Shown here one piece after another: positions 1 to 64,000 of a DNA stretch of 64,000 nt. Under the pieces are notes generated by a model. That model did no database searches. It had not been told where the DNA came from and worked only from the letters and a program-made list of their open reading frames with translations. Source of the stretch: Branchiostoma floridae (Eukaryota > Chordata > Leptocardii > Amphioxiformes > Branchiostomatidae); NCBI RefSeq assembly GCF_000003815.2, contig NC_049990.1:14987875-15051874 (forward strand). Direction: 5' to 3'. How positions within the stretch are numbered: position 1 is the first letter of the stretch; each line of letters opens with the position of its first letter. Made by a program: the position numbers and the translations under genes.

Positions 1-2584
1 AAATGGAAGTTATACTTTTATGTCTTGTTTTCCAAGCGATGTAATATTAATGTAGAGTATATAGGTCACAACAAGGACACAAGTGGTAATTAACACAATC
101 ACGTCATTTGTACCGACATGTCGCGAGAACGATTAGGTGAGAGACACGCACGGGGTCATGTCGAAAGTTCCATGAGTCACAAGTCGCAAGCCCAGATGGA
201 TAGTTATACTTTGATGTCTTGATTTCTCTGCAATTTAATCTAGGGTAGGTCGCAGGTGCTAGTTAGCAGATTCATGCCATTTGTACTGATAGGTTACTAA
301 AACGATTGGGTAAGAGAAAAGGGGTCATCTGAAAAGTTCCATGAGTTCCAAGTCGCAAGCCCAAAAAGGAAGTTATACTTTTATGTACCTGAGGAGGAGC
401 ATTCCGTGACGACACGAGCCATCACATTTTGGAGGTGTTCGCTGGGGATGTGAAGATCATTTATGTGGATCTCACCAATGACGGCGTTGATGTGGTCAAC
501 GTTATTGTTTTATGTGTTATTTTATTGATATTTTGATGCAACAGTCGATTTTAGCCCAGTCAATATAAGTCTTTATCTTCAAAAGACAATGAAAGGTATT
601 TGCTTTGTCCATGGAAATGAATGGACAGGACAGTTTGTGTCATGTGCACAAACAAGAAAGGATGGATGATAGAATACTTTTAAAATACAGCTACTGCCTA
701 TATCACTTTTTTCGGCGCACCTTCCTATGTGACGGTCTCCATGCTTTCTCCCAAAAAGCGTAAGCAGGCCTTCTTCATCTCCCGTAAATCGTAGAGACAC
801 GGTTCCATTTTACACAGTTTGTAGCAGGCCATAACGTACACATACATTCCATTCCATAGTAAAAACCACAAACCCTTTGTCTTCGCATTATATTCTACAA
901 CTTCTCAATGCATTTCACAGATAACATTGACCACCTACTGCCAAGATTCCAAGTAACTTGCCTTTTAGATTCTTAATGACATACAAAAGTCTCCAATAAT
1001 GTCGGCCTGACGTAGAAAACGCTCATCCTGACATGCACCTCACAATTTCATATTTAAAACCAACAACATCCTCTCAACACCTCGCCTTCTCACTTCCACT
1101 TACAAGTGACGCTCTGTGGACGACACAGGACTAAAGCTAGCCAATGACACGTCTACATATAAACCCTCCACCACCGCACCATCACCCATTTCACGAAGGT
1201 TGAGTTCTTCGAACGCTTGTTTAGTTATTGTGGATATATTGTATAGGACATTGCAAATGTCCTGAATTGGACAAGTTTCACAAGGTTGCATGAAAACATA
1301 TTTGTTGGTACCTGGACCAAGGAGAGTTTAATACTATAATAGGTAAACCCTACTTGAGTGGACTACTTATGAAAGTTAAACAGTTGTCTATGATCATGGT
1401 AGTATCAACAACAGCAAGATATCTCTGGAATTCTTTAATCTATATCATTTGTGTCCAAGTCATGTAGAAGTATCTCTTTATCAGATATAGTTACAGGTGT
1501 TGTTGGATATTTCATGATTTTTGACAGTAGAGATGGATGATTGATGAGTTGTGATGATTGATGGTACAGTGTCCATGAGACTTTACATCAGCGATTTTCC
1601 CACCACAAACAAACATTGGAATCCTATTATTGGTGATTATATACGGATTTCATATTAATCGTCAGTAATAATATTTGTGTATTCATATGGACCTTAATCC
1701 AAGAAGAGCATCTGATTCAGTGATAGGTAAAGCAAGTAAAAGCAAGGGGTATTATTAGCTACTGTTATTACAATTTAAATTATTTGTTGTACCTAAAACA
1801 TAGACAGAGGTATAGTGACCCCTCCCTATGAAAATATACCCCAAATCATCTATGTTACAAAAATGGCCATCGAAAGAAGAAGTATGAGTACTGTTGTGTA
1901 TGGTATGGAAATTATAGCTTTAATCCATTTTATGGTCTTGGTAGGGATGTCGGCTGATACTTACCAATTATTCCTGGTCTTCTGGGACAGTTTTGCTGGC
2001 CAACAAACATACCAAAGGAATGTTAATAGTGAGAGCTGTTTTAGTGTTATCCAGTTATTACTGTGCTACAGTATGTGGAATGTTAAGTTCTCCCACTGAG
2101 TTAAGTGATGTACCGTCATTAGGGAAGAGTTGAGAGACGAGTGCTGCGCCTGTTTGTCTGGTTGCCTAGCTACCAGGTGAATTTTAAGATGCTTGTGTAG
2201 AACTTTATGCAGATCAGGGATGTCTCCAGAATGCATTCCTCCATCCCTGGATGGAAATTTGGAATCTGTTGAGGCGGACAAATATGCCACCTTATTTGTC
2301 CAAAAAAGGCTGGACTTTATGACATGATATTGATGAAATTGTATTTTGATCGACTCAAAATGACATATTTAACAGTGAAGATTAACAATATATATGGGCT
2401 CCCCAAAAAAAGGAGGACAGGAAAGAAAATTAAAGCTGGGGATAATGCTGGTGTTGACCCCATGCTACTTCTCTGAGAAATTTTGACCATTCAATAATTT
2501 TATTGTGATCCTTTCAATTGGTATTTCCTGTAATTTCAGGGCTGCTGAATGTAGTACATATACCAAGGATTTAGTATGCCTGTG

Positions 2585-2935
2585 AAGGGTCCCATGGACA
2601 AGTCATGTGGTGTAACTACGGAGTGTTTGGCCCAGAAACCTGAGGTCCCGGGTTGAAATCCTGTCCTGTCAAGATCTTGTGCTCTGGGGGAAGACACTTT
2701 AAACAGCTTTCCTCACTCCACCCAGGTGTAAAAATGGGTACCTGACTTTGCCATGGTTGGGGGGTAAAAGACTGTGGAAGGAGTCAGGGATGGGTTCTGC
2801 CTCCCAATATCATGCCCTGGACAGAATGGATAACAACCCACTGCTCCTATGGTTAAAAAAGGCTTTGGGACTAGTAGACCTTTTTTCTTAAGGGTCCAAA
2901 AGAGATGGTAGCTTGTATTCCCCACAGCTGCTATG
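2585..2935 (+). repeat. tRNA-derived SINE-like element
   Basis: A sequence with a box-B-like stretch (GGTCCCGGGTTGAAATCC, near 2643) is followed by a body that includes CTCACTCCACCCAGGTGTAA and GGGTACCTGACTT. A related body recurs at 3255-3430, where CTTCACTCAGGTGAAAAATG takes the same place. This layout, a tRNA-like head plus a conserved body, is that of deuterostome tRNA-derived SINEs. The exact ends and any target-site duplication are not resolved. Confidence 0.55.
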
Positions 2936-3112
2936 TTGTCCCTCCCTCAAGTGGCATCTGCTCCTGAGAATGTGCTGTGATGATATCCCAGGTTTCCCAC
3001 ACATAGGCAGACATACCTGTAGACTCACCTGGCGACACTACCTGCCCTGACCCTTCCCCTCACCTGTAGTACCTGTCCCGCCATACTGATCCTTATCATG
3101 GCTTCAGTACGG

Positions 3113-3126
3113 GTTGCCATGGCAAC
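3113..3126. promoter_or_regulatory. Perfect RFX X-box palindrome
   Basis: The 14-mer GTTGCCATGGCAAC is the ideal palindromic RFX-factor binding site. The same 14-mer occurs at 43075-43088 and 52231-52244, both inside transposable elements. The site is seen directly; binding or function is not shown. Confidence 0.4.
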
Positions 3127-3254
3127 AGTGGATGGACAGGGCATGGAGGTCATCAGAAAGACAGTTGTTGATAAGTTGACTCTGTATAGACCAGGGCCAA
3201 TGTGTCCACAGTAACTCAGTATCATGCATCAAGACAGAAAACTAAGATAAAAGA

Positions 3255-3500
3255 TTAGACCAGATATTGTGGCATAGTTGGCAGCCTAAGAGGTTCCCGA
3301 ATCAAAACCTACCATTTTACTGATCTTGTGCCCTTACATTGGAAAGGCACTTAACAACAACATGACTTTCCTTACTTCACTCAGGTGAAAAATGCTGCTT
3401 TGTCTAAGGCTGTGCCTCGGATAGGACATTGAATGGAGGTCCCATGTTTGGGGAAAGCCACACCTTCAGCATGTAAAAGAACCCACTGCACAAAACAACA
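3255..3500 (+). repeat. SINE-like element, diverged second copy
   Basis: This copy shares the order tRNA-like head, short GCACTT-containing spacer and TTCACTCAGGTG body with the element at 2585-2935. It ends in a segment (ATTGAATGGAGGTCCCATG, then a GCCACACCTTCAGCATGTAA block) that recurs at 10545-10630 and, in the opposite direction, at 16025-16140. It is followed by a short CAACAA repeat. The boundaries are approximate. Confidence 0.45.
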
Positions 3501-3606
3501 ACAACAACAAAATGTGTATATCACTATGGTCCTCTACATGTATAACTTCGTTGGTATGTGCTAAGGCTTCACTTGGTAATGACAATGTTGCAATTGTGTT
3601 TTTCAG

Positions 3607-6600
3607 TTTTTCCTCAAGAATGGGATAGAGTATGATCCAGAGTACCTCTTCTATGATGTTAAGGTGAGATCATTTGAGTTACATTCATTCCCAACAGAGG
3701 CTAAATGCATTTTAAAAGTTAGATAATTGAAATACATTACTTTTTGTATAACAAAAAAAGAAAATCGTGCCATATTCAATCTATATCATTTCTACAAAGT
3801 CTCTTTTGTCTTATTAAAACTTGTGCATACATTTATAACTTAACCCTTTTTTTGTGTAGGATTTGAGTTGAAGACTATACAGGTTTAATCAGAATGTATT
3901 GATGTGACTTTATAATGATGCAGCTACTTTGCCCTTTTAAAAGTTCTATCAAATTTCTCTTTCCAGAATGCAGTCATATCAGTGCACCTCAGTGGGGACA
4001 TGCACAAAGCTGTGGCAGAAGACATGGGTAAAGATCTTTAACTTAACTCTTCAAAGTAAAGTACTTAAGTCAAGAAAATTTGTTGTCCTGACTTGAATAA
4101 CTTGAATGACTGTGACACCTGTATTGCAGCGCCCCCTATCTGTGCTTGTCTGTAGTACAAGCATCTCACTTGTTGAAAATTTTCTTGTCAATTTTCTACA
4201 AAAAAAAGTCATGTACGTCAATTCAGGCTAGCATTTACTCCATACTTCACTATCATTGTTCATTGCATCCAATACAATCAAGCAGAAATAACATTGTGGT
4301 AAAAGTATGTGTCAAACAGTTAATCTGGCTGGAGAAGGGATTGTACATTTTATCTTTCCTTTCATAAACTGTCCTTTCCCCTTTTTGTTTGCTGTTCTTC
4401 TTTTGGATACTAGATTATTTCATTGCATGTTTACCAGATTTTTTCATGTCCAACAGACAGATACCTAGAGCGTGGAGAAGAGATAGCACAGTTGCTACGC
4501 AGACTGGCTGGGGCTGGGAAAAAACTCTTCCTCATCACTAACAGCCCCTTCTGGTTTGTGTAAGTACTGCAGCAGGAACTTCTTGTGTCGATAGATATCT
4601 CCGGATTATTACCACTGTGACAGTGGAAAAGGAGGTATCATTTATGGTCTGTGTGTTTTGGTTTGGGTCCATAGTTAATAGTGATTTGGATATTGTAGAG
4701 TGACAGGATGTGAGGTGGAAAATGGTGTAACTGGAGACTGGCAGGATAGAAAAGTTGGCTTGGCCCAGGTCCAAAGTTGGTCATGCAGGCTGGCAGACAA
4801 AAGCATTATACAGAATTAGCATTAGAAATACACAATAGTGAATAAAACAAGAATTCACAAATAAAAAATCTTTGATTTTTGGTTGTGTTGTGATGGCTTC
4901 TATCTTAAGTTAGTTAAAAGAATGTTCTGCAGCTACATGAAAACTAGCTATATGAATGAGTGAGTGAATGAATGAGTGAGTGAGTGAGTGTTACCAGTCT
5001 GAGAAATTCAATGTTCTGTTGATACAATCGTCAATGGAGTGTTGTTTTGTGATCATAGTTATTATTATTACTGTAGTAGTAACAGATCGTGCTTTGCTCT
5101 CAGTCTAGGTTTGGCCACTTAACCTTTCTATTAATAGATAAACTGAGTGGATTGTGCATTGACACCTGCTGTGAATGTAACAGTTGTTGTTTTTATGTCA
5201 TTCTACCCTTCCAGCCAGCGAGGTATGGAGTACATTGCTGGGCCCAGCTGGATGGAGATGTTTGATGTTGTCATTGCTGAGTCCAGGAAGCCAAAATTCT
5301 TCACTGATACAAAAAGGTAGGAAACACTTTCATTGTACTGATTTTAATGTATGTTAAATGACCTTTCAATGAGAGGATGTGACCACCCTGCAACCATTGA
5401 ATGACAAAGATTTCACATGCTCAATGAATGTCATAGATTAAGCAGGACCCTTTTTATGCTTCGATGTCTTTCTTTAAATTATACTTTGACATCTTGCACC
5501 ATATTCCTGAAATCATAAGTTAAACTTTAAGTCACAAAAATCCAGTTTTGGTTGCTGTATAATCACTCAGTGATCACCATCTATTGGAAAGGGGGCCTTT
5601 AGTTATCAGTTTTCTAACTTGTTATCTCAGCTAATTTATCAATTCATGTCAAAATACAATCAAAGCTGCACATTACGTCAAGAAGATCACTTAGGGGCAA
5701 ATAAAATCTGCTCTGTGTGGACACACAGCCGCCCTTCCAAAGCTCAGTCATACAGATGAAGCAGAGGAGAAATGCAGGAGAAACACACCAGGCAAAAAGA
5801 GAGCTATTTCCTGTGTGTTTCTTACCTTTTTTACCCAGTCAGAGAGCTTCTAATGTTTGTTTAAGAGGACATACAACGGACAACTTTCCTTTTCGCCAAT
5901 TAGAGACAGTGAATCTTATGTGTGCCTGTTGTGATTCTTGGTAATCAATCACCCTAGGAGGAGAGCTGGGCAGAGCTGATGGTCAACAGGCTCTTATCCT
6001 TATCTCTGCAGCTGATTAAGAGTGAAAAATCAATTATCATGGAAATTAGCTATGATTCCATTGGCTTTCCCTTCTGTTTCCCTCAGCCATGCATATGAAT
6101 CACATTGGAAAAGTGTTCCTGTATGCATCAACTGTATGACTGACTGAAGCTTGTGTCAATTGGAAAAATGATCTCCACCCAAAAGTGGTCACATTAGCCT
6201 GAGATGTCCTTATATAGTTATAATGTAGAGGTGGTCGTTTGTATAAAATTATGTTTGTATCATGAACAGTCCTCTTAGCTGACAGTACTGTTGTCTTGTT
6301 CACAGACCGTTCCGAGAAGTCAGTAAGACATCGGGTACCTGTAAGTTTGAGAGGGTGACGAGTCTGCGGAAGGGACAGGTGTATATCCAGGTGGGTAGAA
6401 TTTAGTACAGTTATGTGATTGTGTTCAATGACTGTATTATTTTACTCGTTCATTTCCTATGATCTACAAAATGTTGTGAGACTTGATAATAGAATACAGG
6501 GCCATGTACTGTAGATGCTCTGGTATAAGGAAGTAGGAAACTTTGAACTGTGATGTCAATGACTTGAAGATACGTGGAGATTGGTGAAAAGCTTGACGTA

Positions 6601-9600
6601 TGCAAGCTTTAATGTATAAAAAAAAGTTATTCACATTATAGTACATGTAAGTGATACACAGGGCAGCAAGTTTCCTTGCTATTTCTGTATCAGGGTTTAT
6701 TTTCTCAGGAAGGGGTTGCTAGCCCCTCTCCTTTAACGTGTATATAATATATAATATAGAAACAGGTAGATATCATAATGTTGCCCCTGACCAAAGGTTT
6801 GGCCCATTCTGTCCAAAGCAAATTGAAGATGAATTTCACTTTGTCATGATGTGCAGTAGGTATACTGTTTCACGTAATGAGTTATTCACATTCATCGAAT
6901 GAAGTACAACAGATTTTAAGAGACTCAATGCAACAGACAGATTTTCATTATATATTCAGATGTAACAACTCTCACAATGCTAAAATAGGTAAATATATAA
7001 AAGACTGCTTTGTCATAAGAAAAAATGCTGAAACACATACACATGTGATTAGCCCCACTCGGTTGTATTACAATATCAATGATTTAGGCTAGCTCTTATC
7101 GTTCTAGAAATTAGGATGTCAAATTTCATTCTATATTCATAATCTGCATATGTACTATGTTTAATACTTGTTTTAGTAATTAGGATGATAAGTTTGTTTC
7201 TTCTTTTTTTTTGCCATACATTGTACCATGTACGATCGTTGCGCAATAAAGTACTTCTATATAAAGCACCTCCTCAAACACTGGACGCCTATTTTACGTC
7301 TCTTCCAAAAGACACAGTGCAACACCTACCAAGATGTCCTGACGCCGGGACTTGAACCATAGTCTCCCAGTTACCAACAAATTAGAACAAAGGACCTCAA
7401 CTGTGAGCCTGCTACAAGTTGAGCCACAGGGACATCCCTGTATTCTTCTTGCTTACTTGTAATTATAATCAAAGTGATGAATAATACAGAAGCATTTCCA
7501 GACTTGAAAGCTTGACAACAATTTTCTCTGTACAGGGTAATCTTCAGGACTTCCGCCAGATGACAGGATGGTATGGTGCCAGGGTGCTGTACTTTGGGGA
7601 CCATGTCTACAGTGATTTAGCGGTAACTAGAATTATTATTAATAGTATTTGTAATCCTTGTTAATGAATCTTACATTCCACTAAACTCGATGTTGAATGA
7701 TGTTTTGTAGACTCGAGGAAAGAGATGAATATTGTTTAAGTATACATTTTGATTTACAGACGTCTAGACAGTGGGTCAACTCTGAAAGACAATGTTAAAC
7801 TTTATGATTGCAGGATCCATTCCTGAAGCATGGCTGGAGAACTGGTGCAATTATCCCAGAACTGGAGGTAGGAGCTTTCTCACTGTTGTTTGATGTGGAA
7901 AAATTGATGGTTTGATAAACAAAATAGCTCATATGTAAAGAATGGGATGACAGATTCATTTTGCATCCATTCCAGGATGAGATCAAGATCAGCAACTCCA
8001 CCAGCTATAAGGACACTATCTCCTGGTTACTGGCACTACAGGGGCTGATTGAGAGCCAACAGGTATGTGGTATAGAGTGTAGGACACTATCTCCTGGTTA
8101 CTGGCACTACAGGGGCTGATCGAGAGCCAACAGGTATGTGGTATAGAGTGTAGGACACTATCTCCTGGTTACTGGCACTACAGGGGCTGATCGAGAGCCA
8201 ACAGGTATGTGGTATAGAGTGTAGGACACTATCTCCTGGTTACTGGCACTACAGGGGCTGATTGAGAGCCAACAGGTATGTGGTATAGAGTGTAGGACAC
8301 TATCTCCTGGTTACTGGCACTACAGGGGCTGATCGAGAGCCAACAGGTATGTGGTATAGAGTGTAGGACACTATCTCCTGGTTACTGGCACTACAGGGGC
8401 TGATCGAGAGCCAACAGGTATGTGGTATAGAGACACTATCTCCTGGTTACTGGCACTACAGGGGCTGATCGAGAGTCAACAGGTATGTGGTATAGAGAGT
8501 AAAGGACACTATCTCCTGGTTACTGGCACTACGGGGGCTGATCGAGAGCCAACAGGTATGTGGTATAGAGTGTAGGACACTATCTCCTGGTTACTGGCAC
8601 TACAGGGGCTGATCGAGAGCCAACAGGTATGTGGTATAGAGTGTAGGACACTATCTCCTGGTGACTGGCACTACAGGGGCTGATCGAGAGCCAACAGGTA
8701 TGTGGTATAGAGTGTAGGACACTATCTCCTGGTTACTGGCACTACAGGGGCTGATCGAGAGCCAACAGGTATGTGGTATAGAGTGTAGGACACTATCTCC
8801 TGGTTCCTGGCACTACAGGGGCTGATCGAGAGCCAACAGGTATGTGGTATGGAGTGTAAAGGACACTATCTCCTGGTTACTGGCACTACAGGGGCTGATC
8901 GAGAGCCAACAGGTATGTGGTATAGAGTGTAAAGGACACTATCTCCTGGTTCCTGGCACTACAGGGGCTGATCGAGAGCCAACAGGTATGTGGTATAGAG
9001 TGTTAAGGACACTATCTCCTGGTTCCTGGCACTACAGGGGCTGATNNNNNNNNNNNNNNNNNNNNNNNNNNNNNNNNNNNNNNNNNNNNNNNNNNNNNNN
9101 NNNNNNNNNNNNNNNNNNNNNNNNNNNNNNNNNNNNNNNNNNNNNNNNNNNNNCACTATCTCCTGGTTACTGGCACTACAGGGGCTGATCGAGAGCCAAC
9201 AGGTATGTGGTATAGAGTGTAGGACACTATCTCCTGGTTACTGGCACTACAGGGGCTGATCGAGAGCCAACAGGTATGTGGTATAGAGTGTAGGACACTA
9301 TCTCCTGGTTACTGGCACTACAGGGGCTGATTGAGAGCCAACAGGTATGTGGTATAGAGTGTAGGACACTATCTCCTGGTTACTGGCACTACAGGGGCTG
9401 ATCGAGAGCCAACAGGTATGTGGTATAGAGTGTAGGACACTATCTCCTGGTTACTGGCACTACAGGGGCTGATCGAGAGCCAACAGGTATGTGGTATAGA
9501 GAGACTATCTCCCGCTTACTGGCACTACAGGGGCTGATCGAGAGTCAACAAGAATGTGGGATAGAGAGATAAGGACACTATCTCCTGGTTACTGGCACTA

Positions 9601-11972
9601 CGGGGGCTGATCGAGAGCCAACAAGTATGTGGTATAGAGTGAAAGACACTATCTCCTGGTTACTGGCACTACAGGGGCTGATCGAGAGCCAACAGGTATG
9701 TGGTATAGAGTGTAAGACACTATCTCCCGCTGACTGGCACTACAGGGGCTGATCGAGAGCCAACAGGTATGTGGTATAGAGTGTAGGACACTATCTCCTG
9801 GTTACTGGCACTACAGGGGCTGATCGAGAGCCAACAGGTATGTGGTATAGAGTGTAGGACACTATCTCCTGGTTCCTGGCACTACAGGGGCTGATCGAGA
9901 GCCAACAGGTATGTGGTATGGAGTGTAAAGGACACTATCTCCTGGTTACTGGCACTACAGGGGCTGATCGAGAGCCAACAGGTATGTGGTATAGAGTGTA
10001 AAGGACACTATCTCCTGGTTCCTGGCACTACAGGGGCTGATCGAGAGCCAACAGGTATGTGGTATAGAGTGTTAAGGACACTATCTCCTGGTTCCTGGCA
10101 CTACAGGGGCTGATCGAGAGCCAACAGGTATGTGGTATAGAGACACTATCTCCTGGTTACTGGCACTACAGGGGCTGATCGAGAGTCAACAGGTATGTGG
10201 TATAGAGTGTAGGACACTATCTCCTGGTTCCTGGCACTACAGGGGCTGATCGAGAGCCAACAGGTATGTGGTATAGAGTGTAGGACACTATCTCCTGGTT
10301 CCTGGCACTACAGGGGCTGATCGAGAGCCAACAGGTATGTGGTATAGAGTGTAAAGGACACTATCTCCTGGTTACTGGCACTACAGGGGCTGATCGAGAG
10401 CCAACAGGTATGTGGTATAGAGTGTAGGACACTATCTCCTGGTTACTGGCACTACAGGGGCTGATCGAAAGCCAACAGGTATGTGGTATAGACTGTGTCA
10501 ACATGATCAGTGAATTGGAACTGGCTTTGGGATTGACACAATCAGTTAAATGGAGGTCCTGTCCTGAGGAGAGCCACACCTCAAGCATGTAAAAGCCCAC
10601 CACACTTACTGGAAAAGTAGCGGTCCCTCCTAGTGTCAATGGATAAACTAGTCAATTAATCTGTCTGCTTGTACTCTTCAGTACAAAATACAAACCTGGT
10701 GTGTTATGCCTTAAGGCAATTTACCTGTAGTAAGTAAGTAAGACAGACATTAACAAACAAACATAACAAAAAGAATATGATTTGCAAACATCAGAAGCAG
10801 TGTTCTGATAATTTGATGGTTTCTCCCCAGAAGAGCAGACATGATGAGGCAGTGCAGGCTGTGGTACAGGAGTGGATGAAGGAGATGAGAGAACTCAGGT
10901 ATGCTGAATGTTTCTTCCTAATTATGATGTATTCCCTGGACATGTTGAGACAACTTAGAGCATTAAGGCTGGGAAATATGAAACTAGAAAAAGCAATGTG
11001 ATAGAACATTACAAATGTATACTCTCTGCCAAAGGTGTACATTTTATTCTGACCAACCAACCAACCAACCAGTCAATAGGCCGACCCTTTCTGTCCATCA
11101 CAATTATCAGTTCAACCAATGAGGTCATAGCAATTAGCAATTCTACCAATGAGAGAGCAGCTGCATGCCTGTCAAATATTTTACGTTAATATTTTGCATT
11201 TCTACGATTTGACAAAGTAGGCAGGGCTATCGGATCAGTCTCTTTACCTTGACTGAGGCAAAAATGGAACCCTTTATTTACTTTAAAATTTACAATATAT
11301 AATTATCCGATGTACAAGGTTTCTATAGACAAGAGTCCATATAACAGTTGTCCATGCCTGCATTATAATGAGTAACAATGTAATGATCGTTAACCACTAG
11401 TTCTATTGTCCGGGGCAAGTGCAATAGTCCCATCGGACAAGCTCATGTCCTATCCCACTTGCTTGATTGGGCAAGTAAGACTTTTCAATGAGTGATATTT
11501 TGACCTGCTTGTTACTTTTAGCACTCATGGCATCAAGCATTAGTCAACACAGAAAAATAGACTAGGCTGAGCCAATAATAAAAGAATTCCATTGCTGGAA
11601 GTAAAAATATATAGAAGCAAAAATTTGTTCTGGGCAAGTTAAGTTTTTATGTACTTGCCCAAAAGCACAAGTGAATTTTGGAAAACTTGTCCAACCCTGT
11701 CAGCAGTACCTACCTAGGACAGGTGTGATATTCTTTAAAAGTGTGTTTCAATGTTTGATTTTCATTCCAGACATTACACAAAGGATATCTTCAACCCCCA
11801 GTTCGGCAGCCTGTTCCGGACCCACCACAACCCCACCTACTTTTCCCGCCGCCTCATGCGATTCGCCGACATCTACACATCGTCTGTCGCCAACCTCCTC
11901 CACTTCCCGATCGACTACACGTTCTACCCGCGCCGGTCCGCGCTACCTCACGAGATCAACTACGACTCCTGA
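3607..11972 (+). CDS. NT5DC2/3: 5'-nucleotidase domain-containing protein (NT5DC2/NT5DC3 type), 3' ten exons
   Basis: Ten exons join in frame: 3607-3663, 3967-4027, 4457-4559, 5215-5316, 6306-6390, 7536-7622, 7814-7867, 7976-8062, 10831-10898 and 11771-11972 (stop). All have AG acceptors and GT donors, and together they give 301 residues. The protein belongs to the HAD-superfamily 5'-nucleotidase-like proteins. HAD motif II appears as LFLITNS in the third exon, a lysine-bearing region (SRKPKFF) in the fourth, and motif IV as YFGDHVYSD in the sixth. The aspartate nucleophile motif DxDxT belongs to an upstream exon outside the window. The C-terminus ([10 protein letters not shown] ... ADIYTSSV ... 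[12 protein letters not shown]) is the characteristic NT5DC2/3 tail. Substrate specificity of this subfamily is poorly known. I cannot separate NT5DC2 from NT5DC3. The intron after the eighth visible exon starts with a large minisatellite derived from that exon. Confidence 0.93.
4953..4991 (+). repeat. Short (GAATGAGT)n-type microsatellite in an NT5DC intron
   Basis: A run of GAAT and GAGT tetramers lies in the intron between exons 4457-4559 and 5215-5316. No other feature was seen there. Confidence 0.7.
6780..7260 (+). mobile_element. 3' relic of a non-LTR retrotransposon
   Basis: The plus-strand frame near 6798-6891 reads [17 protein letters not shown] then MCSRY and a downstream LFTF. This is the C-terminal Cys/His region and following segment found at the end of many non-LTR (CR1/L2-like) reverse transcriptase ORFs. 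The frame then breaks up. The segment ends in an AATAAAGTACTTC-like tail near 7245-7257. It is 5'-truncated and dead, and lies within an NT5DC intron. Confidence 0.65.
7270..7440 (-). repeat. tRNA-derived SINE (not a functional tRNA)
   Basis: Read on the minus strand, the segment has a box A (TGGCTCAACTTGTAG) near 7415-7430 and a good box B (GGTTCAAGTCC) near 7346-7356. A SINE body follows (GTCTTTTGGAAGAGACG, near 7300). The tRNA cloverleaf is degenerate. It lies just upstream of the NT5DC exon at 7536. Confidence 0.65.
8011..10495 (+). repeat. 71-bp minisatellite made of exon end plus splice donor
   Basis: The first unit begins inside the NT5DC exon 7976-8062 at 8011 and the second at 8082, giving a 71-bp period, with some units 66-72 bp. 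Each unit carries the last 52 bases of the exon, the donor context CAACAGGTATGT, and a short intron stretch (GGTATAGAGTGTA). Within each unit CACTACAG followed by 21 bases and GTATGT looks like a miniature acceptor, exon and donor. About 35 unit lengths fit between 8011 and 10495, including the 108-base gap. Variants such as GAGAGTCAACAG, TTCCTGG and GTAAAGG mark individual units. Confidence 0.95.
9046..9153. other. Assembly gap (108 N) inside the minisatellite
   Basis: A run of N interrupts the 71-bp array. The sequence on both sides is the same repeat, so the copy number and local order are not reliable here. Confidence 0.99.
10545..10630 (-). repeat. Fragment of a dispersed repeat (minus orientation)
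   Basis: AATGGAGGTCCTGTCCTGAG followed by GAGAGCCACACCTCAAGCAT matches, in reverse, the segment at 16025-16140 and its inverted copy at 41145-41210. It resembles the end of the SINE-like copy at 3255-3500. It lies between the minisatellite and the next NT5DC exon. Confidence 0.5.
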
Positions 11973-13680
11973 GTCTGGAAGGGATTTTAAAGGCAGATTT
12001 TAAAAGCATGCAATGCACACGGACAATAAGTGTTTATTGTCTTACATCTGATATGCAATCTATAACGGTGCACACACCAATTCTTCCGCAACAGGGGTCC
12101 GAGATGTCCGCAACAAAAATGTAACGAAAGGGTTTTGAGGGTCTGGGTTTGAGTTCAAATTTGTCATAATCTGCTGCGAAGTGGCATTTAATACTGGCAT
12201 GGCTGAAAAGCATAAGAAGTGATGTGTTTTTCGTGCTAATTGGTTTTGGGCCCGAGTGTCACTTCCTTGTATTTCTACGCGTTGGAAGTGATTCGCCCGT
12301 TGACCCAGATTCACCGTCCATATGCGTTCTGTGAGCCGTGTTGCTATGCCTCGCGCGTCGGGTTATTGTAAAAATCTCAGTGTTACGATTTTCTTTATTT
12401 TTTGCTTGATTAATCCTAGGTGTATTCTCTTTCCGACAATATCAGTCATTTTCATGACTAAACTATAGGTGATGGGTTTATTTCCACGTCAAAATTCCCA
12501 TTTTTTTGCATACTTTTGTACGTGAAAGAAAATTTCCTCCCCCAAAATTACGAAAAGTGGAGAGAGTAGAGAAACTGAAAACCGGCTGTTCTTAAAGCTG
12601 GAGTGATGCCCTTCATTCCCATATACGGCTTTTTTGCTTTAGATTTATTTTCTTGAAGAGACGGCCTCTCGACTTGAGGGTGCACAACAGACCCCAAATA
12701 AACTAGGGTGTGCACCGTTAACCTCACATAAAGTAGACATTGCATGGACTTGCCGACTAGAATAGACATCATATTCACTTGCTGGTCTCCACTTGTCTTT
12801 GATATACAAGCAGTGATCCATAATTTTGCGGCCTCACCAATACATAAGGTGCACAACTCAAATTTTTGATATAGTTTTGGAACATAAAGTTTATTTTGAA
12901 TGTGTAACAAAATGCACTTCATTGTAAGAGTCATTATGTTGCAGGTGACATTTAATTCAGTAATGTTAGGTGAGAGAGAAAAAAAAATGGAGCATTGAGC
13001 TGCAACCTGAGGTGTGCAGGTCAACTTGCTCTGCTGAAAGTCAGATACACAGTCCTGTACAAAGAGATTCCTCAAACATTTTGACATTGTCTTCATAGAT
13101 ATAATTATATGAGAAACACAGCCTAAATATCTCTGATCACAGTTCACCTTAAGTTTGTTTTCCAGCCACTTACCTAGTGATTTGAGTTGTACTCCTTATT
13201 TCTTGGTTAGGCTGCAAACGCATTCACCACCCTTCTAGTTTGTACAAGACCCATTGATTATCTCGCATCTTTTGTGCAATTTCTAAATACACGTAAAGTA
13301 GACATGTTGACTTACCAACTAGAATAAACGTCACAGTGACGTGCTGGTCTCTACTTTCCCTTGACTTATCAGTGGACTGTCCAAAGTGTGACGTGTGAAA
13401 TTTACGCACAATTGTAGGAAGTATCAGAGGCAAGATCACTAGCATAACTGTATAGATTTAAAGCTGTGGTAGTTTTGTAGTAGCACTGAGTGACAGACTA
13501 ATATGTGAAATTTATAATTTTCCCTCTGTTTTAGTCTCTAGTGTAAGAAATGTACTGTTACTTCAGTCCGTTCCCTAGTGTATGTGCAATGTGAAATTAC
13601 AAGGTTTAACTGCAAATTAAAATATCAAATTACCAAATCCTAGCCTGTCATTATTATGGTGTGTGATGGAATAGCCAACT
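11973..13680. other. NT5DC 3'-UTR and spacer with a diverged internal duplication
   Basis: This follows the NT5DC stop codon; the transcript end could not be located. Two diverged copies of one segment occur near 12725-12800 and 13285-13375, both containing AAAGTAGACAT and CTGGTCT with ACTAGAATA between them. A 199-codon open frame on the minus strand (12548-13147) overlaps the first copy but has no recognisable similarity or splice signals, and I do not call it a gene. Confidence 0.5.
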
Positions 13681-14290
13681 GAACGCCATCCATCATCGCC
13701 CACTAGTGATTCATATCCAAAGTGCAGGCCAATGTATCAGCACTGCGTGGTTACTGAACGGAAGGAAGAGCTCAACATTAGATGCGGTTATACGTGTCCT
13801 TGGTGCTGAACGCCATCCGACAACGACCTCTAGCGATTCATATCCAAAATGCAGGCCAATGTACCAGTACTGCTTGATTTCATTACTTGAGGAAGAGATC
13901 TAACGGTAGACGTGGTTATAGGTGTCTTTGGCGCTGAACACCATTCAACACCGGCCTCTAGCGATTCATATCCATATGTGCAGGTCAATTTACCAGCATT
14001 GCATGATTACCTGACCCGAGAAAGAAATTTAACGGTTGATGTAGAAATACCTGTCCTTGGTGCTGAACACCATCTAACACCGTCCTCTAGCGATCCATAT
14101 CCTAAGTGCGGGCCAATGTACCAGCACCGTTTGATTTCATTACACGAGGAAGAGATCTAACGGGAGATGTGGTTATACCTGTCTTTGGTGCTGAACACCA
14201 TCCAACACCACCCTCTAGCGATTCATATCCAAAGTGCAGGCCAATGTACCAGCACTGCATGGCTACTTGACCGCATGGGGTCGAATATAA
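13681..14290 (+). repeat. Five-copy tandem repeat, 127-129 bp period
   Basis: The landmark GATTCATATCC (GATCCATATCC in the fourth copy) occurs at about 13708, 13835, 13963, 14092 and 14220. Each unit runs: GGTTATACCTGTC, TTGGTGCTGAACGCCATCC, CCTCTAGC, GATTCATATCC, AAGTGCAGGCCAATGTACC, a CAGCACTGCATGG-like stretch and a variable end. Unit lengths are not multiples of three, so the partial open frames across it are incidental. Single copies of the core occur near 15030-15125, 28570-28660, 37660-37735, 42490-42590 and 57980-58080. Confidence 0.9.
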
Positions 14291-15584
14291 GGCACAAACA
14301 AAATACACGATACGAAACTTCATTTACAAAATTTTTAGATAGATGTTTGTTCATCTAGCTAGGACAGTAGTCTAAGTCTGGATACCACTGGGGTTATCCT
14401 ACAGTACATTTTTTCTATTTTTTTACTGGCACGAATTGAACGTCACCTGCTTGAATATATTACAGCTTCTAACATTGTCACATTGTTACATTGTCACTAA
14501 GATGAAATACATGAATACCCCGACGCCTCTGCAGTTTTTACGGCTATCAAACTGTTAACTAGCAAAACCGTACACGCAAACAGTAATCGTGAGTCTGTCG
14601 TTCGAAATATTTGATCTTCGCATTTTGTCTCACATAAATCGTTAACAAGTGATTAAAACACGGTGTTACAGCGCTGCTGTTGTGCTGGTTCATTTATCAA
14701 CATGATTGAGAAAGTAACAGCTTGCTGTATGTACTTGGGCCGCCCCGTCATTACCTTAATAACGTTATAGCTCTACTCTTCTGCACATTTCCTCTCAGAC
14801 CTGATCGCAACTGGGCGCGGTGTAGAAGCGCCGCCTAGATTACGGCAATGGTACTTCAGCGTGGTCACCTCTTGGGACGAAAGAATAACACTCAAAGTCG
14901 CAGGCCGATATTCATGTGTTGGAAAAGATAACAAAATGTCCATTACTCCTTGAACAAATCAGATCTGAGGCGTTTACAGAGAGATGTATACAGCTTGAGT
15001 GAAAAATGTAAACATTTCACAGTAGATTTGGCTATGCCAGTCCTTGGTGCTGAACGCCGTCCAACATCGTCCTTTAGCGATTTATATCCAATGTGCAGGC
15101 CAATGTAATGTACCAGCACTGCATGGCTTCTTGATCTGGCGTCAGTTTTGGTGAAGTATTCAGTGTTTTTGATTGAAGTTTCGAGGTCCGCCCCAAGGGT
15201 TAGGGGGTGGAGACAATTATAATGTCCAGTCTGAGAGCCATTGTCTGATAAAAACGAGAGCTACGACGAGTCAGTGACGTCAGGTTATCGCCTCTTCATG
15301 CTTCTAAAAACAACCAGCAGTACTCGAAAGATGAGTACTGGTGTAAACAGATGAAGACAATACACCGCCAGAACATTCGAGTCTTCTCTTGTGTTACGAG
15401 AATAAAGTGTCGCATCGGCGCAAACATTTTGAGAAAACAACAACAGTTGAACCCTACATTCTTTACAACGTTACCAACAGTCTGGTTTGTAAAGTTCTGA
15501 TCCAGGTGTTTGATTGACCGTTAAGCCATGTATGTGGGTGTCTGTTATGTATGTTATCCTTAGGCAAACGTTTAAAGGTGTCCA
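14291..15584. other. Spacer with one dispersed 128-bp-family copy
   Basis: No gene was seen. One copy of the dispersed CTTGGTGCTGAACGCC core lies near 15030-15125. The remainder is unique-looking AT-moderate DNA upstream of the receptor gene. Confidence 0.5.
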
Positions 15585-16024
15585 GCTTGAATTGTCTGGT
15601 CTACTAAACTGAGAGCATAATGTAGTTAGAAATTGAATACTTCATGGCCTTTGCTATTAATTCTATTCAGATTGTAGATATTTGTCATTAGGCGTTTTGT
15701 CCACTACAGTACAAAGTACTACGCATTGCATTCGTGCCCAATACCGTGCCATCCTTTTCTTTACTTAATGGTCACCACGTAACAAGACCTGAAGGTCATT
15801 TCAAGGTGTGACCCGAAGGCCACTCCAAGGTTACGGGTTACATTGTAACTGTAACAGTATCTCTTCGCCCTAGGTCAGAAACACCATGATTGAGACCAGC
15901 TCAATTGCTCACTAAGAGTGAGGACTACCTGACCCAATATAATAGGCGAAGCAGGGGATACGAAGGCTGTTTAAAACAGCTCCCTACCCCATTCAAGCCG
16001 GAATTGTTTGATCCACTCACACAG

Positions 16025-16140
16025 GGAAGGACCCCTACTCTTTTCGATAAGTGTGGTGGGTTCTTTTACGTGCCCGAGGTGTGGCTCTCCCCGAACACGG
16101 GACCTCCATTTAACGTTCTATACGAGGGACGGAGCTAGCC
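16025..16140 (+). repeat. Dispersed repeat fragment upstream of the receptor gene
   Basis: GGTTCTTTTACGTGCCCGAG followed by GTGTGGCTCTCCCCGAACAC and GGGACCTCCATTTAACGT is a recurrent segment. Other copies lie at 3420-3490, 10545-10630 and 41145-41210 in the opposite direction. The 82-codon frame across it is probably incidental. Confidence 0.55.
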
Positions 16141-16664
16141 TTTTGTTTCCAATGAAAGTATCAAGTATCAGGTTTACGGTTGTAAAGAAAACAAAGTTCT
16201 CATAGCTTTCCTTTGTTCCATATTCACAAAAGTGAAAGGTAAATAAATCTATTCCAAACGGTGACACTGACTCCAGTAAGTTTCGACTAGCTTATTTTGA
16301 GCTCCGGGGAGGAGTACTGATAGAATGTAATGTATCAAACTAAATAAGTCGGACCTGAAGTCACAGAGCAGTCACTGCATTACACAGCATCAGAAAAGAA
16401 GTGGCATTGTGAATGGGAAAGGACTAAGCGAGGCTAAAAATGTTGCATAATATATACCCACTCCCCCCCCCCCCTCTCTATCGTGTTTGGAATAGTCGAG
16501 CGGCGCAAAACTCAGGATACATTGTCTTGTTGTTAAGGAGATTGTATAACACTGTACAACTCAAAGAGACAAAGTGGGCAAGATTTCCCCAAGACGTTAG
16601 GTGTCTTATTCTTGAAGTTAGAATACACCTGATTGTGACATCGATGATGATGATTTCTACAAGC

Positions 16665-25715
<9,051 letters not shown>

Positions 25716-28009
25716 AATCACGGAAATACAATGATGATGCGAAGTAAATGGACAGACAACAGGAACATCTTTTAAAATTCTGCTGGGTTATATCGGATAT
25801 CAGTTGCTTTTATCTCCATGAAAAATGGAGATACTGTTTATGGTCTGAATTAAGTTTTTGCTTTAAGCTCGAGATCCTTTGGATGGATTGGGATGGTATT
25901 CAGCAGGCGGGGTAGGTGGGGTAATATGGACGGTGAAGGTCGGTGTTGAGCGCCTGTTGATTGGCCTTGGTACTGCAGTACTGTAGGAAAAAGTTTAAAT
26001 ATCTTTGGCGCTGTGGGCTTTATGTTTTGGTGGCAAATACCTGTTGACATAAAAGTTAAGTGTTGTAAATTTGGGCCCCCTAGCTGTTTGGCCCTGCAGG
26101 GTGACTTTTGTGGTTTTAGTTTGTGTTTCCGGACAGATATCTTAAGAACCTCTGCATGGATTGCGATTATATTTGGTACGGGGGTAGACGTTGTGAGCCT
26201 TTGTGCTTTAGTGTGCCTTAGCAGGTTGTTGCAGATTTGATGTTTTTTTAAAAATATCTACACCCCTTTTTTATATGGAGTGATGTGGTCTGGAAATGGA
26301 GCCCTGGCAGACAGCCCATCAACCAGCTGGGGGTAATTAGTATTCTTTCAGTGCCCTGTAGTGGAGTATAATTAGGTCAGTTCAAGTTTCTTTGTCAGCT
26401 GTGAAATCAGTGTGCTGCACAACATGGTGTAAGGCTTTAGTGTAGGTTTTATCCTTCATTATGCATATCTTGGCTCGTCTCAAGCACACATATATCCACT
26501 TAAACTGCCACTTACCAAATATCATATCCATAGTCTGACTAAGAGAAACAACAAGAGTGTTATTCACCTGCTCCGAACTCCGCTCAAGTTGTTTTGTCAG
26601 GGCGGGGGGAGGGTGTGTGCAAGACTATCTTAAAGTCGTCTCAAGCACATTGATCCCCTTGATATGCCCTTATCAAATATCTTATTTACTTCCGTTGTAA
26701 ACGGTACAGTGTTGCTGAGTGTCAACCACTTATTAGACAAATTCAAACGCCAACTCCACTCGACTTATTTTAATCACATACATTCCCTTGAGGGTATAAT
26801 GATAAGCACACAAATTAAAGCTGTTCACATTTCTTTCCAATTGCTCTAAAGAATTTGCTACTTTCTGTTCGATAGATAAACTCAACTACATTCTGGGAGG
26901 CGATATCCCTTACTGTACATGTGTGCAAGCAGGCAAATATATCCGGCTTATACCGTAGAACCAATAGTGTAAATGACATGCTAGACCCTATATGTTGACT
27001 TGTTCCTACCTATAGATATCCATACATGTCTGTTAAGTTGTTCTGTACATGTAAGTAGTTGTTGTCATGTAGACCTTATGAAAGTCGCTGTACTTTTGTC
27101 GTGTCAATAAAGATTTCTATGCTACAGATCAGATAGCTCATTTACCTCCATTGCATAGAACTCGTCTGAAGCTCAGACATCCCTTCAATATGCTATCGAT
27201 TTAAGGCTATAGCAAGTAAATTTTATGGATGACATCGTCTGCAGACTGCAAAAATAATGAGATAGGGTGAAAAAAACAAGATGGTTAAAAAAAGATGGCT
27301 AAATTTTCCAAATATACGCAATATACAAGAAGAATGGAAGCGACGAAACATGGTATCACAGCCTACAAGGCATTCATTCCTGTATTCAAGACGTCAACTA
27401 GTGTAGTAAAGGTGACACTAGTGTGGTAGACAGGTATCACCAATATGGCAGCTACACTCATGGCTTCCATATTGGTGCCACAACTATATAATACTAAATA
27501 TCATACTATTTTCACTTCTATAACTACAGTCATGGCTACCTGGCTAGTGTCACTTCTACAAGTACAATCATTAGTCTAAGACACAACATATTTGCCCATT
27601 TTGGTACTTTATCGTCATGTTGACCATCTCCGAAGAAACAAATTCTTGTTTTTTTTCTTCTGAAATCAGGCGAAAATTAATGGCGCGCGCTGATGTCATC
27701 CATAAAATTTACTTGCTGTGGCCTAATGACAAATAACTACTAGTACTAGTATAATATGAATAGAATTGATAACAAAAGTCCAATTATTCAATGTGTAACT
27801 ACCTCATGCTTTCAGCTTAGTAGGCTAGACAATCCAAGCTACAAACCATCTGCCTGATACTTCTTAAAAAATTTCTTTTAATTGATGCCATAAAAAATAA
27901 GTACTTGAACTGTGCAAAATGTTAGTCCAGATATCCGAATCGTTGCTGAGATATCGCCAGTGTTGCACCTCGGCATCTAATATAGAGTAGGCCCCATACA
28001 AGACCTATC
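25716..28009. other. Spacer between the receptor gene and array A
   Basis: This probably includes the receptor 3'-UTR. It holds a copy of the dispersed AACTCGAGAAG/GGGCCCCCTAGC family (25860-26240), a LINE 3' relic (26780-27125), and from about 27700 a segment that recurs at 41500-41665. No gene was seen. A small palindrome (CACCAATATGG ... CCATATTGGTG) lies near 27448-27478. Confidence 0.55.
26780..27125 (+). mobile_element. 3' relic of a non-LTR retrotransposon
   Basis: The plus-strand frame near 26822-26930 reads LFTFLSNCSKEFATFC then SIDKLNYILGGDIPYC. The same C-terminal segment is encoded on the minus strand at 39939-40151. The element ends with TCAATAAAGATTTCTATGC near 27103-27121. It is 5'-truncated. 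Confidence 0.7.
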
Positions 28010-28346
28010 TAAAGCTAAGGGCACAACCCGCCGTACGTGCTAACACGTGCTGTCTACGTGCCGAAACGTGGGCAATCTTTTGAGATCCGTAAGTGGTAAG
28101 TACCGCCTCGGTACGAACTCTTAGGGAATCCGACGGATTTTGGAGCACGCAGACACGCCGTAGAACTTTACCTGCAAGCAAAACTTTGTGTGCCATCGGG
28201 CTGCGGATTCGCCCCCCGTACGTACCAGTACGGGCGACGCGCCTGCCCTGTACAGCCTGAACGTTTTCAGAAATACGTGGTGGACGTGCCTCCTAAAAAT
28301 ACGTGCGGACAAATTGCACGTACGGTGGGTTGTGTCCTTAGCTTTA
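28010..28346. mobile_element. 337-bp MITE with about 31-bp inverted ends
   Basis: The left end TAAAGCTAAGGGCACAACCC continues with GCCGTACGTGC. The right end, read in reverse, gives TAAAGCTAAGGACACAACCC followed by ACCGTACGTGC. The interior is rich in ACGTG. The open frames across it are not genes. A related but diverged segment without the left end lies at 41670-41830. Confidence 0.75.
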
Positions 28347-28826
28347 CGCAACGAACGACGCACGCAACCGCTCCTGGCCATGCGTGGCTTGCAGAGCACA
28401 TACTTACACCTTGCGCAACCGTGCGAGTGACGTGCGTTGAGACGTACTCTCTCCCTGCTCTTGCCATGCCTTCCCCATGGCTACCATTGCGGTTTTGGAA
28501 AACGTTTGATACTTACACTTAGAAATTCTAGCTGTTGAGAGTTCAGTCTGTCTGTAGGGATGTTATACCTGTCCCTGGTGCTGAACGCCATCCAACACTT
28601 CGCAATTGCGACCTCTAGCGTTTCGGATGCAAAGTGCAGCTTAACGTACTCGCGCTGCATAATTTCTGCACATGGTTTCATCATTTACGGCGATGCAGTT
28701 GGTGTTATGGGTTGAACTTGACACATTTTGGGACAAACACGAGGAAGGGTGTTTCCGGGTCAGAATTAGGGGACGGATACAGTGCGAGACATTGTCGAGT
28801 GAAAAGGCCAACGACGGACGATGGTA

Positions 28827-29022
28827 CTCTCCAAGCAGAGATTGGTGGGGAAAATCGTGATCTTTTCCTTATATGTCGTATTTTTTCGACCAGCCTCTCA
28901 CCAATAGCATAGCGACTAACTTTGCGGCTCCGCTTGGGAGCAGAGCTTGGTGGGAGGCTGGTAAAAAAAAATACGGCATATGAGGAAAAGGTCACGATTT
29001 TCCCCACCAACCTCCGCTTGTA
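28827..29022. mobile_element. Hairpin-forming MITE upstream of A1
   Basis: The two halves are nearly perfect inverted repeats of about 75 bases. The left reads CTCTCCAAGCAGAG, TTGGTGGGGAAAATCG, CCTTATATGTCGTATT, GACCAGCCTC; the right is its complement. The loop is about 40 bases. The array B copy is split by a 2.67-kb element (42794-45463), leaving 42750-42791 and 45466-45640. Confidence 0.8.
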
Positions 29023-29280
29023 GGACGATGGCAGTTTGAAAAAGAAATAATACAATCATTTTCTTTTATATCTACATGAGACAAAATGACCAAGGTCAGG
29101 TAACGTGTGTACTGCCCAACAACATTGCTGGATTTCAAGTTCCTCTAAGCTTCGATTGTGCAAAGCATTTTCTTTTGGCGTTGTTTAAAGTTGAGGAGGA
29201 AGGAAAAGGGGAAGAAGAAGATGACGAAATTGGCCAAACACATTATGTTAACTTTTGTGAAGGTAAACTTTAAAAATAAA

Positions 29281-29381
29281 CATTCCCACATCTCACTTCG
29301 GAGTGACTTGCGTTCCTTGTCGGTCACTGATTTTCTGAAGCGTTATTGATTTTATCGAGACACTGACAAAAACTGTGAAAC
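29281..29381 (+). promoter_or_regulatory. Conserved 5' block shared by all claudin-like genes
   Basis: About 100-130 bases before each start codon are alike in all copies: GAGTGACTTGCGTTCCTTGT, CGGTCACTGATTTTCTGAAG, TTTATCGAGACACTG, CTGTGAAAC, then ATG. Equivalent blocks end at 31347, 33333, 37187, 46194, 49205, 53139 and 57507. A purine-rich stretch (GAAGTAGAAGAGGAAGGAG) lies further up. The block may be 5'-UTR, core promoter or both; the sequence alone does not show which. Confidence 0.55.
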
Positions 29382-30902
29382 ATGACTCCTCTTCCTGATC
29401 GCGGCATCATTAGCTCTCTTATCGGGATAGTGATGTACGTGGTGGGGATAGCGACACCCGCCTGGCTCAAGGCTGGACAAGAAGGGTTTGCGATAGAAGT
29501 GGGACTGTGGCAGGCCTGCGTTACACATGCAGGAGCAAGGACTTGCGGTACTTCCCATCTAATTTTAACGCTAGGTTCACATTTCCAAAAAGGGGCCCGG
29601 GCGGCAATTTATAGAAGTGAAAAAAATATAGAGTACGTCAAGACAATATTCACAAGTATGCTCATAACGTTTCTGCTACGTTTTATGTGTTCTCCTGCCT
29701 TATGTACTATATGGTAGCTTGGGTCTACAACAAGAGTTGGGACTGTGACAGGTCTGCACAACATACATATCTAGTGTAAGAACAACTTGCGAATTTTACC
29801 AAGGTAAGCCAGGATGTCACATCGATCGAGTCAATGTTCGACGTTATTTTGTATGTAGGACTCGAGCTTAAATCAGCTCCAAAGAACGAGTCAAAGGTAA
29901 AACAATGGTATCATTTATATTTATCGCAATATACCTACTATATTTTGTTTGAAAATTTTCGTCCACAAAAACTTGTTCTCTGAATTCTGTAGGTATTAGC
30001 CAGGGGTCCGGTGTCGTCCATGCCACACGTACTTTTGCTGTGATCGGACTGCTAATGCTCATCGCTGGTGTTGCTCTGGCCTACTACGCCGCGTACAAGA
30101 ACCCCAACAAAGACAAGAGGAAATATGGTGCCCTGATCATTGCTGGAGGTATGTTCTTATTATTACCTCCACAAAATGTGTCATAGGGGTTATGTTTTAG
30201 GCAGTGTATGTCTTTCTGTATGTTTGTTGGTCAACAAGATTAGTTTCATATTTGGTGTGTTAGTAGGGTGTGGCAAAAACTGGAAATGATTAGATTTTGG
30301 GCCCCCTAGCGGCTTCTCTTAGTACAGCAACGGAACTTCCGGTTTTGGTATCTCGTGTTCTGAACAAGCTATGGTCACGATTTTTAGGTGTTAGATAGCT
30401 CTTGTGCTTGGAAAAAGTGACATGAGTATGATCCTCCAGCGGTTAAGCTTGCAATTGCAGGGGCGTTTTTGTAAAAAAAAGAGGATAAATCAAGAAATGA
30501 ATTACGGATTTTCATGACTTTTACTGCGCAGGTAGCTTAGTTTTTCCAAAATGCTGATGGGTGCTAAGCAGAGAAAGCGGCAAGTAACATTCTTAAAGTC
30601 TTCTCACTTGGCCATTGTACCGATAAACTTTTCCTTCAGTAGGATTTATGACACCTATTTTATCAACAGGGGTCTGTGGGATAATTGCTGTCGCCATCTT
30701 TGGTGCGTCAATGCGGAATGGCAGCGGGACGGAGCTGCCGATTCCTTTCGGCTACTCCTTCTACCTGACCTGGGTGCAGGCGTTCCTAACGGTCTTTGGA
30801 GGAACCGACATCATCGATATCAAAGCCGGGCGTAGGGACACAGAGGATGACCAACCGCTGCACCGTGAGGAAGTTATTGCAATGAGAGAGTCTATTATTT
30901 AA
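29382..30902 (+). CDS. Claudin-like four-pass membrane protein A1
   Basis: Three exons, 29382-29547, 29993-30148 and 30670-30902, join in phase 1 to give 184 residues. The claudin/PMP22 signature is present in the first extracellular loop: W28, GLW at 41-43, C46 and C55. Transmembrane segments lie near residues 10-27, 67-89, 102-122 and 136-156. The short cytoplasmic tail ends ESII, which fits a class I PDZ ligand (S at -2, I at 0). Exon 1 is shorter than in A3, ending at TTGCG|GTACTT, a weak donor whose phase nevertheless matches. A decayed copy of the usual loop segment lies in intron 1 near 29715-29811. Claudin-superfamily members act in cell junctions or the membrane. The exact subfamily is unclear; at 184 residues it is shorter than typical claudins (210-230). 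Confidence 0.82.
29715..29811 (+). pseudogene. Fossil first-loop exon segment inside intron 1 of A1
   Basis: GTCTACAACAAGAGTTGGGA, CTGTGACAGGTCTGCACAAC and a terminal CAAG|GTAAGCC align with the exon 1 end of A2 (31460-31541). The tryptophan-glycine-leucine-tryptophan coding part is mutated and a stop (TAG) interrupts it. The same fossil is in B1 (46530-46621). Confidence 0.65.
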
Positions 30903-31347
30903 TCATTATATCTATTTATTGAGAAGAAGAAAGGGGAAGAAACAAAGTGGAAGAAATTGACCTAAAACATGTACTATTACTTAACCCCTGTGAAGATAAA
31001 CTTAAAAAATAAAAGCCCACATATCTCGTGTTTCAAATCTCATTTCCGGGCACTATTATAAATGATGTTTACATGCACTGTCAATCATGAATTAATGAAA
31101 CGACCAACTAGATTGCTGGATTTCAAGTTCCTCTAAGCTTTCCTTGTGAAAAGAATTTTCTGTACTTACTTCTGTATTGTACCCGTTGTAATTCAAATAA
31201 AGTTGAGTTAAAGTTGAACATAAAACAGGAACTCCTACATCTCGTGTTCACTTCTCATTTCTGAGTGACTTGCGTTCCTTGTCGGTTACTGATTTTCTGA
31301 ATCGTTGCTGGTTTTATCGAGACGCTGACAAAACCTAGCTGTGAAAC

Positions 31348-32779
31348 ATGACTCCTCTTCTTATGGGCGGCATCAGAAGCTCTCTAGTCGGGGTGATGAT
31401 GTACGTACGTGGTGGGGATAGGGACACCCGCCTGGTTCAGGCATAGATTTAGTAGCTTGCCTGTACAACAGGAGTGGGGACTGTGGCAGATCTGCACAGC
31501 ATACATGCCTAGTGAAAGAACGACTTGCGAAATTTACCGAGGTAAGACAGGGAATGGACAAGCAATGTGGTGGCTTTTACGTTTATGAAGGTTAGACACC
31601 CAGGTAAACAATATTCAAATACAATCCAATCTCTACAACTGGGTAAACAACGGATATTACTTCCGGACGTTTCGAGTGACATCCAGACGCTGAAGAGGAA
31701 AAGTGAGTGACACTGAAAAGGAGCGTTTTATCCAGTTGTAGAGATTGAATTGTATTTGTGGTTTTTATTCAGTATATATATATATATATATAGACATATG
31801 AAAACCAATGGCATCACTTTGTGACTCACCCTCCTACATTTGTGTGTATCGCAATGCCTTATCTTTTGTTTGAAAATTTTAGTGCACACAAACATGTTTC
31901 CTAAATTCTATAGATATTAGTCAGGGGTCCGGTGTCTTCCATGCCACCCGTGCCTTTGCCGTGATCGGATCGCTGCTGCTCATCGCTGGTGTAGCTCTGG
32001 CCTGCTTCGCCGTGTGCAGGAACTCCAACAAAGACAAGAGGAAATATGGTGCCCTGATCATTGCTGGAGGTATGTTCTTATCATTTCCTCCATAAATTGT
32101 GTCATAGATGTTATATTTTAGGCTGTGTATGTCTTTCTGCGTGTCTGTTGGTCAACAAGATTAGTTTCATATTTACTGTGTGACAAAAACTGATATTGAT
32201 TCGATTTTGGGGCCCCTAACGGCTTCTCTTAGTACAGCAACGGAACTTCTGGTTTTGGTATCTCGTGTTCTGAACAAGCTATGGTCACGATTCTTGTGCT
32301 TGGAAAAAAGTGTCATGAATTTGAATCTCCAGCATTTAAGCTTGCAATTGCAGGGACGTTTTTGTAAAAATCAGAAGAAGGTAACTCAAGAAAGTATTTA
32401 CGGATTTTCATGACTTTTGCTGCCCAGGTAGCTTAGTTCTTTCCCAAATGCTGAAGGGTGCTGAGCAGAGATTTGACCATCGCACCGATAAACTTTTCCT
32501 TCGGGTGTAGGATCTAAGAATTGTTAGTTCATTACATCTATTTTATCAACAGGGGCCTGTGGGGTAATTGCTGTCGCCATCTTTGGGGTGAGAATGTGGA
32601 TTGCCATCGGGGCGGTCGTGTGGGTCCCTTACGGCTACTCCTTCCACCTGACCTGGGTGCAGGCGTTGGTAACGTTCGGTGGAGGAGCCGCCATCATCAA
32701 AGCTGGGTGCAGGAACGCAGAGAATGAGCAACCAATGCATCGTGAAGAAGTTATTGCCATGAGAGAGTCTATTATTTAA
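31348..32779 (+). pseudogene. Claudin-like gene A2 with a frameshifted first exon
   Basis: Exons 31348-31541, 31914-32069 and 32553-32779 match A1 and A3. Exon 1 has a 4-base duplication (TACGTACG instead of TACG, near 31400), which shifts the frame before the first-loop signature and leads to a TAG at 31442-31444. Without it the exon would have the expected length and phase. The downstream signature (EWGLWQICTAY ... TTC) and exons 2-3 are intact, ending ESII. B2 has the same insertion, so it predates the array duplication. It could be a young pseudogene or use another first exon. Confidence 0.72.
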
Positions 32780-33020
32780 TCATTATAATTATTTATTGAG
32801 AAGAAGGAAGAGGAAGAAACAGAGAGGAAGAAAGTGACCTAAAACATGAACAATACCTGAACCCCTGTGAAGGCAAACTTAAAAAAGAAAAGCCCGCATA
32901 TCTCGTGTTTCACATCTCATTTCCGTTCTCTAAATGATGTATACATGCACTGTCAATCATATATATGCATAAATTAACAACCAATTAGCTATAGCTTGCT
33001 GGATTTGAAGTTCCTCTAAG

Positions 33021-33066
33021 CAAGGAGGTTAAAGAAAGAGAGGCCTGTGATTCTTTAACCTCCTTG
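33021..33066. mobile_element. 46-bp mini-MITE with a 7-bp target-site duplication
   Basis: The element starts CAAGGAGGTTAAAGAA and ends with the exact reverse complement of these 16 bases. It is flanked by CTCTAAG at 33014-33020 and 33067-33073. Array B, near 51920-51930, has the uninterrupted site with a single CTCTAAG. Ends beginning CA and a 7-8 bp duplication suggest hAT-type mobilisation (inference). Confidence 0.8.
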
Positions 33067-33333
33067 CTCTAAGCTTTGCTTGCGAACAGAATTTTGTTTT
33101 ATCACTGTTTGAAGTAGAAGAGGAAGGAGAAGAGACTGGCATAAAACAGTGTATTTACTTCAAAATCTGTATTGTACCTGTTGCAATTCAAATAAAGTTA
33201 AACTTAAACTTAAAACAGGAACTCCTACATCTCGAGTTTCACATCTCATTCCCGAGTGACTTGCGTTTCTTGTCGGTCACTGATGTTCTGAAGCGTTGCT
33301 TGTTTATCGAGACACTGTCAAAACTTGTGAAAC

Positions 33334-35272
33334 ATGACTCCTCTTAACGACGTTTTTGTTGGCGGCATCAGTAGCACTCTTGTCGGGTTGGTGATGTACG
33401 TGGTGGGGATAGCGACACCCGCCTGGGTCATTGATAGTAGATTGGGTCTACGACAAGAGTGGGGACTGTGGCAGAGATGTACAACAAACATCGCGGACAG
33501 AACCTGCGAAGGTTACGGAGGTAAGCCAGGGAATGGACGATCAAAGTCACATCGATCGAGTCATATTTTTTTGCTCTGTGACCGAAGGGTAACCTCAGGC
33601 GACAGAGTATTAGTTTTGTCAATGTAACGCGCGTGGGCATCTGTATCTGTATGTTCCCGTTGTCGTATTCGTATGTGGTTTGGCAGGTCCTCTGCACTGA
33701 GTTGGATGATGATGCATGTTGGGTCTTTTTCGCGGTAGCTGTTTTTATAACCAATGTAATAATTTCAGAAATTGCTCCTACAAAATGTACGTCTTTCGGT
33801 ATATTGGTTCAGTTCTGCGTTATCTAGGCCTTGCGGTGATTGGACACTGTCAAGCAGATGTTGCTTGATTTGCATGTTTTGTGCACGTCGTGTTGTCAGC
33901 TGTTCACAGCCGTCACTGTTGCGGCTGTTTATATGATGGTGTGTGTCTCAGGTATGCATTGTGAAGCTGTTTGGCTATTTTCATTTGGTGTCGTTCTTTT
34001 GAGAGGCTGATTTTGCTGTTTATGCGTACAGGATTTTGTTTACATTTGGCAGTAATAGGTACCTTAGCTTTTAAGTACGTTTTGGTATAACCGAGAATTA
34101 ATCAGCTCGAAAGAACGAGTCAAAAGTAAAACAATGCCAATGGGTTTTTATTCAGTATAGACATATGAACCAATGGCATTATTTTGTGACTCACCCTCCT
34201 ACATTTGTATCTATCGCACTACCTCATCTTTTGTTTGAAAATTTTAATCCCCCCATTTTTTTCGCAATTCTGTAGATATCAGTGATCTGACCGTTGCTCT
34301 CCATTTCACCCGTGCCTTTGCTGTGATCGGACCACTTCTGCTTATCGCTGGTGTTAACGTTGCTCTGGTCTTCTACGCCGAACACAAGAACTCCAACAAA
34401 GTCCAGAGGAAATATGGTGCCCTGATCATTGCTGGAGGTATGTTCTTATTATTATTCTGCTTCCAAAAAAGAAGTCAAACCCAACCTGTTTAGAAATAGC
34501 CAACACTAGTATTTGATTAGAATATTATTTATGACTGTCCATTGTCACTATGTGTATACCATGTACATGTACTTGCAATTAGCCCTCGGGCACGAACTTG
34601 CAAATAAACTTCCAATCAATTATTACCTCCACAAAATGTGTCATAGGGGTTATATTTTAGGCAGTGTTTGTCTTTCTGTATGTCTGTTGGTCAACAAGAG
34701 TAGTTTTATATTTGGCGTGTGACAAAAACTTGACATGATTAGATTTTTGGGCACCAAGTGGCTTCTGTTGGTACACCAACGGAACTTCCGGTTTTGGTAT
34801 CTCTTGTTTTGAACAAGCTATAGTCACGATTTTGGGGTGTTAGAGAGCTATTGTGCTTGGAAAAAGCAGGAAGGTTATATAACCTCCTTGCCCTTGGTAA
34901 AAGTGACTCACGTTTGGGCAACCCAGAGGTTAGTTCAGGAGTTGCAGGGGAGTTTTCTCATTTGAACATCGCACCGATAAAATTTTCCTTCAGTTGTAGG
35001 ATCTATGAATTGTTAACTAACTCATTACATTGATTTTATCAACAGGGGCATGTGGGGTAATTGCTACCGCCATCTTTGGGGTGGAATTGCGGAATGCCAT
35101 CGGGGTGAAACTGTCGATTCCTTTCGGCTACTCCTTCCACTTGACCTTGGTGCAGGGGTTGTTAACGGTAGGGGGAGGAGCCGTCATCATCGCTGACGGT
35201 CGCAGGGATGCAGAGGATCAGCAACCCGTGCAACGTGAAAAAGTCATTGCAATGAGAGAGTCTATCATTTAA
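33334..35272 (+). CDS. Claudin-like four-pass membrane protein A3
   Basis: Exons 33334-33520, 34276-34437 and 35046-35272 join in phase 1 to give 191 residues. The signature reads W31, GLW 44-46, C49 and C58. Hydrophobic segments near residues 13-30, 75-97, 110-130 and 145-165 give the four-pass topology. The tail ends ESII, a possible PDZ ligand. The gene is the best-preserved copy with the standard exon 1. Intron 2 holds a LINE 3' fragment (34452-34623) that is absent from B3, and the dispersed repeat module near 34740. Role inferred from family: junctional or epithelial membrane protein. Confidence 0.84.
34452..34623 (+). mobile_element. LINE 3' fragment in A3 intron 2, absent from B3
   Basis: The fragment carries the GTACTTGCAATTAGCCCTCG tail, then GAACTTGCAAATAAACTTCC, as at 17270-17395. 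The corresponding site in B3 (about 54250-54260) is uninterrupted, so the insertion postdates the array duplication or is allelic. Confidence 0.65.
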
Positions 35273-35279
35273 TCATTAT

Positions 35280-36540
35280 AATGAATGAATGAATGAAGAC
35301 CTTTATTGCACAGTGTTTTGCCCAACCGAGCTAAGTACAGATCACAACAAAGCAAAACATATATACATATAAAAGTATCACAAATCTTGTCTAATACAGA
35401 AGTTCGGCTTCTTCTCGCTTCTTGGTAATGGTGAAAATGTAGGACTGCATGGTTTTAGCTATGGTTGGTTTGTCAAAACGCATGAGGAATATAAACTTGT
35501 CAGTGCTACTCATGTGTCTAGAATGATGGAATCTACTTTCTATGTAATTGAATAGAGTATTTCTATCATTGACATACATATCACAATCAACAGTGAAGTG
35601 CACTTCATCTTCTACCATGTATAAAGTACAAAATTATAGATGAATAATTATTTTGACATTTTCTTTGTAGAACCTTTAAACAAGATAAGTTTCGTTTTAT
35701 AGACGTGAACAGTTAGTTTCCAATTATCACAATATGTCTCTAGAGTATTGATGCATTGTTGAAATCCCCGAAATCAAAGCAAGATCATCTGCCCAAGAAA
35801 AACGAATGATTTTGAGATTAAAGTAGCTGTATCACACATTATTTGTCAGGATCAAAACATCGCGGCATGTCAATGACAAATAGGTTAAATAACAACGGAC
35901 TAAGGTTACAACCTTGTCTTACACCACGTGTTGAAACAAAGGAATCTGATAAACCTTTCTCTAACCTTACGTATAGATTTCTATTCATTAAAGAAGTTTA
36001 CATCGATGCCATAATGTGGCAACTCATCACGCCAAATATTGTCAAATGCTTTTTAAGTCCACATAACCAAACAATTTACCTTTCTTTTTTTGTGTATATT
36101 TTTTTTTTTCAAAAAGAGATTTTAGACATTGTTGTCGAACTGTGTGTGTCGGCTAGCAAATTGTTGATTTCTACAAGTTTTGTAGCCTAGTATTCAGAAG
36201 AATTCTTAAAAATTTAGACAAACGATTCCTCTGTAATTGTCAACGTTGGATTTGTCACCCGATTTAAAGTTGGAAGTTAGAATACTTGTGTTCCAATGAG
36301 GCAAAAATTTACCCCCATTGATGATAGAATTGAAAAGAGTAACCAATGACAAAGGAAACTGCTTTGAATTTGATCCGTATTGTAGCATGTATTGTTTGAA
36401 ATAGAATCCATGAATCAACTTATTCTGAAACTGCAGGGACGTTTCCACTTTGAATATGGTTCTGGAAATAGATTTCGTTCTTAAAATGCTATTTTTCATA
36501 TATCTTTGCCCAATAAAATAACGTTCTTACTATTTCTAGG
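35280..36540 (-). mobile_element. Degraded non-LTR retrotransposon (RT domain relic), array A
   Basis: Read on the minus strand, it runs from about 36500 to 35285. Recognisable pieces: a segment with HWNTSILTSNFKSGDKSNVD then NYRG (36206-36300), the RT motif GVRQGCNLSPLLFNLFVIDM (35870-35935), the catalytic box SWADDLALIS with W in place of the usual Y/F (35775-35805), and the C-terminal VEDEVHFTVDC (35585-35615). It ends in AATAAAGGTCTTCATTCATT. Several frameshifts and stops are present. The relic has a counterpart in array B at 54900-56090. Confidence 0.8.
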
Positions 36541-37187
36541 ACAAAATAACCAAGGTGCAGTGACCTATATACTGACAAACTAACTTACTAGATTTCCAAC
36601 TTTATCCAATCTTTGGTTGTCAAAAAAATTTTGTTTTATGATTGTTTGAAGTAGAAGAAGAAAGAGGAAGAAGAAGAAGAAAAAGAGGAAGAAATCGACT
36701 TAAAACAATATCTTAACCACTATGAAGGTAAACAGCAAGAAGAAAAGCCCACATATCTCGTGTTTCACATCTCATTTACGGGCACTAAATGATGTTTACA
36801 TGCGCTGTCAAGCTGCCAATCATGAATTAATGAAACAACCAACTAGCTTGCTGGATTTCAAGTTCCTCTAAGCTTTGCTTGTGAAAAGAATTTTGTTATA
36901 ATATCATTGTTTGAAGCAGAAGAGGAAGGAGAGGCTGGCATGAAACAGTTTATTTACTTCCGCATTGTACAAGTTGCAATTCAAACAAGATATAGATCGA
37001 TTACAATACTCCGTCGACGGAGATTACCCTTCAGTCACAGAGTAACAAAGTTAAAGTTAAACATAAAACAGGAACTCCTACATCTCGTATTTCACTTCCG
37101 TATTTCTTATTCCCAAGTGACTTGCGTTCCTTGTCGGTCACCGATTTTCTGAAGCGTAAGATTAAAACAAAAACAAAACTGTGAAAC

Positions 37188-37390
37188 ACGACCCCTTTTC
37201 TTGTAGGAGGCATCAAGTAATTTCCTTGTCGGGGTGGTGTTTATGATACTCCTTCAACTTCACCTGGATACAGGCGTTCCTAACGGTAGGGGGAGGAGCC
37301 ACCATCATCGCTGACGGGCTCATGGGAACAAAGGATGAGCACGCTGTGCTCCATAAGGATGAAGCTATTGCAATGAGGGAGATACTTTAA
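37188..37390 (+). pseudogene. Claudin-like relic A4: exon 1 start fused to exon 3 end
   Basis: The conserved 5' block is followed by what should be the start codon (here ACG, ATG in B4), about 60 bases of decayed exon 1, then directly the end of exon 3 (FTWIQAFLTVGGGATII ... AIAMREIL, stop at 37388-37390). Exon 2 and both introns are missing. An in-frame TAA lies early (37218-37220). This is a deletion product of a fourth tandem unit. Confidence 0.75.
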
Positions 37391-38216
37391 AGGATCACAA
37401 TTTTTTACACGGATACGCTACAATATTGTAGTAAAGAATTGCTTGCAACTGTTTGTGTTGTTAAGTTTTCAAGTGTGACCAGATTTTACAACGGCTTTTT
37501 GTACTATGTAGATGTGGGCGCAATTCAGCCATCAGCTGCAATGCCAATGCCGTACATGTTGCAATAAAACTTGTCAACTCTGTCTCAAAAGTAGAAAAGC
37601 TCCATACGTGCGCTGTGAGCAGCTTAAGTGTTGCAGTTTGGAGGACAGCTAACGGCAGATGTGGTTATGTCTGTCCTTGGTGCTGAATGCCGTCCAACAC
37701 CGACCTCTAGCGATTCATATCCAAAGTGCAGGACAGCGTTCGTCAGCTTATGAGATGATGTTTTGCAAAACAAATGGCTTTTGGTTTATCTCTGAATGCC
37801 AGTGTGGGGTACATCCTTGATAGTAATTGAACACGCTACGGAGCAACAATTTTAGTAAATTCTTAGTCAGATTTTCCCCAGTGATTATTTTTGTCACAAG
37901 AGTTTCTTGTTTCGTTCCTGTATCTGGTTGCATAAGACAGTCTACAATAAAGGTGACAAATGAAGGTTACTTAATGGTGAATATCACGATATATTATGAG
38001 TTTGTTTGTTTAAACCATTATTTATTCATGAAAGCTCAAATCGGCCTGCAAATGGTTTGGAGTAAATGCTACAATGGCTTTCTGAATGATATTGCAATGT
38101 TAGTTGAATACTATTTTGTGTAATTTTTATTGTTCTTATGTATATGTCACAGGGGAGATTGTAATCCAGGGGGATTCGGAATCCTCCTAGGGGAGGTTCG
38201 GAGTTTTTTTTAGGAT

Positions 38217-38720
38217 NNNNNNNNNNNNNNNNNNNNNNNNNNNNNNNNNNNNNNNNNNNNNNNNNNNNNNNNNNNNNNNNNNNNNNNNNNNNNNNNNNNN
38301 NNNNNNNNNNNNNNNNNNNNNNNNNNNNNNNNNNNNNNNNNNNNNNNNNNNNNNNNNNNNNNNNNNNNNNNNNNNNNNNNNNNNNNNNNNNNNNNNNNNN
38401 NNNNNNNNNNNNNNNNNNNNNNNNNNNNNNNNNNNNNNNNNNNNNNNNNNNNNNNNNNNNNNNNNNNNNNNNNNNNNNNNNNNNNNNNNNNNNNNNNNNN
38501 NNNNNNNNNNNNNNNNNNNNNNNNNNNNNNNNNNNNNNNNNNNNNNNNNNNNNNNNNNNNNNNNNNNNNNNNNNNNNNNNNNNNNNNNNNNNNNNNNNNN
38601 NNNNNNNNNNNNNNNNNNNNNNNNNNNNNNNNNNNNNNNNNNNNNNNNNNNNNNNNNNNNNNNNNNNNNNNNNNNNNNNNNNNNNNNNNNNNNNNNNNNN
38701 NNNNNNNNNNNNNNNNNNNN
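38217..38720. other. Assembly gap (504 N) in array A
   Basis: The gap interrupts a stretch (about 38150-38850) that has no counterpart in array B, so an insertion in A at this place is likely but not readable. Confidence 0.99.
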
Positions 38721-39519
38721 AGATTATAGACTTCTAAAGCGATAGCCGAAAAATCTAGAGCTAAAACTATGGAGACAACCTCTGATTTGCGTCTTATTCT
38801 TAGGGACTATTTAGATATCTGGACACTTGAAATTCCGAACCGGAACCTTGATGATGGCATGAGGCTGCGCTATGGGTCGATGTACCTGAAATATAGAAAT
38901 CCAATTTGATTCATTTCATTGTATTGTGCATTCCATTGATTGGTCGTTTTATCATAAAGTTGAGTTGTACCTTTGTGTTATGTATGTCTTATGTATGTTT
39001 GTTTTGTTTGTGTACACAGTGCACTTTGAAAATCCTAGTAGCAATATGTTGTACCTAAATAAATGAATGAAATGTAGAGTCAGCTGAACAAGAAAAAGAG
39101 TAACAAACCGAACCACTTTTTAATACTCTCCATTGTACATACTGATAGTGATACATGAACACTACTCCTCAGCAGTCCCATAGTAAGAGATGTGCAGACC
39201 ATGTAGATGATAAATAACTGTAAGGTTGGCAAAATTTTATCCAAATTTGCAGAAAGGACATTAGAAACAAAAGTGTGTCAGAAAGAGATGTATAATTGAG
39301 ACAATTAATATTGTATTTCATAACTTTTACAACTCTAGCATTTTTGAGGAGATCCAGTATAACAAGCCATTTTGCAGACATGTACTTTTCATGTCAAACA
39401 TTTTGTTCCTTTGGGCTTTTTGTGGGACATTGGGCCTAGGAAGGATCCCGAATGCAAGAAAATTACATGATATCATTCTGTTCTACGTATTACACAAAAC
39501 TGTTTAAGTGCCTCCCCAT

Positions 39520-39765
39520 GAGTGCATGTGTGTGTCTCTCTCACTCACTGTATGTATGCACATTTCTGTGTGTGTCTGTCTATGTGCGTCTCTCTAGCGC
39601 TCACTCTCTTCTTGTGTCTGTGTGTGTGTGTATGTATGTGTGTGTGTGCGTGTGTGTGTGTGTGTGTATGTGTGTATGTGCGTGTGTGCGCGCGCGCTTG
39701 TGTATATGTGTGCAAGTGCGCGCGCGCGCGTGTGTGTGTGTGCGTGTACGTGTTTGTGACATGCA
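39520..39765 (+). repeat. TG-rich microsatellite
   Basis: TGTG, CGCG and TATG tracts form the inverted counterpart of the CA-rich tract at 16995-17230 and mark the left end of the inverted block. The open frames are low complexity. Confidence 0.95.
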
Positions 39766-39796
39766 CATAACGATGTCATCATTGAAATAATACATA

Positions 39797-40180
39797 TTCT
39801 TTATTGAAACACGACAAAAGTACAGCGACTTTCGTAAGGTCTACATGTATAACAGCTACTTACAGTACAACAGATAAAATAGAATAAAATAAACAAACAA
39901 ACTGAACACACATATAAATATCTATAGGTATGAATAAATCAGCATATAGGGTCTAGCTTGTCATTTACACTATTGGTTCTATGGTATAAACATTCGTGGA
40001 TATATTTGCCTACTTGTACACAGTAAGGGATATCGCCTCCCAGAATGTAGTTGAGTTTATCTATCGAACAGAGAGTAGCAAATTCTTTAGAGCAAGCGGA
40101 AAGTAATGTGAACAGGTCTGTGCGTTTGTCATTATATCGAGAACATTCCATAACAAAGTGACGTTCGTCTTCGATCTCAT
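39797..40180 (-). mobile_element. LINE 3' fragment inserted in the inverted block
   Basis: The minus-strand frame at 39939-40151 reads MECSRYNDKRTDLFTLLSAC then SKEFATLCSIDKLNYILGGD, the same protein end as the relic at 26780-27125. The original block at 16910-16950 lacks it, so the site is empty there. Confidence 0.75.
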
Positions 40181-40348
40181 TTGGGCAGAATATACTGTGG
40201 CCTTATGACTTTGACGTTGTATTAAAAAGTTCACTAAAGATAAAAAAAATATAAATGCACTATCAACCTGTTTCAGTTTAACTGAATTTGGGAAAATCAA
40301 TGTAAAGCATACAACGTTACAAGAAGTGAAGAAACTTGAAGCCCTTAC

Positions 40349-40430
40349 CTCCTCCCACGCCAAGTATTACAACAATCCACGAAGCTATCAATGTTGTGAG
40401 ACTCCAACCTGCCATTCCTGATTTCGGCAT
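40349..40430 (-). pseudogene. Orphan signal-peptide exon (inverted copy of receptor exon 1)
   Basis: On the minus strand it starts MPKSGMAGWSL and continues with a hydrophobic core (LIASWIVVIL) and GVGG. It has the same 82-base length and the same phase-1 donor (GGAG|GTAAGG) as exon 16665-16746. No IgGFc-binding or EGF exon follows on the minus strand within the window; the next DNA is array A. It may be a dead fragment or a starting exon for another transcript. Confidence 0.75.
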
Positions 40431-41499
40431 GCTTGTATAAATCATCATCGTCGATGTCAAAATCAGGTGTATTCTATATCTAAGAATGAGACACCTTACG
40501 TCTTTGGGAAATTGTGCACTTTGTCTATTTGAGTTGTACAGTGTTATACAATCTCCTTTCGTCACAACAAGACAACCGTTGTATCCTGGATTTTGCTCCG
40601 CCCGACTATTCCAAAAACGATAGAGGGGGGGGGGGGGGGTATATGTCATATCTTGCAACATTTTTAGATTCAGTTTGTCCCTTCCCATTCACAATGCCAC
40701 TTTTTTGTGTTGTGCAACGCAGTGACTTTTCTGTGACTTCAGGCCCGATTTATTCACTTTGATATAAACATTTGATATCAGGACCCCCTCACCCCCCCCC
40801 CCCCCGAAGCCCAAAATAAGCTAGTCCAAACTTACCGGAGTCAGTGTTAACGCCCGGAATAGAAGTATTTACCTTCCGCTTCTGTGGACTAACAATGGAA
40901 CAAAGGAAAGCCAGGAGAACCTTGTTTTCTTTACAACAGTAAACCTGATACTGAATACCTTCATTCGAAACAAAGGGCTAGGGCCGTCGCTCGTATAGGA
41001 CGTTGACTCTCAAACCACCGTAGCTTTTTTGCGAAATATAAGTTACAGACATATATACAAACAAACTCGTGGAAGGAAATTTCTTTTCGACAACATTGAT
41101 ATACGCCTTAGGTAAGTTTTGACCCCATACGGTCGTTTGAGGGTTAAATGGAGGTCCCGTGTTCTTATAAAAAAAGACGAGGGGACCTTCTTGGTGTGAG
41201 TGGATCAAACCATTCCGGCTTGAATATGGAAGGTAATTTTCTCAAACAGCCATCGTAGCCCCTGCTTCGCCTATTGGGTCAGTTAGTCCTTACCGATAGT
41301 GAGCAATTGAGCTGGTCCCAATCATGATGTTTCTGACCTAGGGAGAAGAGATACTGTTACAGTTACAATGTAACCCGTAACCTTGGAGTGGCCTTCGGGT
41401 CATACCTTGAAATGACCTTCAGGTCTTGTTACATGGTGACCATTAAGAAAATAAATGATCACACGGTGTTAGGCACAAATGCAATGTGTAGTACTTTGT

Positions 41500-42790
41500 A
41501 TTGTTATAGACAAAGTGCCTAATGACAAATATCTATAATCTGAATAGAATTGAAAACAAATGCCATAGTCTTAAGTATTCAATGTCTAACTACCTCATGG
41601 TTTCAGTTTAGTAGGCTAGACAATTCAGCTACAAACCATCTGCCTGACACTTACTCAAAAACTTGTTTGTATCAAGCGAGCTATACCACACGTGCAACTG
41701 CGTGCTGTCTACGTGCAAAGAATGTGGGCAATCTTTTGGGGTCCGCAAGTGGTAAGTACCGCCTCCGTACGAAATCCTACGGTATCCAACGGATTTGGGA
41801 ACACGCAGACACGCAGTAGCACTTTAAGTGCATTGAGAACTTTCTCTGCGTTCGAACGTTGGGTTTTCGGATTTATCCCCGTCCGAGCCTGAAATGGTGT
41901 TTGTGTGAAACAATTAAGGGTTCATTGATGCATTACTCCGAGTGGGTACCCTAAAAGTGATCCGAGCCAAAAAATAAACGGCTGCAAAGACGCGTGTTTT
42001 TAGTGGTGAGAAATTCCCTTTAAGGCAGCGGAACTGATCTCAAAAGTTAGATTGGCGAAATCTTGTTGGCAACTGAAGAAATTAGCAGGTAAAGTTTTGC
42101 AGCCGCGCGCTAGGTCGGAGGTACACAGTCCTGGGTTCTGAGTGGTGTGGTTGTACACGAACAGCGAAAAAGTGCCTTTTTGTGGGGATTGACTAACCAT
42201 AGTTTGTAATTGCTATGTAAAAAAGAACCTGTGTATATTTGACGTTGGCAATTTTCCCCACGATATAGGGTAAATGTGGTCAACATAGAATGAAAAGTCT
42301 GCTGATATTTAACGTAGCTTCATTACGAACGCGCCCTTAAAAATAACAGATTACAAAATAAAAGTCTATAGGAAGAACAAAACTCATTAATGAGACCTTA
42401 AGATTTGGCTTTATCATTGCAGTTTTGGAAAAATTTGATACGTATAATATACGCTGAGAAACTCCAACTGAGTGCAGTCAGTCGGTAGGGATGTTATACC
42501 TGTCCCTGGTGCTGAACGCCATCCAACACTTTTCAACTGCGGCCTCTCGGATCCAAAGTGCAGCTCAATGTACATGCGCTGCATAATTTCTGCACCTGGG
42601 GTTAGCTAAGGTGATGCAGTCGGTGTTTTGGGTTGAACTTGACGCGTTTTGCGGCAAACACGAGGAAGAGTGTTCCCGGGTCAGAATTAAGGGACGGAGA
42701 CAATACTTATGTCGAGCCATAGTCGACTGAAAACACCAACGACAGACCATGGTACTCTCCAAGCAGAGGTTGGTGGAAAACCGTGACCGT
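41500..42790 (+). repeat. Left part of the array B duplication
   Basis: 41500-41830 resembles 27700-28190, and 42415-42790 resembles 28480-28860, in the same order. Shared landmarks include GTAAGTACCGCCTC, GATGTTATACCTGTCCCTGG and GGTACTCTCCAAGCAGAG. The identity is lower here than inside the arrays. No gene was seen. Confidence 0.7.
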
Positions 42791-43074
42791 TTAGGGGGGA
42801 CATTAGTACAAACCTTTTGAAATACGCATCCTAAAATATGGAGATGATCTATCTAAACACAGAAATCACAAAAATTAGGCAATTGTAAAACTCTAACCCC
42901 CCTGTACATACCCCCTGAAGTTTGGATACCCCCCTCGCTATGTACTTGTGTGACGTTGCTAAGGTCTGCAAGCACTGACTGCATTACGTCAGTTCTTTTT
43001 GCACATTTTGTGTAATTGAATGATACATTACACTCCAAGATACCTTTCTATCAGGTTTTGGCTTAATATTCTTG

Positions 43075-43088
43075 GTTGCCATGGCAAC
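43075..43088. promoter_or_regulatory. Perfect RFX X-box palindrome inside the 2.67-kb element
   Basis: GTTGCCATGGCAAC, identical to the site at 3113-3126. Function unknown. Confidence 0.35.
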
Positions 43089-43397
43089 AAGGCAGCAAGT
43101 ATTGGGGCAAATTTCCATTATTTGGCCAAAAACAGGGAAGTCACTGTAGGGCAGTAATTCAACTATGTACAGAGTGTCTTTAGCTTCACAAGAATAGTGG
43201 TAACATTTTAAGAAACTCGATGCCAAGGAATTGGGCAACTTCAAAAAGAAACATTGTTTCAAGGTTACAAAAACACAGTTTTTTTACCAAGCTTAAAACC
43301 AGTGTTTTTGTATACGTGTCGTCAAGTATGGACAGAAAAGCAACAGTTGACTGTTCTCTCTACTACTAAGGTCTCTTGTACATGTGCATACTATATA

Positions 43398-43726
43398 CAA
43401 GGCTCGAAATACTTTTTCTGCATACCTGCACTGGTGCAGGTAACATTGAAAATAGCCTGCACCAGACAAATTTTACCTGTACCACTCTGAATTTTGGAAG
43501 TATAGTTCATACTATAATTGTTCAGGAACCATTGCTTTTTTTTTTCTTTTAACATTCAATGCAGCTAATAACAATCCAGTACACCTACATCATATGACGT
43601 TTATGTATAAAACCTAGTATTTGGGACCAGTGCAGGTTAGGTGCAGGTAGACATAAAAAATACCTGCACAGCTCCAATTTTACCTGCACTAACCTGCATA
43701 TTAAGCAGGTAGTATTTCGAGCCCTG
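43398..43726. mobile_element. hAT-type MITE nested in the 2.67-kb element
   Basis: The ends read CAAGGCTCGAAATAC and, in reverse, CAGGGCTCGAAATACTACCT. CAGGGCTCG-like ends are usual for hAT elements. The interior has internal repeats of ACCTGCAC. No exact 8-bp duplication was found at the ends. Confidence 0.6.
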
Positions 43727-43744
43727 ATATCTCTCATTGTAAGC

Positions 43745-44030
43745 AAGATGCCTCACCTCACCTCACCTCACCGGTCCCATAGCCTCACCGGCCGTAGGGG
43801 CAGCACTTCCATCAACATAAGTTTTCCACCTTTGTCTGTCCTCAGCCAAGGTTGCCAGATGGTGGACTGTTTCTCCCGACCATTCTTTCAAATCACTAGT
43901 CCAAGTCCGACGTGGGCGTCCCCTAGGTCTTGGACCCTCCGCCCTTCCTTGGAGTATAGTATGGGTCAAAGTACCTTTTGCTCTTGTGGCATGGCCAAAC
44001 CATTGTAGTTTCTTCTTTTTCACTAATGAC
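43745..44030 (-). mobile_element. 3' end of a non-LTR retrotransposon with pentamer tail
   Basis: The minus-strand frame reads KKLQWFGHATRAKGTLTHTI then LQGRAEGPRPRGRPRRTW, the common C-terminus of non-LTR polymerases. The 3' end is a (GGTGA)n tail at 43749-43771. It is 5'-truncated at about 44030. Confidence 0.75.
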
Positions 44031-46194
44031 AGGAAACAAGATGCCTGCGATACTGAATTTCAACAATGTTTTATTGGTACATCTATTTACAACAGAATCA
44101 AAAGAACCATAGTCAAATTTACACTCATTGATAGTGTCAATGGCGTGTAACATTGACTTGTTCAAGTACAATTTTAGGTTGACCACAGATGGAGTTTTTG
44201 TGGTTATGGGTAGTGACAGGGCTGTGTTCTTGAGTTGGGCCAGCTTTAAACTTACATATCAACTTCTGCTGCTGATGTGAAAGATCCATCTTGGGTTTTC
44301 AGGGTTTGTACTAGTAAGTATTTGTCTCTCTTCCAATCAACAGCAATGTTTGCAATCTCTTTCTCATTGAGTCCTTGCTTCTTATGCCCCTTCTTCATTT
44401 CTCTTCCAAGCTATCAGAATCTCTGGTATCCTGCCTCCTATCCTGACTTCTCTACTGTACTGTCTAAACGATCCAGTTCTCTTCTCTTTTTCAGTACCCT
44501 TGTAACTTCAGATTGGTAATTGTGGTTACCACTTGGACAATGGCACTACAGACTTCTTCTTTCTTTGTCTGTTGGAACATCTCCTTAGAGATAAACCCGA
44601 AGGCTGTATCCTTTACCTGCAGCAACTGAGTACCCTAAATATCCACTTGCACATTTGAAAATGCATTTTGGTTGGCGCAACGTAAGTCGTAATTTTAAAT
44701 CCAGGTAGTGCGCAACCTGAAATTTTTCAGTTGGAACACAACTTTCCCCCACCTACATGCATAATTATTTATTTCTTGTTAGGATAAAACATAATTTACA
44801 TGTAACTACAGGGGTGCCTAATAGGAGTGGGTAAACGGTACAGGAAATTCCGGTTCATGCAGGTCTGGTTCAGGTCCAGAGGTCCAGACCTGAACCTGGA
44901 CCTGATTCAGTATGTGAAAACTTGTGATACTCAAAACAATGGTCCGTTTCGATACAAAAAAAACTGCTTTGCAGAGATTTGAGTACCACTGGCGTTTTAA
45001 TATACTACAAGGCTAACTGCCTCAGTGAGATTTAGTGTAATAGTGGTAGAAATGACTACAGACTATACTATAATATACCTGAAGCCCGTTTCGTCCAATT
45101 TTGAGTTTGGATCAGTTCATTTTTGCTATGGGGGTGTCTTGGAATAGTCCATATTTGCATGGGAAATACATTTGGAGGTTCTGATATCCACAATGATCTC
45201 TCCTGAAGTCAAATATTCTGCCAAGGATGCCAAAGTACAATTTCTAAGGCATTTAGCGTGTTTGGTAGTATAGCGTTATACTAGTTTAGTACATTGTCAA
45301 TTTAAAACCTTCAGGGGGCATGTACAGGGGGGTTAGCAATCAAAGATTTACAAAATTTTTGCATTTTTATATTCAGATGGACCGTCTCCATATTTCTAGG
45401 GGCGTATTTCATCAAAAACTGCATTTTTGCAAAATAGTGCCGCCCCCACCCCCCACCCCCCCCTATCCTTATATGTCGTATTTCTCAGACCAGCCTCCCA
45501 CCAGGGTGATAGCGGTTAACTGTTAACAGCCTTTTCGGCTCCACTTGGGACCAGAGGTTGGTGGGAAGGCTGGTCGAAAAAAATACGGCATATAAGGAAA
45601 AGGTCACGATTTTCCCACCAACCTCTGCTTGGAGAGTAGGACGATGGCAGTTGAATAAAAATAGATAAAAATGAATAAAATCTTTTTCATCTATATTAGA
45701 CAAGATGACCAAGGCCCAGTAACGTATGTACTGCCCAACGAGCTTGCTGGATTTCAAGTTCCTCTAAGCTTTCATTGTGCAAAGCATTTTCTTTAGCGTT
45801 ATTTGAAGTAAAAGAGGAAGGAAAATGGAAAGAAAAAGAGGAAGAAATCGACCTAAAACAATACTTCTGTGAAGGTAAACTTAAAAAAAAGAAAGCCTAC
45901 ATATCTCGTGTTTCACATCTCACTTCCGGGCACTAAAAGAATTTTGTTTTATCACTGTTTGAAGTAGGAAGAGGAAGGAGAAGAGACTGGCATAAAACAG
46001 TGTATTTACTTCAAAATCTGTGTTGTACCTGTTGCAATTCAAGTAAAGTTAAACTTAAACTTAAACTTAAAACAGGAACTCCTACATCTCGTTTTTTACT
46101 TCTCATTCCCTATAGTGACTTGCGTTTTTTGTCGGTCCCTGGTTTTCTGAAGCGTTACTGGTTTTATCGGAGACTCTGACAAAACCTGTGAAAC

Positions 46195-48761
46195 ATGACT
46201 CCTCTTCCTGATCGCGGCATCATTAGCTCTCTTATCGGGATAGTGATGTACGTGGTGGGGATAGCGACACCCGCCTGGCTCAAGGCTGGACAAGAGGGGT
46301 TTGCTATAGAAGTGGGACTGTGGCAGGCCTGTGTTACACATGCAGGAGCAAGGACTTGCGGTACTTACTTACCCAGCTAATTTTAACGCTAGGTTCACAT
46401 TTACAAAAAGGGGCCCGGGCGGCAATTTACAGAAGTGAAAAAAAATATAGAGTACGTCAAGACAATATTCACAAGTATGCTCATAACGTTTCTGCTACGT
46501 TTTATGTGTTCTCCTGCCTTATGTACTATATGGTAGCTTGGGTCTACAACAAGAGTTGGGACTGTGACAGGTCTGCACAACATACATATCTAGTGTAAGA
46601 ACAACTTGCGAATTTTACCAAGGTAAGCCAGGATGTCACATCGATCGAGTCAATGTTCGACGTTATTTTGTATGTAGGACTCGAGGTTAAATCAGCTCCA
46701 AAGAACGAGTCAAAGGTAAAACAATGGTTTCATTTATATTTATCGCAATATACCTACTATATTTTGTTTGAAAATTTTCGTCCACAAAAACTTGTTTTCT
46801 GAATTCTGTAGGTATTAGCCAGGGGTCCGGTGCCGTCCATGCCACACGTACTTTTGCTGTGATCGGACTGCTAATGCTCATCGCTGGTGTTGCTCTGGCC
46901 TACTACGCCGCGTACAAAAACTCCAACAAAGACAAGACGAAATATGGTGCCCTGATCATTGCTGGAGGTATGTTCTTATTGTTACCTCCAGAAAATGTGT
47001 CATAGGGGTTATATTTTAGGCAGTGTTTGTCTTTCTGTATGTTTGTTGGTCAGTAAGATTACTTTCATATTTTGTGTGTTAGTAGGGTGTGGCAAAAACT
47101 GGAAACGATTAGATTTTGGGCCCCCTAGCGGCTTCTCTTAGTACAGCAACGGAACTTCCGGTTTTGGTATCTCGTGTTCTGAACAAGCTATGGTCACGAT
47201 TTTTAGGTGTTAGATAGCTCTTGTGCTTGGAAAAAGTGACATGAGTATGATCCTCCAGCGGTTAAGCTTGCAATTGCAGGGGCGTTTTTGTAAAAAAAAA
47301 AGAGGATAAACTAGAGTTCGGGGACCTCATACCTCCATGAAATATTTATTGCTTTTTTGTGGATGGTATGTATGTTTATAGTTGGTTGTATTTGAGAGTA
47401 AAAGTTATATATGTTATGGGGAAGAAGTGGTGTAATCATTTAAATATCGCAAACGGGAACAAAATATAGGTGCGAATACCACAGACAGTAACCACTCATT
47501 TTCCAAGACAGGCATAATGTTCTACATACTGGGATAAATCGCAACTGTATGATTTGTCATAATATGACATATGACAAAAACACTACTGCAATACAAGAAA
47601 TACAATACAGGATATAAACACATCATCAACACAACCAAAAGGACATGAAATATCCGACAACCAATACCTACATGTAGGATACGGGGACAAGTTGGTGCCC
47701 GATATATATAATAATGCAAGTACTTACCAACACAATATCAGCATAAGCCACACGGACCACAAAATCTAACAGCGCAAACAAAGTATAACACACAAGGTCC
47801 CCAAAGGCACGAGTGGCTAAATACAAAGTTATTTATCATATTCAAATTGTCCAGCATCGGGAAACAGTTGCCCAGCATCGGGAAACAGTTGCCCAGCATA
47901 CTAACGAAACTTCCGGGTTACGCAGCCCAAAACAGATGTTCTAGAATGTTGGGCTGGGCAAACAGGGGCACTAATGTGCCAACTGCTACAAATATTTGAA
48001 ACGGTCCTAAGCAGACATAAATAAAACTAATGGGGCTTCCCCATACAGCTGTCATAGAAATCACCTCACCATCTGCTTGCAGCTAAGCCCATTAAGAAAC
48101 ACATAAAGCACGATGCCTGTACCAATATATCTCAAATATAGGGGTGATTTCTGACATTATTACATCGATTATAACGACAGATACGGCTTCCAAAATCTCA
48201 TCGTTTCAAGCTTTCATCACACCGCACCAACACAACAAGTATGAAACCAATCCATCCAGCCGTTCTTGAGTAAACATCTACACAGACAGAGACACCTAAC
48301 AGAAAATATAACCTCCATTCCATGACATTTCATGGAGGTAATCAAGAAAGGAATTACGGATTTTCATGACTTTTACTGCGCAGGTAGCTTAGTTTTTCCC
48401 AAATGCTGATGGGTGCTATATTATAAGCAGAGAAAGCGGCAAGTAACATTCTTAAAGTCTTCTCACTTGGCCATTGTACCGATAAACTTTTCCTTCAGTA
48501 GGATTCATGACACCTATTTTATCAACAGGAGTCTGTGGGATAATTGCTGTCGCCATCTTTGGTGCGTCAATGCGGAATGGCAGCGGGACGGAGCTGCCGA
48601 TTCCTTTCGGCTACTCCTTCTACCTGACCTGGGTGCAGGCGTTCCTAACGGTCTTTGGAGGAACCGACATCATCGATATCAAAGCCGGGCGTAGGGACAC
48701 AGAGGATGACCAACCCGTGCACCGTGAGGAAGTTATTGCAATGAGAGAGTCTATTATTTAA
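46195..48761 (+). CDS. Claudin-like four-pass membrane protein B1 (copy of A1)
   Basis: Exons 46195-46360, 46812-46967 and 48529-48761 join in phase 1 to give 184 residues, differing from A1 at only a few sites (for example KDKTKYG instead of KDKRKYG, and QPVH instead of QPLH). The signature is W28, GLW, C46 and C55; the tail ends ESII. Intron 2 is about 1 kb longer because of the insertion 47311-48341. As in A1, the exon 1 donor is weak (TTGCG|GTACTT) and a fossil loop segment follows at 46530-46621. Upstream DNA contains the split hairpin MITE. Confidence 0.82.
47311..48341. mobile_element. 1.03-kb insertion in B1 intron 2
   Basis: A1 has the uninterrupted site (GAGGATAAATCAAGAAA, 30481-30497). 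The insert carries TACCTCCATGAAAT near its left end and its exact complement ATTTCATGGAGGTA at the right end. A 22-bp duplication (CCCAGCATCGGGAAACAGTT) lies near 47850-47895. No coding region was recognised. The left boundary includes about 20 bases outside the inverted repeat. Confidence 0.65.
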
Positions 48762-50012
48762 TCATTATATCTATTTATTGAGAAGAAGAAAGGGGAAGAA
48801 ACAAAGTGGAAGAAATTGACCTAAAACATGTACTATTACTTAACCCCTGTGAAGATAAACTTAAAAAATAAAAGCCCACATATCTCGTGTTTCAAATCTC
48901 ATTTTCGGGCACTATTATAAATGATGTTTACATGCACTGTCAATCATGAATTAATGAAACGACCAACTAGATTGCTGGATTTCAAGTTCCTCTAAGCTTT
49001 GCTTGTGAAAAGAATTTCTGTACTTACTTCTGTATTGTACCCGTTGTAATTCAAATAAAGTTGAGTTAAAGTTGAACATAAAACAGGAACTCCTACATCT
49101 CGTGTTCACTTCTCATTTCTGAGTGACTTGCGTTCCTTGTCGGTTACTGATTTTCTGAATCGTTGCTGGTTTTATCGAGACGCTGACAAAACCTAGCTGT
49201 GAAACATGGCTCCTCTTCTTATGGGTGGCATCAGAAGCTCTCTAGTCGGGGTGATGATGTACGTACGTGGTGGGGATAGGGACACCCGCCTGGTTCAGGC
49301 ATAGATTTAGTAGCTTGCCTGTACAACAGGAGTGGGGACTGTGGCAGATCTGCACAGCATACATGCCTAGTGAAAGAACGACTTGCGAAATTACCGAGGT
49401 AAGACAGGGAATGGACAAGCAATGTAGTGGTTTTTACGTTTATGAAGGTTAGACACCCAGGTAAACAATATTCAAATACAATCCAATCTCTACAACTGGG
49501 TAAACAACGGATATTACTCCGGACGTTTCGAGTGACATCCAGACGCTGAAGAGGACAAGTGAGTGACACTGAAAAGGAGCGTTTTATCCAGTTGTAGAGA
49601 TTGAATTGTATTTGTGGTTTTTATTCAGTATATATATATGAAGACGAATGGCATCACTTTGTGACTCACCCTCCTACATTTGTGTGTATCGCAATGCCTT
49701 ATCTTTTGTTTGAAAATTTTAGTGCACACAAACATGTTTCCTAAATTCTATAGATATTAGTCAGGGGTCCGGTGTCTTCCATGCCACCCGTGCCTTTGCC
49801 GTGATCGGATCGCTGCTGCTCATCGCTGGTGTAGCTCTGGCCTGCTTCGCCGTGTGCATGAACTCCAACAAAGACAAGAGGAAATATGGTGCCCTGATCA
49901 TTGCTGGAGGTATGTTCTTATCATTTCCTCCATAAATTGTGTCATAGATGTTATATTTTAGGCTGTGTATGTCTTTCTGCGTGTCTGTTGGTCAACAAGA
50001 TTAGTTTCATAT

Positions 50013-51078
50013 AACAGAATCCAAAATAATAAAGGAAAATCCATTTTATCCATAGTATCAAAACTGACCAGTGAGTTTAGCCTGCAAAAAGGGCGTGCAT
50101 TTGCCACGCAGGTACACCCCTTGGCAGACTTAACTCCTTGGCCAGTTTTGATGCTACCTTATGTCATCGTATATATATCGAAATATCACACATCCAAATT
50201 AGGGTTTTCTCACTCCATCTTCTCGAATTATATTTCATTCACATTACAACGAAAACTAACAGTAAACAGCAAACGTACCTTTGCCGGCCGTGAATATACA
50301 TTGCACCATTTGTATTGTAACCAGTAGTTTTACGTCTTCAGTTGTATAGTTTTCCCTTTGTCCTTGCCAATCAATACACCTAATTGCAATGGACTAAGAG
50401 TGCGTAATTTGCGTATGTATGTGTGAGTGTGATTGCATGCTTATTATATTTGCATACTTATATTTAAAATTTATCCCAGCTACTGGCAGGTCGACCGAGC
50501 AAACCTACTGGCATGCCCCAGCCACAGGGAGGGCGATCGCCCCCAAGTACTGAAAGGGCGATCGCCCCGAGCTACCGTCAGGGCGATCGCCCCTAACTAC
50601 TAGCAGGGCGATCGCCCCCAACTACCAGCAGGGCGATCGCCCCCAAGTACTGACAGGGCGATCGCCCCCAACTACAGGCAGGGCGACCACCCAAAGCTAC
50701 CAACAGGGCGATCGCCCCCAACTACCAGCAGGGCGATCGCCCCCAAGTACTGACAGGGCGATCGCCCCCAACTACAGGCAGGGCGACCACCCAAAGCTAC
50801 CAACAGGGCGATCGCCCCGGACTACAGGCAGGGCGATCGCCCCCAAGTATCCTTCACTTTTGTGAAATCAAGACGACACGACTAGACAATTCAGACTTTG
50901 TACGGGGCAATCGCCCCCACAAGTCACTATTCCCAGGACTCGAGTGTCTTGAAAAGTTGCATTCTAATCCAATATGGCTTGATTTTCAAAAAATTTCGCA
51001 CTGCGTTTTCTGATATCGATTATCAAGTCGAAAAAAAAGGAATAAAATGGATTTTCCTTTATTATTTTGGATTCTGTT
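50013..51078. mobile_element. 1.07-kb element with near-perfect 38-bp inverted ends
   Basis: The left end AACAGAATCCAAAATAATAA continues AGGAAAATCC; the right end is its complement. The flanks carry ATAT at 50009-50012 and 51079-51082, while A2 (near 32170) has one such site. The interior contains a GC-rich palindromic tandem array (50520-50850). No transposase was seen, so it is nonautonomous. Confidence 0.85.
50520..50850 (+). repeat. Tandem array of GGGCGATCGCCC palindromes
   Basis: Thirteen units of about 24 bases, eleven with the perfect 12-base palindrome GGGCGATCGCCC and two with GGGCGACCACCC. Spacers vary among CAACTACCAGCA, CAAGTACTGACA and similar. A four-unit block is repeated once, indicating expansion by block duplication. 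GC content is far above the surroundings. Confidence 0.93.
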
Positions 51079-52070
51079 ATATTTACTGTGTGACAAAAAC
51101 TGATATTGATTAGATTTTGGGACCCCTAACGGCTTCTCTTAGTACAGCAACGGAACTTCTGGTTTTGGTATCTCGTGTTCTGAACAAGCTATGGTCACGA
51201 TTCTTGTGCTTGGAAAAAAGTGTCATGAATTTGAATCTCCAGCATTTAAGCTTGCAATTGCAGGGACGTTTTTGTAAAAATCAGAAGAAGGTAACTCAAG
51301 AAAGTATTTACGGATTTTCATGACTTTTGCTGCCCAGGTAGCTTAGTTCTTTCCCAAATGCTGAAGTGTGCTGAGCAGAGATTTGACCATCGCACCGATA
51401 AACTTTTCCTTCGGGTGTAGGATCTAAGAATTGTTAGTTCATTACATCTATTTTATCAACAGGGGCCTGTGGGGTAATTGCTGTCGCCATCTTTGGGGTG
51501 AGAATGTGGATTGCCATCGGGGCGGTCGTGTGGGCCCCTTACGGCTACTCCTTCCACCTGACCTGGGTGCAGGCGTTGGTAACGTTCGGTGGAGGAGCCG
51601 CCATCATCAAAGCTGGGTGCAGGAACGCAGAGAATGAGCAACCAATGCATCGTGAAGAAGTTATTGCCATGAGAGAGTCTATTATTTAATCATTATAATT
51701 ATTTATTGAGAAGAAGGAAGAGGAAGAAACAGAGAGGAAGAAAGTGACCTAAAACATGAACAATATCTGAACCCCTGTGAAGGCAAACTTAAAAAAGAAA
51801 AGCCCGCATATCTCGTGTTTCACATCTCATTTCCGTTCTCTAAACGATGTATACATGCACTGTCAATCATATATGTGCATAAATTAACAACCAATTAGCT
51901 ATAGCTTGCTAGATTTGAAGTTCCTCTAAGCTTTGCTTGCGAATAGAATTTTGTTTTATCACTGTTTGAAGTAGAAGAGGAAGGAGAAGAGACTGGCATA
52001 AAACAGTGTATTTGCTTCTGTGTCTGTATTGTACCTGTTGCAATTCAAACAAAGTTAAACTTAAACTTAA

Positions 52071-53015
52071 CCCTATTCAGACCGGGGGGGGGCTTTTGAG
52101 GCCCGCGCTAACTTCGATGTCCTATAACGCCAGAACGCCTTACGCTAAAGCCACCAAATTTGGTGAGTTTTCCTAAAAAAAATTGTTGGCAACAATTTTG
52201 TGAAGTTTGACAAATTTTCAATTTTTTCGTGTTGCCATGGCAACCGTTTGCTGACAGGCAGTTTTGCCAAAAATCACTATTTTTGGTTCTAACAATGTAT
52301 TTTTCACATTTATTTGCTATATTACTGCTATTTTGTTACATAAATAAAATCTTATATTATTTAGCATATCTTTCATAATTATATATGCATAAATTATGCT
52401 AATTTGATGACGTCATCAGCCCAAAATCCAAGATGGCGGACCGTATGACCAGATCAAGAATAACAAGCTTATTTTCCCTTAAAATTTGCAACTACCTGGT
52501 ATTTTTTCATCAAAAACCATCTAAATGAATGAATTTAGTCTATTTCCATTGCCCTTTGTGATTATTTGTAGCAAAAAAAGAAGTTTTAAAAATTCAAGGT
52601 GGTGGATATAATATGGCGGAGCCTATCTCGTATCTTAGATGTGCATGACGTCATTTTATGACGTCATTATGACGTCATCGATGTTGCTATTGGCAATACA
52701 AGTCGTAATTAACATTATTATTCTGTTATCTGCACTTATTGTTACATTTTTGTAGTATAACTTGAAGTTTTCTGAGAATACCCTTTTTTCATGGGTCCGG
52801 CCAATATAATCAACTTGATGACGTCATAATTACGTCATCTTACGTCAACGTAACGTCAAACGTCGAGTAATTGTCAGATATTATGTCGATATAATGTCCT
52901 GAAAATTTGGTGGCCTTACGGCACGTCGTTCGAGAGTTAGAGGACTTAGAAGTGGAGGGCCTCAAAAGCCCCCCCCCGGTCCAGGGATGACCAAAAAAGC
53001 CCGGTCTGAATAGGG
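52071..53015. mobile_element. piggyBac-like nonautonomous element, TTAA target
   Basis: The ends CCCTATTCAGACCGGG and, reversed, CCCTATTCAGACCGGGCTTT are flanked by TTAA (52067-52070, 53016-53019). Array A has one TTAA at the same place (33210-33213). TTAA with CCC-type ends is the hallmark of piggyBac elements. The 945-bp interior has no recognised ORF but holds five perfect TGACGTCA sites and an RFX X-box. Confidence 0.88.
52408..52826. promoter_or_regulatory. Cluster of five CRE palindromes (TGACGTCA)
   Basis: Perfect sites lie at 52408-52415, 52646-52653, 52659-52666, 52670-52677 and 52819-52826, all within the piggyBac-like element. An X-box GTTGCCATGGCAAC lies at 52231-52244. CREB/ATF or RFX binding is possible but unproven. 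The element sits upstream of B3. Confidence 0.5.
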
Positions 53016-53139
53016 TTAAAACAGGAACTCCTACATCTCGAGTTTCACATCTCATTCCCGAGTGACTTGCGTTTCTTGTCGGTCACTGATGTTCTGAAGC
53101 GTTGCTTGTTTATCGAGACACTGTCAAAACTTGTGAAAC

Positions 53140-54898
53140 ATGACCCCTCTTAACGACGTTTTTGTTGGCGGCATCAGTAGCACTCTTGTCGGGTTGGTGA
53201 TGTACGTGGTGGGGATAGCGACACCCGCCTGGGTCATTGATAGTAGATTGGGTCTACGACAAGAGTGGGGACTGTGGCAGATATGCACAACAAACATCGC
53301 GGACAGAACCTGCGAAGGTTACGGAGGTAAGCCAGGGAATGGACGATCAAAGTCACATCGATCGAGTCATATTTTTTTGCTCTGTGACCGGAGGGTAACC
53401 TCAGGCGACAGAGTATTAGTTTTGTCAATGTAACGCGCGTGGGCATCTGTATCTGTATGTTCCCGTTGTCGTATTCGTATGTGGTTTGGCAGGTCCTCTG
53501 CACTGAGTTGGATGATGATGCATGTTGGGTCTTTTTCGCGGTAGCTGTTTTTATAACCAATGTAATAATTTCAGAAATTGCCCCTACAAAATGTACGTCT
53601 TTCGGTATATTGGTTCAGTTCTGCGTTATCTAGGCCTTGCGGTGATTGGACACTGTCAAGCAGATGTTGCTTGATTTGCATGTTTTGTGCACGTCGTGTT
53701 GTCAGCTGTTCACAGCCGTCACTGTTGCGGCTGTTTATATGATGGTGTGTGTCTCAGGTATGCATTGTGAAGCTGTTTGGCTATTTTCTTTTGGTGTCGA
53801 TCTTTTGAGAGGCTGATTTTGCTGTCTATGCGTACAGGATTTTGTTTACATTTGGCAGTAATAGGTACCTTAGCTTTGTATTGTACGTGTTGGTATAACC
53901 GAGAATTAATCAGCTCGAAAGAACGAGTCAAAAGTAAAACAATGGGTTTTTATTCAGTATAGACATATGAACCAATGGCATTATTTTGTGACTCACCCTC
54001 CCACATTTGTATCTATCGCACTACCTCATCTTTTGTTTGAAAATTTTAATCCCCCCCAAATTTTTCTCAATTCTGTAGATATCAGTGATCTTACCGCTGC
54101 CTTCCATTTCACCCGTGCCTTTGCTGTGATCGGACCCCTTCTGCTTGTCGCTGGTGTTAACGTTGCTCTGGTCTTCTACGCCGAACACAAGAACTCCAAC
54201 AAAGTCCAGAGGAAATATGGTGCCCTGATCATTGCAGGAGGTATGTTCTTATTATTACCAACACAAAATGTGTCATAGGGGTTATATTTTAGGCAGTGTT
54301 TGTCTTTCTGTATGTCTGTTGGTTAACGAGAGTAGTTTTATATTTTGTGTGTGACAAAAGCTTGACATGATTAGATTATTGGGCACCAAGTGGCTTCTGT
54401 TGGTACAGCAACGGAACTACCGGTTTTGGTATCTCTTGTTTTGAACAAGCTATAGTCACGATTTTGGGGTGTTAGAGAGCTATTGTGCTTGGAAAAAGCA
54501 AGAAGGTTATATAACCTCCTTGGTAAAAGTGACTCAAGTTTGGGCCACCCAGAGGTTAGTTCAGGAGTTGCAGGGGAGTTTTCTCATTTGACCATCGCAC
54601 CGATAAAATTTTCCTTCAGTTGTAGGATCTAAGAATTGTTAACTAACTCATCACATTGATTTTATCAACAGGGGCATGTGGGGTAATTGCTACCGCCATC
54701 TTTGGGGTGGAATTGCGGAATGCCATCGGGGTGGAACTGTCGATTTCTTTCGGCTACTCCTTCCACTTGACCTTGGTGCAGGGGTTGTTAACGGTAGGGG
54801 GAGGAGCCGTCATCATCGCTGACGGTCGCAGGGATGCAGAGGATCAGCAACCCGTGCAACGTGAAGAAGTTACTGTAATGAGAGAGCCTATTATTTAA
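53140..54898 (+). CDS. Claudin-like four-pass membrane protein B3 (copy of A3)
   Basis: Exons 53140-53326, 54079-54240 and 54672-54898 join in phase 1 to give 191 residues. The signature is W31, GLW 44-46, C49 and C58. Differences from A3 include I for R after GLWQ, LSISFGYS for LSIPFGYS, and the C-terminus REPII for RESII. The last change replaces the serine of the presumed PDZ ligand. Intron 2 lacks the LINE fragment seen in A3. The upstream 1 kb contains the piggyBac-like element, which pushes distal upstream DNA away from the conserved 5' block. Confidence 0.83.
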
Positions 54899-54899
54899 T

Positions 54900-56090
54900 T
54901 ATCATAGATAAAGATGTCTTTTGACATTTTCATTGTAGCACCTTTAAAGAAGATACAAACTTTCGTTTTATAGACGTGAACGGTTGGTTTCCAATTATCG
55001 CGATATGTCTCTACAGCATTGATGGTAAAACATCTTTATTATCATTTCTCAAAAGTACATAGGCAGGGGGAGCTATACAAGCCTCCCTGAATTGGGTACA
55101 ATATGTACAATAATTTAACTAAACAGTCATAGTCGAAACGTTAAACATACACGCTATGTGCTATGCAGAATTGTTATACAGTCTGAGGGCACAGTGCACG
55201 AAAGACTGCTTCAGTCTTTTCGTTCTGGCAAATGGCAATGAGATGTTCTGACTGTTTCTTAATCTTAGTGTTCTTCCAGTAGCTGACAGTCTCTGGGCGG
55301 GCACCAGATCATGTAGTGGGTGTTCAGGGTGCAGCATTGCCTTGAACAGGGAAACAGCAGCTGCTTCTCTCCTCTTTTTCAGGGAAGGCAGTTCTGGGAC
55401 GGAGCGCCTGCCGCCGTGCGAGCGCCTGATGCGTTGATGAAGTCCCTGCGTTGGCAATGAAAACAAAGCAAGATCATCTGCCCAGGACAAACAATTGATA
55501 GATTCAGGAGTTAAAGAAGCAGCATCACGTTTTTGTCTGGATCAAAACATTGCGCCAGGTCATTAATAGATAGCTTAAATAACAACTGGCTAAGATTAAA
55601 ACCTTATCTTACACCACATGTGTTAACAAAGGAATATGATAATCATTTATCTGCCCTTAAACATATAAGTCATCCAAGTACATAGATTTCAATACATTTA
55701 AGAAGTCTCCATCGATGCCATAATGTGTCCATTCATGGGACAATCCATCACGTCCAATATTGTCAAATGCTTTTTTCATGTCCCCAAAACAACAATTTTA
55801 CCTTTCACCTGATTTGAAGTTGGAAGTTGGAATGCTTGTGCTACAATGAGGCGAAAATGTGCCCCTAGTGATGATATAATTGAAAAGAGTAACTAAGGAC
55901 AGAAAAAATGCTTTGAATTTGATTCATGTTCTAGCATGTTGTTGGAAATCCTTGAATCAACCTATTTCGAAACTGCAGGGCCGTTTTCACTTTGAATATG
56001 GTTCTGAAATTCGATTTTGTTCTTAAAATGCTATTTTTCATCTATTCTGCTCAATAAAACCATTTTCTAAGTTGTTATCTCTTGGACAAA
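54900..56090 (-). mobile_element. Degraded non-LTR retrotransposon, array B copy
   Basis: Counterpart of 35280-36540 in the same orientation. The RT region is recognisable at 55490-55640 (reverse of ACACCACATG, AACAACTGGCTAAGATT). It is interrupted right after the SWADDLAL box by a second LINE fragment (55023-55457). Confidence 0.7.
55023..55457 (-). mobile_element. LINE 3' fragment nested in the array B LINE relic
   Basis: The minus-strand frame reads KKRREAAAVSLFKAM, LHDLVPAQRL and FARTKRLKQSFVHCALRLYN, the common C-terminal segment of non-LTR polymerases. The 3' end reads AATAAAGATGTTTTACC. Array A lacks this insertion (35745-35790). The frame runs through the junction, creating a 109-codon chimeric ORF (55161-55490). 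Confidence 0.75.
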
Positions 56091-56257
56091 ATGACTAAGG
56101 TGCAGTGACTTATGTACTTGTCAACTAGCTCACTGCATTTCAAGTTTATCCAATCTTTGGTTGTCAAAAGAATTCTGTTTTATGATTGTTTGAAGTAGAA
56201 GAAGAAAGAGGAAGAAGAAGACAAAGAGGAAGAAATCGACCTAAAACAATATCTTAA

Positions 56258-57033
56258 AGACCAACCCCGTACTATAAAACCACCCAATAAATTCGGCTAA
56301 CGTAAACTACTAGAGCTCAGTCTTCTGTTCACTGTGGTGGAGTTCACATCGGGGAAGGCTGGCTGAGACGGCTGACCAACACAAGTTTATTTTCAATTCA
56401 ATTTTGATATTAGGATACTACATTAGGTATTAAAGTATGATTATACATAAAGCTTTACCTAACCCAGAATATAAAGTAATGAAAATGCTGGCTTGTCTTA
56501 CTCTGGTACTGTGAGACATACCTGACAGTTACATGTACAGTCTACATAGCCCCTGTTGGTACACTTGCAAACAGACACCACATTATTAGCCATATTTCTA
56601 GACACATAAATATCAGAGCTAATTCAGTTATAAGGAAGATTTTCAAGTTGCAATCATGTGTAGATACAAAAAGACATTTTGATACAAAGTTGGCAGAGCA
56701 GACTTGAAAGTTTCAATTTGAACACAAGGTTGGTTTCCCAAAATTCGAAAGTTGCTGTTATTAGGACCTCGATTATGTAACTTTGTTACAGCTATCTGGA
56801 TCATTCTGCAGGGTTTGATAGTGTTTCCTTGAAAACCAGTAGAGAAAAATATTGGAATTTTTGACCAGTATTTTATGCTAATCTGTCCCTGCCTTTGTTT
56901 CCAGTGTGTAGACAGTCTGAGATTTTTATTAGTTTATGTATTTATAGGGGTCAATTCACCCCTCTAGCTGCTGGGATGATCACAGTAGGGAGTACTTCCT
57001 TAGTGCTGTGCCCAGGGCACTCCTGTTTGGTCT
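56258..57033. mobile_element. 776-bp TTAA-flanked element
   Basis: The ends are AGACCAAC and, reversed, AGACCAAAC. TTAA flanks both sides (56254-56257, 57034-57037), and array A has a single TTAA at the empty site (36713-36716). TTAA targeting suggests piggyBac or a similar superfamily. No ORF with recognised similarity was found inside. Confidence 0.78.
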
Positions 57034-57507
57034 TTAACCACTATGTAGGTAAACAGCAAGAAGAAAAGCCCACATATCTCGTGTTTCACATCTCATTTCC
57101 GGGAACTAAATGATGTTTACATGCGCTGTCAAGCTGCCAATCATGAATTAATGAAACGACCAACTAGCTTGCTGGATTTCAAGTTCCTCTAAGCTTTGCT
57201 TGTGAAAAGAATTTTGTTATAATATCATTGTTTGAAGAGAAGAGGAAGGAGAGGCTGGCATGAAACAGTTTATTTACTTCCGCATTGTCCCTGTTGCAAT
57301 TCAAACAAGATATAGATCGATTACAATACTCCGTCGACGGAGATTACCCTTCAGTCACAGAGTAACAAAGTTAAAGTTAAACATAAAACAGGAACTCCTA
57401 CATCTCGTATTTCACTTCCGTATTTCTTATTCCCAAGTGACTTGCGTTCCTTGTCGGTCACCGATTTTCTTAAGCGTAAGATTAAAACAAAAACAAAACT
57501 GTGAAAC

Positions 57508-57711
57508 ATGACCCCTTTTCTTGTAGGAGGCATCAAGTAATTTCCTTGTCGGGGTGGTGTTTTATGATACTCCTTCAACTTCACCTGGATACAGGTGTTC
57601 CTAACGGTAGGGGGAGGAGCCACCATCATCGCTGACGGGCTCATGGGCACAAAGGATGAGCACGCTGTGCTCCATAAGGATGAATCTATTGCAATGAGGG
57701 AGATACTTTAA
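57508..57711 (+). pseudogene. Claudin-like relic B4 (copy of A4)
   Basis: The same exon 1-exon 3 fusion as A4, here with an ATG preserved but followed by an in-frame TAA after ten codons. The exon 3 part ends SIAMREIL and stop. It is dead in its present form. Confidence 0.75.
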
Positions 57712-57739
57712 AGGATCACAATTTTTTACACGAATACGC

Positions 57740-59395
57740 TACAATATTGTAGTAAAGAATTGCATGCTTGCAACTGTTTGTGTTGTTACGTTTTTAAGTG
57801 TGACCAGATTTTACAACGGCTTTTTGTACTATGTAGATGTGGGCGCAATTCAGCCATCAGCTGCGATGCCAATGCCGTACATGTTGCAATAAAACTTGTC
57901 AACTCTGTCTCAAAAGTAGAAACGCTCCATACGTACGCTGTGAGCAGCTTAAGTGTTGCAGTTTGGAGGACAGCTAACGGTAGATGTGGTTATGCCTGTC
58001 CTTGGTGCTGAATGCCGTCCAACACCGACCTCTAGCGATTCATATCCAAAGTGCAGGACAGCGTAGTGGCGTTGCATGGATTCTGCATCATTCGTCAGCT
58101 TATGAGATGATGTTTTGCAAAACAAATGGCTTTTGGTTTATCTCTGAATGCCAGTGTGGGGTAAATCCTTGATAGTAATTGAACACGCTACGGAGCCACA
58201 ATTTTAGTAAATTTTTAGTCAGATTTTCCCCAGTGATTATTTTTGTCACAAGAGTTTCTTGTTTCGTTCCTGTATCTGGTTGCATAAGACAGTCTACAAT
58301 AAAGGTGATAAATGAAGGTTACTTAATGGTGAATATCACGAGGCATATATTATGAGTTTGTTTGTTTAAACCATTATTTATTCATGAAAGCTCAAATCGG
58401 CCTGCAAATGGTTTCGAGTAAATGCTACAATGGCTTTCTGAATGATATTGCAATGTTAGTTGTATACTATTTTGTGTAATTTTTATTGCTCTTATGTATA
58501 TATGCGGACGGAGCAGGCCATATGTTTGTTGTACATTCCAACGCCATTCAGGCTTCCACTATGTGTATGTCTGTTATGTTGTGAATCAATAAAGGAAATG
58601 GAAATAAGGAATTCATATAAATTATGCTTGTTTGTTTGTTTGCTTGTGGAACTCATTTGCATTTGCACATCATGTTTATGGTAATGAGACAAAATTACTT
58701 GATGATGGTATGAGGCCATGTATGCGCTATGGGTCGATGTACCTGAAATATAGAAATCCAATTCGATTCATTTCATTGTATTGTGCATTCCATTGATTTG
58801 TCGCTTTATCATAAAGTTGAGTTGTACCTTTGCGTTATGTATGTCTTGTTGTTTCATATGGCTACATGTTTTGTTTGTGTACACAGTGCACTTTGAAATC
58901 CCTAGCGGTGATATGTTGTACCTAGATAAATGAATGAAATACAGAGTCAGCTGAACAAGGAAAAGAGTAACAAACCGAACCACTTTTTAATCCTCTCCAT
59001 TGTACATACTGATAGTGATACATTAACACTACTCCTCAGCTGTCCCACTGTCATGACTGTAAGAGATGTGCAGACCATGTAGATGATAAATAACTGTCAG
59101 GTTGGCAAAATTTCATCCAAATTTGCAGAAAGGACATTAGAAACAAAAGTGTGTCAGAAAGAGATGTATAATTGAGACAATTAATATTGTATTTCATAAC
59201 TTTTACAACTCTAGCATTTTTGAGGAGATCCAGTATAACAAGCCATTTTGCAGACATGTACTTTTCATGTCAAACATTTTGTTCCTTTGGGCTTTTTGTG
59301 GGACGTTGGGCCTAGGAAGGATCCGGAATTTTTTTGAATGCATGAAAATTACATGATATCATTCTGTTCTATGTATTACACAAAACTGCTACAAT
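57740..59395 (+). repeat. Right end of array B, matching 37420-39480
   Basis: The order of landmarks is the same as in A: GTGACCAGATTTTACAACGG, the 128-bp-family core, GTTTCTTGTTTCGTTCCTGT, and CTAGCATTTTTGAGGAGATC. The match ends near 59395 in B and 39495 in A. Relative to A, B has no counterpart for 38150-38850, while A lacks about 58490-58690. No gene was recognised; the 70-codon minus-strand frames (39169-39381 and 59051-59257) are similar only because the DNA is duplicated. Confidence 0.7.
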
Positions 59396-59865
59396 CTCAA
59401 AATTCATATGAAACGGCCTGACTTGCTCATCAAAGAAACTACCGCATGAGTGTTACGCCACCTTGCAGAAAAGCTGGGCAGTGCAGCTCAAACTTTCATA
59501 ATCAAACAGGGCAGTTTTGGCTTGATCCACTTGGCATATCACAAAAATATGTACTCAAGTCTTTCCCAGCATCGTGCATAACTGTAGCACCATACAAAAA
59601 GTATCACGACTAAAACAAATATGCAAGTCGATTTGCTCATCAATTTGTTATTTCACCAGATTCTCACATACGTGTATAAAAAGTGGTCTTTTCTACATGT
59701 ACGATTACAGCTCTAAGAAAATCAAACCCCTCTGTTGCGACCCTCTTAGCATTTGTTTCAATTACAAGACTCCATATAGAAGAGGTACACATTGACTTCA
59801 TCTTACCCTGCTACAGGGCATTATATATAATTATCATTATATAGTATAAGTCTAGGGCATTATCA

Positions 59866-59965
59866 NNNNNNNNNNNNNNNNNNNNNNNNNNNNNNNNNNN
59901 NNNNNNNNNNNNNNNNNNNNNNNNNNNNNNNNNNNNNNNNNNNNNNNNNNNNNNNNNNNNNNNNN
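59866..59965. other. Assembly gap of exactly 100 N
   Basis: A 100-base run usually marks a scaffold join of unknown size. Confidence 0.98.
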
Positions 59966-60731
59966 TGACACGACTGCCACTGTTCACCCGCTACTACTAC
60001 TATCACCAGTATACAGGGACTTCTCATCCAACACTTACAGTAGAGTCATTACAAATATTAGCAAGGAGATCCACACTTGGTGTATCAAAATAGAAGCATT
60101 GCTGTCAACAGGAATCGCATGTCCAGTATTATACATCATTGATTTGGACTAGATATTATTATAGCATGACTGAGATATAAAACATAACCACTACCATACA
60201 TTAATTACACCAAGTCCTTACATAGCAATTGGTATGCATTTCATACCCTTATCACATTATACATAGAATGCCATTATTAAATAGCATTATTTTTTCCCAT
60301 CATTTTTCTTTTGCACGATACATGTGTACTTCAAGTCTTGTAGCATTCCAATAGTAGCTATAGTGACTATGTAATGGTAGGAATTCCCAATATTATCTTC
60401 TTCATTATCATACATCACAAGTATTCAAAGATTGGAAATTCCTCCAGGCTTTTATAATTAGTTGCAGACATGCAAAGTCATGGTTTTCTGCGTCTACAGA
60501 CAGGAATTATGGGATAGAAGCAGGCTTACCCATCATGCCTTGCATCAGTCAATCATTCACAGGCATCATAGTCTGATGCATAGCGGCTACAGACATGGTT
60601 AATACATTATTGTAAGTTGTAGTTTTGCTGCTCCGGCTAGTGGCAGTTATCCGGAGTATTAGACATTAGAGCTTGGCGTGCCGTGGAGGTTGAATTGCAT
60701 GCTGGGATGCGGGATGAGGCATGCTGGGATA
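59966..60731 (-). other. Probable 3'-UTR side of the PAK gene (minus strand)
   Basis: The region lies downstream (minus strand) of the distal PAK last exon. No coding region was seen. The polyadenylation site was not located. Confidence 0.4.
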
Positions 60732-60812
60732 CTATCGTCTGGCGGCCTCCTTGGCTGCGAGAATGAGGGGCTGGATGCTGGCCAGAGGCTTGGCTAGCCT
60801 CAGGAACGGGTG
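60732..60812 (-). CDS. p21-activated kinase (PAK group I), distal alternative last exon
   Basis: The exon follows a strong acceptor (CCTTCTGCCCTCCCTAACAG) and encodes HPFLRLAKPLASIQPLILAA then KEAARR and TAG. This is the C-terminal end of the kinase domain of group I PAKs (the QFLKIAKPLSSLTPLI-type tail). PAKs are Ste20-family serine/threonine kinases acting downstream of Cdc42 and Rac on actin and signalling. Only the last exon is in the window. A second exon encoding the same segment with changes lies at 62458-62538. The rest of the gene is to the right of the window. Confidence 0.82.
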   Translation of the reverse strand, partial: HPFLRLAKPLASIQPLILAAKEAARR

Positions 60813-61129
60813 CTGTTAGGGAGGGCAGAAGGACAGGGTTTGCTATGGTTTCAAACAGTCTTTTAGTTTTGAAAAATAAAATAATAAGTAATGACATCAT
60901 GTACACAGGGTACTCACCAGGATTTTTGCACAGCATAGGGGGAAGTCATAGCCTGGCAAAGCCTTGACTATTGTGTAATTTGTAGGGAGGTCTATGGCAG
61001 AAAATTCTGTACTCAGGAAAACTATTTCCTGCATTTTGAGGCCAAACTTTATGACGTAAAGCCAAAATTCTTGTACCTTTGCTGTAACAGAAAAGCCCCC
61101 TATGCTGGTTCAAACACAACACAGGGGAG

Positions 61130-61255
61130 CAAATCACAGCATTATGGCCCAAATCACAGCATCTGGATACAAATCACATTGTAAGGGATCCAAACCACAG
61201 CATAGGGGGCCCAAATCACAGTGTAGGGATACAGATCACAGCGTAGGGGTCCCAT
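61130..61255 (+). repeat. Degenerate short tandem repeat (CAAATCACAGCAT)
   Basis: About six copies of an AAATCACAGCAT/GTAGGG motif with 24-30 base spacing lie between the two PAK last exons. No gene was seen. Confidence 0.7.
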
Positions 61256-62457
61256 ATGCTGAAATCTGCTGGCAAGAACCCTGTGTGGTACTTTTTAGTT
61301 ACGTCGAACGTTATCAAATGTACACAATACAGACATATTCACAAGGAGAAGCAGCATTAGAAATCCATGCAGGGGCATCCTTTCAAGCCAGAGACCACAG
61401 ATTTGTTCTCCTTCCCCTGTCTTAGAAACACTTTTACTTCATTCTTAAAATCTATGATAAAAGATCTTCTCTGCACAGAATGCAAGCAGGAAAGAAAACC
61501 CTACTTCTGATTAGAATATACTGTTAACAATATTATACAAATGATGAATCATAAAACACATATTTCTAAGACACTTGAACCACAGTGCTGCAGTGGATGA
61601 GATCAGGGTTTACTGTAAACTATACCAGGACGAAACACACAGTGTGGTACATGTAATGTATATTACAGTCACCCTTGCAATTTAGCCCCACCAATTGTAA
61701 TCTTGCAATGCAGCCCCTGGCTGTAAAGAGAAGAGTAGTCGGCCCACCCAAAAACAATAACACACAAGTAAACATCCCGCTGTACATCTTAACAAACCGC
61801 TGTACAATTTTCATATCATCCAAATAACAGGTGGCATTTTTTTCTTTTTTAATTTCTCAAAATTGTTGTTCTGGTACTGGTTTTATGGTATTAATTCAGC
61901 CACTTCTCATCCACTGTACTGCAAAAAAACTTTGCTGTACACTTTAACCGTCTCCCTGCTAAGGTAGCCATAAGGCACCAAATTCATATGGGTTATGGGT
62001 TAGGGAGCAGAGAGATGGTTAAAATCAGAGACCATTGTCTAAGATAAGCTTGTGCTAAGATACCTGTGTCCAAGGTTTTAAGTAACAATGTTTCACAGAG
62101 TGAGTCTACCATATGCAATTGGTAAGTGATAGCGGTCACACAACACATACATCATTTTCAGCTTTAAGAAAATGTTCAACATTGCAAACAAAGTGATTTT
62201 TAACATTTTCACTTAGTCAAAATGTTTTCAGGAAGGTTTCTATATATATAGTGATCCTAAATGCATTGACCTCCATACAACTCATACTCATTTGCAATCT
62301 GTAAAATTTGAAGAATGTTGATTCAAACTCAATTTCTGATGTTTCAAAAAGATTCAGGACCACCGCTTCCCAGTTGCCTCTATGGTAATACTATTTCTGC
62401 TCTTCTCTTCTACAAGACTCTCTCATTCATCCCATCCTGTGCTGTACGTGCTTACGT

Positions 62458-62538
62458 TTATCTCTGCTGGGCATCTTTAGCAGCGAGAATAAGTGGCCGT
62501 AGACTGGCGAGGGGCTTGGCAAGCTTCAGGAATGGGTG
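62458..62538 (-). CDS. p21-activated kinase (PAK group I), proximal alternative last exon
   Basis: The exon follows an acceptor (TACCCCCTGTGTCTGTAG) and encodes HPFLKLAKPLASLRPLILAA then KDAQQR and TAA. It has the same 81-base length and phase as the exon at 60732-60812 and differs at several residues (R/K, I/L, Q/R, and the last tail residues). Either exon alone can finish the protein, so they look like alternative last exons. The pyrimidine-rich acceptor is good in both. Confidence 0.82.
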   Translation of the reverse strand, partial: HPFLKLAKPLASLRPLILAAKDAQQR

Positions 62539-63999
62539 CTACAGACACAGGGGGTACAGGAAAGGGAGGGGGTGAGAGGGGACGCATACATCAGGCCTGT
62601 AATGTTGTGTTTCCGGTTACCTGACCAACCCTAGCAGTAACCTATGAAACTAGCTTCTTTTTTTTTTTTGCTGCTAGCTAAGGGCATGCATGTAAGTTTT
62701 AAATCTGACATCTTGTTCACGAAATTCAAGACTTCTGGTACCAGTATTTCACTCTTTGTTAACAGTTTGGGGCTTGGAACAGTTGTAACAAGACTGTGCA
62801 GTTAAGATTGTACTGTTCAGTTTCTTAATACACATGTATGATGTGTATTCTGTGCAATATGATGTTAAGAATGTGACTGAAGCATTTCAATTTTACATGA
62901 CTAAATTGAATTCTTGGATCACTTCATAAGAAAAAAAAAGATAAAAAACAAGAGCATCACTAGCAATCAACCATACTTATTTTTACGACCTTAACAGTGG
63001 AAACCAGGAAACACAACATTTCTTTGCCAGGCCTTGCAATTACAACCATCTGCATAGAAGCCACCATATTATAGGACAAGGACAAGTGTGCATAATACTG
63101 CTGTTGTTGTTTTACCAAGGAAACAGCTTTTCTGAAACAAGACTAAGTCTTATGACTTGTAACAAATGTTTCAAAGTGGAAGTTCTTTGCGAGAGCTGTC
63201 AATCAGAGTAAAATGGTTTGCAGAAAAAGGTTGCGACAGTGCTTTCAAATACAGTGCAACAAAGCCCTTTTGTAGTTTTATACCACTACAGTAGCACAGA
63301 GACAATGCTATCTAATTTTCCTGTGTATCATTTGAAAAGAATCAAAATCACTGCATTTAAAAGATCATTTTAAAGACCAATGAATACAATGTTTTCACTG
63401 ATGACTTCATATCTTGAAAGAAAATTTTGAGTCACATTTGGATTCTGCATAAAGCTTGAAATGGAACAGTTCATTTCAAATGAGAGGTAGACTGGGTGAA
63501 ATACACTACGTTTCCTTGCAAGCAAATGTCGCCCTTTCTAGTAATAACAAGTTTGCTGCTTGCTCATGAACAGACAGTATCATGGCACACCTCCCTCTAC
63601 ACACCATATAGGGTAATACAGAAAGCTAATCACAACTCCCCTGAACAGGGTTAATTAAAAAAAGAAGAATCAAAAGAAAACCTTGATCCTTAAGGGACTG
63701 TACGATATTTATCAGGGGGGGAGGGCTGGTGCGTTAGGGGGGGAGGGCCATGTTAATTTTTTTTGAGGTGGGGGGAGGGCCATGTTAATTTTTTTTTAGA
63801 TAGGGGGAGGGCCATGTTAATTTTTTTTAAAGAATAGTTCATACTATTTTTAGTTTTGATATCTTGACATGGCCCTAAAACTGATAAAATAAGCCTCCTG
63901 AATAGCCTAAAATGCAAGAGCTTCCGGGGGGCTTCGCCCCCCTATGTCCCCCCAAAAGTGGCACTGCCCCGGACCAGCGTTCCTGCCAGGCATACGTCA
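62539..63999 (-). other. PAK intron or upstream DNA to the window's right edge
   Basis: No further PAK exon was recognised on the minus strand. Plain AT-rich DNA, a T10 tract at 62659, and the tandem repeat at 63712-63832 make up the stretch. Confidence 0.5.
63712..63832 (+). repeat. Three-copy G-rich tandem repeat
   Basis: GGGGGGAGGGCCATGTTAAT followed by a T8-T9 run recurs three times at about 40-base spacing. A G-rich hairpin (CCGGGGGGCTTCGCCCCCC) lies further right near 63925-63943. Confidence 0.85.
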
Positions 64000-64000
64000 T

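Follow-up and report, generated by a model that had tools for sequence, protein, structure and literature searches.

We analyzed a window of 64,000 nucleotides of Branchiostoma floridae DNA (NC_049990.1, positions 14,987,875 to 15,051,874 of the forward strand; unless otherwise given, coordinates are those of the window). It contains the ten 3' exons of a gene that looks like a member of the 5'-nucleotidase family of the NT5DC type (Table 1), and which we take to belong to the NT5DC2/3 subfamily. In the predicted product, 99 residues joined from exon 7976-8062 and its neighbouring exons matched PF05761 (E 2.6e-26), and the best PDB match was cytosolic purine 5'-nucleotidase (E 5e-37). With NCBIfam TIGR02244 the predicted protein, which is without the N-terminal part, scored 217.7 bits, under the whole-protein cut-off of 237.15. 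The beginning of the family profile matched at two places on the same strand, approximately 32 kb upstream of the window (C12:14954581-14955638), and these are probably the 5' exons of the gene. Inspection by eye of an NT5C2-like paralogue on C4 showed that the matching stretch is intronless there and that the other intron positions of this paralogue differ too.

Table 1. Positions of the nucleotidase exons and of the tandem array in the window.
Feature	Position	Strand	Remarks
Ten 3' exons, NT5DC-type gene	3607-11973	+	one open frame through to stop
Exons 1-5 of ten	3607-3663, 3967-4027, 4457-4559, 5215-5316, 6306-6390	+	
Exons 6-10 of ten	7536-7622, 7814-7867, 7976-8062, 10831-10898, 11771-11973	+	
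NT5DC-type exon, 87 bp	7976-8062	+	open frame, phase 0; acceptor CATTCCAG, donor CAG|GTATGT
Next exon	10831-10898	+	joined in phase 0 to 7976-8062
Mirage minisatellite	8012-10496	+	mostly 71-bp (65/71/73) units; from TRF, unit split and donor list
Assembly gap inside the array, 108 N	9046-9153	.	
In-register repeat of 8085-9045	9154-10114	+	961 bp, 14 mismatches, ungapped comparison
Intron remainder outside the array	10497-10830	+	ends at the acceptor before 10831

A tandem array starts within the 87-bp exon, which was predicted from reading frame, splice signals and family match, and extends into the following intron. TRF placed it at 8010-10496 (period 71, 35.0 copies, score 3681), and we cut it into 34 units, 32 of them without N, with sizes of 65, 71 or 73 bp and a final unit of 69 bp. 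Each unit consists of 51 exonic bases, which are the last 51 bases of the exon (55 in the inferred founder), then the 5' splice site with 14-22 bases of the intron. A first, sequence-only reading had described this array as a 71-bp minisatellite amplifying an exon end together with its splice donor, and TRF, the unit split and the donor list agree with that description. Thirty-three donor positions were readable: 31 read CAGGTATGT, with an exact CAG|GTATGT, one reads CAAGTATGT, and one, in which the GT is lost, reads CAAGAATGT. The motif CACTAC(A/G)G occurs 34 times, with AG in 32 sites and GG in 2. All but one of the 32 AG sites lead into a 21-base segment and a donor position (GT at 30/31), the remaining one being truncated by the N gap. 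The 31 segments uncut by N are all in frame and encode GLIESQQ, as the same reading had proposed for the acceptor-like CACTACAG and the bases that follow it. A search of the 513-Mb genome with the array unit returned at least 34 matches, all inside 8012-10496 (very common words are skipped in this search, which makes match counts lower bounds), and the possibility that the unit is a dispersed repeat was thus rejected. Among the 18 merged tandem arrays of the window, one overlaps nucleotidase exons, the only exons mapped.

Tandem repeats lying over exon-intron boundaries have been described in amphioxus as "mirages", in Adh3 and in the globin genes BflGb6 and BflGb9 (PMC3087553), and a passage of PMC3902484 adds troponin C (TnC) and likens repeats of PGBD5 to mirages. 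Partial exons with splice sites are also described in amphioxus VCBP3 introns (PMC2632668). The array studied here shares with mirages the near-identical, head-to-tail units of minisatellite size that cross an exon-intron boundary (here that of a predicted exon) and repeat its splice signal, and anatomically it is a mirage. Its 71-bp period falls within the 10-72 bp quoted for the units of the Adh3 mirage, whereas the two haplotypes quoted for BflGb6 have 6 and 3 units and the NT5DC array repeats the 5' splice site approximately 20 times, or has 34 units as assembled. Among the papers listed in searches of the openly licensed literature, we recognised none that treats the array at 8012-10496. 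We regard this array as a new and large case of a published kind, which is modest as a discovery and adds a long example to the amphioxus mirages.

We computed the reading frame for each donor, with the splice consensus and the rule of nonsense-mediated decay as background. Productive mRNA would be formed by joining the first donor (8062/8063) to 10831. Any later donor would place a stop within the first unit that is inserted, and the computation put the first stop at the same codon for all 32 later donors, which confirms the earlier proposal that a later donor used without micro-exon splicing leads to a stop. By arithmetic, at least 82 nt separate this stop from the last exon junction in later-donor transcripts. 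Decay is therefore expected under the usual rule, and transcripts of this type would probably not survive it. With 20 to 31 strong and identical 5' splice sites one after another, the intron constitutes a natural experiment on how the spliceosome selects the first among many equal donors, and the stop that follows each later donor provides a built-in readout.

For published mirages, regular splicing is suggested by Adh3 data and by globin RT-PCR (PMC3087553), and it is stated in a passage of PMC3902484 that the Adh and TnC mirages generate no aberrant mRNAs. Length instability is described for the Adh3 and BflGb6 mirages (PMC3087553). We consider it very probable that the NT5DC array is an amphioxus mirage, a boundary-crossing minisatellite that lies within an intron and leaves the first donor in use. 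Most likely, the array is inert, unstable and intronic, and it would probably be removed with the intron leaving the protein unchanged. The describers of mirages also point out that copied AG/GT signals could serve as cryptic sites and give alternative transcripts (PMC3087553). Several observations weigh against the use of the first donor alone. One lancelet PGBD5 gene model took the repeats as exon, which the authors of PMC3902484 omitted as lacking transcript support. In humans, internal tandem repeats at exon-intron boundaries of genes in segmental duplications can change splicing (PMC2812944). What these human repeats share with the NT5DC array is the expansion of a minisatellite at the boundary; they have average units of 30 bp in 4 copies and belong to recent paralogues, and for some of them the formation of new introns is reported, supported by transcripts (PMC2812944).

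A further observation is the sequence of the donors themselves, which we scored with matrices that were built from one gene (10 acceptors and 9 donors) and are accordingly crude. The repeated donor has the top score among the 9 donors of the gene, and none of the 356 other GTs examined reaches it. Therefore, the 9-base site does not favour the first copy. Three units (8012-8224 only) were folded, and the fold was less stable than those of shuffled sequences (z +2.2), 196/200 shuffles folding at least as well. Structure thus does not obviously hide the copies, and RNA structure hiding the later donors was rejected for this stretch. The first donor is distinguished neither by its 9-base site nor by the single computed fold, and the puzzle raised by the sequence-only reading, how the machinery would choose it, is real. 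CAACAG|GTATG was also considered as a recursive-splicing acceptor and rejected, the three commonest forms (30 sites) scoring -3.97, -0.87 and -3.44.

The ends of the units suggest how the array may have grown. Two of the 32 complete units end in GAGTGTTAAG (GAGTGT+TAAG), which corresponds to the start of the intron followed by the four exon bases that lie just before the unit (TAAG). One more unit, located in the block where the two halves of the array differ, ends in GAGAGATAAG and matches five exon bases. Seventeen complete units end in GAGTGTAG and five in GAGTGTAAAG. In the exonic part of the 32 complete units (51 columns), substitutions occur at 10 columns and there is no length change; all length variation is at the intronic end of the units, although the events are few and this may be chance. 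The simplest history would be a 73-bp founder (55 exonic and 18 intronic bases) that was shortened later. According to this history, a stretch of approximately 73 bp crossing the exon-intron boundary (approximately 55 exonic bases from 8008 plus 18 intronic bases) would have been duplicated head-to-tail. Slippage, unequal exchange or conversion would then have amplified the copies and homogenised them, and small deletions would have reduced units to 71 and 65 bp. Since the upstream exon stays intact in the first copy and the original intron follows from the last one, the array would end up inside the intron.

The describers of mirages proposed that they are raw material for new introns (PMC3087553). 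A related route is the Rogers model, in which an intron is gained via tandem duplication of an exon segment bearing AGGT, with cases given in PMC4974935. The NT5DC array shares with that model the duplication of a segment that carries AGGT and the conversion of copied exon sequence into intronic sequence (PMC4974935), and it differs in that the NT5DC unit already overlaps an intron.

The number of units is uncertain, 34 as assembled and about 20 if a large internal repeat is one block. Positions 8085-9045 and 9154-10114, on the two sides of the 108-N gap, are of equal length, carry the unit variants in the same order and are identical at 947/961 positions. All 14 mismatches sit within 228 bp (8434-8661), and 0/200,000 random placements were equally clustered. 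For scale, the SNP polymorphism given for Chinese amphioxus is 4.39% (PMC4284660). Three origins would fit this picture: duplication of a block that then had one patch converted, a contig overlap left unmerged, or two haplotypes joined in sequence. If the 961-bp repeat is one block, the array measures 1416 bp with approximately 20 units and 20 exact donors. The earlier count of 30 or more donors thus holds for the assembly, where 31 are exact, and may be inflated in the animal; the sequence-only reading mentioned neither this possible false duplication nor the published mirages. We lean slightly towards the view that part of the array is a product of assembly, overlapping contigs or haplotypes having been abutted at the gap, and that the true array has approximately 20 units. 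Apart from the register, the shared order of variants and the confined mismatches, this view is favoured by the fact that a copy of the array elsewhere in the assembly was not found in the search that skips very common words. Against it, a block of approximately 15 units that was duplicated recently, with conversion of one patch, would look no different, and the offset by itself cannot separate artefact from block duplication. The array itself is no artefact, since 19 units lie to the right of the gap (the first without two bases). This question touches the copy number only, and an assembly product is compatible with the mirage reading.

A regulatory role of the donors as decoys appears very improbable. 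According to this explanation, the copies would vie for U1 snRNP or divert transcripts into unproductive splicing, and array length would tune the amount of productive NT5DC mRNA. The presence of 31 identical strong donors within one intron and the early stop that follows from all 32 later donors speak for it, but the length of a minisatellite is expected to differ between alleles, as published for Adh3 and BflGb6 (PMC3087553), which argues against a tuned function.

The last alternative is a ladder of micro-exons, in which splicing would sometimes include the 21 bases that separate CACTACAG from the next donor and so add GLIESQQ heptads in frame to a variable region of the enzyme. If this were true, some transcripts would carry one or more heptads, helix length would be set by an unstable minisatellite, and it would vary by allele, animal and even cell. 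All 31 segments uncut by N would allow it, and the join sits in a weakly conserved part of the alignment with cytosolic purine 5'-nucleotidase. As an acceptor, CACTACAG scores 6.25 at 21/32 sites and 3.48 to 5.28 at the other 11, which is within the range of the ten real acceptors of the gene (-1.09 to 13.0); 8/315 other AGs reach 6.25. Regarding coding, substitutions are synonymous at all 4 variable columns of the last 21 bases and at none of the 6 upstream, which are nonsynonymous or, in one case, turn the codon into a stop. However, this contrast (1 in 210) was noticed post hoc and, given the same base changes, is non-significant (P = 0.06); one of the four synonymous columns is a G-to-A change in two units with damaged donors, and without it P = 0.15. 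Over the 51 exonic columns, 4/10 variable columns are synonymous versus 3.0 expected (P(4 or more) = 0.35), and we rejected the idea that a coding role maintains the exonic copies. In addition, introns between neighbouring units would measure 44-52 nt in 30/32 cases and 123 nt in the other 2, against 108 nt for the shortest of the gene's 9 introns in the window; the splice scores derive from 10 acceptors and 9 donors, and regular splicing is reported for published mirages (PMC3087553, PMC3902484). The suggestion of variable proteins produced from the array is unsupported: published mirages are reported or inferred to splice normally, and the exonic copies show no overall sign of coding constraint. 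Among the explanations weighed here we give the micro-exon ladder the least credence, marginally below the decoy donors.

We also surveyed other genes of the same genome for mirages, at 39 exon-match loci (globin, 9/9 matches, and myosin head, the 30 best of 142 matches) and with TRF periods of at least 15. Two of the 39 loci were flagged, which is no fair estimate of frequency. At the globin locus (L035 954-1601), a 158-bp x 4.2 array lies, by eye, over an intron end and the start of the exon, and it resembles the published BflGb6 mirage, the globin mirages having units of 150-160 and 157 bp (PMC3087553). This locus counts in favour of the mirage reading and, indirectly, of the amphioxus origin of the genome. 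The array at the myosin locus (L037) lies within 30 bp of the exon match and, on reading, ends short of it.

Tandem arrays were also observed at nucleotidase loci and their flanks. A 140-bp x 3.0 array with 98% matches lies near exons of the NT5C2-like paralogue (L009 72-487, C4:13659906-13660321); L017 and L024 also have arrays of 140 bp x 3.0, and there are arrays of 52 bp x 2.1 in L022 and L025 and of 87 bp x 1.9 in L023. L026 has several, among them one of 96 bp x 3.0. In the window, a 128-bp x 4.5 array (13679-14258) follows shortly after the nucleotidase gene, with a similar stretch seen by eye at approximately 15045-15125. In the intron after the mirage, positions 10545-10647 resemble 16114-16008 (80%) and 3429-3486 (81%), perhaps as a dispersed repeat. 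Further along the window, 50516-50849 is a minisatellite whose 25-bp units are based on GGGCGATCGC(C), and it shows higher-order periods of 50 and 100 bp. Two near-identical open stretches of 126 codons on the minus strand, approximately 20 kb apart (33428-33808 and 53234-53614), are probably copies of one dispersed repeat.
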